Source: an uncultured Flavobacteriales bacterium
Lineage (GTDB): Bacteria; Bacteroidota; Bacteroidia; Flavobacteriales_D; Sanyastnellaceae
Reading direction: 5' to 3'
DNA length: 64,000 nucleotides
Assembly (NCBI GenBank): GCA_938085425.1
Contig: CALKGQ010000004.1
Coordinates: forward strand, 62,001-126,000
A program made the translations under genes and the position numbers. The notes below the pieces were generated by a model, which had not been told where the DNA came from, made no database searches, and was given only the letters and a program-made list of their open reading frames with translations. Positions 1 to 64,000 of the stretch are shown piece by piece. Numbering within the stretch: the stretch's first letter is position 1; the number at the start of each line of letters is the position of its first letter.

Positions 1-1168
1 TCACAAGGCAAAGCAAGACTCCGGTCACGACCCATGCCCAAGGCACGATGAAGGGGGTGTCAAATGCATTGGCAATCAAGTTGCCCACCACGAGGCCCAG
101 CGAAATGCCCACGATGCCTCCCAGCTGCCCAATGACCAAAACTTCTGCGAGAAACTGGGTCCGAATGGCGGCCCCTGTCGCCCCCAAACTTTTTCGTGTG
201 CCTATTTCCCTTGTCCTTTCGCTCACCGAGACGAGCATGATGTTCATCAGCCCGATGCCTGCGCCAAACAAGGTGATCAATCCAATGAAGACCGCCGCCA
301 TGGTGATGCCGTCGGTGGCTTCGAGGAGGGTGTCGACCAGACGGTTGCTTTGCCGAATCAAAAAGGAGTTGGGCTTGCCCGGGGCATCTCCTCTGACCAC
401 GCGCATCCAACCTGTGGCTTGCTCTACGGCCTCGGGCATGTCTTCGGTTTGGGCCACCGTGCAGGTCAAATTGTAGCTACGTCCTTCGTCGGAATATTGC
501 CGCCTGACCCCTTGGATCGGCATGAGGATTTGGTTGTCTTGCGAACGGCCAAACGACGTGCCCCTCGCCTCGAGAATGCCCGCAATGTGGTACCGTTGAG
601 ATCCCACCAAAACGTGTTGACCCACGGGATCCTCCCAGGACTCAAAAAGGCGGTCGACCACCGATTGGCCCACCATGACGATTGATGCGCCGCTTTGCAC
701 TTCCGCCAAGGTGAAGTTCCTGCCTTGCGCCAAGGAGAGTCCGCTGACGTCGAGGTACAGCTCGTCCACCCCCTGGACGCTGACATTCGGATCCGTTCTT
801 TGGTTGCCTCTTGTGACGGAGGCCATCCCCGTGCCAAACACTGAAGTGGCCACTTTGAATGCGCCCGCCGCCTCATTCTTGAACTGGGAAGCCTGCCTGA
901 AGTCGATGGGTGGACTTGGCAGCACCCGCTTTCCTTGGAACATGCCGCCACTGCGCATTTGGTCAATGGAGAAGCTTTGTGTGCCCAGGGATGAAAACTC
1001 CTGCGTCACATTCGCCTTCAACGATTCTGTGGCCGTCACCATGGCGATCAGCGCCATGATGCCCATGCCAATGATGCCAATGGTCAAGGTGGTCCGAAGG
1101 GCCTGCCCTCGAATCGACCGCAGCGCCACCAGGGTCATTTCCCGCCACAAAGAAGCAGGTTGCCTCAT
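1..1168 (-). CDS. MacB-like ABC transporter permease (3' end beyond window edge)
   Basis: Inner-membrane permease subunit of a MacB/LolCE-type ABC transporter (FtsX fold), which normally couples cytoplasmic ATP hydrolysis to movement of periplasmic substrates. A first membrane segment lies near residues 15-35 (TLTIGIIGMGIMALIAMV), followed by a periplasmic MacB_PCD-like region of about 230 residues. A second membrane region (GITMAAVFIGLITLFGAGIG) runs into the signature SVSERTREIGTRKSLGA, followed by a third segment. About 389 codons are visible and the frame is open to base 1, so only a short C-terminus is missing. The start is taken at the ATG at 1168. It follows acnB by 37 bases and may be co-transcribed with it. 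The substrate cannot be inferred. Confidence 0.85.
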   Translation of the reverse strand, partial: MRQPASLWREMTLVALRSIRGQALRTTLTIGIIGMGIMALIAMVTATESLKANVTQEFSSLGTQSFSIDQMRSGGMFQGKRVLPSPPIDFRQASQFKNEAAGAFKVATSVFGTGMASVTRGNQRTDPNVSVQGVDELYLDVSGLSLAQGRNFTLAEVQSGASIVMVGQSVVDRLFESWEDPVGQHVLVGSQRYHIAGILEARGTSFGRSQDNQILMPIQGVRRQYSDEGRSYNLTCTVAQTEDMPEAVEQATGWMRVVRGDAPGKPNSFLIRQSNRLVDTLLEATDGITMAAVFIGLITLFGAGIGLMNIMLVSVSERTREIGTRKSLGATGAAIRTQFLAEVLVIGQLGGIVGISLGLVVGNLIANAFDTPFIVPWAWVVTGVLLCLV

Positions 1169-1205
1169 GTCGTTGGGGCCTTCATCTTGATCGCTCCCCG
1201 AGAGG

Positions 1206-4016
<2,811 letters not shown>

Positions 4017-4066
4017 CGTGACCTGGAGTTGTGGTTTGTGGGAAGGCGTAAGGGTACTTCCGGGCC

Positions 4067-4074
4067 CAAAAATA
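4067..4074 (-). promoter_or_regulatory. -7 element (TATTTTTG) for acnB
   Basis: Exact match to the Bacteroidota -7 consensus TAnnTTTG on the minus strand, 50 bases before the acnB ATG. This gene therefore would have a normal 5' leader, unlike many others in this window. Confidence 0.6.
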
Positions 4075-4161
4075 CGACAAGGCCAACTATGCCAAGCTGT
4101 GACGCCAAGGAGCGAGCGGGCGCGTTTTTGTCCGACTTTTGAAGGACCATTCCCCCAACCA

Positions 4162-4899
4162 GTGTCCTCTCTTCAACCCCCCGGATCTGTCGCATGGCGT
4201 TTTGAGGGCCACGACATGTGGTTGCTCCCTCAAAAGGGGGTGTGGTGGCCGGCCGAATCGATGTTGATTGTGAGTGACTTGCATTTGGCCAAGGCAGAAT
4301 ACTTTCGTTCACAAGGACTTGCAGTTCCTCCCACCGTCGACTTCCAAACGCTCTCCACCCTGACGGCCCTGATTCGACAATGCCAGCCCAAGCAATTGAT
4401 GCTGCTCGGGGACCTTTTTCACAGCGCGCCCAACCGCGCTTGGGCCGACTTCAAGGCATGGTTGAAGGACGAATTGTCTGCAGGACTGGAGGAGGCCATG
4501 CTCGTCCGCGGGAACCACGACAAGGCCCAGGACGAAGTGTACCGAGACATGGGGGTTTGGGTGCTGGACATGTGGGAAAACCAAGGTGTGGTGTTGACCC
4601 ATGAGCCCGATGATCCGATTCCATCAAATGCACGGATTCACCTTTGTGGCCACATCCATCCAGCGGCCATGATGCGCGGCAAGGGACGGCAATCCGAGCG
4701 GGTGCCGTGCTTTGTGCAAACCTCCACGGGATGCAATGCAGGCAGACGCTTGATTTTGCCGGCCTTTGGCGCCTTCACCGGCATGCACACTGTCGAGCCC
4801 AAAAGAGGGATGGAGGTGTACGTTGCAACGGACAAAGAAGTGATGGGGCCCTGGCGCGCAGCACCCGATGCCCGAGTCAATCGGGGAGGTCGAAGGTGA
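4162..4899 (+). CDS. pdeM: PdeM-like calcineurin-type metallophosphoesterase (ligase-associated)
   Basis: Metal-dependent phosphoesterase of the 'ligase-associated DNA damage response endonuclease PdeM' family. Calcineurin motifs occur in order: SDLHLAK, LLGDLFH, RGNHDK, THEP and CGHIHP, all metal-ligand blocks. The start is uncertain. Family members have about 10-15 residues before the motif here read as LLPQKGVWWP, which favours the GTG at 4162 over the in-frame ATG at 4216. The usual ligase and helicase partners are not in the window, so a DNA-repair role rests on family resemblance only. It overlaps the convergent lipoprotein gene by 23 bases at the 3' end. Confidence 0.85.
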   Translation: MSSLQPPGSVAWRFEGHDMWLLPQKGVWWPAESMLIVSDLHLAKAEYFRSQGLAVPPTVDFQTLSTLTALIRQCQPKQLMLLGDLFHSAPNRAWADFKAWLKDELSAGLEEAMLVRGNHDKAQDEVYRDMGVWVLDMWENQGVVLTHEPDDPIPSNARIHLCGHIHPAAMMRGKGRQSERVPCFVQTSTGCNAGRRLILPAFGAFTGMHTVEPKRGMEVYVATDKEVMGPWRAAPDARVNRGGRR

Positions 4900-5389
4900 A
4901 GTTTCCGTTTGCCGAGACGGTGTTTCCGCCAAGGGTGGCGGTCAGCGAGCCCAAGCCTAAGGTGTGTCTGTCCTCTTCGACGGCAATGTTCAATGAAGCG
5001 CCCGCCATGCCCCAGTCGATTCCTGTCCCTGGAGCATCGACCTCTTGAAGGGTCAATCGACCATCCCCGGAGGACAAATTCAATGCCGTGCTGTTCCCCT
5101 GGACGGCTGTTGTCAAGGTCAGGACAAGATCGCGCGAATCTTCCCTCGCGTCCACTTCTGCTTGGGTCCGGAGATCGGCAATGACATGGTAACGGAAGGT
5201 CGTGGAATCCAAGGCTTCCACTTCTGCCATCCGGAGGTTCAATGTGCGGCTTGCCCAGGTCATGTCCCCGCATTCGCAATCGAAGAATTCACCGTTGTAA
5301 GGCGTGAGCTTTGTGCAGCCGGTCCAGAGGAGCGCGCTTGTCATGCAAACGGCCAAGAGGCGAAGAGGGGAGTGGAAGAGAGTCGTCAT
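4877..5389 (-). CDS. Predicted lipoprotein, function unknown
   Basis: 170 residues. An N-terminal signal ends in a lipobox (ALLWTGC), so the mature protein should be lipid-anchored. Just after the cysteine there is a C-E-C pair (FDCECGDMTW). The rest alternates short hydrophobic and polar stretches with many Thr/Asn, suggesting a small beta-rich domain. I do not recognise the family. The ATG at 5389 is chosen because it immediately precedes the signal sequence; longer upstream readings run into the preceding gene. It is the last gene of a minus-strand set with a NamZ-type muramidase and an FtsX-like permease. Confidence 0.8.
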   Translation of the reverse strand: MTTLFHSPLRLLAVCMTSALLWTGCTKLTPYNGEFFDCECGDMTWASRTLNLRMAEVEALDSTTFRYHVIADLRTQAEVDAREDSRDLVLTLTTAVQGNSTALNLSSGDGRLTLQEVDAPGTGIDWGMAGASLNIAVEEDRHTLGLGSLTATLGGNTVSANGNFTFDLPD

Positions 5390-5420
5390 TGCGAGGCGAA
5401 AGATAAAGGAGTTTTGGACG

Positions 5421-6704
5421 TCATCGCCCAGGCACCGGAGCACGCCAAGGGTAAAGAAGGTGGGGCTCGGCACGATTGAAAAACACGCGATGCTGTTCTC
5501 GCCAGCGTTCTTCGAGCGAGGAAAGAGGGGTCTTGCCTTCCAGGGCTTTTCGGATTTCATCGGTGCCAGCAAGTTTGTCGAAGAAGGAGGCAGACGTGAA
5601 AAAGCCCTGCAGATTGCCTTCGTTGTGGTCCCGCCACCACGCACTCCATTTCCAAAGGGGCGCCAAACTGAATCCAGGAACGTTTTGTGCATGTGCATCC
5701 TTCCACCCGTCCAACAGGGCCCCCAACGATGGGCCTTTGCAAGTCCTCCCCTCATGCTTGGGGTGAGGGGCTGCTCCAGGCACGGGCAGAGGGAGAAACT
5801 GCTCGTCGCCATCCTCTCGTTCAGGGTGCCCCAACCTTTCAAAGGGAGCAGGTGTTCCGCGGCCCACACTCACAACGGTGGGTTCAAAGAGACAAAGGCT
5901 TGGGTACAGTGCAATGGACTTGGAGGTGGGCAGGTTGGGGCTGGGCCTGATCCCAAGCTCGTAGGCCATTCCGTGATGCCATCCCACGCAGGGAATGACC
6001 TCAACATCCCACCCCTGTGGGACGTCCACCCACGATTCATCGACCGCCATTTTTGCGAGCTCCCCCATGGTCAATCCATGCACCATTGGGGTGGGGATGA
6101 AGCCGACAAACGATTTGAATTCCGGCTCGAGCATGGGGCCTTGCATGTGGTGTCCGTGGGGATTGGGACGGTCGAGCACAATCAGCTCTACTTCCTCCTC
6201 CGCGCACGCTTCCATGACCAACATCAAGGAACTGATGTACGTGTAGAATCGGGCGCCGACGTCTTGAACGTCAAACACCACCACATCAATGCCCTCCAAT
6301 TGATGGGGGGTGGGCTTTTTGTGTTGGCCATGCAGAGAAAACACCTTCAATCCAGTGGCGACGTCGATGCCATCTTGAATGACCGCACCATTGGCTGCCT
6401 CTCCTCGAAAGCCATGTTCAGGGGCAAACACGTGGACCACCTCAACGCCGCTGGCCAAGAGCGTGTCGACCAGGTGCACCCCTCCTGCGTCAGATCCCAC
6501 CATGCTTGTATGGTTGCCGACAACAGCCACCTCTTTTCCCAAAAGTTGGGGCAGGTAAAGTTGGGTTTGGGCGTTGCCCAATTCGATGACGTTTTGACCC
6601 CGCACGGAAATGGGGTGGAGCATGCACAAGCCTACAATGAGTCCGAGCCAACTTGAAATTGGCAGGCGAACGAGAGGGAAGGTTTGTGACGAAAGGTGGA
6701 CCAT
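5421..6704 (-). CDS. namZ: DUF1343 / NamZ-type exo-beta-N-acetylmuramidase
   Basis: 427 residues with an N-terminal signal-like hydrophobic segment, so probably exported. It carries DUF1343 hallmarks: GKEVAVVGNHTSMVG, the FAPEHGFRGEAANGA block, DVVVFDVQDVGARFYTYISS, and DRPNPHG. Characterised relatives (NamZ) remove terminal N-acetylmuramic acid from peptidoglycan fragments, indicating cell-wall recycling in the periplasm. It begins 3 bases after the upstream permease gene ends and lies 31 bases before the lipoprotein gene, consistent with one transcript. Confidence 0.9.
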   Translation of the reverse strand: MVHLSSQTFPLVRLPISSWLGLIVGLCMLHPISVRGQNVIELGNAQTQLYLPQLLGKEVAVVGNHTSMVGSDAGGVHLVDTLLASGVEVVHVFAPEHGFRGEAANGAVIQDGIDVATGLKVFSLHGQHKKPTPHQLEGIDVVVFDVQDVGARFYTYISSLMLVMEACAEEEVELIVLDRPNPHGHHMQGPMLEPEFKSFVGFIPTPMVHGLTMGELAKMAVDESWVDVPQGWDVEVIPCVGWHHGMAYELGIRPSPNLPTSKSIALYPSLCLFEPTVVSVGRGTPAPFERLGHPEREDGDEQFLPLPVPGAAPHPKHEGRTCKGPSLGALLDGWKDAHAQNVPGFSLAPLWKWSAWWRDHNEGNLQGFFTSASFFDKLAGTDEIRKALEGKTPLSSLEERWREQHRVFFNRAEPHLLYPWRAPVPGR

Positions 6705-6707
6705 GCG

Positions 6708-8198
6708 TCAGTTCATTCGTAAGCTCAATGCAGGGCGGATTCTGACGGACCAAATGGCGGGCAAGCCCATGGACAACACACAAAGGGAAAAGGCAATCCC
6801 CTCCATGCGCGCCATGTCGATGACATCGACAAGAATCGGCACTGCATCCACATAATAGGCCTCTGGATCCAAGGGGATGAGCTGCCACTCTGCTTGAATC
6901 AGAACGCAGGAAAGCCCCACGAGATTGCCCCACGCGAAGCCTTGCCCCAAGATCCGTGCGGCATGCCAAATGAACGTTCGAATCACCGCGGCGTCTGTCA
7001 TCCCCATGGCCTTGAGAAGACCCACTTGCGCCCGGCGTTCCAGAATGATGATGAGCAGGGCACTGGTCATGTTGATGATGGAAATGAGCACCATCAACCC
7101 CACGATCACATCGACGTTCAGGTCCAGCATGCTGAGCCAGCTGAACATCTCGGGGTTTTGTTGGTCCACCCGGATGGCTTGCCAATCGTATGGGATGAGT
7201 CGAAACAGCGATTCTTGCAGACCGGCCACTTTGGCCAGGGAGGTGGCCCAAACGTCATAGCCCTCTGCCACCATGTGGTGCGATCCTTGGGAGACAGAGG
7301 CCGTCCATCCTTCCTCACCTTGATGCACAAGGCGGACCGTGTCGGCAAGGGCGCCGTTGCCCACGATCCAAAGGGGCGTTGCGGAGGCAGGGAGGGGGTC
7401 AAGGGCGATGGACCTCCTGCCTTGTGCCGTTTGGCCCTTGGGGAGGCCAGCCCACCTTCCGGTCCATGTCTTGCCCGCAGCATCTTGGCCAAACGCTTGC
7501 CCCACGGCACGTTGCCCAAGGGCCAATGGCTCCAGGACCACTTGGGCCTCCGCACCTCGTGATGCGGACGATTGCATGATGGGGGCCGAGATCCACACGT
7601 GCCGCTTGTCGAACTCCTGCAGCCCAGTGTCGTAAATGCCGGAAATCCTCATGGGCCTTGGCCGAATGTTGTCTTCGTCGATGACGAGGTAAACGGTGAT
7701 GCGGTCCCCTGTATCCAGTTCAAAGGCCTTCGCCAAGGGGGCGCCGATTGCCACCTCGCGCACTTCTGGGTGGTCGTTGGCGTCTTTGGGCAGGTTTCCC
7801 TTGCGCATGTTGTTCGCCATGCGTCCCTGTCGGGAAGTGGCGTCCAACCCTCTGACCACGACCCCTTGGATTGCTTGAGGGGTTTCCACGATGCCTGCGC
7901 ACTCGTGCCGAAGGGCCACGTGGGTCACTTCTGGAAGGGACCGCAGGCTGTCGAGCATCCCTTGAGACCACACCAGACCATTTTGTGTCGCGTCGCTCGG
8001 GGAGATGTGGATGTGGCTGTCAAAACCCACCACCAGCTTTTTGACTTCGTGTTGAAAGCCGTGGACAATGGCCGAAGCGAGGATCATCAAAGCCACCCCC
8101 AATGCCACCCCGGCAGTGGCAATGCGCACCACGGGGCGTGCACCGAGGTGACGGTTGCTTTTTGCCATGCGATGGGCCAGGGTTCTTTCCACGTTCAC
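6708..8198 (-). CDS. FtsX-like ABC transporter permease (LolC/LolE-like)
   Basis: About 496 residues from a GTG start at 8198, which places the family N-terminus (ERTLAHRMAKSN) at the beginning; an ATG at 8243 would add 15 unrelated residues. The first membrane segment follows (IATAGVALGVALMILASAIV), then a large periplasmic domain with VVRGLDATSRQGR and GDRITVYLV. Three C-terminal membrane segments include IISIINMTSALLIIILERRAQVGLLKAMG, the FtsX-family signature region. LolC/E proteins extract lipoproteins from the inner membrane; similarity suggests but does not prove that role. No ATPase gene is adjacent. Divergent from the cysteine synthase-like gene. Confidence 0.85.
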   Translation of the reverse strand: MNVERTLAHRMAKSNRHLGARPVVRIATAGVALGVALMILASAIVHGFQHEVKKLVVGFDSHIHISPSDATQNGLVWSQGMLDSLRSLPEVTHVALRHECAGIVETPQAIQGVVVRGLDATSRQGRMANNMRKGNLPKDANDHPEVREVAIGAPLAKAFELDTGDRITVYLVIDEDNIRPRPMRISGIYDTGLQEFDKRHVWISAPIMQSSASRGAEAQVVLEPLALGQRAVGQAFGQDAAGKTWTGRWAGLPKGQTAQGRRSIALDPLPASATPLWIVGNGALADTVRLVHQGEEGWTASVSQGSHHMVAEGYDVWATSLAKVAGLQESLFRLIPYDWQAIRVDQQNPEMFSWLSMLDLNVDVIVGLMVLISIINMTSALLIIILERRAQVGLLKAMGMTDAAVIRTFIWHAARILGQGFAWGNLVGLSCVLIQAEWQLIPLDPEAYYVDAVPILVDVIDMARMEGIAFSLCVLSMGLPAIWSVRIRPALSLRMN

Positions 8199-8247
8199 AA
8201 CCTGAAAGGTAAGGGGAGGAGATGGTGGTCCGCACAGAGGCACGTGC

Positions 8248-8255
8248 TACTTTTG
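8248..8255 (+). promoter_or_regulatory. -7 element (TACTTTTG) 5 bases before the cysteine-synthase-like ATG
   Basis: Exact TAnnTTTG match followed by GACGC and then the ATG at 8261. With the usual placement of this element, transcription should start at or one base before the ATG, implying a leaderless mRNA. Confidence 0.7.
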
Positions 8256-8260
8256 GACGC

Positions 8261-9241
8261 ATGAACGTGCACGACAACATCCTTGGGGCCATTGGCAACA
8301 CGCCCATGATTCGGCTCAACAAAATTGTCCAAGACTTCCCATGTCCTGTATGGGCCAAGGTGGAGTATTTCAACCCTGGCCACAGCGTCAAGGACCGCAT
8401 GGCATTGTCCATGATTGAGGCGGCCGAGGCAAGCGGGAAACTGAAGCCAGGCGGCACGGTCATTGAATGCACCTCCGGGAACACGGGGATGGGTTTGGCA
8501 TTGGCCTGCATTGTCAAAGGCTACAACCTCATTTGCACGACCAACGACAAACAGAGCAAGGAAAAGGTAGACGTCATGCGCGCCATGGGGGCGGTGGTGC
8601 ACGTTTGTCCAACTGCCGTGGCGCCAGACCATCCAGACAGTTATTACAGTGTGGCAGAGAAGCTGCACAAAGAAATCCCCAACAGCGTCTGGTGCAACCA
8701 GTACGACAACCTCGCGAACAGGGCGGCGCATTACCGCTCGACGGGGCCTGAGATTTGGAAGCAAACGGAAGGCAAAATCACCCACTTCATTGTAGGTGTG
8801 GGCACGGGTGGTACGATTTCAGGAGTTGCGAAATATTTGAAGGAGCAGAACCCCGACATTCAAATTTGGGGGGTTGATTCTTACGGGTCTGTGTTCAAGA
8901 AGTACCACGAGACGAGAGAGTTTGACGAAAATGAAATTTACGCCTACCTCACCGAGGGCATTGGTGAGGACATCTTGCCGGCCAACGTGGACTTCGACCT
9001 CATCGACCACTTTGAAAAGGTCACGGACGAAGATGGAGCGCACGCCGCGCGGGAATTGGCGAAGAAGGAGGGTTTGCTGATTGGGTACAGTTGCGGCAGT
9101 GCCTTCCAAGGACTGCGTCAGCTGCAAGACCGCCTCAAGCCAGAAGACGTGCCCGTGGTGCTGTTCCACGACCACGGCTCACGGTACACGGGCAAGGTCT
9201 ACAACGACGACTGGATGCGTGCCCAAGGCTGGTTGAAGTAA
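8261..9241 (+). CDS. PLP-dependent cysteine synthase family protein (CysK / cystathionine beta-synthase core)
   Basis: 326-residue fold-type II PLP enzyme. The Schiff-base lysine lies in HSVKDRMAL, the substrate loop in CTSGNTGMGLALA, and the glycine-rich phosphate loop in GVGTGGTISG. The C-terminal segment (HDHGSRYTGKVYNDDWM) resembles the catalytic core of cystathionine beta-synthases more than classical CysK; no CBS regulatory domains are present. It likely makes cysteine from O-acetylserine, or cystathionine from serine and homocysteine. The ATG at 8261 is supported by the family N-terminus (NILGAIGNTPMIRLN) and the promoter immediately before it; the ATG at 8222 lies upstream of that promoter. 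Confidence 0.92.
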   Translation: MNVHDNILGAIGNTPMIRLNKIVQDFPCPVWAKVEYFNPGHSVKDRMALSMIEAAEASGKLKPGGTVIECTSGNTGMGLALACIVKGYNLICTTNDKQSKEKVDVMRAMGAVVHVCPTAVAPDHPDSYYSVAEKLHKEIPNSVWCNQYDNLANRAAHYRSTGPEIWKQTEGKITHFIVGVGTGGTISGVAKYLKEQNPDIQIWGVDSYGSVFKKYHETREFDENEIYAYLTEGIGEDILPANVDFDLIDHFEKVTDEDGAHAARELAKKEGLLIGYSCGSAFQGLRQLQDRLKPEDVPVVLFHDHGSRYTGKVYNDDWMRAQGWLK

Positions 9242-9258
9242 AGCCTCGTCGCGTCCCG

Positions 9259-9987
9259 TCACTTGCGGACATCCAAGTTGTGCCGGACCCCCAAAAGCAA
9301 GGTGTGGTTCTGCTCCACCCTTAGGCCATCGCCTTTCCACAACACCTGATGGAGGTAGCCCAACTGAACGGAGGTTCCGGACGCCCAAGCGTGGTTCAAG
9401 GCCATGGACAAACGGTTTTGTTGGAGAAGATTCGCCGATGGAGACGTCAATGACCTCAGGCCCACAAAGGCCTCTTCGTAGGCGCTGAAAGACCATTGGG
9501 GTTTCGAAGGCAAGGGGCAAGTGACTTGAACGAAGTACCTCACCCTGTGCTGCCAGCTGGGATTGTTCTTGCGGTCCATGTAGCGTTGCTCCAAGCGGTA
9601 GCGGTGGAGCCACTTCAACCGTCCAGTTTGTGATTGGGTGATGAGCTGCTGCCAAATCCGATGTTCGTCAAACTTCTCCGCGATGGGCTGCTCTCCGTAG
9701 GGGAAGCTCCGAATCCATCCGTAGCCCGCTGTGAGCATGGCACCATCTTGCAAGTGCCGATCCAACCCCACCCGAAGAAGGGACTGTTGCCATCCGCCAC
9801 CCCATCCAGTCCTCCTGAATTGATACTCTGTGTGCAGCCCCCACGAATCAGTCAAACGGTGGTTGCCAAAGGCCATCAGCCAAGTGTGGTCCTGGTTGGA
9901 CACCGTGCGATCCGCAGATTGTCCCCATGCTGAATTCAAAGAAATGAGGGCCCCGAGCAGAAGGGCCATCCGATGCACATGCTTCAT
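9259..9987 (-). CDS. DUF2490 outer-membrane beta-barrel protein
   Basis: 242 residues with a cleavable signal peptide (ending near SAWGQS). The body shows alternating beta strands typical of a small outer-membrane barrel, and the DUF2490 opening motif (WLMAFGNHRLTDSWGLHTEYQFRR region) is clear. The function of the family is unknown. It lies 40 bases downstream of ornithine aminotransferase on the same strand and may be read through from it. Confidence 0.85.
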   Translation of the reverse strand: MKHVHRMALLLGALISLNSAWGQSADRTVSNQDHTWLMAFGNHRLTDSWGLHTEYQFRRTGWGGGWQQSLLRVGLDRHLQDGAMLTAGYGWIRSFPYGEQPIAEKFDEHRIWQQLITQSQTGRLKWLHRYRLEQRYMDRKNNPSWQHRVRYFVQVTCPLPSKPQWSFSAYEEAFVGLRSLTSPSANLLQQNRLSMALNHAWASGTSVQLGYLHQVLWKGDGLRVEQNHTLLLGVRHNLDVRK

Positions 9988-10027
9988 GGCTCTGTGGTTG
10001 TGGATCTGTTGTCCTTTTGTTTAGGTT

Positions 10028-11308
10028 TCAATGGGGCTCAAAGGCCAATACAGTTTGTGCGATGATGTCGATGCATGCCTCCAACTGAGCGGCAGTCATG
10101 ACCAATGGAGGGGCAAAACGAATGATGTTGCCGTGGGTGGGCTTCGCCAAAAGGCCGTTGTCCTTCAGCGCCACGCACAAATCCCACGCCGTGCTGCTGT
10201 CGGGGGTGTCGTTGATGAGTACGGCATTCAGCAGTCCACGGCCCCTGACGGATTTGATGAGGGGACTCTTGCCCACCAGTTCGTTCATCGCCTCACGGAA
10301 GCGCTGGCCGAGCTTTCGGGCATTTTGTGCCAAATGCTCATCGGCCACCACCGACAACGCTTCTGTCGCCACCACCCCGGCGACGGGGTTGCCACCAAAG
10401 GTGGACCCGTGCTGGCCTGGTTGGATGACGCCCATGACGGTGTCGTCTGCCAACACCGCGGAAACAGGGTAGGCGCCTCCACTGATGGCCTTGCCGAGGA
10501 TCAATAGGTCGGCCTTGACGTAGGTGGATTGACGCTCGCAGGTGGACGTGCACGAGCACTGGCCACAGGTGGCCAACAAAGAGCCTGTGCGGGCAATGCC
10601 TGTTTGGACTTCATCGGCCATGAAGAGAACGTTGGCGGCCTTGCAGAGGGCATGGGCCCCGCGCATGTAGCCGTCGTCGGGAACGTTGACGCCGGCCTCG
10701 CCTTGGATGGGCTCCACCAAGAACCCTGCAACATTGGGGTCCGAAAGGGCGAGTTTGAGGGCGTCGAGATCGTTGTAAGGGATGACCTCAAAACCAGGGG
10801 TGTAAGGGCCAAATCCCCCAGTGCTGTCAGGGTCAGTGGAAAACGAGACAATGGTGGTGGTCCGTCCGTGAAAATTCTCTGAGCAGGTGATGATCTTGGC
10901 GGCGCCAGAAGGCACCCCCTTGACATCGTACGCCCACTTTCTGGCAATTTTGATGGCGGTTTCCACAGCTTCTGCCCCAGTGTTCATGGGCAATACCTTG
11001 TCGTATCCGAAATACGATGTGACGAACTGCTCATAAGGCCCTAGGAGACTGTTGTAGAAGGCGCGAGACGTCAAAGTGAGCTTGGCGGTCTGGTCTTGCA
11101 TGGCTTTGACAATGCGCGGATGGCAATGGCCTTGGTTGACCGCGCTGTAGGCGCTCAGAAAATCGAAGTATTGCTTGCCTTCTACATCCCAAACATGGAC
11201 GCCTTCCCCGCGGTCCAACACCACTGGGAGAGGGTGGTAATTGTGGGCCCCGTGGGCGTCCTCCATGGCCATCAATTGGGCCGAACTGTGCTTCGCATGT
11301 GTGTCCAT
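10028..11308 (-). CDS. rocD: Ornithine--oxo-acid aminotransferase
   Basis: 426-residue class III PLP aminotransferase converting ornithine to glutamate-5-semialdehyde in arginine/ornithine catabolism and proline synthesis. Visible blocks are [43 protein letters not shown], the PLP aspartate in [14 protein letters not shown], and the PLP lysine in [19 protein letters not shown]. Between those last two lies a cysteine-rich insertion ([13 protein letters not shown]) absent from classical enzymes. A perfect -7 element lies 5 bases before the ATG. Confidence 0.95.
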
Positions 11309-11313
11309 GAGGG

Positions 11314-11321
11314 CAAAAATA
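11314..11321 (-). promoter_or_regulatory. -7 element (TATTTTTG) 5 bases before rocD ATG
   Basis: Exact TAnnTTTG match on the minus strand, then CCCTC, then ATG. Predicts a leaderless rocD transcript. Confidence 0.7.
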
Positions 11322-11377
11322 GGCGGGGAAGGGTGTGCTTTGTCGCGAAATTGTGTGGCAAGGGGGGAAGGAAGCCG

Positions 11378-11385
11378 TATTTTTG
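11378..11385 (+). promoter_or_regulatory. -7 element (TATTTTTG) for ndk
   Basis: Exact TAnnTTTG match 34 bases before the ndk ATG. ndk would have a leader of roughly 30 bases. It is divergent from the rocD promoter about 57 bases away. Confidence 0.6.
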
Positions 11386-11419
11386 TCCTCGCAAACGACA
11401 GATCTACAAATCAACTGCC

Positions 11420-11839
11420 ATGTCCACCCACCGCACTTTCACCATGATCAAGCCTGATGCTACTGGCGCAGGTCACACTGGAAAAATCATTGACCGCATC
11501 ATTGAGGCGGGATTCACCATCAAAGCGATGAAGTGGACCCGGTTGAGCCTGGAAGATGCACAGGCCTTTTACGGGGTGCATGCCGAACGCCCATTCTTTG
11601 GGGAATTGACAGAATACATGTCTTCTGCGCCCATCGTGGCCGCCATTTTGGAGAAGGACGACGCCGTGGCGGACTTCCGCACCTTGATTGGCGCCACCAA
11701 CCCCGCTGAAGCAGCACCTGGAACCATCCGTGCCGATTTTGCGGAGAGCATTGCTGCCAATGCCGTTCACGGTTCAGACAGCGACGAGAACGCCGCCATT
11801 GAGGGTTCCTTTTTCTTCAGCCAGCGGGAGTTGGCCTGA
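11420..11839 (+). CDS. ndk: Nucleoside-diphosphate kinase
   Basis: 139 residues, the standard length. It transfers phosphate from ATP to other nucleoside diphosphates through a phosphohistidine. The opening block TFTMIKPDA and the catalytic histidine in [11 protein letters not shown] are both present. The ATG at 11420 is selected because the family starts directly before this opening block; longer readings extend through the promoter. Monocistronic, convergent with the RecD-like helicase gene. Confidence 0.97.
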
Positions 11840-11858
11840 AGACACCCTCTGCTCTTTT

Positions 11859-13340
11859 TCAGGACTTCGATGACGCAAAAAAAGCGTCGGCGAAGTTGAG
11901 CATGTACAATTCGGATTCTGACCGGGTCAGAGCCGTGTACAGCCAACGCAGCCATTCGAGGTCGACCCTTTCTTCCGTCATGTAGCCTTGGTCCACCACC
12001 ACTGCTGGCCATTGGCCGCCTTGGCTTTTGTGGCACGTCATGGCGTAAGCGAATTTCACCTGCAGCCCTTGGTAGCAGGGGTCAGCGTTGGTCGCAGCAT
12101 GAATTTTACCTTTGCTGATCAAGTGGCTGTGGTCCGCCGAAACGGCATCATACAGTGCCTGTCGGTCGGCGCGACTTTGACTCGCCCGGTCTGAAGTTAA
12201 CACGCTCAGGTTGATGTGGACAGAAAATGCCGGGTAATTGGGTTGGTCGGCGAGGCGGACCTCAGCCTCCACAAAGGGGGTGCCGTAACGGGAGAAGCGC
12301 TTTTGGATGCGGTCCACCACGAGGGTGTCCCCATTGGCGATGAGGTTGGTGGCCAGTTCTTCGTGGTCGGCTAGCCAATGGTAATTGTTGGCCACCACCA
12401 TCAGCCGGTCCCCAGCATTGAGTTCATCTTCTTGCCAAAGCACCCGTGATCGAATTTGTTGATTGAACTGCACTGCACGCTTGTTGGAACGGGTGATGAC
12501 CACCAAGTTGTCTTCTCCATGTTTGGCATGCAGGTCCACCAACAGCTCCTCCAAGTCTTGTCCCATCACCCTGGTCAAGCCGGGCCCTTCTTCGAAATGA
12601 GGCAACGGTGCAGGACCCTTGGGTTCGGTGATGGCCATCAGCATTCGAAGGTCATGGGCATTGCTCAGGATGGCACTGTCAAGTTCCTGCCTGACCACAT
12701 CGTCGAGGGCCACCTCTGCCAAGGTTAGGTCAAAGCCTTCCCGCAATTTGGCCCCTTGCAGGGCCGGACTTTCCGAAGCACCTACAGGCGGGAGCTGGGC
12801 ATCGTCCCCAATCAACATCAGCCGGCATCCCTGCCCGGAGTAAACAAATTCGATCAGGTCGTCCAACAAACTGCGGTATTGAAAACCACCCGAGGGAAGC
12901 CCCCCCGATTCTCCAATCATGGACGCTTCGTCCACAATGAAAAGGGTGTCGGTGCGCTTGTTGGGCACCAATCCGTAGGAGGTGCCCCCGTCTGGGTTGC
13001 GCGTGGGCCGGTAAATGTGCCTGTGGATGGTGGATGCATCTTGCCCCGCATGATGTGCCAGCACCTTGGCGGCGCGCCCGGTGGGCGCCAAGAGCACACA
13101 CCGTTGGCGGATTTCACGCATGGTGCGCACCACCGCCCCGACGGCTGTGGTCTTCCCCGTCCCTGCATACCCGCGAAGGACAAGGGCGCACCGGGGCTTT
13201 TCAGAGACGATGAATTTGGACCAAACAAAGGCAAACCTCGCCTGAGAAGCAGTGGGCTGGAAAGGGATTTGCCCCAGAAGTCGGGCCTCCAACTCTGTGG
13301 CTCTTGCCTGTGGGGATGTGGTGGAAGAATCGGTCGCCAT
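11859..13340 (-). CDS. RecD-like superfamily 1 DNA helicase (AAA family ATPase)
   Basis: 493 residues. Walker A is LRGYAGTGKTTAVG, Walker B is TLFIVDEASMIG, and GDDAQLPPVG follows. The C-terminal UvrD_C_2-like motif reads AMTCHKSQGGQWPAVVVD, ending with WLYTALTRSESELYMLNF. These match the stand-alone RecD-like helicases common in Bacteroidota, presumably acting in DNA repair or recombination. The ATG at 13340 is preferred over the one at 13406 because a -7-like element (TACCTTCG) lies between them. Confidence 0.9.
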   Translation of the reverse strand: MATDSSTTSPQARATELEARLLGQIPFQPTASQARFAFVWSKFIVSEKPRCALVLRGYAGTGKTTAVGAVVRTMREIRQRCVLLAPTGRAAKVLAHHAGQDASTIHRHIYRPTRNPDGGTSYGLVPNKRTDTLFIVDEASMIGESGGLPSGGFQYRSLLDDLIEFVYSGQGCRLMLIGDDAQLPPVGASESPALQGAKLREGFDLTLAEVALDDVVRQELDSAILSNAHDLRMLMAITEPKGPAPLPHFEEGPGLTRVMGQDLEELLVDLHAKHGEDNLVVITRSNKRAVQFNQQIRSRVLWQEDELNAGDRLMVVANNYHWLADHEELATNLIANGDTLVVDRIQKRFSRYGTPFVEAEVRLADQPNYPAFSVHINLSVLTSDRASQSRADRQALYDAVSADHSHLISKGKIHAATNADPCYQGLQVKFAYAMTCHKSQGGQWPAVVVDQGYMTEERVDLEWLRWLYTALTRSESELYMLNFADAFFASSKS

Positions 13341-13351
13341 GGGTGCAATGT

Positions 13352-13359
13352 CGAAGGTA
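13352..13359 (-). promoter_or_regulatory. -7-like element (TACCTTCG) for the RecD-like helicase
   Basis: One mismatch to TAnnTTTG, 11 bases before the ATG at 13340. The same TACCTTCG variant recurs before several other genes here (28591, 42930, 46201). Confidence 0.45.
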
Positions 13360-13425
13360 GGTGGAGAAGGGTTGTAAGGAGCGTTGCGTGTTGTAGTTTT
13401 GGACACGCAAAACCTCGATTCGCTT

Positions 13426-13433
13426 TATTTCTG
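13426..13433 (+). promoter_or_regulatory. -7-like element (TATTTCTG) 4 bases before ATG at 13438
   Basis: One mismatch to TAnnTTTG, followed by CGCC and the ATG. A perfect match (TAGTTTTG) also exists at 13394-13401, so either a leaderless or a roughly 33-base leader transcript is possible. Confidence 0.4.
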
Positions 13434-13437
13434 CGCC

Positions 13438-14319
13438 ATGGAAAAGTTTTTGAACGAAATCAACAAGTACGTCATCAGTCTATTGTTGTTCCTTGCCGGA
13501 TTCGGCTTCTTGCTGAAGTACCTGAGCGGGGACGACTTGGAAAGCCAGCCTGTGGCCATGTTGTTCGCCTCTTTGGCGATGATTGTTGTGGGTGCACTCG
13601 CCATGCCGGTGGTGCTGGAAAAGATGGAGTTGAAGCATTACAGGGTCTTGCTGTTGGTGGGAGGAGTGTCGGCTGCAGCCTTGGCCTACTCTGTGTTTTA
13701 TTCAGTGGACGAGGAGATTCGATTCCAGGAGACCAAGAAGAGCGTCAATGCCACCACGATCCAGCGGTTGAAGGACATCCGTTCTGCCCAAGAAGCCCAC
13801 ATGGCGGTCTATGGTTCCTTTGCGGAGACCTTTGACAGTTTGGTCAAGTTTGTCCAAGCCCCAGTGGTCCCCGTGGAGTTCAACATGGGCTCCTTCCACG
13901 ACACCTTGCCCGAATCCACAAGCCGTGAGGAAGGGTATGTGCTGACCCGGGCAACCTTGGGGGGCATCGCGGAACAACAAGGCTTGACAGAGGAGGCATT
14001 GCTCGATTTGATTTCAGAGGATGCCACGCCCTACAAAATGCGAGACACCTTGTACACAAGTTTTTACGCGGAGAATTTTGAGCCAGAGATTCGCCAGGCA
14101 CAGCGTTTGCCTCAGGTCAGTCTCGATTCCCTCGCCTTCAACCCGTACACCGGGGAACGTTTTTTGATGTCGACGGGGGCAGTGGAGGTGGGACGTGTTT
14201 GGCAACCGACGATCCTGGTGCAGGATCCTACACCCTTTGGAAGGGAAAGGGTGAAGAAGGACACTTTGCGATTTGGCTCGCTCGTCGAGGCGCATCGAGA
14301 CGGCAACTGGAGGAACTGA
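13438..14319 (+). CDS. Conserved membrane protein of unknown function, first gene of the coaD operon
   Basis: 293 residues. The N-terminus has three hydrophobic segments (near residues 12-28, 40-58 and 68-86), followed by a soluble region that begins with a charged, possibly helical stretch (KSVNATTIQRLKDIRSAQEA), somewhat reminiscent of pilin-like or sensor linkers. The C-terminal half is acidic and contains repeated short hydrophobic strands. I do not recognise a named family. It is followed after 6 bases by DUF3822, then rsmD and coaD, so it is probably co-expressed with them. Confidence 0.85.
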   Translation: MEKFLNEINKYVISLLLFLAGFGFLLKYLSGDDLESQPVAMLFASLAMIVVGALAMPVVLEKMELKHYRVLLLVGGVSAAALAYSVFYSVDEEIRFQETKKSVNATTIQRLKDIRSAQEAHMAVYGSFAETFDSLVKFVQAPVVPVEFNMGSFHDTLPESTSREEGYVLTRATLGGIAEQQGLTEEALLDLISEDATPYKMRDTLYTSFYAENFEPEIRQAQRLPQVSLDSLAFNPYTGERFLMSTGAVEVGRVWQPTILVQDPTPFGRERVKKDTLRFGSLVEAHRDGNWRN

Positions 14320-14325
14320 GACCCC

Positions 14326-15069
14326 ATGGATTCCTTGGCTCTGCTGTGGGACGGCGTCTGGCTTCGATGGCTTGCGCCTTCCTCGAGTGAAGTTGCCCAG
14401 CGCGAAATTTCTCGCAAAGACATGGTGCCCGAAGTGCTTCGTGCCCTTCGCAACCAAGTAGGGAGTGGCACACAAGTCGTCGCTGCAGAATGGGGGGTTC
14501 CCTGCACCTTGACACCGGAGGCCTTGACGCAAGAAGTTGGCCACGAAGAGGTGCTTGTTCAAGCACATCGTTTGCACCATGGGTTGGCTGTTTCCGACGA
14601 CCACATCGTCCACCACATGTTGATGGAAGACATCGACCCCGCATGCCGCATTTCGGTGTCGGGTTCCGCGGATTGGGCCCAGGCCTTGAACGCGATTTTT
14701 CCTCAAGCTCAAAGGGTGTCGGTGGCCCAAGCTTTGATGCAAGATGCGCTGCACTGGAACCGCACGACCCCCCATCAGGGTTGGTCCTTGCGGGTCGATG
14801 TGCAGGAGCAAGGGGCGCACATGGTGGCCTTTCAAGGTGAACAGATCCAATGGGTCCACCATTTGCCTCAAGGCGCTGCTTCGGATGATGTGCTTTATGC
14901 CATGGTCAATGCCTGCCACCGAGGTGGTGGGGAAGTGAAGGACGCTCGGATTCGGTGGTCTGGAGACGCCAAGTGGACGGAGGGGTGGTCCCGGTTTTTT
15001 GACGTCGAGCGTCAAGGAAGCGCCGAGGGATGGTTGACTTTGTTTGAAAGCCTTTCATCATGCGCATAA
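14326..15069 (+). CDS. DUF3822 family protein
   Basis: 247 residues, cytoplasmic, no signal. DUF3822 is a Bacteroidota family with an actin/ASKHA-like fold prediction and no established function; it is regularly found directly upstream of rsmD and coaD, as here. The assignment rests on that position plus length and the pattern of a mid-protein block (DDHIVHHMLMED) and late block (FQGEQIQWVHHLPQGAASDDVLYAM). The last 10 bases overlap rsmD, implying translational coupling. Confidence 0.8.
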   Translation: MDSLALLWDGVWLRWLAPSSSEVAQREISRKDMVPEVLRALRNQVGSGTQVVAAEWGVPCTLTPEALTQEVGHEEVLVQAHRLHHGLAVSDDHIVHHMLMEDIDPACRISVSGSADWAQALNAIFPQAQRVSVAQALMQDALHWNRTTPHQGWSLRVDVQEQGAHMVAFQGEQIQWVHHLPQGAASDDVLYAMVNACHRGGGEVKDARIRWSGDAKWTEGWSRFFDVERQGSAEGWLTLFESLSSCA

Positions 15070-15596
15070 CTGGCGGCACTTGGCGAGGAAGAAGATTGCC
15101 CGACCTCAAGGGTTTTCAGGGGAGACCCACCACCGATTTTGGCCGGGAAGGCTTGTTCAACCTGTTGTCCTCACGGGTGGATGTGGTGGATGCGCAAGTC
15201 TTGGATCTCTTCTCAGGAACAGGCATGGTGGCGCTGGAGTTTTTGAGCCGCGGGGCCGCCTCGGTGACCTCGGTGGAAAAGGCGCCCCGTGCCTGCAGGT
15301 TCGCAGTGGACCAAGCCAACAAATTGGGCAGCGATCAACTGCATGCCATTTGCGGAGACGTTTGGGGATTTGTGGGCAAAGCCTTGACCCAATTTGATGT
15401 GGTGTTTGCAGACCCACCGTATGACATGGCCAAGCTCGAGGTCCTGCCAGAGGCTGTTCGCAAGGCAAAACTCGTTGTGCCCGGGGGGTGGTTCATTCTG
15501 GAACATGGAGAAAGAATGGATGTGTCCGATCAACCTGGTTTTGTCCTGATGCGGAAATATGGACACGTCCGATTCAGTTTGTTTACCTTCGAATGA
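15060..15596 (+). CDS. rsmD: 16S rRNA (guanine(966)-N(2))-methyltransferase RsmD
   Basis: 178-residue SAM-dependent RNA methyltransferase acting on the 30S subunit. It opens with MRITGGTWRGRRLP, followed by the target-recognition block RPTTDFGREGLFNLL. SAM binding motif I is VLDLFSGTGMVALE and the catalytic N6/N2-type motif is FADPPYD. It overlaps DUF3822 by 10 bases and its stop codon is followed directly by the coaD ATG. Confidence 0.95.
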   Translation: MRITGGTWRGRRLPDLKGFQGRPTTDFGREGLFNLLSSRVDVVDAQVLDLFSGTGMVALEFLSRGAASVTSVEKAPRACRFAVDQANKLGSDQLHAICGDVWGFVGKALTQFDVVFADPPYDMAKLEVLPEAVRKAKLVVPGGWFILEHGERMDVSDQPGFVLMRKYGHVRFSLFTFE

Positions 15597-16076
15597 ATGC
15601 GAAAAGTTGTTTTCCCCGGGTCCTTTGACCCCATCACCAAGGGCCACGAAGATTTGGTGCTTCGCGCACTGGACCTCTTCGACGTTGTTGTGGTTGCTGT
15701 GGGCCAACACAGCAGCAAGAAGAGCATGTTCCCCCTCGACGATCGTCTTGCCATGATCGCCCAAACCTTTGCTCAAGAGTCCCGTGTCAGTGTGGCGTCT
15801 TACGAAGGACTCACGGCTGACTTCTGCTTGAGGGTTGGGGCAGTGGCTCAGCTGAGAGGGGTGAGAAATGCAGTGGATTTGTCTTACGAGCAAACCATTG
15901 CCCAAATGACCCGCACCATGCATCCCTCATTGGACACTGTGGTGCTTCTTACAGCGCCAGCTTTTTCAGCCATCCACTCGACGGTCGTCCGTGACGTATT
16001 GCACCACGGAGGGGATGCCCGCCCATTTGTGCCAGAATGCTTGTCTTCTAGATTCGCTCCAGACCCCTCCTCATGA
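15597..16076 (+). CDS. coaD: Pantetheine-phosphate adenylyltransferase (CoA biosynthesis)
   Basis: 159 residues. It adenylylates 4'-phosphopantetheine to dephospho-CoA. The nucleotidyltransferase motif is in VVFPGSFDPITKGHEDL, with the substrate-binding RGVRN and a C-terminal SSTxVR-like motif read here as IHSTVVRD. Start and stop are unambiguous: the ATG abuts the rsmD stop, and the last 4 bases overlap the next gene (ATGA). Confidence 0.96.
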   Translation: MRKVVFPGSFDPITKGHEDLVLRALDLFDVVVVAVGQHSSKKSMFPLDDRLAMIAQTFAQESRVSVASYEGLTADFCLRVGAVAQLRGVRNAVDLSYEQTIAQMTRTMHPSLDTVVLLTAPAFSAIHSTVVRDVLHHGGDARPFVPECLSSRFAPDPSS

Positions 16077-17512
16077 AAAAGGCATGCACCGGATGGTGGC
16101 TGTTCTTGGGCGCTGTGGTCTCGACCTGGGGACAATCGGATTTTGTCATTCGCTGGCAGGACGATTTGGGCAATCCTGCTTGTGAACTGCCTGCAGCGGG
16201 GCACACGATTCACGTGAGTGCATGGCTCGAGGGCGTGACGCAAACGGCATTGCAGGGCGTTGACCTTGTCGTGGATGAGCGTGGCATTTGCTCTTGGCCA
16301 GAGGTTCAGCCGGGTGTCTACACCTTGGAGTGTCTGCCTTGGTCATGGACCTTGATGGTCGACACGGAGTCGAGGAAGATGTCCCCCGACACGGTGACCT
16401 TGATTTGGCCCCTTCGGACCCCGCCGAGTGCCAGAGGGAACCAAGCGCCACTTCGTTACGAAGAAAGCCACCCGGGCCATCGTCTTGGCATGCTCTCCAA
16501 CCGGTTGGCATTGTCTTTGGATGCTTTGGACCTGGATCAGCTCGTGGGCTGGGGAGTGGTGGGTGGTTCTTCGGAAAAGCAAGCGGCCTCGAAAGAGGCG
16601 ATGCGTGCGGCTTTGGACAGCAGCCATCTTTGGGTCCTGGATGAACTTCAAGCCTTTCAACCCCACTCGATGTGGGGCGATTTGGCACTTTCCCGGCTTT
16701 CGGAGTGGCGCATGAGTTTGGGTGGAGACCCCAGAAGTGAGGCCATGGAACTTTGGGCGCAAGGCAGGGACACGAGAACGTGGACCAAGAGGCTGGCTTC
16801 TCCAGGGTGGTGTGCACTCTGGGAATTGCGGCACGATCAATGGTGGGATGCATTGGAGTCGCAACGCAAGCCTTGGCGCAATTGGGTGGCTACTGGAGAC
16901 CAAGACAGCCTTTGCCATGCCATGGAATGGACGGTCGACGAGTTGCACATGGCCATGTGGTTGGGGTTGGACCAAAAGTGGAACCGCTGGGCAGCCGCTT
17001 GGTGGGAGGTCAGGTGGAAGGATCAGTGCGAAGTGGCCGAGGTTCGTCGGCAGTCCGAACAGACCTCCGCCCACTTGGGAACGGCCCAATCTTGGGAAGA
17101 CATGATGTGGATGATGCCAAGTGGCGAATTGGATCCTGCATGGGCAGGGGAAGGGGACTGGAGGGTTTGGCTTCTGACAAAAAAAGGTTCTACGTCAGGC
17201 CTGAGGGAATGGAGCGTTCTGCGCCAATGGATGGAGCAAAATGCACCACTTGGGATGTCTTATGGTGTCCTGTCTGTCGATGGATCTGAGGAGCATTGGC
17301 GCACGACGCTGGGCCATCGTGAAAGCGTCAAAGAGCGCGTACGATGGGTGGGACGTGATCCGGGATGGTGGGACAGACTGGACGTGGAACGGGTGCCACA
17401 AGTCGTTGTGGTGAACCCCAATGGCGACATCCAAACCCACCACGCTCCTCTGCCAACGGAGGGGTTGTTTGCCGAGTTGAAGCGCTGGTCGTTGATGTGG
17501 CCTTCCCGCTAG
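16073..17512 (+). CDS. Exported, extremely tryptophan-rich protein with thioredoxin-like C-terminus
   Basis: 479 residues with a signal peptide ending near VVSTWGQS. An N-terminal beta-rich region (about residues 22-110) resembles the small N-terminal domains of Bacteroidota TlpA-like proteins, a long central helical region has no recognisable family, and the last 90 residues (GVLSVDGSEEHW ... RVPQVVVVNPNGDI) read like a thioredoxin fold without a CxxC pair. About 41 of 479 residues are tryptophan, many in the central region (for example KWNRWAAAWWEVRW). It overlaps coaD by 4 bases. Function unknown; a redox-inactive, protein-binding role is only a guess. Confidence 0.85.
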   Translation: MKKACTGWWLFLGAVVSTWGQSDFVIRWQDDLGNPACELPAAGHTIHVSAWLEGVTQTALQGVDLVVDERGICSWPEVQPGVYTLECLPWSWTLMVDTESRKMSPDTVTLIWPLRTPPSARGNQAPLRYEESHPGHRLGMLSNRLALSLDALDLDQLVGWGVVGGSSEKQAASKEAMRAALDSSHLWVLDELQAFQPHSMWGDLALSRLSEWRMSLGGDPRSEAMELWAQGRDTRTWTKRLASPGWCALWELRHDQWWDALESQRKPWRNWVATGDQDSLCHAMEWTVDELHMAMWLGLDQKWNRWAAAWWEVRWKDQCEVAEVRRQSEQTSAHLGTAQSWEDMMWMMPSGELDPAWAGEGDWRVWLLTKKGSTSGLREWSVLRQWMEQNAPLGMSYGVLSVDGSEEHWRTTLGHRESVKERVRWVGRDPGWWDRLDVERVPQVVVVNPNGDIQTHHAPLPTEGLFAELKRWSLMWPSR

Positions 17513-17524
17513 CCTTGACGGCGA

Positions 17525-18157
17525 TCAAAGCAAGGCATCAAGCACTTGCTGAATGCTTCCAAAGGTGTTGTTCAGGGTTTGCGCAGGAAAAGGGGGCAGC
17601 AGCCACGTCACCTCGGTGATGCCTTCGATTGCTTGTGGCACCCCTGGGGTGGATCTTCCATCGTGCGTCATCGGGTACCAAAAGGTGGTCTTTAGGTGCA
17701 CGATGCCTTCCGCCTCATACGTATGGAACGTGCTGAATGACTCGCCCGTGATCCGAACCTTGGAAATGCCAGTCTCCTCTTCCACCTCCCGCACTGCAGC
17801 TTCCTCCAGGCGCTCTCCCTCCTCGAGTTTGCCCTTGGGCAAATCCCATTTTCCATTGCGTTGGATCCACAGTACCCGCCCCTCCAAGTCTTTGACCACT
17901 CCACCGGCGGCGGCCAGTTCCTTGTAGCCTGCACAAAACATCATCCACACTTCTTGGAGCTCGGTGCAATGGATGCGAACCTCTTTGAGCTGTGGGCTCC
18001 GCTTCAACAAAGTCGGCAAATCTCGGAGCATGCGCTCGGTGGGATTCACCATGTCCAAGATGTGCTCTTGTGCCGGCCGATCTAGGGGCATGGCATTGTC
18101 CAGAGGGCGAAATTTCACCTTCCGATTCAGCATGAATACATCGTAGCTTTGTGACAT
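17525..18157 (-). CDS. NUDIX hydrolase
   Basis: 210 residues. The Nudix box reads GKLEEGERLEEAAVREVEEETG (positions about 120-141), matching the GX5EX7REUXEEXGU consensus with its Mg-binding glutamates. A roughly 70-residue N-terminal extension precedes it, as in other Bacteroidota Nudix proteins sitting beside pyrE. The substrate is unknown. Two starts are possible, ATG 18163 or ATG 18157; the shorter matches typical N-termini (YDVFMLNRKVKF). With the shorter one, the start codon overlaps that of divergent pyrE in one CATG. Confidence 0.88.
   Translation of the reverse strand: MSQSYDVFMLNRKVKFRPLDNAMPLDRPAQEHILDMVNPTERMLRDLPTLLKRSPQLKEVRIHCTELQEVWMMFCAGYKELAAAGGVVKDLEGRVLWIQRNGKWDLPKGKLEEGERLEEAAVREVEEETGISKVRITGESFSTFHTYEAEGIVHLKTTFWYPMTHDGRSTPGVPQAIEGITEVTWLLPPFPAQTLNNTFGSIQQVLDALL
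18144..18151 (+). promoter_or_regulatory. -7 element (TAGCTTTG) 4 bases before pyrE ATG
   Basis: Exact TAnnTTTG match, then TGAC, then ATG at 18156. It lies inside codons 3-5 of the divergent NUDIX gene. Predicts a leaderless pyrE mRNA. Confidence 0.7.
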
Positions 18158-18812
18158 GACCATTGCGTCCGACCAACGCCGAAAGGTAGCTGAATTCTTG
18201 CTCCGCATCAAAGCCATTCAGCTCCGTCCTGCCGACCCATTCACATGGGCCAGTGGCAGGCGTTCCCCCATCTATTGCGACAACCGGAAAATATTGTCGC
18301 ATCCTCCTGTGCGAACCTTTGTGCGACAATTGGCAGGGGAGTTGATTGAGTCGCGCTACGGTCAGCCAGATGGCATCGCTGGGGTGGCGACAGGAGGCAT
18401 TGCTTTGGGCGCGCTCGTTGCCCAAGAGATGGGGCTCCCATTTTGCTACGTCCGAAGCTCGGCAAAGGCCCATGGCACGGGGAGGCAAGTGGAAGGTGAT
18501 TTGGACACCATGAGGAATGTGGTGGTCATCGAGGATTTGATTTCCACCGGAAAGAGCAGCTTGACAGCCGTGGAAGCTCTCCGCGCAGTGGACCTCGAGG
18601 TCAAAGGCTTGGTGGCGATTTTTTCTTATGGATTTGCAGATGCTGCAGCTCGCTTTGAGGAGGCCAAGTGCCCCTTTGATGTGCTGACGGATTATCCCAC
18701 CATGCTCGAACAAGCCAAGGACGAGGGTTACATCACAGAAGGGCAGCAGACCCTTCTGGAAGGTTGGTCCGCCGACCCTGTGGCTTGGAGCGAACAACGT
18801 CAAACCCCATGA
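18156..18812 (+). CDS. pyrE: Orotate phosphoribosyltransferase (pyrimidine synthesis)
   Basis: 218 residues. It forms orotidine 5'-phosphate from orotate and PRPP. The PRPP-binding motif is in NVVVIEDLISTGKSSL, and the substrate region reads TWASGRRSPIYCDNR. First gene of a plus-strand set with an SRPBCC protein, sharing a 4-base ATGA overlap with it. The pyrE-SRPBCC-birA-rsfS-ftsH order is a familiar flavobacterial neighbourhood. Confidence 0.96.
   Translation: MTIASDQRRKVAEFLLRIKAIQLRPADPFTWASGRRSPIYCDNRKILSHPPVRTFVRQLAGELIESRYGQPDGIAGVATGGIALGALVAQEMGLPFCYVRSSAKAHGTGRQVEGDLDTMRNVVVIEDLISTGKSSLTAVEALRAVDLEVKGLVAIFSYGFADAAARFEEAKCPFDVLTDYPTMLEQAKDEGYITEGQQTLLEGWSADPVAWSEQRQTP
18181..18188 (-). 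promoter_or_regulatory. -7-like element (TACCTTTC) for the NUDIX gene
   Basis: One mismatch to TAnnTTTG on the minus strand, 17 bases before ATG 18163 and 23 before ATG 18157. It lies within codons 9-11 of pyrE. Confidence 0.4.
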
Positions 18813-19216
18813 CACGGATTGAATCTCCTGCCGTTCCTTTGAACGCCTCCTGCGAGCAGGTGTCGAAAGATTTCTTGGATTGGACTTCGTTCGGCGAATT
18901 GCTCAGCACAGGCCCAGTGTCCGACTTTCAAGGAGAAGGGGACCGCTGTTCTTTCAAGGTCTCGGGCGGGGTGGCGGTGCATTTGGTGCGAACGTCTTCC
19001 TTGGGGTCCACGGAAGGACGTGTGCTTGAATTGGTCACCGAGGCCCCCACGCCAGTGAAATTCACCATCGACGTTACGCTCACTCCACAAGAAACGGGGT
19101 GCACTTGTCTGGTTGGTTGCGACGCGGAATTGAATCCATTCACCAAGATGATGGTGGAGCCCGCCTTGACGGGGTTGTTTGGCCAAATGGCCTCGACACT
19201 CAAGGGCCGCTACTGA
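18809..19216 (+). CDS. SRPBCC (START/Bet v1-like) family protein
   Basis: 135 residues, cytoplasmic. The helix-grip fold pattern is visible: an N-terminal strand (SPAVPLNASCEQVSKDFLDW), a central strand series, and a long C-terminal amphipathic helix (PALTGLFGQMASTLKG). The family binds hydrophobic ligands in other systems; nothing specific is known for this clade. The ATG overlaps the pyrE stop by 4 bases, and the 3' end overlaps convergent birA by 7 bases. Confidence 0.82.
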   Translation: MTRIESPAVPLNASCEQVSKDFLDWTSFGELLSTGPVSDFQGEGDRCSFKVSGGVAVHLVRTSSLGSTEGRVLELVTEAPTPVKFTIDVTLTPQETGCTCLVGCDAELNPFTKMMVEPALTGLFGQMASTLKGRY

Positions 19217-19980
19217 CCCCATACCCATGCAATCTCGCTCGACGGAAGCCACTCAGGTGGGGCCGTTTGGGGATCCTGCCACGCAAAGCGTCCGTGGCCT
19301 TCGCCGTTGATTTCACACAGCATTCCGATGTGCTCGGATCCTTGATGGACAAAAGTTCGCCGTTCCTTCAGCCCCATCAAATGGTTTTGAAAGCCTGCAA
19401 GCACCGTGGAAGCTTGCAGCGGTGCATGCAAGGTTTCGATCAGGTTGGAGGCGATGCGATGCGCCAAGGCGATGGGGTCCATCGTCACTTGCCACGCTTC
19501 CAAGAGGCTGACTGCTCGGTAACTTCTGGTCAACCGTTGCGAAGACACGTTCGTACCAATGCCAATGACAGCATGGGTCCATTCGCTTCCGCGCCATACA
19601 TTTTCCACGAGGATGCCAGCACATTTCCGGTGCGTTTGGGCGTGCCACAGGACCACATCGTTGGGCCATTTGATCAGCACGGACGCTTCGGAGCGATGGT
19701 TGGGAAGAACGGACAGAAGGGTGGAGCGCAAGGAGAGGGCAACGGCCATGTTCAGCATGGCAGGCGTCCACCCTCTTGGGGCTTCCACGGCCAAACTCAA
19801 GCTGCAATCGCGGTGCGGTTCAGCACTCCAAGGTTTGTCCCTTTGGCCTCGTCCAGTGTGCTGATGGTCCGTTGTGAACAGGGTAGGGGCCTCCATCTCT
19901 TGTTCTCGGAGCCAAGACAGCGCCCAAGCATTGGTGCTGGCCACGGCAGGGGTGTGGTGATGGTCGTAAGTGGTGGACAT
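19210..19980 (-). CDS. birA: Biotin--[acetyl-CoA-carboxylase] ligase
   Basis: 256 residues. It attaches biotin to the biotin carboxyl carrier protein via biotinyl-AMP. The adenylate-binding loop is TGRGQRDKPW and the lysine motif is IKWPNDVVL, followed by CAGILVE and GIGTNV. There is no N-terminal helix-turn-helix, so it is a class I ligase and not a transcriptional repressor. Divergent from rsfS with back-to-back -7 elements between them. Confidence 0.94.
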   Translation of the reverse strand: MSTTYDHHHTPAVASTNAWALSWLREQEMEAPTLFTTDHQHTGRGQRDKPWSAEPHRDCSLSLAVEAPRGWTPAMLNMAVALSLRSTLLSVLPNHRSEASVLIKWPNDVVLWHAQTHRKCAGILVENVWRGSEWTHAVIGIGTNVSSQRLTRSYRAVSLLEAWQVTMDPIALAHRIASNLIETLHAPLQASTVLAGFQNHLMGLKERRTFVHQGSEHIGMLCEINGEGHGRFAWQDPQTAPPEWLPSSEIAWVWGQ

Positions 19981-20035
19981 GATTGTTTCGCAAACCTTGG
20001 CTGAAAGACAAGAAAACCTCGTCCCACAACCTTGT

Positions 20036-20043
20036 CAAAAGTA
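20036..20043 (-). promoter_or_regulatory. -7 element (TACTTTTG) for birA
   Basis: Exact TAnnTTTG match on the minus strand, about 55 bases before the birA ATG. It sits one base from the opposite-facing rsfS element. Confidence 0.55.
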
Positions 20044-20044
20044 G

Positions 20045-20052
20045 TACCTTTG
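20045..20052 (+). promoter_or_regulatory. -7 element (TACCTTTG) for rsfS-ftsH-cdsA-psd
   Basis: Exact TAnnTTTG match 16 bases before the rsfS ATG, predicting a leader of roughly 12 bases. It heads an apparent operon of five genes. Confidence 0.6.
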
Positions 20053-20068
20053 GAATGCGGACGCACGG

Positions 20069-20440
20069 ATGAATTCTACCACACCTCCCCCTACAGATGC
20101 GCTGGCCCAGGCCATTGTTCAAGGCTTGGATGCCTTGAAAGCGCAGGACATTGTCACGTTGGACTTGAGTCCCTTGACCCATGCCATTGCCTCTTCTTTT
20201 GTCATTGCCTCAGCCACGAGTCGCACCCAGGTGGAAGCCTTGGCCAAATCGGTGGAACAGGCAACAAATGAGACCTTGAATGAACGTCCATGGGGGGTGC
20301 ATGGTTTGAGAAGTGGAGAATGGGTGATCCTCGACTACAGCGATGTGGTTGTGCACATCTTCCACAGCGAAGCCCGAGCGCATTATGCATTGGAGGAGTT
20401 GTGGGGGGACGCACCCGTCCAACACCACACATCAAACTGA
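20069..20440 (+). CDS. rsfS: Ribosome silencing factor RsfS (Iojap/YbeB)
   Basis: 123 residues. It binds ribosomal protein L14 and blocks subunit joining in stationary phase. Family blocks are present: DIVTLDLSPLTHAIASSFVIASA and WVILDYSDVVVHIFHSEARAHYALEELWGD (beginning about residue 85). It is followed by ftsH after 5 bases. Confidence 0.94.
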   Translation: MNSTTPPPTDALAQAIVQGLDALKAQDIVTLDLSPLTHAIASSFVIASATSRTQVEALAKSVEQATNETLNERPWGVHGLRSGEWVILDYSDVVVHIFHSEARAHYALEELWGDAPVQHHTSN

Positions 20441-20445
20441 GCAAG

Positions 20446-22485
20446 ATGGAAAAGAAGACCCCCAACCCCAAGTCGAAAGACGGCGGAAAAAAGTCAAGCA
20501 AGTCAGGGAAACCAGGGAAAACTGGGAAGGACGCCAAACCTGGCAAGCCCATCAATTTTTACTGGGTGTATGCCATCGTGGCCATGTTCTTGCTGACGTT
20601 GGTGACGCTGGGCGATTCCAGTTCGCAGCGCAAGGTGCAGTGGCCGGATTTCAAAAAAATGGCCGAGAAGGGACAAGTGGCCAAGGTCAGCCACAACGGT
20701 GCCCAAGCGAGCATTTTTTACATCCAAAGTGTCAGCGACAGCCTTTCAGGAGGCAAGTCGGAGCCCCAACTGTTGGAGGCCCTTTATTCCGGAGCCGACG
20801 CCACCATGGACATCCCCAGGGGAGACGATTACCAAAGGGATTTGAAGGAGCTTCAAGAGGCCCATGGTTTTGAACTTCGTTACGAGCCACCCAACGAGTG
20901 GGGAGGACAAATCTTGTCGTGGGTGATCTTCTTAGGCCTTATGGTGGTGGTATGGATGTTCCTGATGCGGCGATTGGGCGGCGGGCCTGCTGGTGGAGGA
21001 CAAATCTTCAACATTGGCAAGTCGAAGGCCCAAGTCCTCGAGAAGGGAGAAGGCACTGATGTCACCTTCAAAGACGTTGCCGGTGTGGACGGTGCCAAAG
21101 AGGAACTCCATGAGATCGTGGACTTCCTGAAGAAGCCCGACAAGTACACCGAACTCGGCGCAAAAATCCCCAAAGGAGCGCTTCTCGTAGGCCCTCCGGG
21201 CACGGGAAAAACCTTGCTTGCGAAAGCTGTGGCCGGCGAGGCCGAAGTTCCCTTCTTCAGCCTCAGTGGCTCCGACTTCGTGGAAATGTTCGTCGGGGTA
21301 GGTGCTTCGCGGGTTCGGGATTTGTTCAAGCAGGCCAAGGAAAAGTCACCGGCCATCATCTTCATCGATGAGATTGATGCCATTGGCCGCGCAAGGGGCA
21401 AAAACGCAAATTTTGGGTCCAACGACGAAAGAGAGAACACCTTGAACCAACTCCTGACGGAGATGGACGGTTTTGGCACCAACAGTGGGGTGATCATCCT
21501 TGCGGCCACCAACCGCGCAGACATTTTGGACAAGGCATTGATGCGCGCCGGACGCTTCGACCGGCAGATCTATGTGGACATGCCTGACGTGAACGAGCGA
21601 AAGGCCATTTTTGAGGTGCATCTGAGCCCTTTGAAAACTGACAACTCGGTGGACATTGATTTCCTCTCGAAGCAGACCCCAGGATTCAGCGGAGCAGACA
21701 TTGCCAACGTGTGCAACGAGGCCGCCTTGTTCGCCGCCCGCAAGGACAGGAAATTGGTCACCCACCAAGACTTTTTGGACGCGGTGGACCGCATCATTGG
21801 TGGCCTGGAAAAGCGCACCAAAATCATCAGCGAAAACGAGAAGAACACCATTGCCTTCCACGAGGCCGGGCATGCTGTGGTGAGCTGGTTGGTTGAATTT
21901 GCTTCGCCACTGGTGAAGGTGAGCATCGTGCCTCGAGGTCAAAGCTTGGGGGCCGCCTGGTACCTTCCTGAGGAGCGTGCCATCACCACCACGGAGCAAA
22001 TCTTTGACGAGATGTGCGCCGCATTGGGAGGACGGGCCGCAGAGGAAATCATCTTTGGCAAAATTTCAACGGGCGCACTGAGTGATTTGGAAAAGGTCAC
22101 CAAGCAAGCCTATGCCATGGTCAGTGTCTACGGGCTCAACGATCGGATTGGCAACCGCAGTTACTACGACAGCAGAGGAGAGAACTCCTTCACCAAGCCC
22201 TACAGCGAAGAAACGGCCCGCATCATTGACGAAGAAGTCAGTGCTGTCATTGAGAAGGCCTACGACCGGGCGAAAGAAATTTTGGCGAACAATCGAGACA
22301 AGCTTGAGTCTCTCGCAGACTCATTGTTGCAGAACGAGGTCATTTTCCGGGAAGATGTGGAACGCATTTTGGGGGCGCGACCGTTCGCTGCTCCGGCGGT
22401 GCTTCCAGACCCCTCAGCCGCCAATGAGAAGGCCCCGGAAGCCCCGGAAGCCCCGGAAGCCCCGGAACCCAATCCACAGAAATGA
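20446..22485 (+). CDS. ftsH: ATP-dependent zinc metalloprotease FtsH
   Basis: 679-residue membrane-anchored AAA+ protease degrading membrane and regulatory proteins. A lysine-rich cytoplasmic N-terminus of about 35 residues precedes membrane segment 1 (FYWVYAIVAMFLLTLVTLG) and segment 2 (ILSWVIFLGLMVVVWMFLM). Walker A is GPPGTGKTLLAKA, Walker B is IIFIDEIDAIG, the SRH region contains ATNRADILDKALMRAGRFDR, and the zinc site is HEAGHA. The C-terminus ends in an APE repeat tail encoded by four copies of a 9-base unit. The ATG at 20446 is the only start after the rsfS stop. Confidence 0.97.
   Translation: MEKKTPNPKSKDGGKKSSKSGKPGKTGKDAKPGKPINFYWVYAIVAMFLLTLVTLGDSSSQRKVQWPDFKKMAEKGQVAKVSHNGAQASIFYIQSVSDSLSGGKSEPQLLEALYSGADATMDIPRGDDYQRDLKELQEAHGFELRYEPPNEWGGQILSWVIFLGLMVVVWMFLMRRLGGGPAGGGQIFNIGKSKAQVLEKGEGTDVTFKDVAGVDGAKEELHEIVDFLKKPDKYTELGAKIPKGALLVGPPGTGKTLLAKAVAGEAEVPFFSLSGSDFVEMFVGVGASRVRDLFKQAKEKSPAIIFIDEIDAIGRARGKNANFGSNDERENTLNQLLTEMDGFGTNSGVIILAATNRADILDKALMRAGRFDRQIYVDMPDVNERKAIFEVHLSPLKTDNSVDIDFLSKQTPGFSGADIANVCNEAALFAARKDRKLVTHQDFLDAVDRIIGGLEKRTKIISENEKNTIAFHEAGHAVVSWLVEFASPLVKVSIVPRGQSLGAAWYLPEERAITTTEQIFDEMCAALGGRAAEEIIFGKISTGALSDLEKVTKQAYAMVSVYGLNDRIGNRSYYDSRGENSFTKPYSEETARIIDEEVSAVIEKAYDRAKEILANNRDKLESLADSLLQNEVIFREDVERILGARPFAAPAVLPDPSAANEKAPEAPEAPEAPEPNPQK
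22432..22467 (+). repeat. Four perfect tandem copies of a 9-base unit at the 3' end of ftsH
   Basis: The unit GCCCCGGAA is repeated four times in frame and encodes an Ala-Pro-Glu tail (APEAPEAPEAPE). Copy number is likely to vary between strains by slippage. Confidence 0.85.
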
Positions 22486-22697
22486 AGGGTTGGACCTTGG
22501 CCATCCAATGCCATGACGCCGGCATGGCACCCTTGCTCCAAAGTGGACTCGAGGCGCAGGGCATCCCATCGGTGCTCTTGAACAAGCAGGATTCCAGCTA
22601 CGTTGGGATGTGCTTTGCCACGCGGCCAGTTGAAATATGGGTCCCTGAAGGCCAAATGGAAGAGGCCAAGGCATGGCTTGAAGCCCCGGAAGGATGA
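22482..22697 (+). CDS. DUF2007-like putative signal-transducing protein
   Basis: 71 residues. It fits the small DUF2007 (YqgE/PII-like ferredoxin fold) pattern: an opening strand (WTLAIQCHDAGMAPLLQSGLEAQGIPSVLLN), the central IEIWVPE-like strand read here as VEIWVPEGQMEEAKAWLEA. Such proteins have no proven role. It overlaps ftsH and cdsA by 4 bases each, so it is clearly part of this operon. Confidence 0.78.
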   Translation: MKGWTLAIQCHDAGMAPLLQSGLEAQGIPSVLLNKQDSSYVGMCFATRPVEIWVPEGQMEEAKAWLEAPEG

Positions 22698-23356
22698 TGC
22701 AGAACGAGTGGTGGGTGCGTTCGCTCACAGGTGTGCTGTTTGTAGGTGCCGTGGTGGGTGCGACGACATGGAGCATTTGGTCGCACGTTCTTCTCTGGAC
22801 CGGCTTGGCCATCATGGCATGCAAGGAGGGCCAAACCTTGCTGCGCGCAGCTCCCCAGCTCCGACCTTGGACGATGTATGTGGCAGTTTTGGTGGTGTAC
22901 ACTGCCGTCTTGACGTTGCCCTGGATGGGTGGATTTTGGGCGACGGAGGCACTCACTGTCCATGACCATGATGGAGGCCCCGTGGTGCAGTTTGCCACCT
23001 TGATTTGGGCGAACGACACCATGGCCTTTGTGGGAGGAAAGATGCTGGGCCGCCACAAGTTGGCCCCCACCATCAGCCCCGGAAAGACGTGGGAAGGTGC
23101 CGTCGTTGGGGCACTGGGCGCGGGTCTGGCCGCCACCATGTGGTGGGGGCCCATGGGCTTGGGTTTGGGCCTTTTGGCCGGAGCGTTGAGCACATGCGGT
23201 GACTTGATGGAAAGCCGCATGAAACGGCTGGCCAAGGTCAAAGACAGCGGCGCATTGCTTCCCGGCCATGGTGGAGTGCTGGACCGTTTTGATGGATTTT
23301 TGTTCGCCGCGCCCGTGCATGCGCTCTTGTGGTGCATTTTCGTGGTCCAAACTTGA
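22694..23356 (+). CDS. cdsA: Phosphatidate cytidylyltransferase
   Basis: 220-residue membrane enzyme making CDP-diacylglycerol from phosphatidate and CTP. The C-terminal signature is intact (MKRLAKVKDSGALLPGHGGV followed by LDRFDG), and an upstream conserved block reads TISPGKTWEG. It is shorter than the usual 260-285 residues; the N-terminal membrane segments seem reduced. It precedes psd by 4 bases, so consecutive phospholipid steps are co-transcribed. Confidence 0.93.
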   Translation: MMQNEWWVRSLTGVLFVGAVVGATTWSIWSHVLLWTGLAIMACKEGQTLLRAAPQLRPWTMYVAVLVVYTAVLTLPWMGGFWATEALTVHDHDGGPVVQFATLIWANDTMAFVGGKMLGRHKLAPTISPGKTWEGAVVGALGAGLAATMWWGPMGLGLGLLAGALSTCGDLMESRMKRLAKVKDSGALLPGHGGVLDRFDGFLFAAPVHALLWCIFVVQT

Positions 23357-23360
23357 CAAC

Positions 23361-24020
23361 ATGACATTGCACAGAGAAGGATATGGATTGATTGCATTGG
23401 CCGTGGCCCTCGGCGCAGGGATGGTGGCCTTGGGCTGGGGCCTGGGGGCTCCAAAATGGGTCTTTTGGCTGCTTTGCGCGCTGGCCGCGGTCGACGTGTT
23501 TCTGGTCGCCCAGTTTTTCCGTGTGCCCAAGCGATTTCCAGTGGCCGAGGAGGGCCAGATTCTTTGTCCATCCGACGGGAAGGTCGTGGTCATTGAGGAG
23601 GTGCAAGAGTCGGAGGTGTTGGGGGACAAGCGCATCCAAGTCAGCATTTTCATGAGTCCGCTGAACGTGCATGTCCAATGGGCGCCCATGGCGGGCAAGG
23701 TCACGCATGCCAATTACCACCCCGGCAAGTACCTGGTGGCCTGGCACCCAAAGAGCAGCACAGAAAATGAACGCACCACCTTGGTGATCGAGGGCAGCCG
23801 CGGTCCCGTCCTGTTCAGGCAGATTGCCGGTGCCGTGGCAAGGCGGATTCGCTGGTACATTCAACCAGAACAGCAAGTGGAATTGGGAGAGGAGGTAGGG
23901 TTCATCAAATTTGGTTCCCGGATCGATGTGTTTTTGCCCTTGGATGCCGACATCCATGTGGATTTGGACCAAAAGGTGAAAGGCCGTGAAACGATTTTGG
24001 CCACGTTGCCCAAGGGTTGA
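23361..24020 (+). CDS. psd: Phosphatidylserine decarboxylase proenzyme
   Basis: 219 residues. It decarboxylates phosphatidylserine to phosphatidylethanolamine using a pyruvoyl group made by self-cleavage. The cleavage serine lies in IKFGSRIDVFLP, the short-type (Psd-B) motif. Two N-terminal membrane segments and the core block FMSPLNVHVQWAPMAGKVTHANYHPG region are visible. The start at 23361 follows the cdsA stop; longer readings would overlap cdsA. Confidence 0.94.
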   Translation: MTLHREGYGLIALAVALGAGMVALGWGLGAPKWVFWLLCALAAVDVFLVAQFFRVPKRFPVAEEGQILCPSDGKVVVIEEVQESEVLGDKRIQVSIFMSPLNVHVQWAPMAGKVTHANYHPGKYLVAWHPKSSTENERTTLVIEGSRGPVLFRQIAGAVARRIRWYIQPEQQVELGEEVGFIKFGSRIDVFLPLDADIHVDLDQKVKGRETILATLPKG

Positions 24021-24077
24021 TTTCTTTCGTTTGGTGTTCAGCGGGGTAGGGGGTAATTTGCCCCAAAAACCTTTACG

Positions 24078-26006
24078 ATGAAACATTTTGTCTTTCTTGC
24101 CCTTGCCTTTGGCATGGCAGCACCTTCGATGGCCCAGAAGCACAAGCTGGAACAAACACCCCAGATTCCTGAATCGAGCAGGACTTCCACGCTTCGTGCT
24201 TTGCACAATGCCCATGATGGCTCTGAGCGCCCGATGGCGCCGATCAACAGCACCTACACGTCAGAGACCACCCACGAGGTGATCCGCGAATTGGTCATCG
24301 AGCGTCAGGTCATTGGGATCACGCAGTACGATTTGCAGTCCAACGCATCCATTGACGACCGCATGGCAGGGTCTGGAGATGCGGTCAGTGCAGCATGGAC
24401 CCAGAGCCTTGAAACGGGGGCCTTTGACGACCGTGGTACGGGCTACAACTTCTACGACGGTGAACTTTGGGGAGAGCAGCCCTTGGAGCGTCTTGAAGAC
24501 GTTCGCGTTGGATGGCCTTCCATTTTGCACATGGGCAATGGCACCGAGGTGGTCATCACCCACGAAGCAAGTGGAGACTTCACGGCACCATTGGTGATGA
24601 TGACCAGCCCTGCTGGCCAAGAGCAGTGGTTGCAGTCCACCATCCCTGGAGGAGCCATCAACGATTTGGGCACGCCTCTCGGCAACCTTTGGCCACGCGC
24701 GGCTGTGGGCGGCATCAACGATGAAATCATACACCTCATCTGCGTGACCACGCCGGTCGGAAACGCAGGGGACGATCCCAATGCGGTCTACCAAGGCCAA
24801 GATGGGGCCCTGTTGTACTACCGTTCGTTCGACTACGGTTCCAACTGGGAGATGATGACCTTCCCTGAGATTGACAGCACCCAATTTGGTGGGTTCAGTG
24901 GTGACGCCTACGCCATCCATGCACGTGATGGGGTGGTTGCGTTTGCGGTGTTCAACAATTTGGCCGATTCCTTTGTGATGGTGTCAGAGGATGCAGGAGA
25001 CAACTGGGAGTACCACACCTTGGTGGATTTCCCGGTCGACTTGTACCAAATCGATTCAGGTCTTCCCGATTCTTTGGGAGTGGACATCGACGGTGACGGC
25101 TTGACCCAGGAGTTCTTCACTTCCGACGGTTCAGGTGACATCCACGTGGACGTCAACGGCACCGTTCATTGCACGTTTGGCGGCATGTTTGTGGCGGATA
25201 CCGACACCATTGATACCCAATATTCCTTCTTTCCAGGCACCAACTTGTTGGAGTACTGGCGTCCGGATTTTGACGAGGACTCTACTGCCACCATTGCGGG
25301 GGCCTTGGATTACGACGGCAATGGCACTTTGGACATTTTGGACGACATCGCAGACTACGGCGGCGGGCTGGCTTCCATTCCAAGCATTGCATCGGATGAA
25401 GATGGCCATTTGTTTGTCAGCTACTCTGCCGTCATGGAAACCCATGACAGCGGCCTCCAAAATTTCCGCCATGTTTTTGTGGTGAATTCAGAGGATGCAG
25501 GTGACAGCTGGAACACCGACACGCCCTGTGATTTGACGCCCGACGTGGACTTTGATTTGTACGAGGCCGTGTTTGCTTCCATGTCCCCGGACGTGGAGGA
25601 GCACCTCGAGATTGTGTATCAGCGAGATTTTGAACCAGGCTTGCACGTGCGCGGGGATTTGGATCCGGTGGACCTCAACGAAATGGTTCACTTGCGGGTC
25701 CCAAAATTGGATTTGGACGAGTGCAGCGACATTGACTTCGAAGATTGGGTGGGCATTGCGGAGGGCTTCAAACCCGGCCAAGTCCAGCTCTATCCCAACC
25801 CATCCAGTGCTTGGGCAGAGTTGATCATTGATCGCCCAGGTGCCCATGACGTCCGTGTGCTCGATGTGGAAGGCCGTCAGCACATGAGTTGGACCACCAC
25901 AGGCATCGTTGAAAAATTTGACGTTCGCACCTTGCCTGCGGGCATGTACTTTGTGGAGCTGGCGCAAGGCGCACAGCGCACCATCGTTCGACTTGCGGTG
26001 CAATAA
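24078..26006 (+). CDS. Secreted BNR/Asp-box-type protein with type IX sorting domain
   Basis: 642 residues with a signal peptide (LALAFGMAAPSMAQ). Asp-box-like repeats occur (SEDAGDNWEYH, NSEDAGDSWNT, SFDYGSNWEMM), suggesting a sialidase-type beta-propeller. Two calcium-loop-like stretches (DIDGDGLTQEF and DYDGNGTLDILDD) resemble dockerin/EF-hand loops. The C-terminus (VQLYPNPSSAWAELIID ... LPAGMYFVEL) is a type A type IX secretion sorting domain, so the protein is exported across the outer membrane and probably surface-attached. Substrate unknown; sialidase catalytic residues were not identified. A strong terminator follows. Confidence 0.88.
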   Translation: MKHFVFLALAFGMAAPSMAQKHKLEQTPQIPESSRTSTLRALHNAHDGSERPMAPINSTYTSETTHEVIRELVIERQVIGITQYDLQSNASIDDRMAGSGDAVSAAWTQSLETGAFDDRGTGYNFYDGELWGEQPLERLEDVRVGWPSILHMGNGTEVVITHEASGDFTAPLVMMTSPAGQEQWLQSTIPGGAINDLGTPLGNLWPRAAVGGINDEIIHLICVTTPVGNAGDDPNAVYQGQDGALLYYRSFDYGSNWEMMTFPEIDSTQFGGFSGDAYAIHARDGVVAFAVFNNLADSFVMVSEDAGDNWEYHTLVDFPVDLYQIDSGLPDSLGVDIDGDGLTQEFFTSDGSGDIHVDVNGTVHCTFGGMFVADTDTIDTQYSFFPGTNLLEYWRPDFDEDSTATIAGALDYDGNGTLDILDDIADYGGGLASIPSIASDEDGHLFVSYSAVMETHDSGLQNFRHVFVVNSEDAGDSWNTDTPCDLTPDVDFDLYEAVFASMSPDVEEHLEIVYQRDFEPGLHVRGDLDPVDLNEMVHLRVPKLDLDECSDIDFEDWVGIAEGFKPGQVQLYPNPSSAWAELIIDRPGAHDVRVLDVEGRQHMSWTTTGIVEKFDVRTLPAGMYFVELAQGAQRTIVRLAVQ

Positions 26007-26050
26007 TTTCTCTTTTGGGTGCATGGCAAGCCATGTTCCTACGACCTTTG

Positions 26051-26080
26051 AAAGCGGTGTCCTCGGGCACCGCTTTTTTT
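26051..26080 (+). terminator. Intrinsic terminator after the T9SS cargo gene
   Basis: Stem AAAGCGGTG (26051-26059) pairs with CACCGCTTT (26068-26076) around an 8-base loop and runs into seven T. It separates the secreted protein gene from cinA. Confidence 0.85.
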
Positions 26081-26085
26081 GAACT

Positions 26086-26093
26086 CATATTTG
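26086..26093 (+). promoter_or_regulatory. -7-like element (CATATTTG) 6 bases before cinA ATG
   Basis: One mismatch to TAnnTTTG (C for the first T), followed by GCTTTC and the ATG at 26100. It is wedged directly between the preceding terminator and the start codon. Confidence 0.4.
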
Positions 26094-26099
26094 GCTTTC

Positions 26100-27371
26100 A
26101 TGCGCATTCAAATTGTATCCATTGGAGATGAACTGTTGATCGGCCAGACGGTCAACACCAATGCTGCCTGGATGGGGGAACACCTGACCTTGGACGGCTG
26201 GATCGTGGGAGGGGTGGAGGTTGTTTCCGACTCGCCAGAGGCCATTTGCGACGCGTTGGACCGTGGGCTTGCATCGAATGATGCAGTGCTCTTGACAGGA
26301 GGTTTGGGCCCCACCAAAGACGACTTGACCAAACATGTGTTGGCGGAGTACTTCGGCACAGAGCTTGTGATGCACGAAGAAATCGCGGCCGGCATCCAGG
26401 CTTGGTTCGAATCGCGCAACGTTCCATTTCTCGAAGTCAATCGTTTGCAGGCGATGCTTCCTGCGTCATGCACTGTGCTTCCCAATCCTTTGGGCACTGC
26501 TTCGGGCATGTGGTTTGAGCATGGAGACAAAGTAGTGGTGAGCATGCCAGGAGTGCCCTATGAAATGGAGGGCCTGATGACCCATGAGGTTCAACCTCGG
26601 TTGAAGGCGCATTTTGCATTGCCTGCCAACTTGTATGAAACGGTGGTGACCGCCGGCATTGGCGAATCGTCCCTTGCCGCTTTGGTGGACACATGGGAGG
26701 CTTCGCTGCCTTCCAAGGGGATTTCTTTGGCCTACCTGCCTTCTCCAGGTCAAGTGAAGGTGCGCTTGGGGGTGAAAGGGCCATCGGGCGACAAGGAGGA
26801 ACTGCAAGGCCTGCTCGACGCTGAAGTGGAGGTGTTCATGAAGCTCGCAGGCCGGCACGTGGTGGGGCGTGGGAACATGGACATCGCTGCGGCTGTTTTG
26901 GGGTTGCTCTCTTCAAGTGGAGGGACTTTGGCCACAGCAGAGTCGTGCACGGGGGGCAGTGTGGCCGCCATGCTGACGGCGATCCCTGGGGCAAGTGCCT
27001 CGTTCATGGGAGGCGTTGTGGCCTATGACAACGCAGTGAAAACGGGTTTTTTGGATGTGGATCCGAGGGACATCGTGGACCATGGTGCCGTGAGCGAACC
27101 CGTGGTGAAGGCGATGGCGATCGGCGCCCGCAAAGCCATGGGAACGACTTGGGCAATTGCCACCTCCGGTGTGGCTGGGCCTGGCGGTGGCACGGAGCTC
27201 AAACCTGTAGGCTTGGTGTGGATGGCCGTGGCCGGGCCTGCAGGGGCGAAGGCATGGTGCCACCGATTTGGTGCACAACGCGCCCGCATTGTCCAACGGG
27301 CTTCACGTCGTGTTTTGACCTACCTGCATGAATTCATCAAGAATGGAGGTCTTCCTGGGTTGGAGGATTGA
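26100..27371 (+). CDS. cinA: CinA family nicotinamide-nucleotide amidohydrolase
   Basis: 423 residues in two domains. The N-terminal MoCF/COG1058 domain shows IVSIGDELLIGQTVNTNA and LLTGGLGPTKDD. The C-terminal PncC-like deamidase domain shows TAESCTGGSVAAMLT and ATSGVAGPGGGT. CinA deamidates NMN in pyridine nucleotide recycling. The ATG at 26100 fits the family N-terminus (MRIQIVSIGDE); the ATG at 26079 lies in the terminator. rpmB follows after 38 bases. Confidence 0.94.
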   Translation: MRIQIVSIGDELLIGQTVNTNAAWMGEHLTLDGWIVGGVEVVSDSPEAICDALDRGLASNDAVLLTGGLGPTKDDLTKHVLAEYFGTELVMHEEIAAGIQAWFESRNVPFLEVNRLQAMLPASCTVLPNPLGTASGMWFEHGDKVVVSMPGVPYEMEGLMTHEVQPRLKAHFALPANLYETVVTAGIGESSLAALVDTWEASLPSKGISLAYLPSPGQVKVRLGVKGPSGDKEELQGLLDAEVEVFMKLAGRHVVGRGNMDIAAAVLGLLSSSGGTLATAESCTGGSVAAMLTAIPGASASFMGGVVAYDNAVKTGFLDVDPRDIVDHGAVSEPVVKAMAIGARKAMGTTWAIATSGVAGPGGGTELKPVGLVWMAVAGPAGAKAWCHRFGAQRARIVQRASRRVLTYLHEFIKNGGLPGLED

Positions 27372-27409
27372 GGAAAAAGTTGTTTCTTTGCAATCCTAAA
27401 TTCAGAGCC

Positions 27410-27652
27410 ATGAGCCGCGTTTGTGAGATTACAGGAAAGAAAGTTTTGGTGGGAAACAATGTTTCGCACTCGAAGCGCCGGACGAAGCGTCGTTTTTACC
27501 CCAACCTTCAGAGGAAGCGTTTCTTCATTCCAGAGGAAGACCGCTGGGTGACCCTTCGCGTCTCTGCCAAGGCCATCCGCACCATCAGCAAGATTGGTGT
27601 TCTCGCAGCCATGAAGCGCGGAGAAGAGCTCGGCGTACTTTCTGCCAAGTAA
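27410..27652 (+). CDS. rpmB: 50S ribosomal protein L28
   Basis: 80 residues, standard for Bacteroidota L28. The sequence begins MSRVCEITGKKVLVGNNVSHSK and ends with VLAAMKRGEELG. It lacks the paired zinc cysteines found in some L28. In most Bacteroidota rpmB is followed by rpmG and a DUF4295 gene, but here a terminator follows directly and the next genes face the other way. Confidence 0.96.
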   Translation: MSRVCEITGKKVLVGNNVSHSKRRTKRRFYPNLQRKRFFIPEEDRWVTLRVSAKAIRTISKIGVLAAMKRGEELGVLSAK

Positions 27653-27688
27653 GCCGATTCCGCCGGTCCAACGGCACGACGGAAAGCA

Positions 27689-27716
27689 AAACGACCCGCC
27701 ATTTGGCGGGTCGTTT
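27689..27716 (+). terminator. Bidirectional terminator between rpmB and the prohibitin-like gene
   Basis: Perfect 13-bp inverted repeat AAACGACCCGCCA / TGGCGGGTCGTTT with a 2-base spacer (a 4-base loop in practice). T-rich on both strands, so it can end both converging transcripts. Confidence 0.85.
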
Positions 27717-27746
27717 GCGTTGACAAAAACCGAAAGATTTCTCTTG

Positions 27747-28586
27747 TCATTGGTTGCCGAGGATGATGGGCAGTCCTGCATCTCCTCCTCCCACAATGAT
27801 CACCTTCGCATTGTTGCTCTTGGAAATCTCCTTGGTCGCTTCGATGCCCTTCCACTTGAGCAATTTGTCGCTGAGCCCTTTGGAGATGATTTCTTCAAAA
27901 TCCCGGATGCCTGCGGCTTCAATGCGCAAACGGTCGGCCTCTTTTTGGGCCTTTTCTAGGCGAAATTCATATTCCAATGATTCTTGCTCTTGCTGGAGTT
28001 TGCGTTCGATGGCTTGTTCCAGTGTTTTTGGCAGCTGAATGTTGCGAATCAACACGTCGTTGAGCTGCACGTAGTTGGCGGACAATTTCTTGCTGAGTTG
28101 ATCTTGGATTTCAATTTGAATTTGCTCGCGTTTGGTGGTGTTGAATTCTTCAGGCAAATATTTGGCGATGACTTCTCTCGCAACCGATCGCATGGAAGGG
28201 CGAATGACCGCGGACTCGTAGTTCCGTCCCCGCTCCGTCTCCAGATAACCTAGCTTGCCGTACACCGGTTGTGTGAACACCGTCATTTCCATGTTGATCT
28301 TGAGCAAGTTTGAACTCAAGACTTCCAGGCTTTCCAGTTGTTCGGTTTGGCGGACCTCATACTTGTACACCTTGTTCCACGGTGCCTTGAAGTGGAACCC
28401 ACTTGTCAAGGGCGCTTCTTTGGGGTCGACCCCTTCACCGAAGGTGTGGAAGGTCAAACCTGCATAGCCAGATGGAATGGTCACCGTCAAGGATCCCCAG
28501 AGGAAGACCACGGGCAAAAAGACAATCAAAGCGACGAGGAGGCCGCGCAGTCGGCGGCGGTCGTCAGGGGAGGCGTTCATGTTCAT
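27747..28586 (-). CDS. Prohibitin / SPFH domain membrane protein
   Basis: 279 residues. One N-terminal membrane anchor (GLLVALIVFLPVVFLWGS), then an SPFH/band 7 domain (IPSGYAGLTFHTFGEGVDPKE; LTSGFHFKAPWNKVYKYEVR), then a long charged coiled coil (about 170-235) and a conserved tail. Prohibitin-like proteins form membrane scaffolds, often around FtsH-type proteases; FtsH is encoded elsewhere in this window but not adjacent. The ATG at 28586 is chosen because a -7-like element lies 4 bases before it; an upstream ATG at 28613 lies inside the preceding gene. Confidence 0.9.
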   Translation of the reverse strand: MNMNASPDDRRRLRGLLVALIVFLPVVFLWGSLTVTIPSGYAGLTFHTFGEGVDPKEAPLTSGFHFKAPWNKVYKYEVRQTEQLESLEVLSSNLLKINMEMTVFTQPVYGKLGYLETERGRNYESAVIRPSMRSVAREVIAKYLPEEFNTTKREQIQIEIQDQLSKKLSANYVQLNDVLIRNIQLPKTLEQAIERKLQQEQESLEYEFRLEKAQKEADRLRIEAAGIRDFEEIISKGLSDKLLKWKGIEATKEISKSNNAKVIIVGGGDAGLPIILGNQ

Positions 28587-28590
28587 GGGC

Positions 28591-28598
28591 CGAAGGTA
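28591..28598 (-). promoter_or_regulatory. -7-like element (TACCTTCG) 4 bases before the prohibitin-like ATG
   Basis: One mismatch to TAnnTTTG, followed by GCCC and ATG. It lies in the 13-base gap just after the stop codon of the upstream VWA gene, giving the prohibitin-like gene its own, probably leaderless, start. Confidence 0.45.
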
Positions 28599-28599
28599 C

Positions 28600-30735
28600 T
28601 CACCTCCCGCCACTCGACCGCCGGATCATCCACTCTGCCGTCAACAAACCGAGTAGGACAACGAGGAGCCACGTTTGTGCGTGAAGCGGAAGCCGTTCAG
28701 AAGATGCATGCACCACATCTTTTGCGCCCAAACCCGGGCTCCAAGTCCTCCAAGCGTCCTGGAGCAAGGCCACATCTTCTGGCCGGTTCAAGTCCCCGAG
28801 GTAGGCGCCATTGGAGCGGTCTGCCAGGCGCTGGAGAAGTCCATGGTCGGCGGGCAACAAGCTGGCTTCCGCTTGGACCGACTGGACCACCAAGGTTCCT
28901 TTTTCGACCAGGTCTTCACCTCCCTGCCTGCACGATGCGGTCCAATCGTATACGCCGGGCAGCAAAAATCCGAGGTCCAAAGCCATGTCGGTCCCCCTTG
29001 GAGATGGCACAAATCGATGACCTGTGGGTTCCCCATTCCTGCGGAGAAGTTCGAAGGTCACATCCGATTCAACGGTCGGTGTCAAGGACGCATCATACAC
29101 CTCTGCCCTGAACAGACAGCGCAGGTCCTCGTCCAATCGCTCTGGTCCTCGGATGCGAAGGCGTTTCACATCGTCCCTGCTGCTGAGGTATTGCAAGGTG
29201 TGGTTGACCAATTCATCAAAGACCAAGCTGGTCCCATCGTGCTGTGCCAAATCTTGGATCCTCCAACGCCACAGGCCTTCGCCAAGGGTGGAGGCCACGC
29301 GTTGTCCGTCGTGCTCGCAGACAGCCCATAGTGGCCAGCCTGTGTCCACTGGCCCCACTTTTTGGCTGAGGGCCACACGCAGCGCTGGGGTGACCTCGTA
29401 GGCGCCCGTTGGGCAGGCGAGCGGAGGCCAAAGTTGCATCGTGGCAGAGAGGTCCGTGGGCATGGGGAAGCGGTCAAAACCTTGCACAGCGCGTCCTCTC
29501 GCTTCTGTGATCAATGGTTCACTTTGCACGTCAAAACCCACCAGGCCCTCTCCCCAAGTGTCCCAAGGTGTGTCATGGCCTCCGCAGAGCCATAGGGCTG
29601 GGCTCTTCGCCACAGCTCGAGCCAATCCTGAAGGCATGAGACTGGGGCGCACTTGATGAAGGACCAAGACGTCGTGATCAGGCAAGGTGGAGGTTGGCGT
29701 CCAATCCGACAACCAGAGCATCTGGGTTTCTTGGTGACGGTTGGATTCAGCTGCTGCGCGCAACGCTGCCAGATCAGGATGAGGGGCGTTGGCCAAAAAG
29801 ACAATCTGGCGTCGGCTCTCGAGGATGTCGATGTTCGCCTGTCTTCGGTTGTTGGCAAGGGACACTTCATCGGGCCCCCGGTTGCCGGGCATGCGCGGTC
29901 GAACGCGGGCTTCAAGTTCCATGGCGCCCGCCTCCAATGCATCCACTTCCAAGGTCCAAGTGTAGCTGCTGAAGCTGTGCGCTGGCGTCCAATCTTGCAC
30001 GCCAAGTTGGGTTCCTTTGTGGTGAAGAGAAATCTCCACGGGAACCCCCTCAAACCCTCTCCCTTGCGCAGTGATTTCCACCGGAAAGGCGTTGCCCAAA
30101 TAAGCCACCTCGTTCATGCGGATCACCGCGAGATCCAGGTCGGCCACCAAGGCGGTGTCGCCGGTGCCCACGAACACATGGGGAACCTGAAGTTTGGAAG
30201 CACTGTATTCGGGATCGGGACCACGGTTGGCACGGCCATCCGTCACCACCAACACCCCAGGCACGTTGCGGTGCATGTATCGGTCGCGCAGGCCCTCCAA
30301 TGCAGACCCAAGGTCGGTCCGCTTGCCTCGGGGGTTCCAGTCGGCCGCTTCGAGGGGAGACAACACCCGGTCAAAGCCAAAGAGCTCCACATCCCACCCT
30401 TGGGCATCGCCCCATTCGGGAAGGTCCTTCACCAAAACATCGAGGGCAAGCCGACGCGCCAAGCTGTCTTTGCCCATCCATTGCGAAGATGTTTGGTCGA
30501 CCAAGACAGGCAACGTGGGAGACTCGATGGTTTCCGTGGTGGTGCGCAGCATGGGTTCGAGCAGCAAAAAGGCCAAAATGGCCAAAGTGCCAAAGCGCAA
30601 CAATGCGAGAAGCCATGGAGGGGCAGGGCGGTCCTCCCCCCAGCCATAGAGCAGCCCGGTCAAAACCACGCACAGGCCGCCCAGGGTGGCCCATTGCCAG
30701 GGCTCGGCATGAACGATGAGGTCAGAAAGGGCCAT
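28600..30735 (-). CDS. Large VWA-like membrane protein of unknown function
   Basis: 711 residues with two N-terminal membrane segments (LGGLCVVLTGLLYGWG; LLALLRFGTLAILAFLLLEPML) and one at the C-terminus (TWLLVVLLGLLTAEW). Between them, a von Willebrand A-like region carries VLVDQTSSQ (a DxTxS variant of MIDAS DxSxS) and VLVVTDGRANRG. The central region looks like Ig-type beta sandwiches and a glutamine amidotransferase-like segment (ALWLCGGHDTPWDTWG). This architecture is widespread in Bacteroidota as an uncharacterised protein. It begins 6 bases after fabG ends. Confidence 0.85.
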   Translation of the reverse strand: MALSDLIVHAEPWQWATLGGLCVVLTGLLYGWGEDRPAPPWLLALLRFGTLAILAFLLLEPMLRTTTETIESPTLPVLVDQTSSQWMGKDSLARRLALDVLVKDLPEWGDAQGWDVELFGFDRVLSPLEAADWNPRGKRTDLGSALEGLRDRYMHRNVPGVLVVTDGRANRGPDPEYSASKLQVPHVFVGTGDTALVADLDLAVIRMNEVAYLGNAFPVEITAQGRGFEGVPVEISLHHKGTQLGVQDWTPAHSFSSYTWTLEVDALEAGAMELEARVRPRMPGNRGPDEVSLANNRRQANIDILESRRQIVFLANAPHPDLAALRAAAESNRHQETQMLWLSDWTPTSTLPDHDVLVLHQVRPSLMPSGLARAVAKSPALWLCGGHDTPWDTWGEGLVGFDVQSEPLITEARGRAVQGFDRFPMPTDLSATMQLWPPLACPTGAYEVTPALRVALSQKVGPVDTGWPLWAVCEHDGQRVASTLGEGLWRWRIQDLAQHDGTSLVFDELVNHTLQYLSSRDDVKRLRIRGPERLDEDLRCLFRAEVYDASLTPTVESDVTFELLRRNGEPTGHRFVPSPRGTDMALDLGFLLPGVYDWTASCRQGGEDLVEKGTLVVQSVQAEASLLPADHGLLQRLADRSNGAYLGDLNRPEDVALLQDAWRTWSPGLGAKDVVHASSERLPLHAQTWLLVVLLGLLTAEWMIRRSSGGR

Positions 30736-30741
30736 GCTGAA

Positions 30742-31488
30742 TCAGGCCGTGATCATCCCTCCGTCCACACAGAGGGTTTGTCCGGTGATGTACGAACTCA
30801 TGTCGCTCGCAAGAAAGACACACAGATTGGCCACATCCTCTGGCGATCCGCCTCTTTTGAGCGGAATGGCGTCTCTCCATCCTTGCACCGTGTCGGGGTC
30901 GAGCTTGGCGGTCATTTCTGTTTCAATGAATCCGGGGGCAATGGCATTGCAGCGGATGTTCCGGCTTCCCAGCTCCAAGGCCACGGATTTGGTGAAGCCC
31001 AAAATGCCCGCCTTGGAAGCTGCGTAGTTGGCCTGCCCAGCATTTCCTTGAACGCCCACCACGGAGGAGATGTTTACGATGGACCCAGACCGCGCTTTGA
31101 GCATGGTGCGCAGGACGGCCTTGGTGAGGTTGAAACAGCTCTTGAGGTTGATGTTGATCACCCTGTCCCACTGGTCTTCACTCATGCGCATGAGCAAGGT
31201 GTCGTCCGTGATGCCTGCGTTGTTGATGACGATGTCCACCGTTCCGAGGGTGTCCACCACCTCTTGGACCAGGCGTTCTGCGTCGGTCATGCTTGCCGCG
31301 TCAGATTGGAAGCCCTTTGCGGTGCCGCCATTCGCGGTGAGTTCTTTTTCAAGTGCCTCTGCGGCTTCTGCGGAGCTTCGGTAGGTGAAGGCGACTGCAG
31401 CGCCTTGGGCAATGAATTGTTGGGCAATGGCTTTTCCGATGCCTCGGGAGGCTCCGGTGACAATGGCTACTTTTCCTTCAAGGAGCAT
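30742..31488 (-). CDS. fabG: 3-oxoacyl-[acyl-carrier-protein] reductase
   Basis: 248-residue short-chain dehydrogenase of fatty acid elongation. The NADPH-binding TGASRGIGKAIA, NNAG, and the catalytic Ser-Tyr-Lys (SSVVG ... NYAASKAG) are all present, and it ends in the usual TGQTLCVDGGM block. The ATG at 31488 gives the family N-terminus (LLEGKVAIVTG); the longer reading adds a proline-rich, unrelated stretch. It follows the Fe-S protein gene by 31 bases. Confidence 0.95.
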   Translation of the reverse strand: MLLEGKVAIVTGASRGIGKAIAQQFIAQGAAVAFTYRSSAEAAEALEKELTANGGTAKGFQSDAASMTDAERLVQEVVDTLGTVDIVINNAGITDDTLLMRMSEDQWDRVININLKSCFNLTKAVLRTMLKARSGSIVNISSVVGVQGNAGQANYAASKAGILGFTKSVALELGSRNIRCNAIAPGFIETEMTAKLDPDTVQGWRDAIPLKRGGSPEDVANLCVFLASDMSSYITGQTLCVDGGMITA

Positions 31489-31519
31489 GGGGTGTGGGGG
31501 TGTTGGGTTCGGGTGGGGA

Positions 31520-32323
31520 TCAGGCAGAAGGCAACAAGTCGGCCGCCTCGGCAATCAGTTCAGCAATGTCTTTGACCTCGATGGAGCTTTCGCGCTCCGC
31601 GTTTTTCACGCCGTCCGTCATCATGGTGTTGCAAAATGGACAGCCGGTGGCCACCACTTCTGGGTTGACGTCGAGGATGTCGTCGGTGCGCTCATGGTTG
31701 ACCTCTCGGGCACCTTTTTCAGCTTCCTTGAACATCTGGGCGCCACCAGCTCCGCAGCAGAGGCCGTTTTGCTTGCACCTCCTCATCTCGACCAGTTCTG
31801 CATCGAGGTTGCTCAGGACGTCGCGTGGCGCGGCATATTCGCCGTTTCCACGTCCGAGGTAACAAGGGTCGTGAAAGGTGATGCGCCTGCCCTTGAAGGG
31901 GTTGCCGTCCGCCACCTTCAACCGGCCCTGGTCGATCAAATCCCGGATGAATTGGGTGTGGTGCATCACCTCATACGTCCCACCGAGCTCAGGGTATTCG
32001 TTTTTCAAGACATTGAAACAATGCGGACATCCCGTGACAATGCGCTTGACGCCGTAGCCATTCAGGGTGGCGATGTTTTGGGCAGCTTGCATTTGAAACA
32101 AAAACTCGTTGCCTGCACGCTTTGCGGGATCTCCCGTGCAGCTCTCTTCCTTGCCAAGCACCGCAAAAGGCACCTCACAATGGTGGAGGATGCGTGCAAT
32201 GGCCTTGGTGATTCGTTTGGCACGGTCGTCAAAGCTTCCAGCGCAACCCACCCAGAAGAGAACTTCGGGTGTGTTCCCTTGAGCGTTGAGGTCGGCCAGG
32301 GTGGGGACTTGAAATTGGCTCAT
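31520..32323 (-). CDS. (Fe-S)-binding protein with CCG domains (HdrB/GlpC-like)
   Basis: 267 residues, soluble. Two cysteine-rich CCG modules are visible: VGCAGSFDD with GCPHC, and FHDPCYLGRG, LCCGAGG with GCPFC. In heterodisulfide reductases and relatives this module binds a noncubane 4Fe-4S cluster or mediates thiol/disulfide electron transfer. It begins 3 bases after its membrane partner ends, and the pair probably forms one complex. The physiological electron donor and acceptor are unknown. Confidence 0.88.
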   Translation of the reverse strand: MSQFQVPTLADLNAQGNTPEVLFWVGCAGSFDDRAKRITKAIARILHHCEVPFAVLGKEESCTGDPAKRAGNEFLFQMQAAQNIATLNGYGVKRIVTGCPHCFNVLKNEYPELGGTYEVMHHTQFIRDLIDQGRLKVADGNPFKGRRITFHDPCYLGRGNGEYAAPRDVLSNLDAELVEMRRCKQNGLCCGAGGAQMFKEAEKGAREVNHERTDDILDVNPEVVATGCPFCNTMMTDGVKNAERESSIEVKDIAELIAEAADLLPSA

Positions 32324-32326
32324 GGT

Positions 32327-33649
32327 TCAGGATTCTTGGGTCCAATCTCCACGGTTCGCGGCAGGAAATGCCCACGGCGCTCCGTTGTTCTCGATGTTGT
32401 TGAACATGTTGGTCAGGGATTCGGGACTCTTGCTGTCTTCCATGATCAGGCTTCTGCGCATGTCCAACACGATGCCCATTGGGGAAATGTTGATGGGGCA
32501 TGCCTGCACACAGGCTTGGCAAGAGGTGCATGCCCACAGTTCCTCTTCCGTGATGTAGTCGCCCAACAAGGTCTTTCCATCGCCCTCCCAAACGCCGCCA
32601 TTGGCATCCCGTTGTTTGCCGATGTCCTCGATCCTGTCGCGGGTGTCCATCATGATTTTGCGCGGGGAGAGGAGCTTGCCTGTTTGGTTTGCAGGGCACT
32701 CACTGGTGCATCGCCCGCACTCGGTGCAGGTGTAGGCCTCCATCAACTGCTTCCAGGTGAGGTCCGGCGCATCTTTGGCCCCAAACTTCACAGGGGCCGC
32801 ATCAGGGTCTGGAGCAGGGGCCGCGAAGGGATCCGCATTGGGGTCCATCATCAGGTCCACTTCTTTTTTGACCGCAGCCATGTTGTCCATCGACCCTTGG
32901 GCAGTGAGGTCGCTGTAATAGGTGTTGGGGAATGCAAGAAGAATGTGGAAATGCTTGGAGTAGGTCACATAGACCAAAAAGCAAAGCACTCCCAATATGT
33001 GGAACCACCACATGCCGCGTTCCACGGCGACAAGGGAGGCATCGCTCAGTCCCAGGTAAAGGGGTTCAAGCCATTGGCTCACAGGGAAACTCCCAGCCAC
33101 AACGTAGTGGTCCAAGCCCCTGCCTTGGGCAAGGTGGTCTGTGGCGTTCATGCTCAAAAAAGCAAACATCAACAGCACTTCCGCGACCAAAATGATGTTC
33201 GCGTCCAAGGAGGGCCACCCGCCCATTTCCGGGGAACCAAAACGCGCGATGGCCATGCCATTGCGGCGCACGAAAAACACCACACATGCCAGCACCACCA
33301 GGGCGGCCAACACTTCAAACATGCCGATGAGGAAGTTGTAAGCGGGCCCGAGGAAGGCAAAGACACGGTGCGTCCCAAGCAATCCATCCAACAGGATTTC
33401 GAGCATTTCGATGTTGATCACCACAAACCCGACATAGATCAAGATGTGCATGATGCCTGCCACGGGCCGGGTCACCATCTTGCCTTGTCCCAAGGCAACA
33501 CGTGCCATGACCTTCCATCGGTCAGACTTTCGGTCGCTGCGGTCGACATCTTGTCCCTGCAAGATGTTGCGGCGGATGAAGCCCACCCTGCGGGCGAAGA
33601 GGCCAATGCCAATGGCCAAACAAACGGCAAATACGATTTGGGCAATCAT
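32327..33649 (-). CDS. Membrane (Fe-S) oxidoreductase, HdrD/HdrE-like
   Basis: 440 residues. The N-terminal half has about five membrane helices with histidines suited to heme b (VAGIMHILIYVGFVVIN; GMWWFHILGVLCFL). The C-terminal half has two 4Fe-4S motifs, CTECGRCTSECP and CTSCQACVQACP. This is a nitrate reductase gamma/HdrE-like anchor fused to a ferredoxin-type domain, implying electron exchange between the quinone pool and cytoplasmic Fe-S carriers. The start at 33649 fits the first helix; longer readings overlap the MCE gene. Confidence 0.88.
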   Translation of the reverse strand: MIAQIVFAVCLAIGIGLFARRVGFIRRNILQGQDVDRSDRKSDRWKVMARVALGQGKMVTRPVAGIMHILIYVGFVVINIEMLEILLDGLLGTHRVFAFLGPAYNFLIGMFEVLAALVVLACVVFFVRRNGMAIARFGSPEMGGWPSLDANIILVAEVLLMFAFLSMNATDHLAQGRGLDHYVVAGSFPVSQWLEPLYLGLSDASLVAVERGMWWFHILGVLCFLVYVTYSKHFHILLAFPNTYYSDLTAQGSMDNMAAVKKEVDLMMDPNADPFAAPAPDPDAAPVKFGAKDAPDLTWKQLMEAYTCTECGRCTSECPANQTGKLLSPRKIMMDTRDRIEDIGKQRDANGGVWEGDGKTLLGDYITEEELWACTSCQACVQACPINISPMGIVLDMRRSLIMEDSKSPESLTNMFNNIENNGAPWAFPAANRGDWTQES

Positions 33650-33659
33650 GATGGGTGAC

Positions 33660-34718
33660 TCAATCGTTTGGGGAAGAACCCTTGTCTTGGTTCTCGAGTT
33701 CTTCTTCGATGATGTTGCGCAAGCGCTGAAGGTCTTTTTGCGAAAACTCCGACTTGGGCTTGCGTCCAATGAGGTTCACTTGCACATACTTCCAGGGATG
33801 CATCTGCAGATCGTCCAAGAGCAATTGCAACTCTGTGTTGGTGGCCAAGAGGCCGTTGTGCAAGCTGTCGCTTGCGATCATTTTCCCGAGCGAACCTTCC
33901 CCAGCGGCAATGCGTGACGTGATGCCCGCCACATCTGCCAAGGCGCGGTTGGCCTTGGCCATGGTCGATGCGAATTCAATCTGCGACAAGGAATCACTGA
34001 CGTCAGAGAAATTCTCAATGACATTGGTCAAATCCCCACTGCTTGCGTTCAAGGTGCTGGTGAGCGACCTGACGTTGGACATGACCTTGCCAAAATTGTA
34101 ACGGTTCTCCGCCACCGTGCTGTCCAAGTTGGCCGCGGTGTTCTCCAGCGACTGCACACTGCGTTCCACACTGGCCAGCGCTGCCGGGAGTTGACTGGTG
34201 GCTTCGCTGTTGAAGATGCTCTCGATGTTTTCAATCACCTTTTCAACCCCTCGGATCAAATCTGTGGTTTTTCGTTGCAAGGGTTCAATTTGCTTTTGGA
34301 CCTGCGCAGCGATGTCGTCCTCGACGTTGTCGAGCAACGTGTCACCGGGGACCGCGTAGGTGGCAGCATCGCCTCGCTCGATTCGAATGGCCTTGGTGCC
34401 AAACAAGTCGGAACTGTGGATCATGGCCACAGAGTTGGAAGGGAACATAATGTCTTGGTTCTCGATGCCAAATTCGACAAGGAGTTCTCCCGCGCCGCCT
34501 GGCACAAACTCGATGCGTCTCACTTGGCCTACTTGGTACCCATTGATGAGGATGGGGTTGCTGACGGCGAGACCAGAAATGTTCTCGTAGACCGCATAGT
34601 AGGTGTTGGACTTGGAGAAGGGGTTGAACCCCTTCAAGTAGTTCACCCCAAGCACGAGCAGGACGATGCCCGCCACGACGAGGACGCCTACTTTGAATTC
34701 TGGTCGAAGTGTATTCAC
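33660..34718 (-). CDS. MlaD family (MCE domain) lipid transport protein
   Basis: 352 residues. One N-terminal anchor (FKVGVLVVAGIVLLVLGVNY), then a single MCE domain (YAVYENISGLAVSNPILINGYQVG region), then a long coiled coil rich in Ser/Asn/Thr up to about residue 300. MCE proteins form hexameric rings that carry phospholipids between membranes. The start is GTG at 34718, sharing a 4-base overlap with the amidase stop. The amidase-MCE pair is common in Bacteroidota. Confidence 0.9.
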   Translation of the reverse strand: MNTLRPEFKVGVLVVAGIVLLVLGVNYLKGFNPFSKSNTYYAVYENISGLAVSNPILINGYQVGQVRRIEFVPGGAGELLVEFGIENQDIMFPSNSVAMIHSSDLFGTKAIRIERGDAATYAVPGDTLLDNVEDDIAAQVQKQIEPLQRKTTDLIRGVEKVIENIESIFNSEATSQLPAALASVERSVQSLENTAANLDSTVAENRYNFGKVMSNVRSLTSTLNASSGDLTNVIENFSDVSDSLSQIEFASTMAKANRALADVAGITSRIAAGEGSLGKMIASDSLHNGLLATNTELQLLLDDLQMHPWKYVQVNLIGRKPKSEFSQKDLQRLRNIIEEELENQDKGSSPND

Positions 34719-35842
34719 TGCAATGGGAGATTCAACAAGTCACGGGCACGCGACATGGGGATTTGGGTTTCACCGTCAAAAGCCACCACAAACGCCCCTT
34801 CAAATCCTTCCGCGCGCAGCGCCAGCTTCGCCGAATGAGCTTGGTCAGGGTGGAGGTGGCGTCCCAACACGTACTTGTGCAAGCCATGACGAATGTACGC
34901 CTTGGCTTGTGAGTGTCCCCGCAATTCTGGAGAATCTGGGGACAACTTGGCCTCGGTTGTCAAAATCTGAATGCCAAACCAAATGTCCTTGTCGGACACA
35001 GAGGACTCCGTGGGAGGTGGGGGCGCCTCACGTTCCGGAACCTCTGACCTTGTGCGACCCGCGAGGTAGGTGTCTCGGAAGGCGCGATAAATGCCCGACG
35101 CCATGTACGACTTCCCTTGCTCCGACTGCAAAAAATCCTCCTCGTCGGGATTGGTCAAAAACCCCAATTCCACCAGCGTGCTGGGCATGGTCGTGTAGGA
35201 AATGACATAGAAACCTGCTTGCTTGACCCCCCTGTCCTTTCGTCCGACTCGGTTCTTGAATTGAGATTGGATGGCGGCGCCCAAGGTCAAACTGGCATCG
35301 AGGTTGACGTTTTGACGCAACGAAAGGGCGATGTAGGTGTCTGGGTCATTGGGATCGAACCCATCGTAGTGGGCTTCGTAGCCTTCTTCCTTGAACATCG
35401 AAGCATTTTCGCGCATGGCCACGCGAAGGCTTTCCTCGGATTTGTGCATGCCCATGACGTAGGTGCCTGCACCTCGTGCACTTCGGTCGGCAAATGCGTC
35501 GCAATGGATGGAGATGAACAAATCGGCTTGCGCTTCATTGGCGATTTTCACGCGGTCTCGAAGCCCAGGATAGCTGTCGTCTTTCCGGGTGTACACCACT
35601 TTGACTTCGGGCAGGTTTTCTTCGATGTAGGCGCCCAATTTCAGAGTGACTTCAAGGGTGACGTCCTTCTCGGTGAGGGGGTAGCGACCCGTGCCAAGGT
35701 TGCCGGGATCTTTGCCTCCGTGCCCAGCGTCAAGCACGACCACCATGGTGGGGGGCGAAGGCGAGAACGCAGCGCAAGCCACCACGAGGGCAACACAAGC
35801 GGCGAAGACGCGTTGTTTGGCTACTTTTGGACGCTGTTTCAT
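34715..35842 (-). CDS. N-acetylmuramoyl-L-alanine amidase (AmiC-like, Zn-dependent)
   Basis: 375 residues with a signal peptide (FAACVALVVACAAFS). The Amidase_3 zinc ligands are visible: VVLDAGHGGKDPG (His), SIHCDAFADRSARG (His) and STLVELGFLTNPDEE (Glu). It cleaves the peptide stem from peptidoglycan in the periplasm, often in cell separation. A C-terminal segment (about 290-375) looks like a SPOR-type domain (WFGIQILTTEAKLSPDS). The ATG at 35842 overlaps the divergent lptD start in a single CATG. Confidence 0.92.
   Translation of the reverse strand: MKQRPKVAKQRVFAACVALVVACAAFSPSPPTMVVVLDAGHGGKDPGNLGTGRYPLTEKDVTLEVTLKLGAYIEENLPEVKVVYTRKDDSYPGLRDRVKIANEAQADLFISIHCDAFADRSARGAGTYVMGMHKSEESLRVAMRENASMFKEEGYEAHYDGFDPNDPDTYIALSLRQNVNLDASLTLGAAIQSQFKNRVGRKDRGVKQAGFYVISYTTMPSTLVELGFLTNPDEEDFLQSEQGKSYMASGIYRAFRDTYLAGRTRSEVPEREAPPPPTESSVSDKDIWFGIQILTTEAKLSPDSPELRGHSQAKAYIRHGLHKYVLGRHLHPDQAHSAKLALRAEGFEGAFVVAFDGETQIPMSRARDLLNLPLQ
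35822..35829 (+). promoter_or_regulatory. -7 element (TACTTTTG) for lptD, inside the amidase gene
   Basis: Exact TAnnTTTG match 11 bases before the ATG at 35841. It occupies codons 5-7 of the divergent amidase gene. Confidence 0.6.
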
Positions 35843-38312
35843 GCCAGTACTCAAACATACCACATCCCCCGTGCCACGCGTCATGAGGGCGGGTGCTGTT
35901 GTTCTTTTTTGGATGTTGATAAATCCAATGCTCTGGGGCCAGTCAGAGAGCGGGTCTCCGGCCGATGAGGGGACTGAAATGGCGGAGGCGAAGGAAGTGG
36001 AGGAAGTGGTGGAATACGAAGCAGACGACATCCGTTTCAGGGTGGACAGCGGCCTGGGGTACCTCACAGGTCATGCAAAAGTCGTTCGGGGAAGCATGAC
36101 ATTGACAGCCCACCGCATCGTGTTGCATCTCGACGACGACGAAGTGTGCGCCTATGGCACCAAAGACAGTTTGGGAGCTTGGGTCGGACGTCCAGTGTTT
36201 GATGACAACGGTCAATCTTTCAGCCAGGACGAGTTGTGTTACAACTTTGCCACAGGGAAGGGTTTGAGCCGTCAGGCGGTCACCCAAGAGGACGACATTG
36301 TCTTCCACGCGGGCCGAGCCAAGCGCCAGCCCGACGAGTCCATCCATGTACGGGACGGCAAGTTCACCACCTGCGATGCGGACAACCCGCACTTTCATTT
36401 CCACCTTTCGAAGGCCATCATGGTCCCCAACGAAAAGGTGGTCAGCGGCCCTTTGTATTTGAAATTCAGAAAGATCCCGACGCCTTTGGCCTTGCCTTTT
36501 GGCTGGTTTCCGCTGCAGCAGGAGAAAGAGAGCCAGGGGATTTTGCTCCCTGGTTATGGGGATGGAGGCGACTTGGGGTTTTTCTTGAAAGATCTTGGCT
36601 ACTACATGCCGTTGGGGGAGCATTGGGATGCCAAGCTCTTGGCAGACATCTACACAGGAGGCAGCTGGGCTGCCCGTCTCGGGTCCAATTACAACTACCG
36701 CTACAAGAGTCAAGGGGGATTCAACATGAGCTTCCAGAGGCAGCGGGAGGGGTTTGCGGGCACGCCAGGCTTTGGATTGTCCAACAACTTCTTCGTGCGC
36801 TGGAACCACACCCAAGATCCGAGGGCAAAGCCATACACTCGCTTCACGGCATCGGTCAATTTTGGCTCCTCCGGGAATTTTCAGCAAAACCTCAACAGCA
36901 GCCAAGAGGACTATTTGAGCAACACTTTTCAATCCAGTCTTCAGTGGAATGCGAAGATTCCACGTTCCCCATTTTCAGCTACGGTGAGTGCGCGGCACAG
37001 CCAAAATTCCACCTCGGGGAATGTGCGTGTGACCTTGCCTTCGGTTTCTTTGAACATGCAGCGCACAAGCCTGGCCAAACTGGTGGGGTTGCAGTCAGGT
37101 CGATCTGACCTGCTGGATGCTGTGGCGGTCACTTACAGCACCCAAATGGAGAACACGATCCAAGCACCTGACAGTGTTTTTGGCGCGCAAGATTGGGGTT
37201 CAATGGAAATACGTAATGGATTGAAGCACAAAATTAAAGCTTCATCTAGCTCGAGTTTAGGTTTCGTTTCAATCTCGCCGACATTCACCTACAATCAGTT
37301 CGATGCTTTCTCTGCTTTGGAGCTGACAGAAGTGCCCATCGGTGCGGACAGTGTCACGGTGGTGAGGGACACTGTCGGTGGCTACCAAAGTGCGAACGAC
37401 TGGCGACTTTCTGTGTCTGCCAGCACACGTTTTTACGGCATGTTCAACACGTCGGGGAAAGGGAGGCTCAAAGCCGTCCGACATGTTTTGTCGCCTAGCA
37501 TAGGATTGAGCTACAACCCTGAGCGGGTGCGCAACGAATCCATCATCTCCGGTGGAGAGGACATTTCTTGGAATCCCTATGCCCTTGGGAGGTTTGTGCC
37601 CGGAGATGCCCGGGAGGCGGGGTCCGTCAATTTTGGCTTGGGACAAAACATCGAGGCCAAAGTGGCCGACCGTGAGACGGGAGAGTTGCGCAAGATCAAG
37701 ATCCTGGACAACTTGAACACCTCAGGTTCTTACAATTTTGTCGCGGATTCTTTGCGGTTGTCGGATTTTCAGACCCGTGCTTTCACCAACTTGTTCAACC
37801 GTGTCAACGTCAATTTGAATGCCACCCATTCGGCGTATGCGCGGGACTCTGTGACAGGGGGTGTGGTGGACCAATGGCTGGCGTCGGAGGGAGGTGGGCT
37901 GTTGCGCTTGAAGCGGCTTACAGGAGCTGTAGGCACATCCTTCCGCGCTCCAGCAGACGCAGCAACGCCATGGGACGTGCGGATGGATTACAACGTCAAC
38001 TTGACGCGGCAATGGAATGCAACCTCATTGAGGGACACCAGCATTGTGACGCATGCCTTGTCGGCGAGGGGCAGTGTCAAGGTGGGGGGCAAGCACAAAT
38101 TGGACGTGCAAACCGGCTACGATGTGGCGAGACGGGAGTTCACACCGACCAACCTCAACTTCTATGTGGACTTGCACTGCTGGGAGTTCAGCTTCAATTG
38201 GATTCCCTTTGGGGTCCGTCAAAGCTTTTCATTGCGCCTCAACGTGAAATCTGCGTTGTTGCGGGACCTCAAACTGGAGGCCCGGGGTTCAGATGGAAAG
38301 TTCTTGTTCTAA
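35841..38312 (+). CDS. lptD: LPS-assembly protein LptD (putative)
   Basis: 823 residues. A signal segment (AGAVVLFWMLINPMLWGQS) precedes an OstA/LptA-like beta-jellyroll region (VDSGLGYLTGHAKVVRGSMTLTA), then a large outer-membrane barrel in the C-terminal two thirds, ending in a typical strand (SLRLNVKSALLRDLKLEARG). LptD inserts LPS into the outer leaflet of the outer membrane. The start may be ATG 35841, which overlaps the amidase start, or ATG 35883, which gives a more standard signal peptide. Confidence 0.88.
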   Translation: MPVLKHTTSPVPRVMRAGAVVLFWMLINPMLWGQSESGSPADEGTEMAEAKEVEEVVEYEADDIRFRVDSGLGYLTGHAKVVRGSMTLTAHRIVLHLDDDEVCAYGTKDSLGAWVGRPVFDDNGQSFSQDELCYNFATGKGLSRQAVTQEDDIVFHAGRAKRQPDESIHVRDGKFTTCDADNPHFHFHLSKAIMVPNEKVVSGPLYLKFRKIPTPLALPFGWFPLQQEKESQGILLPGYGDGGDLGFFLKDLGYYMPLGEHWDAKLLADIYTGGSWAARLGSNYNYRYKSQGGFNMSFQRQREGFAGTPGFGLSNNFFVRWNHTQDPRAKPYTRFTASVNFGSSGNFQQNLNSSQEDYLSNTFQSSLQWNAKIPRSPFSATVSARHSQNSTSGNVRVTLPSVSLNMQRTSLAKLVGLQSGRSDLLDAVAVTYSTQMENTIQAPDSVFGAQDWGSMEIRNGLKHKIKASSSSSLGFVSISPTFTYNQFDAFSALELTEVPIGADSVTVVRDTVGGYQSANDWRLSVSASTRFYGMFNTSGKGRLKAVRHVLSPSIGLSYNPERVRNESIISGGEDISWNPYALGRFVPGDAREAGSVNFGLGQNIEAKVADRETGELRKIKILDNLNTSGSYNFVADSLRLSDFQTRAFTNLFNRVNVNLNATHSAYARDSVTGGVVDQWLASEGGGLLRLKRLTGAVGTSFRAPADAATPWDVRMDYNVNLTRQWNATSLRDTSIVTHALSARGSVKVGGKHKLDVQTGYDVARREFTPTNLNFYVDLHCWEFSFNWIPFGVRQSFSLRLNVKSALLRDLKLEARGSDGKFLF
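35852..35859 (-). promoter_or_regulatory. -7 element (TATGTTTG) for the amidase, inside lptD
   Basis: Exact TAnnTTTG match on the minus strand, 9 bases before the amidase ATG. It occupies codons 4-7 of lptD as read from 35841. Confidence 0.6.
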
Positions 38313-38329
38313 GCGACAGCCGTGGGCCG

Positions 38330-38497
38330 TCAGGACCTCGCCCACCAGCGGTAAAGCATGACCCCAAGGCACATCACAAAGGCAAGGAAACTGATCTTGT
38401 TGATGCCGTGCATCATGCGCAGATTCAATCCAGCTTCTTCGTCCTTTTTGAACAGGTTGAGTGGATTGATGTAGTAAAGGAACTTCTTGAAAAACAT
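38330..38497 (-). CDS. Small DUF6728-like membrane protein
   Basis: 55 residues. It begins MFFKKFLYYINPLNLFKK, continues with a charged stretch and LNLRMMHGINKIS, and ends in one membrane helix (FLAFVMCLGVMLYRWW). The MHGIN-K-IS followed by a single C-terminal helix matches my memory of the DUF6728 family of tiny Bacteroidota proteins. It lies 15 bases downstream of the RidA gene on the same strand and is convergent with lptD. Function unknown. Confidence 0.75.
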   Translation of the reverse strand: MFFKKFLYYINPLNLFKKDEEAGLNLRMMHGINKISFLAFVMCLGVMLYRWWARS

Positions 38498-38512
38498 TCT
38501 TTTATGGATTCT

Positions 38513-38896
38513 TTATTGAGCCTTTGATGCAATCATTGAGATCTCCACTCTTGCCCCTTTTGGCAGCGCCATGACCGCCACGGCTTCCCTTGCGGGAAAG
38601 GGGGGAGGCATGGCTTTGCGATAGGCCGCATCCATCTCAGCATAGTCGTCCATGGTGGTCAAGAAAACAGAAACTTTCACCACGTTGTTCAGTCCCCATC
38701 CGGCTGCCTTGAGAATGGCTTCTGCATTGGCGATGCATTGTGCCGTGGCGCTCTCCATGGAAGAAGAGATCAGGGTGTTGGTCTGGGGATTCAATGGAAT
38801 TTGTCCACTGACGAAGAGCAAGTCCCCCGCCTGAACAGCTTGGCTGTAAGCGGCGACGGGTTGGGCAGCTTGGTCGGTGTCGATGCGAGAACTCAT
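38513..38896 (-). CDS. RidA family reactive intermediate/imine deaminase
   Basis: 127 residues, the standard YjgF/YER057c/UK114 length. Blocks seen are YSQAVQAGDLLFVSGQIPLNP, a central VVKVSVFLTTMDDYAEMD, and the catalytic arginine in PFPAREAVAVMALPKGARVEI. RidA hydrolyses 2-aminoacrylate and related enamines that damage PLP enzymes. It faces away from the amidotransferase gene, with opposed -7 elements between. Confidence 0.95.
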   Translation of the reverse strand: MSSRIDTDQAAQPVAAYSQAVQAGDLLFVSGQIPLNPQTNTLISSSMESATAQCIANAEAILKAAGWGLNNVVKVSVFLTTMDDYAEMDAAYRKAMPPPFPAREAVAVMALPKGARVEISMIASKAQ

Positions 38897-38900
38897 GAAG

Positions 38901-38908
38901 TACTTTTG
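38901..38908 (+). promoter_or_regulatory. -7 element (TACTTTTG) for the amidotransferase gene
   Basis: Exact TAnnTTTG match 20 bases before the ATG at 38929. Faces the ridA element within a 32-base intergenic space. Confidence 0.6.
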
Positions 38909-38916
38909 TGTGCACC

Positions 38917-38924
38917 CAAACTTA
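38917..38924 (-). promoter_or_regulatory. -7 element (TAAGTTTG) for ridA
   Basis: Exact TAnnTTTG match on the minus strand, 20 bases before the ridA ATG. The two opposed elements are arranged symmetrically, each 20 bases from its start codon. Confidence 0.6.
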
Positions 38925-38928
38925 AGGC

Positions 38929-39567
38929 ATGCGCGTCACCCTCTTCGATTGCTTGGACTCCTTTGCGTGGAACTTGGTCCATGACCTTGAGCGTTTGGGT
39001 GCCCAAGTGCATGTGGTGCAAGAGGGTTGCTGGGAAGAGGGCCTTTGGGACAGGACAGATGCCTTGGTGCTTTCCCCTGGCCCTGGGTTGCCAGAAGAGC
39101 ACCCCCAACTGCTCGAGGTGCTGGCAGAGGCCATGTCTCGTCATGTGCCTGTGTTGGGGGTTTGTCTGGGCATGCAAGCCATCCAAAGGCAACTGGGCGG
39201 GGAGCTTTTGAATTTGGCCTCTCCGTTGCACGGCAGGCAAACCTTGGTCTCTTGGGAGCACGTCCCAAAGGACCTCACCCCTTGGATGGACATGTGGCAT
39301 GACTTGCCATCATCGATGGAAGTAGGCCACTACCACAGTTGGGTCGTCCAAGAGGAGTCCATGCCATCCGGTTTGCATGCGAACGCCCGCAACAAGGAAG
39401 GCTTGGTCATGGCGATGGTCCATGACACCTTTCCCGTGGCGGGCGTGCAATTCCATCCTGAATCCGTCCTTACGGCCGATGGCCGAAAGCTCCTTCAGGG
39501 GTGGTTGACTGCGGCTCAGCGCTGCTTGGCCAACTCGGCCTCAAAGGTCTCTTTGAACTTCTCGTAG
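38929..39567 (+). CDS. Anthranilate/aminodeoxychorismate synthase glutamine amidotransferase subunit
   Basis: 212 residues, class I amidotransferase. The nucleophile cysteine is in VLGVCLGMQAIQRQLGG; the catalytic His and Glu lie in VQFHPESVLT. It opens with LFDCLDSFAWNLVHDLERLG, close to the TrpG/PabA opening. It supplies ammonia to a chorismate-binding partner for tryptophan or folate synthesis, but no TrpE/PabB gene lies nearby, so the pathway is undecided. Its last 52 bases overlap the convergent lipoprotein gene. Confidence 0.9.
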   Translation: MRVTLFDCLDSFAWNLVHDLERLGAQVHVVQEGCWEEGLWDRTDALVLSPGPGLPEEHPQLLEVLAEAMSRHVPVLGVCLGMQAIQRQLGGELLNLASPLHGRQTLVSWEHVPKDLTPWMDMWHDLPSSMEVGHYHSWVVQEESMPSGLHANARNKEGLVMAMVHDTFPVAGVQFHPESVLTADGRKLLQGWLTAAQRCLANSASKVSLNFS

Positions 39568-40082
39568 TTGTACTCTGCACGGATGCGCTCGTCTTGGGAC
39601 AAACGCTCGTTGTATTTCGACACCAATTCGGCACCTGACAATTCAATGGCGCGGTAGCTGACATAGCTGCCATCCGCCTTTTGGGTCAGACGTTCGCAAA
39701 CGGTGATGGCGCCCGAGAGTTGCTGGTTCACCACCGTCCGTGCGAGGTCGTTGAAGGTTTCTGTCACTTCCTCGACATTGTTGAATTTGGAGCTGTTGAC
39801 ATAGTTGTCGGTCACAATTTCCATGGTGGAATTGATGGACCGGGCCAGAGCAGACTCGCAATTGGAGCGCGACATTTTTTTGGCCGTTTCTCGGCTGATG
39901 CTTTCACCTGTGGCCGAGGCCCTGAAGTGGTCTTTGTCGCTTTTGTGGTCCTCACTGGCGCAGTATTCCAAAATTTCAATTTCCCCTGCTTGCTTGGGGG
40001 TGATGGATTTGCCTCCTTTGCATCCGGCGAGGGTTGCACCGCCCAAAAGGAGTGCCAAGGGGAGAATGTTGCGTAGGGTCAT
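39516..40082 (-). CDS. Lipoprotein, third gene of the CsgG/LPP20 operon
   Basis: 188 residues. Signal and lipobox LALLLGGATLAGC, then a charged helical mature part with KKMSRSNCESALARSINSTMEIVTDNYV and ARTVVNQQLSGAITVCERLTQKADGSYVSYRAIE. This last block resembles the LPP20 fold (strand-turn-strand after a helix). It is 49 bases downstream of the LPP20-like gene. Probably an outer-membrane-anchored periplasmic partner; precise role unknown. Confidence 0.82.
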   Translation of the reverse strand: MTLRNILPLALLLGGATLAGCKGGKSITPKQAGEIEILEYCASEDHKSDKDHFRASATGESISRETAKKMSRSNCESALARSINSTMEIVTDNYVNSSKFNNVEEVTETFNDLARTVVNQQLSGAITVCERLTQKADGSYVSYRAIELSGAELVSKYNERLSQDERIRAEYNYEKFKETFEAELAKQR

Positions 40083-40131
40083 GGATAGAAGTTTGATGGG
40101 AATGTAGTTCTCTTTTCTGGAAGGACCTGTT

Positions 40132-41505
40132 TCAGAAACCATGCCAAAGTCGAATGAGGGCAGGTACAAAATCCTCTTGGACCTCTGAAGACGCCTTTTG
40201 GTAGGCCTTGTCGGTGGCCCTAGGCAGGTCCAGTTGGATGCCCTTGATTTGGGTCAGTGTTTGGGTGAATACGGTCTCACCTTGTCCATTGGTCACTGTG
40301 CCAACGAGGTCGACATAGACCGTGTAGAACCCCTGTCCTTCTCCTCCTGGGCGCGCGTCGGCTTGCACGAGAAAAGCCATGGCTTCCTCGGAGGCTTCCT
40401 CAGCAGCGACCAATCGAACATGGCCTTTCTGGAGAGCCTGTTTCAAGGCTGGGGCAAGCATGGCTTGGTCCCGTTTTTTGCCGAACCCACGTTCCTCCAC
40501 GGTCAAAACCACCTCCACCGGGGCAAGCTCGACGCGCAGCCTCAAGGGCGGACTTTGCAATCCTTGGGCGGCCTGTCGGAATGGATGCATCAGGGCCAAT
40601 CCTTGGACAAAGGCCATGGGGTCCACCCTCGCCTCGAGGATGGTCGACGTCATGCCCGGCTCAAATTTTTCGAGGACGATGTGTGCGACCCCGTTGGCAT
40701 CCGTGACGGCTTCGCCCCGCGTGGGAAACTGTCCCCGGTTGTACCGGTACGTCAAGGTCACATTGGGCGCAGGCTTGCCGTCCAAAAGGGCGGTGACTTG
40801 GGCTTCGCCTCGGAAGGAGTTGCCCACCCGCAAGGTCAGGATGCTGTCGGAAGAGGCCAGGGAGAGCCCCGCCACACAACCGTCCAACATCGACACCAAG
40901 TCCTGCGCGATCACCGTTTCAGTGCCGTCCGATGCAATGTGCACCAAGGGGCGGTCCATGAAGGGCCGAATGACGTCAAGTCCACGGATGGAGGCATCCA
41001 CGGCCTGTTGGACATTGGAGGCGCTGCGTGCGTCGTTGGCCGATGCCAAGTGCCCGATGGCCAGGTCCATGGCGGCGAGGCGCTTGGCTTCTTGGATTTG
41101 GGCATGCTTCGATTTGCTCAAACGATAGTACACAAACGTCTCGGTTTCCGATTCATAGGAATCGACCAACTCGAATCCCTCCAAATCTTCCTGGGTGGTG
41201 CTGTTGGACTGCTGGGAGAAGGATTCCGTAAGCCAGCCATCCACCTGCAAAGTTTTCATGGTGGAAGTGGATTGCACTTGGACGCGAATTTCTCTCGACA
41301 GATTGTCCAGGGCACTTTGCTGGGCGACGGCGGGGGCATTGGCGGCGTGCACCAACTTGTTCGCTGCCCCTGTGCCCACATAGTATCCGGGGGTCACAGG
41401 CGTCTCTGTCAACCATGCAGGGGCAGGGGCCACAACAGGTTGGTTGGACGCACAACTTGAGAGCCATCCAGCACCCAAGACCCAAAGCCATCGGAAGGAC
41501 TGCAT
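40132..41505 (-). CDS. LPP20-like lipoprotein with Ig-like insert
   Basis: 457 residues. Lipobox LGAGWLSSCASNQ, then an LPP20-like domain (about 25-160: LDNLSREIRVQVQSTSTMKT, YVYYRLSKSKHAQIQEAKRLA). A middle segment (about 250-300: GKPAPNVTLTYRYNRG, VTDANGVAHIVLEKF) reads as an Ig/transthyretin-like fold. The C-terminal 120 residues resemble a further CsgG/LPP20-like domain. The ATG at 41505 falls 4 bases after the CsgG-like gene stops. Likely forms a complex with it. Confidence 0.82.
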   Translation of the reverse strand: MQSFRWLWVLGAGWLSSCASNQPVVAPAPAWLTETPVTPGYYVGTGAANKLVHAANAPAVAQQSALDNLSREIRVQVQSTSTMKTLQVDGWLTESFSQQSNSTTQEDLEGFELVDSYESETETFVYYRLSKSKHAQIQEAKRLAAMDLAIGHLASANDARSASNVQQAVDASIRGLDVIRPFMDRPLVHIASDGTETVIAQDLVSMLDGCVAGLSLASSDSILTLRVGNSFRGEAQVTALLDGKPAPNVTLTYRYNRGQFPTRGEAVTDANGVAHIVLEKFEPGMTSTILEARVDPMAFVQGLALMHPFRQAAQGLQSPPLRLRVELAPVEVVLTVEERGFGKKRDQAMLAPALKQALQKGHVRLVAAEEASEEAMAFLVQADARPGGEGQGFYTVYVDLVGTVTNGQGETVFTQTLTQIKGIQLDLPRATDKAYQKASSEVQEDFVPALIRLWHGF

Positions 41506-41509
41506 GCCG

Positions 41510-42910
41510 TCAGGGAATGATGGTGAGCAATTCACTTTCTACGCTGCCTTGCACCTGCTGGGCGATTTGCAAACAAGCTTGCTCCGTCAGGGCATCGGGG
41601 CTCTTCAAGGAGCGGCGGCCGGCCATCATGCGGTCGCGGTCGGCACGACCAGAAGACCCTGTTCTCGCCCCAGTGCTGCCGCCCAAGAAAAACTTGGCGC
41701 TGTTGCCGTCGTAGGAGATGTACCGGATGTTGTCCGAGGCACGTCCATACACCGTCTCTGTGGACACCAATTCACCTGTCGTGGTGTTGATGAACTTGAA
41801 GGTGCATGCCACTTCGACAGAAGCCTCCTGGAAAAACTCGCGGTATTGCACTTGGCGGTATTTGGTCTCGTAGTATTTCTTGCCTTCCTCATTCACCCGT
41901 TCCACCCGGTACTGCTCGTATCCAGTCTTGTAGGTCCTGTTGAGACGGCTCTGCCGGGGGTCGCACGTCGTGATGGTGGCTTTCAAAAGTGCCTTCGCCC
42001 CCAAGAGGTTCCCGATCTCAACGTCTGCACCCGCTGTCAGCCCGCTGAGGCCCATGCTTTGTTCTTGCAAGATCATGGCCAAACTTTCTCTGTCCACCAC
42101 CTTCAAAAACGGATCGTCAGAGGCCATCAATGCCTCTTCCACCAAGGACTGCAGTTTGACTTCCACATTGACCCTGCTGGAACCATTTTTGAATTCCATC
42201 AGCGCCACGGTGTAACGGCCTTCTTCAAGGACGTCGGTGAGCCGTTGTCCGGCATCTCGGTAGCCCGCATCGGTGTCCACCACTTCGGAGAAATGTTTGT
42301 GTGCCGTTCTCAATTGGTCGTTTTCTTGGGCGGCGATGCCGCTGCGGTACCGGGGTTCGCAATATGCCGTGTTGCGCAGTTGAGGGGCGTCCAGGTAGGC
42401 CGCATCGAGGGCCAGGATCTCGTCCAACAAGGTCAAAGCTTCCCCAAACGCCTCTTTTTCCAGGGAGAGGTTGGCGGCGCGGTACACCTCGTCGAGGTGG
42501 GCATCTTTCACCGATTGATAGGCTGCGCGTTTGGCCTCTGGAAACACCAGAGCAACACCAACGGCGGTGAGCTTTTGGTGCCAAGCCTCGGCATCGTGCC
42601 AAGCCTTCAGGGCAGCTTCTCGGTTGTGGTACATCACCGCTTCGTCGAACGATGCGATGTGTTGCCCCAGGACAATTTGCCCGGAACGCTTGAGCCCCAC
42701 CATCGCGTCGATGTTGGTGGGCTTTTTCATGACCGCTGTGTAGTACAGGTTGGCCGCTTGTGGCATCATGCCTGCCTCTTCCATTTTGCCTGCCCTCTTG
42801 ACAAACGCCTTGGAGCCGTTGCAACTGGGCAGTGCCAAGCCGGTCAGAACGACCGCGGTCAAAAGCAGCATGGACCTAAAGGAAGGGGGGAAGAAGGAAT
42901 GGGTGTTCAT
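41510..42910 (-). CDS. CsgG-like lipoprotein with TPR-like region
   Basis: 466 residues. Signal and lipobox VVLTGLALPSC. Residues about 35-210 are helical with a TPR-like pattern (AGMMPQAANLYYTAVMKKPTN). Residues about 215-400 match a CsgG/LpoB-type fold (YTVALMEFKNGSSRVNVEVKL, VVDRESLAMILQEQSMGLSG). CsgG in other bacteria is the outer-membrane curlin channel; LpoB-like relatives regulate cell-wall enzymes. The barrel-forming segments of true CsgG are not evident. First gene of a three-lipoprotein operon. Confidence 0.85.
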   Translation of the reverse strand: MNTHSFFPPSFRSMLLLTAVVLTGLALPSCNGSKAFVKRAGKMEEAGMMPQAANLYYTAVMKKPTNIDAMVGLKRSGQIVLGQHIASFDEAVMYHNREAALKAWHDAEAWHQKLTAVGVALVFPEAKRAAYQSVKDAHLDEVYRAANLSLEKEAFGEALTLLDEILALDAAYLDAPQLRNTAYCEPRYRSGIAAQENDQLRTAHKHFSEVVDTDAGYRDAGQRLTDVLEEGRYTVALMEFKNGSSRVNVEVKLQSLVEEALMASDDPFLKVVDRESLAMILQEQSMGLSGLTAGADVEIGNLLGAKALLKATITTCDPRQSRLNRTYKTGYEQYRVERVNEEGKKYYETKYRQVQYREFFQEASVEVACTFKFINTTTGELVSTETVYGRASDNIRYISYDGNSAKFFLGGSTGARTGSSGRADRDRMMAGRRSLKSPDALTEQACLQIAQQVQGSVESELLTIIP

Positions 42911-42929
42911 GACAAAAAGGGGTGGACGC

Positions 42930-42937
42930 CGAAGGTA
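42930..42937 (-). promoter_or_regulatory. -7-like element (TACCTTCG) for the lipoprotein operon
   Basis: One mismatch to TAnnTTTG, 19 bases before the CsgG-like ATG at 42910. Confidence 0.4.
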
Positions 42938-42980
42938 ATCATTCCTCCAAAGACAAGGTTCATGCCAAAAGGAGCCGTGC

Positions 42981-42988
42981 TACCTTCA
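42981..42988 (+). promoter_or_regulatory. -7-like element (TACCTTCA) 4 bases before the saccharopine dehydrogenase ATG
   Basis: Two mismatches to TAnnTTTG, but the 4-base spacing (CGCC) to the ATG repeats the pattern seen at perfect matches elsewhere here. Confidence 0.3.
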
Positions 42989-42992
42989 CGCC

Positions 42993-44339
42993 ATGAACAA
43001 TCCAAAGGTGATTTTGGTCCTTGGTGCAGGGCGAAGCAGTTCGTCGCTCATTGCCCATTTGCTGACACAAGCGTCCACAGAAAACTGGGAAATTCACGTG
43101 GGAGATTTGGACGTGAAAGCGGCGAAGGACAAGGTGGAAAGCCATGCGCATGGACATGCCTTTGAGATGTCTTCGGACGAGAAGGGCGACCGCGACAGGA
43201 GGATCGCAGAAGCGGATTTGGTGGTCAGCATGCTCCCGGCCTTCATGCATGTGGAGGTGGCACGCGTTGCCATCGCCGCAGGGGTGCATGTGCTGACCCC
43301 GAGTTACGTGTCCCCGGAGATGAAGGCATTGGATGCAGAGGCCCGGGCAGCCGGGGTTTTGGTGTTGAATGAGATGGGGCTCGATCCAGGTCTTGACCAC
43401 ATGAGTGCCATGCAGATCATCGACGACATCCGCGCTGAGGGAGGCCGCATGACGGGTTTTGCGTCCTACTGTGGAGGGCTCGTGGCCCCAGCGTCCGACG
43501 ACAATCCATGGCATTACAAGCTCAGCTGGAATCCACGAAATGTCGTCTTGGCGGGACAGGGTGGGTCGGCCACTTTTTTGGACCAGGGCCGCATCCGTGT
43601 CGTGCCTCCGCACCGCACTTTCCAGGCTTTGACGCCCATTGAGGTGGAGGGCCGGCCTTACGACGGCTACCCCAACCGCGATTCCCTTGGCTACCGCGAA
43701 CTCTACGGCCTGCACGATGTGCGGACCTTGGTGCGTGGCACCCTCCGCAGCGCAGGATATTGCCAAGCGTGGGATGTGCTGGTGCAATTGGGCATGGTGC
43801 GAGATGACGCAACCTTGACTTGGCCAGAGGGCATTTCTTGGGCGGATTGGACGCGGACATTCCTTCCTGCCTCCCTCGAACACGTTTCTTCCGTCCGAGA
43901 GGCTTTGGCCCATGCCACGCATGCCACAGAGGCTTCTTTGGCAAAGCTCGAATGGCTGGGTCTGTTCGAGGACGGCAATGGTCCCTCGAGCGCGCATGGC
44001 ACGCCGGCTCAAATCATCGAAGGCTTGGTCACGGAGAAGTGGGTGTTGCGTCCTGAAGACCGCGACATGATTGTGATGTGGCATCGGTTTGACTACGAAC
44101 AGAACGGGGAACGGAAAGCCAAAACCTCGAGCCTTTGCCTCGAAGGCAAGGACAGCACCTTCACGGCCATGAGCGACACTGTTGGCCTGCCCATGGCCTT
44201 GGCGGTGAAGCCCATGCTGGAGGGGACGTTTGGCACCACAGGCGTGGAGGTCCCGATGTCCCGTGTGTATTATGCCCCCTTGCTGGAGGGCTTGAAGGGA
44301 TTGGGCATCTCCTTTGTCGAAGCTGACATCCAACCTTGA
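42993..44339 (+). CDS. Saccharopine dehydrogenase (L-glutamate-forming type)
   Basis: 448 residues. It opens with a Rossmann motif (VILVLGAGRSSSSLIAHLL), followed by conserved VVSMLPAFMHVEVAR and LNEMGLDPGLDHMSAM. This matches the LYS9/AASS-C family that interconverts saccharopine with glutamate and aminoadipate semialdehyde, normally in lysine degradation. Its usual partner, lysine-ketoglutarate reductase, is not in the window. The next gene begins 1 base after its stop. Confidence 0.92.
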   Translation: MNNPKVILVLGAGRSSSSLIAHLLTQASTENWEIHVGDLDVKAAKDKVESHAHGHAFEMSSDEKGDRDRRIAEADLVVSMLPAFMHVEVARVAIAAGVHVLTPSYVSPEMKALDAEARAAGVLVLNEMGLDPGLDHMSAMQIIDDIRAEGGRMTGFASYCGGLVAPASDDNPWHYKLSWNPRNVVLAGQGGSATFLDQGRIRVVPPHRTFQALTPIEVEGRPYDGYPNRDSLGYRELYGLHDVRTLVRGTLRSAGYCQAWDVLVQLGMVRDDATLTWPEGISWADWTRTFLPASLEHVSSVREALAHATHATEASLAKLEWLGLFEDGNGPSSAHGTPAQIIEGLVTEKWVLRPEDRDMIVMWHRFDYEQNGERKAKTSSLCLEGKDSTFTAMSDTVGLPMALAVKPMLEGTFGTTGVEVPMSRVYYAPLLEGLKGLGISFVEADIQP

Positions 44340-44340
44340 C

Positions 44341-44793
44341 ATGATGGCTTGGAGCACACTTTGGCTTTGGGGTCCGTGGTGCTGGGCATGTTGTTCCGGT
44401 GCGCCTGAATGGCCTGACCGAGGAGAAGCCAATGCCCAGTGGGTGCGTCAGGCGATCGAATGGCGCATGAAGGTGGGCTTGGACGATTGCCAAGAGGTGG
44501 TGCCGGCCTTGGATGCATGGACCTTGGAATGGCTCAGCGAGTCGGACCGGATCCACGTTTCCATTCAATCCAGCGATTGGCCTTTTCTCGCGTACGCGCC
44601 AGAGTTGCAATCGGTGTTGGTGCAGCGTTTGGCCTTGGACGTCTTGAGCTTCCAAACCTCCACGCAGGTGCAAATCGTGGCCGATGTGCGGCGGGTGGCG
44701 CGCCGTTCCGGGGACATGTGGGACGATGCCCTTGGGCGTGCCTTTGACAATGCCGAGGGGTTGGCCAAAAGCAGGGACCGACGGGCGCCATGA
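44341..44793 (+). CDS. Predicted small exported protein (lipoprotein-like), unknown
   Basis: 150 residues. A short, tryptophan-rich signal (STLWLWGPWCWACCSGAPEW) contains possible lipobox cysteines. The mature part has a WRMKVGLDDCQEVVPALD block and ends in a helix (VRRVARRSGDMWDDALGRAF). No family recognised. It follows saccharopine dehydrogenase after one base, so it is co-transcribed with it. Confidence 0.65.
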   Translation: MMAWSTLWLWGPWCWACCSGAPEWPDRGEANAQWVRQAIEWRMKVGLDDCQEVVPALDAWTLEWLSESDRIHVSIQSSDWPFLAYAPELQSVLVQRLALDVLSFQTSTQVQIVADVRRVARRSGDMWDDALGRAFDNAEGLAKSRDRRAP

Positions 44794-44802
44794 GCAGGGC
44801 AC

Positions 44803-44828
44803 AAAAAAAGGAGGCCGAAGCCTCCTTT
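44803..44828 (-). terminator. Strong intrinsic terminator, oriented minus
   Basis: On the minus strand: AAAGGAGGC, TTCG tetraloop, GCCTCCTTT, with seven T in all after the GCCTCC. On the plus strand only three T follow the stem, so termination of the plus gene ending at 44793 would be weak. There is no annotated minus-strand gene upstream of it; see findings. Confidence 0.7.
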
Positions 44829-44839
44829 GGGAACCCCAG

Positions 44840-44858
44840 CATTGGACGAGGTCCAATG
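44840..44858. repeat. Perfect 8-bp hairpin (CATTGGAC / GTCCAATG)
   Basis: A 3-base loop separates the two arms. It lies 11 bases from the terminator stem, forming a two-hairpin element in the gap before ispH. Confidence 0.7.
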
Positions 44859-44948
44859 TTTCCATCCGGGCGCAATGCGTTGTTCTTTCTCGTGCAGAAC
44901 TTCCGGAGTGAACGAAGGTCGTTTGTGAAAGGTTGCGGCTGAGAGCGG

Positions 44949-44956
44949 TATTTTTG
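44949..44956 (+). promoter_or_regulatory. -7 element (TATTTTTG) 4 bases before ispH ATG
   Basis: Exact TAnnTTTG match, then ACCC, then ATG at 44961. Predicts a leaderless ispH mRNA. Confidence 0.7.
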
Positions 44957-44960
44957 ACCC

Positions 44961-46193
44961 ATGCGCAGCTTCGACATCCCAGATTTTTACCGCAGTCCCA
45001 TCATTTCCCGGGTGAAGGCAAGGCGCAAAGCGCTGGACCCAAGGAAACAGGACTTTGCGCCTACGGTGTTGGACTTTGGCACCGTCCGGATCCAGCTGGC
45101 GCGCCACTTTGGCTTCTGCTTTGGGGTGGAAAACGCCATTGAAATCAGCTACAAAGCCATTGCCGAAAATGAAGGCAAGCGGATTTTTCTGTTGAGCCAA
45201 ATGATCCACAACCCCGAGGTCAATGCCGACTTGCAAAGCCGCGGAGTCAGGTTCTTGCAAGACACCATGGGCAAGCCTCTTGTGCCCCTTGAAGACCTCC
45301 AGCCCGAGGATGTGGTGATTGTGCCAGCTTTTGGGGCCACGGTAGAGTTGGAACAAACCCTGGTGGCGAAGGGCATCGACGTGCAGAAGTACAACACCAC
45401 ATGCCCGTTCGTGGAGAAGGTCTGGAAGCGTTCCGCACAATTGGGGGGCAAGGAATACACCGTGGTCATCCATGGCAAGCCCACCCATGAGGAAACCCGT
45501 GCCACGTTCTCCCATGCGGCAGAAACGGGCCACGCCTTGGTCGTCAAAAATGCTGAAGAAGCCGAGTTTTTGGCGTCTTGGATGGAAGGCGACCGCGAAG
45601 ACGTGGAGGGCTTCTGGAAGCGGTTTGAGGGCCGCGCGACCCCAGGGCTGGATCCACAGAAACACCTGCACAGGGTGGGGGTTGTGAACCAAACGACCAT
45701 GCTCGCTTCCGACACCCAGGCCATTGCCGACCGGGTGAAGCAGGCCGTGGATGCGGATGCCCAGGGGGAATTCGCCAACACAAGAGACACCTTGTGTTAT
45801 GCCACCAACGACAACCAAAGTGCGACCCAAGGGGCCTTGAATGCCGGTGGTGCCGATGTGGCCTTGGTGGTGGGCGGGTACAACAGTTCCAACACCACGC
45901 ACCTGGTCGAGTTGTGCGAAACGTCTCTGCCCACCTTTTTTGTCCGAAATGAGTTGGAATGGAAGGAGGATGGTGTGCACCACTTTGACATCCACTCCAA
46001 AGAAATCCGTGTGACGGCCCAGCCCTTGCCTTCCCAAGTTTCGGTCCCGGGAGAGCCGCCGACTGTTTTGGTGACTTCTGGGGCATCCTGTCCAGACGCC
46101 AGCGTGGAACGTGTGGTTCGCTTGGTGCTCGACCACTATGGTGGACGCGATGTGGATTCTGTGTTGACGGAATTTGAGCAATCCCACACCTGA
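44961..46193 (+). CDS. ispH: 4-hydroxy-3-methylbut-2-enyl diphosphate reductase
   Basis: 410 residues, the long form (E. coli IspH is 316). It makes IPP and DMAPP in the last step of the MEP pathway using a 4Fe-4S cluster. Cluster cysteines lie in FGFCFGVENA, NTTCPFVEKVW and RDTLCYATNDNQ. Additional sequence lies at the N-terminus (about 40 residues) and around residues 210-240. It feeds the carotenoid operon in this window. Confidence 0.95.
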   Translation: MRSFDIPDFYRSPIISRVKARRKALDPRKQDFAPTVLDFGTVRIQLARHFGFCFGVENAIEISYKAIAENEGKRIFLLSQMIHNPEVNADLQSRGVRFLQDTMGKPLVPLEDLQPEDVVIVPAFGATVELEQTLVAKGIDVQKYNTTCPFVEKVWKRSAQLGGKEYTVVIHGKPTHEETRATFSHAAETGHALVVKNAEEAEFLASWMEGDREDVEGFWKRFEGRATPGLDPQKHLHRVGVVNQTTMLASDTQAIADRVKQAVDADAQGEFANTRDTLCYATNDNQSATQGALNAGGADVALVVGGYNSSNTTHLVELCETSLPTFFVRNELEWKEDGVHHFDIHSKEIRVTAQPLPSQVSVPGEPPTVLVTSGASCPDASVERVVRLVLDHYGGRDVDSVLTEFEQSHT

Positions 46194-46200
46194 CCCTCCG

Positions 46201-46208
46201 TACCTTCG
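46201..46208 (+). promoter_or_regulatory. -7-like element (TACCTTCG) 5 bases before the mutL-operon ATG
   Basis: One mismatch to TAnnTTTG, followed by GGTGG and the ATG at 46214. It lies in the 20-base gap after ispH. Confidence 0.45.
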
Positions 46209-46213
46209 GGTGG

Positions 46214-46573
46214 ATGAAAGCGCCCAAGCTTCGCGGCCCTTTTCGGAACGTTCGCACCGCCCCGCGTTCGTTCTCTTTCAAGTCCCGCCACTTGTCCGGT
46301 GTCCGCCCTGAATGGGAGGAGCGCAAACGACGGGTGGAAGAGGAGGTCCTCGGTGCGTCTGACCGGCCGAGAACCATCAAGTTTCGCCAGGGAGCAAGAG
46401 ACAGTGAGGGGCGCGCAGCCCGCCGGGCTGCTTCCGTTCGTGCGGGGCGCATGGCGGCGGTGCGTGCGACTTTGGTCGCCCTCGTGCTGGTGTATTTGAC
46501 TTACCGGGCGGTGCTCTGGGTGGATGCCCAGAACTACGCGAACTTTCTTCAATTCATGCAATCGAACGGATGA
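46214..46573 (+). CDS. Small basic membrane protein upstream of mutL
   Basis: 119 residues. The N-terminal 75 residues are highly basic and Arg-rich (RPEWEERKRRVEEEVLG), followed by one membrane helix (AVRATLVALVLVYLTYRAVLWV) and a short tail. Small proteins with this layout are common directly upstream of mutL in Bacteroidota and lack a known function. It overlaps mutL by 4 bases. Confidence 0.8.
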   Translation: MKAPKLRGPFRNVRTAPRSFSFKSRHLSGVRPEWEERKRRVEEEVLGASDRPRTIKFRQGARDSEGRAARRAASVRAGRMAAVRATLVALVLVYLTYRAVLWVDAQNYANFLQFMQSNG

Positions 46574-48408
46574 CCCAGACCATTCACGTACTGCCCGATC
46601 ATGTGGCCAACCAAATTGCCGCCGGCGAGGTGATCCAGCGGCCCGCTTCTGTGGTCAAAGAGCTGATGGAAAACGCAGTCGATGCAGGGGCCTCCCAAGT
46701 GGAGGTGCACGTATTGGATGCAGGAAGAACGTCCATCCAGGTCATGGACAACGGAGCAGGCATGTCCGCCGAGGATGCCAGGGTGTGCTTCACCCGGCAC
46801 GCCACCTCCAAATTGTCCACGGCAGAAGATTTGTTCGCGCTGGCCACCAAGGGTTTTCGCGGAGAGGCCTTGGCCTCCATTGCGGCGATTGCCCAAGTGG
46901 AAGTGAACTCTTGTCAAGCGGAGGCCGAGGTTGGGATTGCCATCCGGTGCCATGGCTCCGAGTTGATGTCAGAAGAGCCCAAAGCCCGCGCTGTAGGCTC
47001 CACCTTCCACGTGAAGAACCTTTTTTACAACGTGCCTGCACGTCGAAATTTCCTCAAATCAGATGCTGTGGAATTGCGGCATGTGGTGGATGAATTCCAA
47101 CGGGTTGCGTTTGCCCATCCCGACGTGGCCTTCGTGTTAACGCACCAAGGCAACAACCTATTTCAACTCAAGCCTGGCACAACGAGGCAGCGCATTGTGG
47201 GCATTTTGGGCCCCAAGCACGACGAGCGGCTCGTCCCTGTGCAAGAGGAGACGGATGTGGTGACGGTGGAGGGGTTCGTGGGCAAGCCCGATTCTGCAAG
47301 GCGGTCCCGAGGAGAGCAGTTCTTGTTTGTCAATGGCCGCTTTGTCAAGCATGGTCTCTTGCATCGGGCCATTCTCCGCGCCTATGAAGGACTCATTGCC
47401 GAGGGGCAGCATCCGCTCTACGCTCTGTATTTGACGGTGGAGCCCACGCGTGTCGATGTCAACATCCACCCCACCAAGATCGAGGTCAAATTTGAAGAAG
47501 AGCAGCCGCTCCTGGCCATTGTCAAGTCGGCTGTCAAGAGAGGCTTGGGCGCCCACAATGTCGCTCCCTCCATCGACTTCGATGCCGATGCCGGGTTGCA
47601 AATCCCGGATTTGAAGCCAGGCGCCATGGTGCCTGAACCAGAAATTCGGGTCAACCCTCACTTCAACCCGTTTGAATCTCCTGGCCGTGCCTCGTCGCCC
47701 AGTTTCGGGGAGGCCCACGGAGGCTGGAGCCGTCCTTCGAGCGAGGGATGGAAAGAGTTGTACCAAGTCATGGAATCCCCCGGCGAGGATTCCCCTGAGC
47801 AGGAATCCCCTCAGCCCGCAGTGGATGTGGGCCCCGAAGCCAACGGCCTCGACGTGCTTCAATGGAAGGGGAAGTACTTGATTGTCCCCACCGATGGAGG
47901 GCTCACCATGGTCCACATGCGCCGTGCACACATGCGGATTTTGTTTGAGCAATTCCTCGTCCAAACAGAAGCTTCCGGACAAAAGGTCGCTTCTCAAGCG
48001 CTGTTGTTGCCGGAACAAATCACCCTGACAAAGGCGGAGGTGATGGCGCTTGTGGAAACCAAGACGGTTTTGGCTTCGATGGGGATGGACTTGGCCCAAG
48101 TGGACGAAACGACGGTGGAGTTGAAAGCGGTGCCTGCGGACCTCAAAACCCAGGTACGTGAGGCATTGGACGCTGTCCTCGCCACGTACCACGATGGGCT
48201 CTGGGAAAGCACGGAGAATAGAGGTGTTCTTTGGGCCAAAGCATGGGCACAACAAGCGGCCATGTCCAGCACGGAAAGGCTCCAACCCGAAGCCCGCCGC
48301 CAATTGATACAGTCGCTTTGGGCCTGCGAGCAGCCTCATGTGGACCCTATGGGTCGGTCCACCATGGTGACGTTGACCGACACAGACCTCGAAACCCCTT
48401 TTCTCTGA
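46570..48408 (+). CDS. mutL: DNA mismatch repair protein MutL
   Basis: 612 residues. The GHKL ATPase motifs are intact: ELMENAVDAGASQVEV, MDNGAGM, FTRHATSKL, GFRGEALASIA. The C-terminal dimerisation domain is present, but where most non-enterobacterial MutL carry the endonuclease motif DQHAx2Ex4E this protein reads VHMRRAHMRILFE, lacking the metal-binding Asp, His and first Glu. The linker (about 340-425) is Pro/Glu/Ser-rich. The rhomboid gene starts within the stop codon (TGATG). Confidence 0.94.
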   Translation: MTQTIHVLPDHVANQIAAGEVIQRPASVVKELMENAVDAGASQVEVHVLDAGRTSIQVMDNGAGMSAEDARVCFTRHATSKLSTAEDLFALATKGFRGEALASIAAIAQVEVNSCQAEAEVGIAIRCHGSELMSEEPKARAVGSTFHVKNLFYNVPARRNFLKSDAVELRHVVDEFQRVAFAHPDVAFVLTHQGNNLFQLKPGTTRQRIVGILGPKHDERLVPVQEETDVVTVEGFVGKPDSARRSRGEQFLFVNGRFVKHGLLHRAILRAYEGLIAEGQHPLYALYLTVEPTRVDVNIHPTKIEVKFEEEQPLLAIVKSAVKRGLGAHNVAPSIDFDADAGLQIPDLKPGAMVPEPEIRVNPHFNPFESPGRASSPSFGEAHGGWSRPSSEGWKELYQVMESPGEDSPEQESPQPAVDVGPEANGLDVLQWKGKYLIVPTDGGLTMVHMRRAHMRILFEQFLVQTEASGQKVASQALLLPEQITLTKAEVMALVETKTVLASMGMDLAQVDETTVELKAVPADLKTQVREALDAVLATYHDGLWESTENRGVLWAKAWAQQAAMSSTERLQPEARRQLIQSLWACEQPHVDPMGRSTMVTLTDTDLETPFL

Positions 48409-49094
48409 TGCTGCAACAAGTACCACAAGTCGTCAAGAACCTGATCATCTTGAATGTCCTCATGTATGTGGCGGCAGGTTTGATTGGGGATGCGGCCATC
48501 CCACTTTTGGCGGGCACCTACCCGGGGTCGCCCTTTTTCCAACCTTGGCAGGTGGTGACCCACATGTTCATGCATGGCGATCTGGGCCACATTTTCTTCA
48601 ACATGTTCGCCCTTTACATGTTTGGGTCACAACTTGAACGTGTGTGGGGTCCACAGCGGTTTCTGACGTACTACGTGGCATGCGGTTTGGGCGCTTTTTT
48701 GCTTCACGAATTGGTCTTGGGACTTCAGTTTTATGCCGAGTTCGGGACCTTCTTTCCTGCGGCGGAGCAATTTGTCTCCTCGTCGGCAAGTCCCATGATG
48801 CGAGCGCGGGTTCTCGAAGCCGTGTTTGGCCGTGTGGTCGGTGCGAGTGGGGCTGTTTTTGGATTGTTGCTCGGGTTTGGGATGTTGTTTCCCAACACGC
48901 GTTTGATGCTTCTTTTTCCGCCCATCCCCATCCGCGCCAAGTACTTCGTGATGGGGTACGGGGCGATTGAACTTTTGCTCGCGTTGCAAAACAGTCCCGG
49001 GGACAATGTGGCGCATTTTGCCCACCTCGGAGGGATGGTGTTTGGTTATTTCCTGCTGAAGAGATGGCAACAGGATCGCGGACATTTTTATTGA
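48408..49094 (+). CDS. Rhomboid family intramembrane serine protease 1
   Basis: 228 residues, six membrane helices. The catalytic serine is in VVGASGAVFGLLLGF and the histidine in AHFAHLGGMVFGY; the oxyanion-region HMFMHGDLGHIFFNMFALYMFG is also present. The substrate is unknown. It overlaps mutL by one base and is followed after 3 bases by a second rhomboid. This mutL-rhomboid-rhomboid-endonuclease order is a known Bacteroidota arrangement. Confidence 0.93.
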   Translation: MLQQVPQVVKNLIILNVLMYVAAGLIGDAAIPLLAGTYPGSPFFQPWQVVTHMFMHGDLGHIFFNMFALYMFGSQLERVWGPQRFLTYYVACGLGAFLLHELVLGLQFYAEFGTFFPAAEQFVSSSASPMMRARVLEAVFGRVVGASGAVFGLLLGFGMLFPNTRLMLLFPPIPIRAKYFVMGYGAIELLLALQNSPGDNVAHFAHLGGMVFGYFLLKRWQQDRGHFY

Positions 49095-49097
49095 ATC

Positions 49098-50030
49098 ATG
49101 TTGGAGAAGGTGAAGATGATTTGGGCCCAAGGAGGCATGCTGACCCGTTTGGTGTGGTTGAACGTGGTGGTGTTTTTGGTGCTGATGACCTTGACGCTGG
49201 GCGACCGCTTGATGGGGGGGGCGTTGTCCTCCGTGGTGCCTTCTGAGGGGGCATGGACCTTGGCCACCTCGTGGCGGTTGGAGACGCTCGCGTCGAGGCC
49301 ATGGAGCGTTTTGACCCACATGTTCGCACACCAAGGGCTGTGGCACTTGGCCATGAACATGCTGTTGCTTTTCTGGATGGGCAGGTTGTACCATGCCGAG
49401 GTGGGCTCAAGAAGGCTGCTGAGCACCTATTTGGCCGGCGGCTTGGCCGGGTGGTTGGCCTATTTTCTGCTGAGCAATGGCTTCAAGCCCATGCAAGAGG
49501 GAAGCGTGTTTGCTTTGGGGGCTTCCGCCTCGGTGATGGCCATTTTTGGTGCCACAGCGACGTTGCGTCCGGATGCACGTTTCAACCTCATCTTGTTTGG
49601 GCAGGTGGCATTGAAGCATTTGTTCTGGGGATACGTGGTGCTCGATTATTTTGGATTGAGCCAAGGGACCAATCCAGGAGGCAATGTGGCCCACTTGGGA
49701 GGGGCGTTGTTTGGGGTTCTTCTGGTGCAACAAGAGCGCAAGGGCCGTCAGTTGTTGGGATGGTTGGAGTGGGTGCTTGATGCTTTGGCGTCTCGTTCGA
49801 TCCGCATCCCCAAGCGCAAGCGAAGCCGGTTTGAAGCTTCCACGGGCAACCGCTGGCGCGCCAAAGAACGAGAAGCGTCAAGGGCCCCGATGTCAGACGA
49901 TGAATACAACGCAGACCGCAAGGACCGCGAGGCGCGTTTGGACGCCATTTTGGACAAAATTTCCAAGCATGGGTACGACCATCTTTCGCCCGAGGACAAG
50001 CGTTTTTTGTTTGACCAAAGCCAACGTTGA
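49098..50030 (+). CDS. Rhomboid family intramembrane serine protease 2 with cytosolic tail
   Basis: 310 residues. Catalytic serine in ALGASASVMAIFGA and histidine in NVAHLGGALFGVLL; HMFAHQGLWHLAMNMLLLFWMG supplies the oxyanion region. Unlike rhomboid 1 it has a charged C-terminal tail of about 90 residues, ending DAILDKISKHGYDHLSPEDKRFLFDQSQ, a motif often seen in Bacteroidota rhomboids. It overlaps the next gene by 4 bases (TTGA). Confidence 0.93.
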   Translation: MLEKVKMIWAQGGMLTRLVWLNVVVFLVLMTLTLGDRLMGGALSSVVPSEGAWTLATSWRLETLASRPWSVLTHMFAHQGLWHLAMNMLLLFWMGRLYHAEVGSRRLLSTYLAGGLAGWLAYFLLSNGFKPMQEGSVFALGASASVMAIFGATATLRPDARFNLILFGQVALKHLFWGYVVLDYFGLSQGTNPGGNVAHLGGALFGVLLVQQERKGRQLLGWLEWVLDALASRSIRIPKRKRSRFEASTGNRWRAKEREASRAPMSDDEYNADRKDREARLDAILDKISKHGYDHLSPEDKRFLFDQSQR

Positions 50031-51112
50031 CCGTGGGCAAAAAGGATGCGAACCGATCCCGAAGGCTGGATTCAGCCTCGCCATTGATTTGGGCGGGTAT
50101 GGCGTTGCTGGTTCTCGGGGAGTTGGCCGTTCGGGTTTCTCCTGAATGGTGGCCTTGGTTGTCTCCCTTCGGGTTGACCTATGGATGGGGTTGGTGGCTG
50201 CTTTTGGCTGGAACCATCGCCCGGGCAGTGACTTTCAAGTGGTGGCGCGCTGTGGGGCCTGCGCTTGTCTTGTGCCTGACATGGCCTTCCTTTTCATTGG
50301 TGTTCTCCCTTGGCTCGGGCACGACCCCAGTGGAAGATGCCAGCAAGGGTTTGGGGGTGCTGTCCTTCAATGTGCGGAGACTGGATGAATACGGGTGGTT
50401 GAAGGGGGAGGATACCCGCCGGGAATTGTCCCGGTGGTTGATGGACCGGGAGGAGCACATTTGGTGCCTCCAGGAATTCCCTTTGAACGGAAAGGCCATG
50501 TTGCAAAAGGCTGGATTTTCATGGGCCATGCCGTCCAGAAAGTTGCTCGCTTGGCCGTCGGGGGCTGGACCCGCGGTGGTGACGGACTTGCCAGTGAAAG
50601 ACTGGTCCACGTGGATGTTTCCTCAAGGAGCAGGTCGAGGTCGCGTGGTGCAAGTGGATGTCGAGACTCCAGGAGGCGTGGTCCGGATTTTCAATGTGCA
50701 CCTTCAGAGTCTCTACTTCAGCGAGGCCGACTACGAGGCCGTGGAGGAGGGGCCTTCGAGGGAGGAAGGTCTGCGTCTTTTGGGCCTGTTGACCCAGGCC
50801 TATGAAGCACGGGCTGCACAAGTGCAAGAGCTCAAGCGAAGAATGGAAGAGAGCCCGTACCCTGTTTTGGTGGCAGGCGATTTCAACGACAGCCCCATGT
50901 CCTATGCAATGCGGAGCTTGCGGAAGAGCCGCGTGTCAGACACCTTTTCGGCCGGGGAATTCGGATGGCAAGGAACCCACATTGGGACCCTGCCAGGGCT
51001 GCGCATTGATGGGGTGCTGGCGGACACGGTTTGGCAATCAAGAAGCCATCAAACACACGAAGTCGAGTTGAGCGATCACCGTCCAGTCACGGTGTTGCTC
51101 GAGCGCAAATGA
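50027..51112 (+). CDS. Membrane-anchored endonuclease/exonuclease/phosphatase family protein
   Basis: 361 residues. Three N-terminal membrane segments (about 20-37, 50-65 and 70-95) precede the EEP catalytic domain: SFNVRRLDEYGW, CLQEFPL (metal Glu), FNVHLQS, AGDFNDSPMSYAMR and LSDHRPVTV (catalytic His). The family includes DNases and phospholipid phosphodiesterases; with membrane anchors a lipid or surface substrate is possible. The start appears to be TTG at 50027 overlapping the rhomboid stop; a GTG at 50033 is an alternative. Confidence 0.88.
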   Translation: MTVGKKDANRSRRLDSASPLIWAGMALLVLGELAVRVSPEWWPWLSPFGLTYGWGWWLLLAGTIARAVTFKWWRAVGPALVLCLTWPSFSLVFSLGSGTTPVEDASKGLGVLSFNVRRLDEYGWLKGEDTRRELSRWLMDREEHIWCLQEFPLNGKAMLQKAGFSWAMPSRKLLAWPSGAGPAVVTDLPVKDWSTWMFPQGAGRGRVVQVDVETPGGVVRIFNVHLQSLYFSEADYEAVEEGPSREEGLRLLGLLTQAYEARAAQVQELKRRMEESPYPVLVAGDFNDSPMSYAMRSLRKSRVSDTFSAGEFGWQGTHIGTLPGLRIDGVLADTVWQSRSHQTHEVELSDHRPVTVLLERK

Positions 51113-51125
51113 CCCTGAATGGGGC

Positions 51126-51872
51126 TTATGTTTGGGAAGGAACAGCCCTGTTGCCTCGGGCAGAAAAGGCCTCGAACAAGCTCACGTTGACCCCGATCAG
51201 CAGCAGGCCATAGAGCAAATCATCCGCGGGCATCGAGAACACGCGCCATCCTGAGTTGTGGTCGTTGTTGTACCACACAATGTGGTCGACGATGATGGAC
51301 GGGTCGTTGTGAAGCAATGGGTAAGACCAAAAATCCAACCCCGTCAGCACCCCATTGCTGATGACAAAAGGCACGAGCAAGACCGCATAGGAAAACCAAA
51401 AATGGCCCATCCACGGCCTCCAGCGGACCAGGGTGCCCACCAACCAAATGGCACAAAGCCCGCTGGTCAGCCCGAGGTAAGCCCGGTCTGAAAACCCCAA
51501 TGCCAAGGCCATGCACAATCCGGCCATGGCTGTGGTCAAGCTCCGATGGCCAAGGCCCAGTGGAGAAATGGGAAGGTACTTTTTGAAGCAGGTGTACGTG
51601 AAGACACAAGCGTAGGGGACAGTGATGAAAAAGAGCCACTCCTCAAGGGGGAGACCCAACAAACGCCACCCCATCAAATGGGCCTCATTGAAGCCCCAAA
51701 TGCCTTGCGAAGTGAACCAGACGTCCCAAGCGATGAACCCTGCCATGGTCAAGAGACAGGCGGGCCAAAAAGCCTTCCAATCCTTCACAAACGCCACACG
51801 GCGGTCGAAGCTGGCCACAAAAGGCACAGAAAGGACGAGAAGATTGACCCACAAATACGTCCAGTCGCTCAT
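51126..51872 (-). CDS. Lycopene cyclase domain protein (CrtYc-CrtYd fusion)
   Basis: 248 residues, about six to seven membrane helices. It belongs to the heterodimeric-type (CrtYcd) lycopene beta-cyclases, here with both halves fused. The catalytic PLEEWLFF motif is in the first half and the corresponding PADDLLYG in the second. It forms beta-ionone rings on lycopene ends. Last gene of the carotenoid operon, overlapping crtZ by 4 bases. Whether it cyclises one or both ends cannot be read from sequence. Confidence 0.9.
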   Translation of the reverse strand: MSDWTYLWVNLLVLSVPFVASFDRRVAFVKDWKAFWPACLLTMAGFIAWDVWFTSQGIWGFNEAHLMGWRLLGLPLEEWLFFITVPYACVFTYTCFKKYLPISPLGLGHRSLTTAMAGLCMALALGFSDRAYLGLTSGLCAIWLVGTLVRWRPWMGHFWFSYAVLLVPFVISNGVLTGLDFWSYPLLHNDPSIIVDHIVWYNNDHNSGWRVFSMPADDLLYGLLLIGVNVSLFEAFSARGNRAVPSQT

Positions 51873-52348
51873 GTGCGTTGCTGTTGGCTGCGCAGTGCTT
51901 TCCGCGCTTCACGAAGGTAACGCGGCGGGACAAACAGCATCCCAAAGCATTCGCCGTCCTCTTTGGTGAGGTGTTTGTGGTGGACTTTGTGCGCCTTTCG
52001 GATGGCCATCAGGTACGCATTTTGGGTGCGCTTGAACCACGGGAAGCGGCGATGGATGAAGACATCGTGGACCAAAAAGTAGGCCACGCCGTAAAGGGCG
52101 ATTCCCGTGCCAATCCAAAACCTGAAATCGGCGTACAAACTGCCAGTGACAAAGCAATACGCACTGGGGATTGCGAAAATCAAAAAGAAGGCATCGTTCT
52201 TCTCGAAGAATCCAGGGCCATTGCTGTGGTGGTCTTCGTGGAAGAACCACATGGAGCCGTGCATCAAGTATTTGTGGGCCAACCAAGCCACGCCTTCCAT
52301 GGCGAAGAAGGTGACCAATGCAATCGAGGCGGGAAGGAGAAAGCTCAT
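51869..52348 (-). CDS. crtZ: Beta-carotene hydroxylase (fatty acid hydroxylase superfamily)
   Basis: 159 residues, membrane di-iron enzyme. The histidine clusters are visible: HKYLMHG, HEDHH, HDVFIHRR and HKVHHKH. It hydroxylates the C3 position of beta rings. The ATG at 52348 matches the family N-terminus (LPASIALVTFFAMEGVAWLAHKYLMHG); longer readings cover cruF. It shares 4-base overlaps with cruF and the cyclase gene. Confidence 0.95.
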   Translation of the reverse strand: MSFLLPASIALVTFFAMEGVAWLAHKYLMHGSMWFFHEDHHSNGPGFFEKNDAFFLIFAIPSAYCFVTGSLYADFRFWIGTGIALYGVAYFLVHDVFIHRRFPWFKRTQNAYLMAIRKAHKVHHKHLTKEDGECFGMLFVPPRYLREARKALRSQQQRT

Positions 52349-53028
52349 GACAGGGTCCAAGGAAGAAGATTGAGGGTGGCAAAAAAGCCAGCAAACACCA
52401 ACAACAACAAACCTGAGAGTCGGTTTGTTTTCAAATCGTCCACGTCGCGCCACAGCATGCCCAGCCCAAAGGCGGCGACCCACCAAGTGAGGTAGTTGGT
52501 CCAAGGGATGAATCCGGCATCCCAGGTCCACCATCCTGCGCGGATGGCCACCGGTTCAATCATGCCGTCCAGGGCAGTCATCAAAGTGGCCGCAGCGGCA
52601 GCGCGCAACCAGGGAGACACCGTTTTCCCGCCCCTGGATAGGACGCGTTCGGACAGGTGATGGCTGCCCAAGAGCAAGAGCCACCACAGCACCCCCATCA
52701 GCAAGGGAACATCCAACACCAGTGGACCGAGGCCCCTCCCATAGCTGTAGTCGCCAAAGAGGAGTCCGGTGGCGACCCCGAGAACTTCCACACCAAAGCC
52801 CAGAAACATGGTCAAGGACCATCGCCAAGGACTTTCATCGCCGGTGAACGACATCACAATTGCAGCGCAAATCAACAAGTTCAGTGGAGTGAAGGGCAAG
52901 AGCAAGTCCGCGTGGCCCATGGCCACACCTACGGCGCCGACCGCATGCAACACCACCAGGACGATTCCCCAAGTCAGTGGGGCACGGTACCAAGGTGGCG
53001 CGGGGGGATGGTTGGAAGAAGGGTTCAT
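52345..53028 (-). CDS. cruF: CruF-like carotenoid 1',2'-hydratase
   Basis: 227 residues, about seven membrane helices. It belongs to the Caroten_synth (DUF422) family, recognisable by GFGVEVLGVATGLLFGDYSYG and VLDVPLLMGVLWWLLL, and a GMIEPVAIRAGWWTWD block. CruF adds water to the psi end of lycopene-type carotenoids, giving a 1'-hydroxy end group. It shares 4-base overlaps with crtD and crtZ. Confidence 0.9.
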   Translation of the reverse strand: MNPSSNHPPAPPWYRAPLTWGIVLVVLHAVGAVGVAMGHADLLLPFTPLNLLICAAIVMSFTGDESPWRWSLTMFLGFGVEVLGVATGLLFGDYSYGRGLGPLVLDVPLLMGVLWWLLLLGSHHLSERVLSRGGKTVSPWLRAAAAATLMTALDGMIEPVAIRAGWWTWDAGFIPWTNYLTWWVAAFGLGMLWRDVDDLKTNRLSGLLLLVFAGFFATLNLLPWTLS

Positions 53029-54509
53029 TGGTCTTGGTGCGCAAGTTCGTCCACGATGCGTGCTCCAAGCAAACACAGCGGGATGCCTCCTCCCGGATGG
53101 ACGCTGCCGCCACAAAAGTAAAGGCCACGGAGGTCGGTGGACCGGTTCCTGTGCCGCAGAAAAGCTGCCGCCGTGGAGTTGCTCGAAGCACCATAGAGGG
53201 CCCCGCGCCACGATCCAGTCATCGATTCAATGGTTCCTGGGGTCAACACCTGTTCGCACACAATGTCAGGCCGGACGCCCAAGGTGCGTTGGATTTTCGC
53301 CAACACCTGGCGTCGAAGTGTGGCCACAGCTTCCTCTCCCCATTGCGAAGGGTCGGCGGAGACGTTCATCAGCACAAACCAGTTTTCATGTCCGTCCGGC
53401 GCATCCTTGGGAAGCTCCTTGCTCGTGATGTTGATGTACACAGTGGGGTCCTCCCCCGGGCTTCCTGTTTGGGCGATGGATGCAAACTCTGCTTGGTAGT
53501 CCTTGCTGAACAAAATGTTGTGCAGGCCCAAGTCCTCGTGCGTACCGCGCACCCCCCAATAGAAGATGACGCCTGATGTGGAACGCTCCTGCTTGAGGAT
53601 CCGTTCAGGGGACTTCCTGTCGGGGAGAAGGTGGCGGTAGGTCGGGTGCAAATCGGCATTGCTGACCACCAGGTCGGCTGGATGCTCCACGCCATGTTTG
53701 TCCAGGACCCCAGTGACTTGGGTGCCATCGTGAAGGATTCGGTCGGCTGGGCTTTGGGTCAAGATCTGCACCCCAAGACTTTGGGCAAGACCCGCCAAAT
53801 GAAGGGGGATGGCGCGCATGCCCTCTTCAGGCAAAAAGGTGCCAATGCCATGCTCCAAATGCGGGATGACGTGGAGCATTGCTGGTGCACGATGGGGATC
53901 GCTTCCGTTGTAGGTGGCGTACCGGTTGAAGAACTGTGCAAGCTTGGGATGCCTCAGCTTCCTTCGGTTGAGTTGGGCCATGGTCCCGAGAAGGGGCAGC
54001 TGCCAAATTCTGGAGAGCAGCCTCCACGCGGCACCTGTGCGGTAGGTGGAACGCTCGTGCAGGCTGCGTTCCAAAAACACACCGCGCGTCAAATCAAAGG
54101 CGTCCTTGCTTCCCTTGAGGTGGTCCATCACCGTTTGGGCCTTCACGCCCCATCGCTGCTCCATGTCGGTCGCCATCCTTTGGGTGTCGGTCCAAGCGAT
54201 GAGCGGTTCCTCTTCGTCTTCCCAAAAATAATGGGTGCTTCGGTCGAGGGTTTTGTAGCGAAAGGGAGCCGGTCTTCCGGGGAGGTCTTGGGGTACGAGT
54301 GCATCCAGTTCTTCCATCAATTCAGGCATGGTGAAAAGGGAAGGCCCCCGGTCGAAGCGGTGGCCAGCCTCCACATGCTCTGCAAGCTTTCCGCCCACTT
54401 CGTCTGAAGCTTCCAAAACGGTGACAGCATTGCCGCGAGCGGCAAGGCGCACCGCAGTGGCGAGTCCTCCGACTCCTGCTCCAATGACCACAACTTGAGA
54501 ATGGCTCAT
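53025..54509 (-). CDS. crtD: Carotenoid 3',4'-desaturase (CrtD-like FAD enzyme)
   Basis: 494 residues. The FAD-binding dinucleotide motif is VVVIGAGVGGLATAVRLAARG. The C-terminal region, GSWRGALYGASSNSTAAAFL followed by LYFCGGSVHPGGGIPLCLLGA, is typical of 1-hydroxycarotenoid 3,4-desaturases and differs from the CrtI copy in the same operon. It would insert the 3',4' double bond next to the hydrated end made by CruF. The ATG at 54509 overlaps the idi stop by 4 bases. Confidence 0.88.
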   Translation of the reverse strand: MSHSQVVVIGAGVGGLATAVRLAARGNAVTVLEASDEVGGKLAEHVEAGHRFDRGPSLFTMPELMEELDALVPQDLPGRPAPFRYKTLDRSTHYFWEDEEEPLIAWTDTQRMATDMEQRWGVKAQTVMDHLKGSKDAFDLTRGVFLERSLHERSTYRTGAAWRLLSRIWQLPLLGTMAQLNRRKLRHPKLAQFFNRYATYNGSDPHRAPAMLHVIPHLEHGIGTFLPEEGMRAIPLHLAGLAQSLGVQILTQSPADRILHDGTQVTGVLDKHGVEHPADLVVSNADLHPTYRHLLPDRKSPERILKQERSTSGVIFYWGVRGTHEDLGLHNILFSKDYQAEFASIAQTGSPGEDPTVYINITSKELPKDAPDGHENWFVLMNVSADPSQWGEEAVATLRRQVLAKIQRTLGVRPDIVCEQVLTPGTIESMTGSWRGALYGASSNSTAAAFLRHRNRSTDLRGLYFCGGSVHPGGGIPLCLLGARIVDELAHQDQ

Positions 54510-55033
54510 GCGTGCAAAAGGGTGGTCAGCACTTCTGGGAAGCAAATTTTGAACCAAGCAGTGTACTTCTCTGGATGGTCTTCGAGGTCCGCCTCCAACT
54601 CTGAAATGGGGATGTACAGCGTCTCGCAGACTTCCTCTGGATTGGGCACCGGTGGCACGTCGCTGTAGCCAATCAAAACATGGTCCAGTTCGTGCTCAAT
54701 CATCCCGTGGTCCAAGTCGGCACGGTAGACAAATGAGAATTTGGGCTCCAGTTGGCAACGCATGCCCATCTCCTCCATCAACCTTCTTTGGGCCGCATCG
54801 ACGACACCCTCCTCAGGCCTGGGGTGGCTGCAACATGTGTTGGTCCACAGACCTCCACTGTGGTACTTGTCATGTGCCCGTCGGTGGATCAACAGGTGGC
54901 CTTTGCTGTTGAAGACAAACACGCTGAAGGCACGGTGCAACACCCCCAATCGATGGGCTTCCATCTTCTCCATGGTGCCTAGAGGGCGGTCTTCGGGATC
55001 GACAAGGACGACCCATTCCGTCTTGGGATTCAT
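54506..55033 (-). CDS. idi: Isopentenyl-diphosphate delta-isomerase, type 1
   Basis: 175-residue Nudix-fold enzyme converting IPP to DMAPP. The catalytic cysteine is in TNTCCSHPRPEEG; the glutamate in the ELDHVLIG region; the Nudix-like helix reads AAQRRLMEEMG. It supplies DMAPP for carotenoid synthesis and is embedded in the operon with 4-base overlaps on both sides. Confidence 0.95.
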   Translation of the reverse strand: MNPKTEWVVLVDPEDRPLGTMEKMEAHRLGVLHRAFSVFVFNSKGHLLIHRRAHDKYHSGGLWTNTCCSHPRPEEGVVDAAQRRLMEEMGMRCQLEPKFSFVYRADLDHGMIEHELDHVLIGYSDVPPVPNPEEVCETLYIPISELEADLEDHPEKYTAWFKICFPEVLTTLLHA

Positions 55034-55557
55034 CGCTTGGGGTTGGGGTCGTTGTGAGTGGCCTTGAGGGACAAGAGAAATTCCTGTACGAAGAGCTGGT
55101 GCTCGGGGTCCTCGGCCCAATGATTTGAGTCGATTCCCTGTTCCACGACAGCCCTGTCCCTTGGCATGTCGTCATGATAGTCCAAAAAAAGAGGCACATG
55201 CTCTTGCACCCCCAAGCGCAACAGGGCCATGTCTGGGTCGTTGGGCAACTCCGACAACACCCCTTCAAGCACGGGCTTCCATTCGTTGAAGCGCTGCAGT
55301 TTGTCCATGGGGTTCCAAGTTTCTTCCGCAAGCATCAATTCCGCCACAGCATGGAAGCCAAGGGCTTGGTCATTGGAAGGCTGTTGTTCGCAAGCCATCG
55401 CCATGGACTGGGCCATGGGGCCTGCGCTTTGGCTCAGTGCCGCCTGACGGTACAATGCACGCCATTCGGCAAGCACGGAAGGGGAGGATTGCGAGAAGGC
55501 GAGGGACCACGATACGATGCCCAACACAGTCCAGACCCAGCGCAACGTGCCGCTCAT
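55030..55557 (-). CDS. Unknown exported protein inside the carotenoid operon
   Basis: 175 residues with a signal peptide (VLGIVSWSLAFSQSS). The mature part is mostly helical: ALSQSAGPMAQSMAMACEQQ, ALGFHAVAELMLAEETWNPM, and NDPDMALLRLGVQEHVPLFLDYH. It is translationally coupled to idi (4-base overlap) and begins 6 bases after crtB. I recognise no family. Helical exported proteins like this could be involved in pigment or membrane placement, but that is speculation. Confidence 0.85.
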   Translation of the reverse strand: MSGTLRWVWTVLGIVSWSLAFSQSSPSVLAEWRALYRQAALSQSAGPMAQSMAMACEQQPSNDQALGFHAVAELMLAEETWNPMDKLQRFNEWKPVLEGVLSELPNDPDMALLRLGVQEHVPLFLDYHDDMPRDRAVVEQGIDSNHWAEDPEHQLFVQEFLLSLKATHNDPNPKR

Positions 55558-55563
55558 CTCGAA

Positions 55564-56406
55564 TCAGAGAAGGTTGAAGCTGTGGCGCAGGTAAGAGCCT
55601 ACAAACAAGGTGGCTTTTCTGCGGTTGGGGATCCGCACACGCTCCTCCATGATCCTGTTGGAGGGCAAGGCCGCGATTTTTTGGAACAACCGCTGGTAGT
55701 AGACATAGGCGACGTACACGCCGAGTCGGCTTTCCTTGGGCAGCTTCACAATGCCTTGGTAGGCATGACGGAAGTCAGCGGCAATTTCTGCTTCGATTTG
55801 TGTTTTGGCACCGGCATTGAAGGCCGACATGTCGACCCCAGGGAAGTAAATCCTGCCCTTGTCCTCAAAATCGTCCTTCAAGTCCCTCAAAAAATTCACC
55901 TTTTGGAAGGCAGCGCCCAAGCTTCTGGCATTGGGCAACAAACGCTCATAGGTGGCTCGGTCGCCAAAGACGAAGACGTGCAAGCACATCAAACCCACCA
56001 CCTCTGCAGAGCCCACGATGTAGTCGTCATAGCTCTCGCGGTCGTACGCGGTTTTGTCCAAGTCCCACTCCATGGAACGCAAAAACAAGTCGACGTGCTC
56101 CTGTTCAATGTTGTAGGTCTGGTAGGTCTTGGCAAAAGCATGCAAGATGGGGTTGCTGCTCATGCCGTGTTCAAGTGCCCAGTACGTGTCCTCCTTGAAC
56201 CGGGCAAACATGGCCGATTGTTGCGGCCCGTGCAACGTGTCCACAATTTCGTCTGCATAGCGCACGAATCCGTAGATGTTGTAGATGGCTTCGCGAAGGG
56301 ATGGTGCCAAAAAGCGGATCCCCAAGGAGAAACTGGTGCTGTAAGCCTTGGTGGTGCTTTTTGCGCATTCCGCGGCCACGTTGTCGTAAAGTTTCAGAGC
56401 GTCCAT
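55564..56406 (-). CDS. crtB: 15-cis-phytoene synthase
   Basis: 280 residues, class I squalene/phytoene synthase fold. The two metal-binding Asp-rich motifs are visible: RYADEIVDT and RDLKDDFEDKGRIYFP. It joins two geranylgeranyl diphosphates into phytoene, the first committed carotenoid step. It lies 9 bases downstream of crtI in the operon. Confidence 0.95.
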   Translation of the reverse strand: MDALKLYDNVAAECAKSTTKAYSTSFSLGIRFLAPSLREAIYNIYGFVRYADEIVDTLHGPQQSAMFARFKEDTYWALEHGMSSNPILHAFAKTYQTYNIEQEHVDLFLRSMEWDLDKTAYDRESYDDYIVGSAEVVGLMCLHVFVFGDRATYERLLPNARSLGAAFQKVNFLRDLKDDFEDKGRIYFPGVDMSAFNAGAKTQIEAEIAADFRHAYQGIVKLPKESRLGVYVAYVYYQRLFQKIAALPSNRIMEERVRIPNRRKATLFVGSYLRHSFNLL

Positions 56407-56415
56407 GACGGTGAA

Positions 56416-57975
56416 TTAACCGCGCGAAGCGTGTTCATGTTCAACGGACAAATCGACTTGCGATGCAGCCTCAGGCAGGATGCCTTGGCGGTGCAGGTAC
56501 TTGGAAGTCTCTCTGGAAGCAACTTCCCCTGAAATCAAGCTGGGGGGCACTCCCGGCCCGGGTGTGGTGAGTTGACCTGCGAAGTGCAATCCTGGAAGCT
56601 TGCTCCGCATTTTTGGTTTCCAAAACGCGGTTTGACGCAAGGTGTTGGCCAAGCCATAGGCATTGCCTTTGTAGCTCGAATACTCTTTCTCAAATTCACG
56701 GTGGGCGAAGCTCCTCGAGTAGATGACATGGGGACGCAAGTCGCGGCCGAGATGGGTTTCCAAACGCGTCATGATCTCCTCAAAGTACCGATCTCGCTCA
56801 TTCCCTTGCTCCTCCAAGCCTGGGGCGAGTGGAATCAGAAAGAAGAGGTTCTCGCAGCCTTCAGGCGCCACCGACAGGTCGGTGCGCGAGGGGGCGCTTA
56901 CGTAAAACAGTGGATCGACGGGCCAAGAATGGCTGTCGTAGATGGTGGTGGCGTGGGGCCCAAACGGGGTGTCGAAAAACAGGTTGTGGTGCTGGAATTC
57001 GGGCACCTTCGTGTCCAGCCCTACGTAGTAAAGCAAGGAGCTGGGTGACATGGTACGCTTGTCCCAATAGGCCTCGTCGTAGCGTCGCCATTTGGCGGGA
57101 AGCAGGGTTTGCTCCACATGGTGGTAGTCGCCGGTGGCCACCACGGCCGCCGCCTCCATGGTCGTGCCGTCGGCCAACCTCACCCCCGAAGCCCTTGAGC
57201 CCTCGTCCAAGATGGCCGTTACTTCCGCATTGCATTGGAATTCAACACCTTGTCGTTCTGCCACGCGCACCATGGCCTGCACAATTTCATTCATGCCGCC
57301 CATGGGGTACCACGTCCCCAAGCAGGTGTCGGCATAGTTCATCAAGCTGTAAAGCGCGGGCGTGTCTTCAGGTTTGGCCCCCAAGAAAAGCACCGGAAAC
57401 TCCATGATCTGGAGCAGCTTGGGATGGGAGAAATGCTTGCGGGCGAAGGTGCTGAAAGACGTGAACAAGGAGAGTCGCGTGGCATCCACCACGGTTTGCC
57501 ATTCCGCAAACTCGAGGGCGTTGTGGGCAGGCTTGGTGACAAACTTGCTCATGCCGATGTTGTACTTGACTTCCGCTTCCGCCATGAAGTCGCGGAGCTT
57601 TTTGCCTGCGCCTGTTTCAATGGACTCGAAGACGGTGGCCAATGCGTTCAAGCCGGCTGGGATTTGCAGCGGCCCATCGTCAAACCAAACCGTGTAGGAG
57701 GGATCCAAACGCACCAGGTTCATCTCCTCGTTCACGTCTGCACCAAAGTCTTCGAAGTACCTCTCGAACACGTCGGGCATCCAATACCAACTGGGCCCCA
57801 TGTCAAAGGTGAATCCTTCCGCTTCAAACTTCCGTGCCCGGCCTCCAAGGGTGTCGTGGCGCTCCAGCACTCGGACGCGGTGGCCCGCTTTGGCCAAATA
57901 CGTAGCCGTGGCGAGCCCTGCAAAGCCAGCGCCCAGCACCAGTACGTCGCGGTTTGGAGATGAAGATTGGTCCAT
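56416..57975 (-). CDS. crtI: Phytoene desaturase
   Basis: 519 residues. FAD motif DVLVLGAGFAGLATATYLAKAG; C-terminal FAD and product motif HFAGQLTTPGPGVPPSLISG. It converts phytoene to lycopene in several steps. The ATG at 57975 is chosen because it is 11 residues before the FAD motif, as in relatives; an upstream ATG at 58002 would add 9 residues. First gene of the carotenoid operon; the 167 bases before it face bshB1. A weak -7-like AATATTTG lies near 58051-58058 on the minus strand. Confidence 0.95.
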   Translation of the reverse strand: MDQSSSPNRDVLVLGAGFAGLATATYLAKAGHRVRVLERHDTLGGRARKFEAEGFTFDMGPSWYWMPDVFERYFEDFGADVNEEMNLVRLDPSYTVWFDDGPLQIPAGLNALATVFESIETGAGKKLRDFMAEAEVKYNIGMSKFVTKPAHNALEFAEWQTVVDATRLSLFTSFSTFARKHFSHPKLLQIMEFPVLFLGAKPEDTPALYSLMNYADTCLGTWYPMGGMNEIVQAMVRVAERQGVEFQCNAEVTAILDEGSRASGVRLADGTTMEAAAVVATGDYHHVEQTLLPAKWRRYDEAYWDKRTMSPSSLLYYVGLDTKVPEFQHHNLFFDTPFGPHATTIYDSHSWPVDPLFYVSAPSRTDLSVAPEGCENLFFLIPLAPGLEEQGNERDRYFEEIMTRLETHLGRDLRPHVIYSRSFAHREFEKEYSSYKGNAYGLANTLRQTAFWKPKMRSKLPGLHFAGQLTTPGPGVPPSLISGEVASRETSKYLHRQGILPEAASQVDLSVEHEHASRG

Positions 57976-58130
57976 GGAATTCCTTTTGGTTGCCAGGTAC
58001 AACCACGTGCGTTGGTGCGATGTTCATTGAACGCTTTCACAAGGTAGGGGGAACAGAGCGCCCAAATATTGGGATGAGTGAAATAAATTCGAGAACAAGA
58101 GGCTTGCGCGGGGGCTTGGGAAGGGCAGAG

Positions 58131-58138
58131 TACCTTTG
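58131..58138 (+). promoter_or_regulatory. -7 element (TACCTTTG) 4 bases before bshB1 ATG
   Basis: Exact TAnnTTTG match, then TGCC, then ATG at 58143. Predicts a leaderless bshB1 mRNA. Confidence 0.7.
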
Positions 58139-58142
58139 TGCC

Positions 58143-58874
58143 ATGAGCCATTCAACTGCACAAGTGGACGTTCTGGCGTTTGGAGCCCACCCCGACGATG
58201 TGGAATTGTCCGCAGGTGGAACCTTGGCCAAACTTGCGGCGGAAGGCAAGTCCTGTGCCATTGTGGACTTGACGAGGGGGGAACTTGGCACCAGGGGTTC
58301 GGCGGAGATTCGTGCAGCGGAAGCGGCTGCTGCCGCAGACATCCTCGGGGTTTCGCACCGCGAAAATTTGGGGCTTGCGGATGGTTTTTTTGAAGTCAAC
58401 GACGAAAGTTTGCGGAAGGTCATTTCTGCGATCCGTCGGTTGCAACCCTCTGTGGTGATCGCCAACGCCTTGAACGATCGACATCCCGACCATGGAAGGG
58501 CCGCGGCCCTTGTGGCCCGTGCGGCATTTCTATCTGGGCTTGTGAAAATTGAGACAGGCTCGGAGGCTGCACCGGAGATGCCCTGGCGCCCCCGTGCGGT
58601 GTACCATTTCATCCAGGACCAGGACCGTGTCCCGGACGTGGTCGTCAACATTGAAGGACATTTGGAGACCAAGTTCAAGGCGGTGATGGCCTATGCCTCC
58701 CAATTCCACGACCCGCAATCCACGGAGCCCGAGACCCCCATCAGTTCCCCTGAATTCATGGACCATGTGCGTGGACGTGCCACATCCATGGGGCGTCCAG
58801 CTGGATTCAAGCACGGAGAAGGATTTGAAGTGCGCCGGCCCGTTGGCACCGAATCGCTTCTGGACTTGATTTGA
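58143..58874 (+). CDS. bshB1: Bacillithiol biosynthesis deacetylase BshB1
   Basis: 243 residues. The LmbE/PIG-L deacetylase motif GAHPDDVELSAGGT gives zinc ligands; NDRHPDHGRAAALVARAA supplies the rest, and GELGTRG is the sugar-binding block. It deacetylates GlcNAc-malate in bacillithiol synthesis, as in Firmicutes and many Bacteroidota. BshA and BshC are not in the window. The ATG at 58143 is fixed by the promoter directly before it. Confidence 0.95.
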   Translation: MSHSTAQVDVLAFGAHPDDVELSAGGTLAKLAAEGKSCAIVDLTRGELGTRGSAEIRAAEAAAAADILGVSHRENLGLADGFFEVNDESLRKVISAIRRLQPSVVIANALNDRHPDHGRAAALVARAAFLSGLVKIETGSEAAPEMPWRPRAVYHFIQDQDRVPDVVVNIEGHLETKFKAVMAYASQFHDPQSTEPETPISSPEFMDHVRGRATSMGRPAGFKHGEGFEVRRPVGTESLLDLI

Positions 58875-58907
58875 CCTGACCTGCCCTGCCCCCTTTAAAA
58901 GTGGCCT

Positions 58908-60119
58908 TCAGGCCTTGAGTACTTGGCGGTACACCCGGTCGTAGGCTTGGGCGACGGCGTCCACACTAAAATGCTCCGTGGCATAGTCGCGTATGGCTTT
59001 GGCGTCCCATTCCGCGCCCGCGACTTGGGTCCAAGCTGCATCCCATTCTTCAGCAGTTGCCTGCGGCACCAAAAGAAAGCCACGTGACCCAAGGCCCTTG
59101 GGCAAATGCTCTGAGATGCCGCCGACATCGGTGCTCATCACGGGAAGGCCGGTGGCCCAAGCCTCGGGGAGGACGCACGGAAAATTTTCGATGCGGCTGT
59201 TGAGCATCAAGACGTCGTGCTGCTGCATTTGGCCAGCAACTTCCTCAGAGGAAAGAGGGCCTGTGAAGGTGATGCGTTCGCCCATGCCCTTGGCCTTCAC
59301 CGATGCTTGGAATGCTCCGAGATTGGCGGTTTCTCCTCCCACGAAGGTGGCCGTCCAACGCGGCCGCTTTTCCAAGGTGGGGACCAAGGCTTCGAGCAGT
59401 CCTGAAATGTTCTTTTGGTCGTCATTCATGGAACTCACGTGGAGCAATTTCTCCACGCCGTGTCCTTCCATCTTTCTTCGGGCTTGCCCCACAGGCACCC
59501 CTGAGAGTGTTTCCATGGGGGCAGGTTGAAAGCGCTCGGTGTCGACCACGTTGGGCACGACATGGATCGCCTCCTGAGGCACCCCCCACTGGGTCATGGC
59601 GCGCCCCAAGTCCGATGTCACAGGACAGCAAGCGTCCACGTTGCGCAGGACATCTTTCACCACCCTTCTGCGCCACCAAGGCAGGGAAGAGGGGTCATGG
59701 TAGGCCGTCCAATGCTCGGTGAGCACCACAGGCACCTTCCATTTCTTCGCCCAAGCCACGGCAGCAGGCCCGGCAGGGTAGGCCACATGCAGATGGACCA
59801 AGTCGGGGGTTCTCTCCATGCCCCCAGCACAGCCCGCAATGGACCTGGCCACCCCAAGCAATTGTGGCCGGGTGGCCTCATGGTACGCGCGATGCACCGT
59901 CCATTCCACCTCACCGAGCGTTCGTCTTTCTTCGCCGTTGTGCACCCTCATTTTGTGAAGCTGTCCTGTGCTTCCCCGCACTGGAATCGGTGCCCAGACT
60001 TCCGCATCGTGCCTTGTGTTGATGGCGTCAATGTGTCTCTCCACGAAGTTTCCGAGGCTGGGGTGGACCTCCGAGGGAAACCAGCTGGCGACGTGCAAAA
60101 CGTGGAGACGGTCAGACAT
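58908..60119 (-). CDS. Glycosyltransferase family 4
   Basis: 403 residues. GT-B fold: the N-terminal domain opens with LHVLHVASWFPSEVHPSLGNFV, and the C-terminal GT4 motif reads NFPCVLPEAWATGLPVMSTDVGGI, with the E-x7-E-type donor site. Other blocks are VPNVVDTERFQP and LLHVSSMNDDQKNISGLLEAL. The acceptor is unknown; a cell-surface polysaccharide is likely. It could be related to BshA-like enzymes but lacks specific evidence. Convergent with bshB1. Confidence 0.9.
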   Translation of the reverse strand: MSDRLHVLHVASWFPSEVHPSLGNFVERHIDAINTRHDAEVWAPIPVRGSTGQLHKMRVHNGEERRTLGEVEWTVHRAYHEATRPQLLGVARSIAGCAGGMERTPDLVHLHVAYPAGPAAVAWAKKWKVPVVLTEHWTAYHDPSSLPWWRRRVVKDVLRNVDACCPVTSDLGRAMTQWGVPQEAIHVVPNVVDTERFQPAPMETLSGVPVGQARRKMEGHGVEKLLHVSSMNDDQKNISGLLEALVPTLEKRPRWTATFVGGETANLGAFQASVKAKGMGERITFTGPLSSEEVAGQMQQHDVLMLNSRIENFPCVLPEAWATGLPVMSTDVGGISEHLPKGLGSRGFLLVPQATAEEWDAAWTQVAGAEWDAKAIRDYATEHFSVDAVAQAYDRVYRQVLKA

Positions 60120-60123
60120 GGTC

Positions 60124-60131
60124 CAAAGGTG
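60124..60131 (-). promoter_or_regulatory. -7-like element (CACCTTTG) 4 bases before the GT4 ATG
   Basis: One mismatch to TAnnTTTG (C for first T), then GACC and the ATG at 60119. Same spacing as at bshB1, pyrE and ispH. Confidence 0.4.
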
Positions 60132-60224
60132 GCAAAGAAGTCCCAAATGAAGCGGTTGGTTTTCAAAAGGACTTCAATATCTTTGCGCACCCTCTGCGTG
60201 GTCTTCGGACCATCCAAAGGACAT

Positions 60225-60299
60225 GGTGGCTATAGCTCAGTTGGTTAGAGCATCGGTTTGTGGTACCGAGGGTCGTGGGTTCAAATCCCATTAGCCACC
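60225..60299 (+). tRNA. tRNA-His (anticodon GTG)
   Basis: A cloverleaf can be drawn: acceptor GTGGCTA/TAGCCAC with an encoded G-1 facing C73, the hallmark of tRNA-His; D arm GCTC/GAGC; anticodon stem TCGGT/ACCGA with loop TTGTGGT; T arm GTGGG/CCCAT with TTCAAAT loop. CCA is not encoded. A terminator follows about 10 bases later. Confidence 0.97.
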
Positions 60300-60309
60300 C
60301 ACCCAACAA

Positions 60310-60340
60310 GCCCCGCACGAGAGTGCGGGGCTTTCTTTTT
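60310..60340 (+). terminator. Intrinsic terminator after tRNA-His
   Basis: Stem GCCCCGCAC / GTGCGGGGC with a GAGA tetraloop, then TTTCTTTTT. Confidence 0.9.
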
Positions 60341-60385
60341 GGGAAAAAGCCGGCGCCAAGCAAAATGCTTGAGTGCAAGGCTGGG

Positions 60386-60424
60386 CCCAAAAAGAAAGTG
60401 CCCCCTCCGCATCGCGGAGAGGGC
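60386..60424 (-). terminator. Intrinsic terminator of the trxB operon
   Basis: On the minus strand a GC-rich hairpin (CTCCGC / GCGGAG core extended by CCC/GGG with one bulge) is followed by ACTTTCTTTTT. It lies about 70 bases past the stop of the last gene (60496). The 60340-60495 stretch holds nothing else clear besides a GC-rich CCGCGGCTCCGCC patch. Confidence 0.7.
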
Positions 60425-60495
60425 AAGCTTGTTGGAGTGGGACTGCCGCCCCGTCATTCTTGCGCCGCGGCTCCGCCGCCGGCGCAAACATCCCA

Positions 60496-61272
60496 TCACC
60501 GCTCTTCCGTGAACACGTACAAAAGAAGGTGCGTCTTCTTCTTCGAGTTCAGTTCCGACGGACCGGTGTAGATGTACGTGACATCAAGTTCAGGATGTGC
60601 CTCCACAAAGGCATTCACCGTTGCCTCCCAAACGATTTTGTCCGCCAAAAAGGGGAAGTCAAATTTCCAAACCCCCTCCACGACCTCCTTGCCTTCCACA
60701 GGGAGTTCGACCAAGGCAAATGTCTCCGAGGAAAAGTCGAGGATGGACCAGGACGTGGCCACAGTGAGGGCCGTGCCGACCACAAGCGCCCCTGCCCATC
60801 CAGGCGTGCCGCGCAATGCGATCGGTCGATTTTTCTCTGGAGAAAAGAACCTGAAGACCACCCACGAAGCAAGCAGCACCAACCAAAACAGGCCGTGCTC
60901 CAACAGTTGAAAACGGTCCCCAAACACTTGGTCTGCAATGGAGAACAGCGCGAACAAAGACATGGAAGCAAAGGCCCCTCGAAAGAACCACGCCTCTGTG
61001 CGTTGATCGTCGCCTTTGGCAAAGCCCACCATCGCGAGGACGTAGCACATGAAGTTCAAGACTTCCAGCCCGGAGACCCCCGCAAGGGCAACGGTGGCAA
61101 ACAACGGGTCCTTGAGGCCCAACGAGCCAAAGAACTTCACGAACAGGGCGAAGAAGTCTTTGCCGACCCAAAGATGCTGGACGTCGGGAATGATCTTGTC
61201 GACGACGCTCAAGCCCCAAAACAAGGTCCAGAACACCAAGACTGAAAAACGAAGGAGTTGACGTTCTTTCAT
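60496..61272 (-). CDS. Membrane protein of unknown function, tandem paralog A
   Basis: 258 residues with four to five membrane helices in the first 180 residues and a soluble C-terminal domain. Conserved between this and its neighbour: FW-x3-x-V-DKII, LWVG-D-FA, LFSIADQVFGDRFQLLEHGLFWLVLLASWV, and the C-terminal DFPFLADKIVWEATVNAFVEAHPEL-x-YIYT block. No family is recognised. It overlaps paralog B by 4 bases. Confidence 0.85.
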   Translation of the reverse strand: MKERQLLRFSVLVFWTLFWGLSVVDKIIPDVQHLWVGKDFFALFVKFFGSLGLKDPLFATVALAGVSGLEVLNFMCYVLAMVGFAKGDDQRTEAWFFRGAFASMSLFALFSIADQVFGDRFQLLEHGLFWLVLLASWVVFRFFSPEKNRPIALRGTPGWAGALVVGTALTVATSWSILDFSSETFALVELPVEGKEVVEGVWKFDFPFLADKIVWEATVNAFVEAHPELDVTYIYTGPSELNSKKKTHLLLYVFTEER

Positions 61273-62066
61273 GGCGCGTCTTCTGTGGCGATGTAAAAAA
61301 TGAGGGCGTCCGCCTTTTTCAAACGGAGCGGTTTGGGCACGGTGTAGATGTGCCGGATGGACTCGTCGGGGTGTTCGGATTTGAACTTTGCCAAGGTGCC
61401 TTCAAACACTGTGCTGCCTCCCAAAAAGGGGAACGACACCTTGTACAAGTGGTCCCCCACTTCCTGCGCGGTCAGCGCAGAGGTCCGCCTGTCGAAATGG
61501 TCCCGGTTGTAACTAAAGATGGACAAGGTCGTGACCGCGATGAGCACAGCCGCCATGGCCGCCCCAGGCCACCACTCGCTTCGGTTCCATCCATGCTCGG
61601 GAGCGGGCAAATCGTCGATGCGATGGTACAGCACCCACGAGAGCAGCGTGACAAACCAAAACAAGGTGTGCTCTAGCAGTTCGAAGCGATCCCCAAAAAG
61701 ATGGTCTCCAATGGAGAAAAAGGTGAACGTGAGCATGGTCAGGACGATCCCCATCAAGCACCATGAATGGGCGGCGTCACGTCGTTTTTGGGCCAAATGC
61801 CACCAAGCCCAGGCAAAGAAAACCAAGGCGAACACTTCCAAAGCACCTGCCACCATCAACCCGGCGTTGGCCACCCACGCAGCTTCCAAGCCTGCGGAGG
61901 CGAAGTACTTTTGGAACTGGGCAAAACGGTCCCGTCCCACCCACAGAAAGTGGGCCCCACCGATGATTTTGTCCAGGACGTTGAACAGCCAAAAAATGGT
62001 CCAATAGCCCAAAATGCCGTGTCGGAGCAGGGAGGCTTGGGAAAGGGAAAAGCGTGGTTCAGACAT
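61269..62066 (-). CDS. Membrane protein of unknown function, tandem paralog B
   Basis: 265 residues, same layout as paralog A: FNVLDKIIGGAHFLWVGRDR, FFSIGDHLFGDRFELLEH, and a soluble tail with SFPFLGGSTVFEGTLAKFKSEHPDESIRHIYT. The two genes must derive from a tandem duplication, diverged well below half identity by eye. It lies 26 bases downstream of the M15 peptidase gene and belongs to the trxB operon. Confidence 0.85.
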   Translation of the reverse strand: MSEPRFSLSQASLLRHGILGYWTIFWLFNVLDKIIGGAHFLWVGRDRFAQFQKYFASAGLEAAWVANAGLMVAGALEVFALVFFAWAWWHLAQKRRDAAHSWCLMGIVLTMLTFTFFSIGDHLFGDRFELLEHTLFWFVTLLSWVLYHRIDDLPAPEHGWNRSEWWPGAAMAAVLIAVTTLSIFSYNRDHFDRRTSALTAQEVGDHLYKVSFPFLGGSTVFEGTLAKFKSEHPDESIRHIYTVPKPLRLKKADALIFYIATEDAP

Positions 62067-62092
62067 GGCAAGGGCGGGTTTGGAGCCTCAAC

Positions 62093-62908
62093 TTACAATC
62101 CCCCGGCTGGATTCCAACCTGTGCTGGAAATCCCATTGATGTAGTGGTCCAAAATGAAGAGGCTGTCGGCGGTATGTGCGCCGTCGAATCCAGAAAAAGG
62201 AGGGAAGGTTCCATCGGCTTGGGCGGCGTTGATGGCGTCGAGGAAAGGTCCCGCCAAAGGCATGTAACTCCAATGCCAGGCTTCAGGTTGGTACCCAGGC
62301 CTGTCGGGATCGGGGGTGTACACTTCGACAAAACCAAACCCGGCGGCATGGCTGCGAAGCCATTCGAGCGCGCGCTGTCCCTCGCCCGACAGGAAGTCCT
62401 CGGGTTCGAGGCTGACCATGTCGACATCGGTTCCCCAATGGTGACGGCTGCTCCCGGGCATCGAGCTGAATCTAAGGATGTGACGGGCCCGCTCCACAGG
62501 GGCCATTCCCATGGCTTGGGGGCGGTTCCACTTTCGGTTCCAGATCGAGGCTTGGTGGCCAAACGGCCTGGTGGCGCTCAAAGCGGTCAAAGCGACGCCA
62601 GTCCGTGCCGCAGAATCGTGCATGGCGACAAAGGCTTCACAAGCCTCCCGTCTCAAAAACAAACCTGAACGGCTCGATTGGCGGGAAGGAATTTCAAGGA
62701 AGGCAGTGTCATTGGCCGGTTCCACCAGGCCCAACAATTCGGAAAGGGGAGGGACCTGAACAGTGACCGCAACGGATTCATCCACGGTGAGAGGGAGGGG
62801 GACCTCAGGCTCGGCAGAAGATGCACATGCGGCCAAGCCACAAATGAGCAGCATCCCCGTAGCCTTGGTCCACCAATGCAGGGCATGCTGTGTGCCCTTG
62901 TGTGCCAT
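62093..62908 (-). CDS. M15-family D-alanyl-D-alanine carboxypeptidase-like lipoprotein
   Basis: 271 residues. Signal and lipobox MLLICGLAACASS. The VanY/M15B zinc site is visible: SSRHHWGTDVDMV and PEAWHWSYMP. It would trim peptidoglycan stem peptides in the periplasm. The ATG at 62908 overlaps the trxB stop by one base; a longer reading covers trxB. Confidence 0.9.
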   Translation of the reverse strand: MAHKGTQHALHWWTKATGMLLICGLAACASSAEPEVPLPLTVDESVAVTVQVPPLSELLGLVEPANDTAFLEIPSRQSSRSGLFLRREACEAFVAMHDSAARTGVALTALSATRPFGHQASIWNRKWNRPQAMGMAPVERARHILRFSSMPGSSRHHWGTDVDMVSLEPEDFLSGEGQRALEWLRSHAAGFGFVEVYTPDPDRPGYQPEAWHWSYMPLAGPFLDAINAAQADGTFPPFSGFDGAHTADSLFILDHYINGISSTGWNPAGGL

Positions 62909-63864
62909 CAGTGGATGCCTCGGGCGGCGAGGTAGCGTTCTGCGTCCAAGGCGGCCATGCAACCTGTTCCGGCTGCGGTGATGGCTTGACGGTAGACCTT
63001 GTCGGCCGCATCCCCACTGACAAAAACACCTTCGATGTTGGTTTTGCTGGTTCCAGGCTCGGCGTTGACGATGTAGCCTTGGTCGTCCAGGGTCAGAAAG
63101 TCCGCAAACACATCGGTGTTGGGTTTGTGGCCAATGGCCACGAAGAAGCCGGTCGCTGGCACCACGTGTTCTGCGCCACTTTGGTTGTTCTTGACTTTGA
63201 CGCCTTCCACAGCCTCAGCGCCCATGACTTCGACGGTTTCACTGTTGAACAAAATCTCAATGTTCTCCATGTTCTTCACACGGTGCTGCATGGCCTTGGA
63301 GGCGCGCATTTCATCTCGACGCACCAGCATGGTCACCTTGGTGCAGAGTTTGGCCAGGTAGCTCGCTTCTTCGCACGCACTGTCTCCGGCACCTACGATG
63401 ACCACTTCTTGGTCACGGTAGAAGAACCCGTCGCACACGGCGCAAGCACTGACCCCTCCGCCTGCATCGCGCAACCGGAGTTCACTTTCCAATCCCAACC
63501 ATTTGGCAGAGGCACCTGTGCTGATGATCACGCTGTCCGCGTGGATTTCAGTTTCTTGGTTGTCGCCGACCCAAATTTTGTGCACGGGACCACTGAAATC
63601 CACCTTGGTGACCCAGCCATAACGCACATCGGTGTCGAAGCGGGTGGCTTGGTCCTCCAAGTCCTTCATCATTTGAGGACCATTGATGCCCGCAGGGTAG
63701 CCAGGGAAATTGTCCACTTCTGTGGTCTCTGTCAATTGTCCGCCTGGCTGCTGTCCTTGGTACAAGACAGGCTTCATGTCGGCGCGTGCCGCATAAATCG
63801 CGGCAGTGTATCCTGCGGGGCCTGAACCTACAATCAGGCAGCGGTGGTGTTCGGGTGTGCTCAT
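62908..63864 (-). CDS. trxB: Thioredoxin-disulfide reductase
   Basis: 318 residues. FAD motif CLIVGSGPAGYTAAIYAARA, redox-active CAVCDGFFYRD, NADPH motif VVIVGAGDSACEEASYLA, and VFVSGDAADKVYRQAITAAGTGCMAA. It reduces thioredoxin with NADPH. First gene of a four-gene minus-strand operon with the M15 peptidase and the two paralogous membrane proteins. Confidence 0.96.
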   Translation of the reverse strand: MSTPEHHRCLIVGSGPAGYTAAIYAARADMKPVLYQGQQPGGQLTETTEVDNFPGYPAGINGPQMMKDLEDQATRFDTDVRYGWVTKVDFSGPVHKIWVGDNQETEIHADSVIISTGASAKWLGLESELRLRDAGGGVSACAVCDGFFYRDQEVVIVGAGDSACEEASYLAKLCTKVTMLVRRDEMRASKAMQHRVKNMENIEILFNSETVEVMGAEAVEGVKVKNNQSGAEHVVPATGFFVAIGHKPNTDVFADFLTLDDQGYIVNAEPGTSKTNIEGVFVSGDAADKVYRQAITAAGTGCMAALDAERYLAARGIH

Positions 63865-63896
63865 GGTGAAGTCAAATGGGGGTCAATTCTGAGCCC

Positions 63897-63904
63897 CAAA
63901 AATA
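63897..63904 (-). promoter_or_regulatory. -7 element (TATTTTTG) for the trxB operon
   Basis: Exact TAnnTTTG match on the minus strand, 32 bases before the trxB ATG. A conventional leader of about 28 bases would result. Confidence 0.65.
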
Positions 63905-63970
63905 CGCTTCCCCCGTCGCCCAACGCCCTCGATGGGCCGCCACGAGTTCCAAAACTTGTCAACGCGTCCT

Positions 63971-63996
63971 CCACCAAGCTCTGCCTGACTTGGTGG
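63971..63996. repeat. 8-bp inverted repeat at the window edge
   Basis: CCACCAAG and CTTGGTGG separated by 10 bases, no T run. It could be an operator or part of a terminator completed outside the window. The rest of 63905-64000 shows no gene. Confidence 0.4.
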
Positions 63997-64000
63997 TCCG

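Follow-up and report, generated by a model that had tools for sequence, protein, structure and literature searches.

A conserved, unnamed trio of CsgG/LPP20-type lipoproteins in Flavobacteriales, possibly a divergent LpoB-type envelope-maintenance assembly

The window analyzed here, a stretch of 64,000 nucleotides from an uncultured Flavobacteriales bacterium, carries three minus-strand open reading frames in tandem (42910-39516), designated P0001, P0002 and P0003 (Table 1). The most likely start of P0002 is the ATG at 41505, rather than the GTG at 41535, and that of P0003 the ATG at 40082, rather than the TTG at 40169; with these starts, 4 nt separate P0001 from P0002 and 49 nt separate P0002 from P0003. 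Each product bears a lipoprotein signal peptide at its N-terminus and, as had been noted in a preliminary description of this DNA, a lipobox; the lipobox cysteine was kept in every orthologue examined (49/49 for P0001, 56/56 for P0002 and 42/42 for P0003). Upstream of the trio lie a divergent saccharopine dehydrogenase-like gene (42993-44339, plus strand) and then ispH, while a GATase class-I gene, ridA and lptD follow downstream. The saccharopine dehydrogenase-like gene was the sole strongly conserved neighbor, as 19 of 21 loci, from more than one family, have it beside the trio. The lptD gene adjoins the trio in some loci only and, together with ridA, the GATase gene, ispH and a mutL-like gene, was set aside as lineage synteny rather than a functional link.

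Table 1. Positions of the three genes and of their domains in the window.
Feature	Position	Strand	Description and basis
P0001	41510..42910	-	Lipoprotein, 466 aa; TPR-like helical front and CsgG/TolB-N/PelC-type domain; lipobox LPSC, residue 30
TPR-like helical region of P0001 (aa 33-230)	42221..42814	-	AlphaFold2 pLDDT above 90; TPR_19 in 31/49 orthologues
CsgG/LpoB-type domain of P0001 (aa 233-464)	41519..42214	-	Pfam in orthologues and VIA structure matches
Long polar beta-hairpin of P0001 (aa 324-360)	41831..41941	-	Model and hydropathy; not membrane-spanning
P0002	40132..41505	-	Lipoprotein, 457 aa; lipobox LSSC, residue 18
LPP20 domain of P0002 (aa 29-129)	41119..41421	-	Pfam E=3.7e-9; profile match to PDB 4kzs
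LPP20 insert of P0002, SHS2 helix to second strand (aa 74-111)	41173..41286	-	Strand-type amphipathic
Ig/macroglobulin (MG)-like domain of P0002 (aa 212-329)	40519..40872	-	VIA Z 11.9 to complement C5 MG4
C-terminal alpha/beta domain of P0002 (aa 328-457), LptE/HpaA/PelC/TolB-N-like	40135..40524	-	VIA Z 9-11; Foldseek
P0003	39516..40082	-	Small LPP20-like lipoprotein, 188 aa; lipobox LAGC, residue 21

The three genes were co-inherited within a single non-flagellated group of marine bacteria. P0001 and P0002 occurred in the same 45 of 60 relatives, collinear throughout, so that the gene-neighborhood survey called for in the preliminary description indeed revealed a trio kept in order. P0003 was found in 46 of the 60, because one fragmentary assembly has P0003 alone; this assembly aside, relatives devoid of the trio lacked all three genes together. 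The trio was adjacent in all 20 of the wider regions. On named genome contigs, all three genes were present in 63 loci, with 60 in the canonical order, two inverted and one with a broken frame. In the two inverted loci, P0003 was flipped yet still adjacent to its partners; genes that stay together in this way are likely to share more than a transcript, which points to a functional link. The best 80 loci on named contigs all belonged to environmental assemblies, nearly all labelled as Flavobacteriales or other Bacteroidota. In the literature searched, no paper on LPP20 with CsgG lipoproteins in Bacteroidota described the trio or treated both as a system. The trio is a conserved lipoprotein system without a name.

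P0001 matched the Pfam CsgG family (PF03783) above its curated cut-off (E=3e-8, 33.7 bits, cut-off 20.8), and all 49 of its orthologues matched the family too. Profile searches for LpoB (PF13036), which had been proposed together with CsgG and LPP20, gave no match for the P0001 of the window in the Pfam scan, and matched 28 of the 49 orthologues at E<=0.01. The AlphaFold2 model of P0001 (pLDDT 90.3) comprises a confident helical front, in line with the TPR-like part originally described and with the TPR_19 matches of its orthologues (Table 1). This front also matched 14-3-3 proteins (VIA Z about 11.5), a likeness that was put down to generic helical repeats and disregarded. The C-terminal domain resembled PelC, a dodecamer (VIA Z 13.9, rmsd 2.4, 125 residues), the middle domain of FlgT (Z 13.8, rmsd 3.0, 148 residues), the Vibrio LPHT ring (Z 13.4, rmsd 2.7, 146 residues), CsgG (Z 13.1, rmsd 7.2, 178 residues) and TolB (Z 12.4, rmsd 3.1, 119 residues), while the top Foldseek match of P0001 was CsgG. 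The curli pore formed by CsgG is characterized by two membrane-spanning beta-hairpins per subunit, whereas P0001 possesses a single long hairpin with two polar faces (mean hydropathy -1.4 to -2.0), and hence no barrel strand pair, which bears out the early remark that obvious barrel segments are lacking. An unlinked P0001 paralogue, also of the TPR-CsgG type, was observed in family members with larger genomes (L227, L228, L266-L275), and none was found in the genus of the window.

P0002 combines, from its N-terminus, an LPP20 domain, a helical hairpin, an Ig/macroglobulin-like domain and a C-terminal TolB-N/LptE-like domain, within a confident AlphaFold2 model (pLDDT 88.4). Its match to Pfam LPP20 (PF02169) exceeded the curated cut-off (E=3.7e-9, 37.3 bits, cut-off 25.9) and was retrieved in 56/56 orthologues; its profile also matched PDB 4kzs, the HP1454 protein of Helicobacter pylori, at 9.9e-5. 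The LPP20 domain contains an insert of 38 residues with strand-type amphipathicity, most of which was modelled in the monomer with a pLDDT below 50. In the Ig-like domain, the Pfam families bMG3 and DUF4198 were detected below cut-off, and Foldseek related the C-terminal domain to LptE and GNA1162. The expectation of an LPP20-like protein containing an Ig part was thus confirmed, by the LPP20 match on the one hand and by the MG/Ig-like domain on the other.

P0003, the most conserved protein of the trio, showed no convincing Pfam family on its own, LPP20 included, and profile searches of the PDB with its alignments yielded no useful match. Among 20 of its orthologues, 15 displayed LPP20 matches that were weak and below the family cut-off (best E=0.0017). 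Profile comparison aligned P0003 with the LPP20 region of P0002 (probability 95.9%) and, over its full length, with small LPP20 lipoproteins from other classes of the phylum (99.4%, E=1.3e-21), and the profile of the P0003-like family matched Lpp20 (PDB 5ok8) at 1e-4. Judged from its sequence relatives, P0003 is LPP20-related, which would extend CsgG/LPP20-type folds, first attributed to two or all of the products, to all three. Two outcomes had been named as fatal to the initial proposal, the failure to find such folds and a lack of conserved linkage; the folds were found and the linkage is conserved. Besides the lipid cysteine, C41 and C129 are invariant in all 42 aligned P0003 sequences and may form a disulfide. 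A second P0003-like lipoprotein, 193 aa long and sharing about 22% identity with P0003, is encoded elsewhere in the genome of the window (G000:C2:40832-41215; L260:6704-7285, plus strand), and comparable unlinked paralogues exist in most relatives.

In Bacteroidota, the export signal of surface lipoproteins is an acidic stretch that follows the lipid cysteine. At positions +2 to +7, acidic residues were totally absent from 47 of 49 P0001 orthologues and from 36 of 56 P0002 orthologues, the others of the latter having at most two, while P0003 had up to two. An export signal is carried at the N-terminus by surface lipoproteins in this phylum (PMC11885536), and the residue counts fit the prediction that the trio proteins are outer-membrane lipoproteins facing the periplasm.

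Clues to function came from distant relatives. P0003-like and P0002-like LPP20 lipoproteins of other classes in the phylum are encoded in clusters that also contain LpoB (PF13036, 3e-33), an MltC-type lytic transglycosylase and a TPR lipoprotein, and P0002 aligned with the second LPP20 lipoprotein of these clusters (96.8% in profile comparison). The TPR-like lipoprotein, of about 445 aa, adjoins LpoB across the phylum (L226:5186-6523 and relatives, alignment A7) and showed no convincing Pfam or NCBIfam match. An MltC-type SLT gene also adjoins one P0002 orthologue, and an M48 peptidase with SH3 adjoins another; within the taxonomic order of the window, no wall gene was a conserved neighbor of the trio. 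In one genome of another class, a WD40-CsgG protein precedes P0002-like and P0003-like proteins in the gene order of the window; there, a WD40 beta-propeller is fused to the CsgG-type domain (L218:9201-10778, minus strand) in place of the TPR-CsgG protein. Within 393 sampled genomes, all without P0001, LpoB (E<1e-19) was detected in 24 of the 35 with P0002/P0003-like matches, versus 43 of the 358 others, an association (Fisher 7e-13) whose value is a guide only, phylogenetic relatedness being uncorrected.

LpoB and P0001 appear, moreover, to occupy comparable places. Above its cut-off, PF13036 was matched in 9 of 60 genomes, solely by proteins of the P0001 family (orthologues or paralogues), and no true LpoB was found in P0001-bearing genomes among the 60 relatives. 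Across 395 genomes of the phylum, P0002 and P0003 were also encountered at the orthologue level without P0001 in one family (f19), whose three genomes of this kind each have an LpoB-TPR pair directly after rpe. In the genomes of another family (f1), a P0001 paralogue adjoins coaE in 12/12 loci, with rpe next in all 10 whose contig is long enough. These two arrangements suggest an equivalence between TPR-CsgG proteins and LpoB-TPR pairs. This complementarity is not strict, since related families without the trio lack LpoB too. Profile comparison aligned P0001 with LpoB through the signal peptide only, and with the TPR lipoprotein weakly (50% match); in view of these weak comparisons, sequence homology of P0001 with the LpoB-TPR pair was dropped, and a positional and functional analogy was kept. 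UB2H, the domain of PBP1B on which LpoB docks, did not reach its cut-off in any of the 60 genomes. Sub-threshold PF14814 matches lay mostly in frames some 1,150 residues long and are probably of the Mfd type rather than PBPs. A Bacteroides control likewise had LpoB with UB2H undetected, so that a missing UB2H counts only weakly against a role of the LpoB type in Bacteroidota. The genome of the window has one class A PBP, unlinked to the trio.

We tentatively favor, as the leading explanation yet one held at somewhat less than even confidence, a divergent LpoB-type lipoprotein assembly devoted to envelope maintenance, which may oligomerize and would face the periplasm, rather than a curli-like pore. 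From a mechanistic point of view, one operon would supply three lipoproteins anchored in the outer membrane at its periplasmic face. The parent module, as seen in other classes, would consist of LpoB, a TPR lipoprotein, an LPP20 lipoprotein and a small LPP20 lipoprotein; P0001 would unite the TPR part and the CsgG/LpoB-type part in a single chain, standing in for LpoB, while P0002 and P0003 would be the source of LPP20-type domains in the complex, P0002 probably self-associating through its LPP20 insert. Such an assembly would probably sense the distance that separates the outer membrane from the peptidoglycan, or span it, and would activate or position enzymes that build or cut the wall. This explanation draws on the linkage of the trio, the LpoB matches of P0001 orthologues, the homology of P0002 and P0003 to lipoproteins of LpoB clusters, the co-occurrence with LpoB in the 393 genomes, the f19 and f1 arrangements and the missing surface-export signal. 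We counted against it the absence of UB2H, the unlinked class A PBP, the lack of a conserved wall neighbor, the weak comparisons of P0001 with LpoB and with the TPR lipoprotein and the non-strict complementarity, and folds alone are no proof of function.

Next in rank, though unlikely, comes a non-flagellar outer-membrane ring or disk, which would reinforce the membrane around another trans-envelope machine or constitute a scaffold of its own, with P0001 in a FlgO-like, P0002 in a FlgT-like and P0003 in a FlgP/Lpp20-like role. The fold matches of P0001 to the PelC dodecamer, FlgT, the LPHT ring and CsgG, all at VIA Z about 13-14, speak for it. Ring-forming members of the FlgP/FlgT family tend to have an insert, a beta-hairpin, that separates the SHS2 helix from the second strand (PMC12222027); the insert of P0002 is strand-type amphipathic, as in ring-forming FlgP and FlgT, and of low confidence in the monomer, whereas that of P0003 looks helical, as in the non-ring Lpp20. 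In H. pylori, HP1454, which P0002 matched, and Lpp20 both interact with FlgP and with FapH, a ring protein (PMC11756786). Against a ring, flagellin was found in none of 60 genomes (that of the window and 59 relatives), while positive controls gave matches; this, with no CsgE, CsgF or curlin-like gene seen in the neighborhood, agrees with the first impression that flagellar and curli genes are missing here. No Pfam match to FlgO, FlgT_N, FlgT_M or FlgT_C was recovered in the P0001 or P0002 families, FlgT_N being marginal (E about 0.05) in 2 of 20 P0003 orthologues, and a partner machine was not seen in the neighborhood. The likeness to FlgO/FlgP/FlgT trios first pointed out holds for the shared folds and fails for membership of the FlgO and FlgT families. 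As to the suggestion of a ring or a wall regulator, ring-former folds and the candidate ring insert of P0002 lend partial support to the former, and the LpoB/lytic transglycosylase context and the LpoB matches of P0001 orthologues lend partial support to the latter. The two lines, one from fold and the other from context, are independent and need not conflict. A reading that joins them, in which LpoB was lost from a lineage and its kind of control over wall synthesis passed to a non-flagellar outer-membrane ring or disk, seems quite improbable; if true, the flagellar outer rings of Vibrio and Helicobacter would be specialized offshoots of an older wall-maintenance lipoprotein module.

Slightly less probable than the ring of other purpose is a general scaffold, or stress lipoprotein complex, tethering outer membrane to peptidoglycan with neither ring nor enzyme activation. 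Periplasm-facing lipoproteins without an export signal, TPR and Ig-like parts able to bind proteins, and a trio conserved without a known partner are all in line with it, but it leaves the clustering of relatives with LpoB and a lytic transglycosylase unexplained, and the peptidoglycan-binding domains OmpA_C, LysM and SPOR were detected by Pfam in none of the three proteins. Finally, export of a surface polymer through a secretion pore of the CsgG type, which the CsgG matches (Pfam in every P0001 orthologue, Foldseek on top) might evoke, is very improbable, given the extra hairpin polar on both faces, the lack of curli-type neighbors mentioned above and a CsgG fold common to proteins that are not pores, such as TolB and GNA1162 (structure matches) and LpoB (PMC7267771).

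The LpoB-type assembly that we favor can be placed among known systems. LpoB, the outer-membrane lipoprotein activator of PBP1B, is like P0001 a lipoprotein with a TolB-N/CsgG-type globular domain, but P0001 adds a TPR front and a long extra hairpin, and UB2H was not found in its hosts. LpoP and CpoB are TPR regulators of class A PBPs, and the lipoprotein LpoP binds PBP1B through its TPR domain (PMC7267771); P0001 likewise has a TPR-like part, yet LpoP is devoid of a CsgG-type domain and the likeness is that of generic TPR. CsgG, PelC, GNA1162 and LptE-type lipoproteins share the fold common to the C-terminal domains of P0001 and P0002, whereas the trio lacks barrel hairpins as well as linked curli, Pel or Lpt partners across relatives. 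In H. pylori, HP1454 and Lpp20 (HP1456) are the proteins matched by the profiles of P0002 and of the P0003-like family, respectively; Helicobacter, by contrast, is flagellated, and a CsgG/TPR partner is not described in the accessible text of the corresponding report (PMC11756786). If our explanation is right, CsgG, LPP20 and LpoB, families usually studied apart, would be joined in one gene module, hinting at how bacteria that have neither UB2H nor LpoB might steer wall synthesis from the outer membrane. Like the trio, the H-ring proteins FlgO, FlgP and FlgT of Vibrio combine CsgG/TolB-N-like and LPP20/SHS2 kinds of domain in three linked genes, but the hosts of the trio are non-flagellated, gene order and domain arrangement differ, and TPR and Ig-like parts are extra; the trio would then offer an ancestor-like context for flagellar H-ring and basal-disk proteins.
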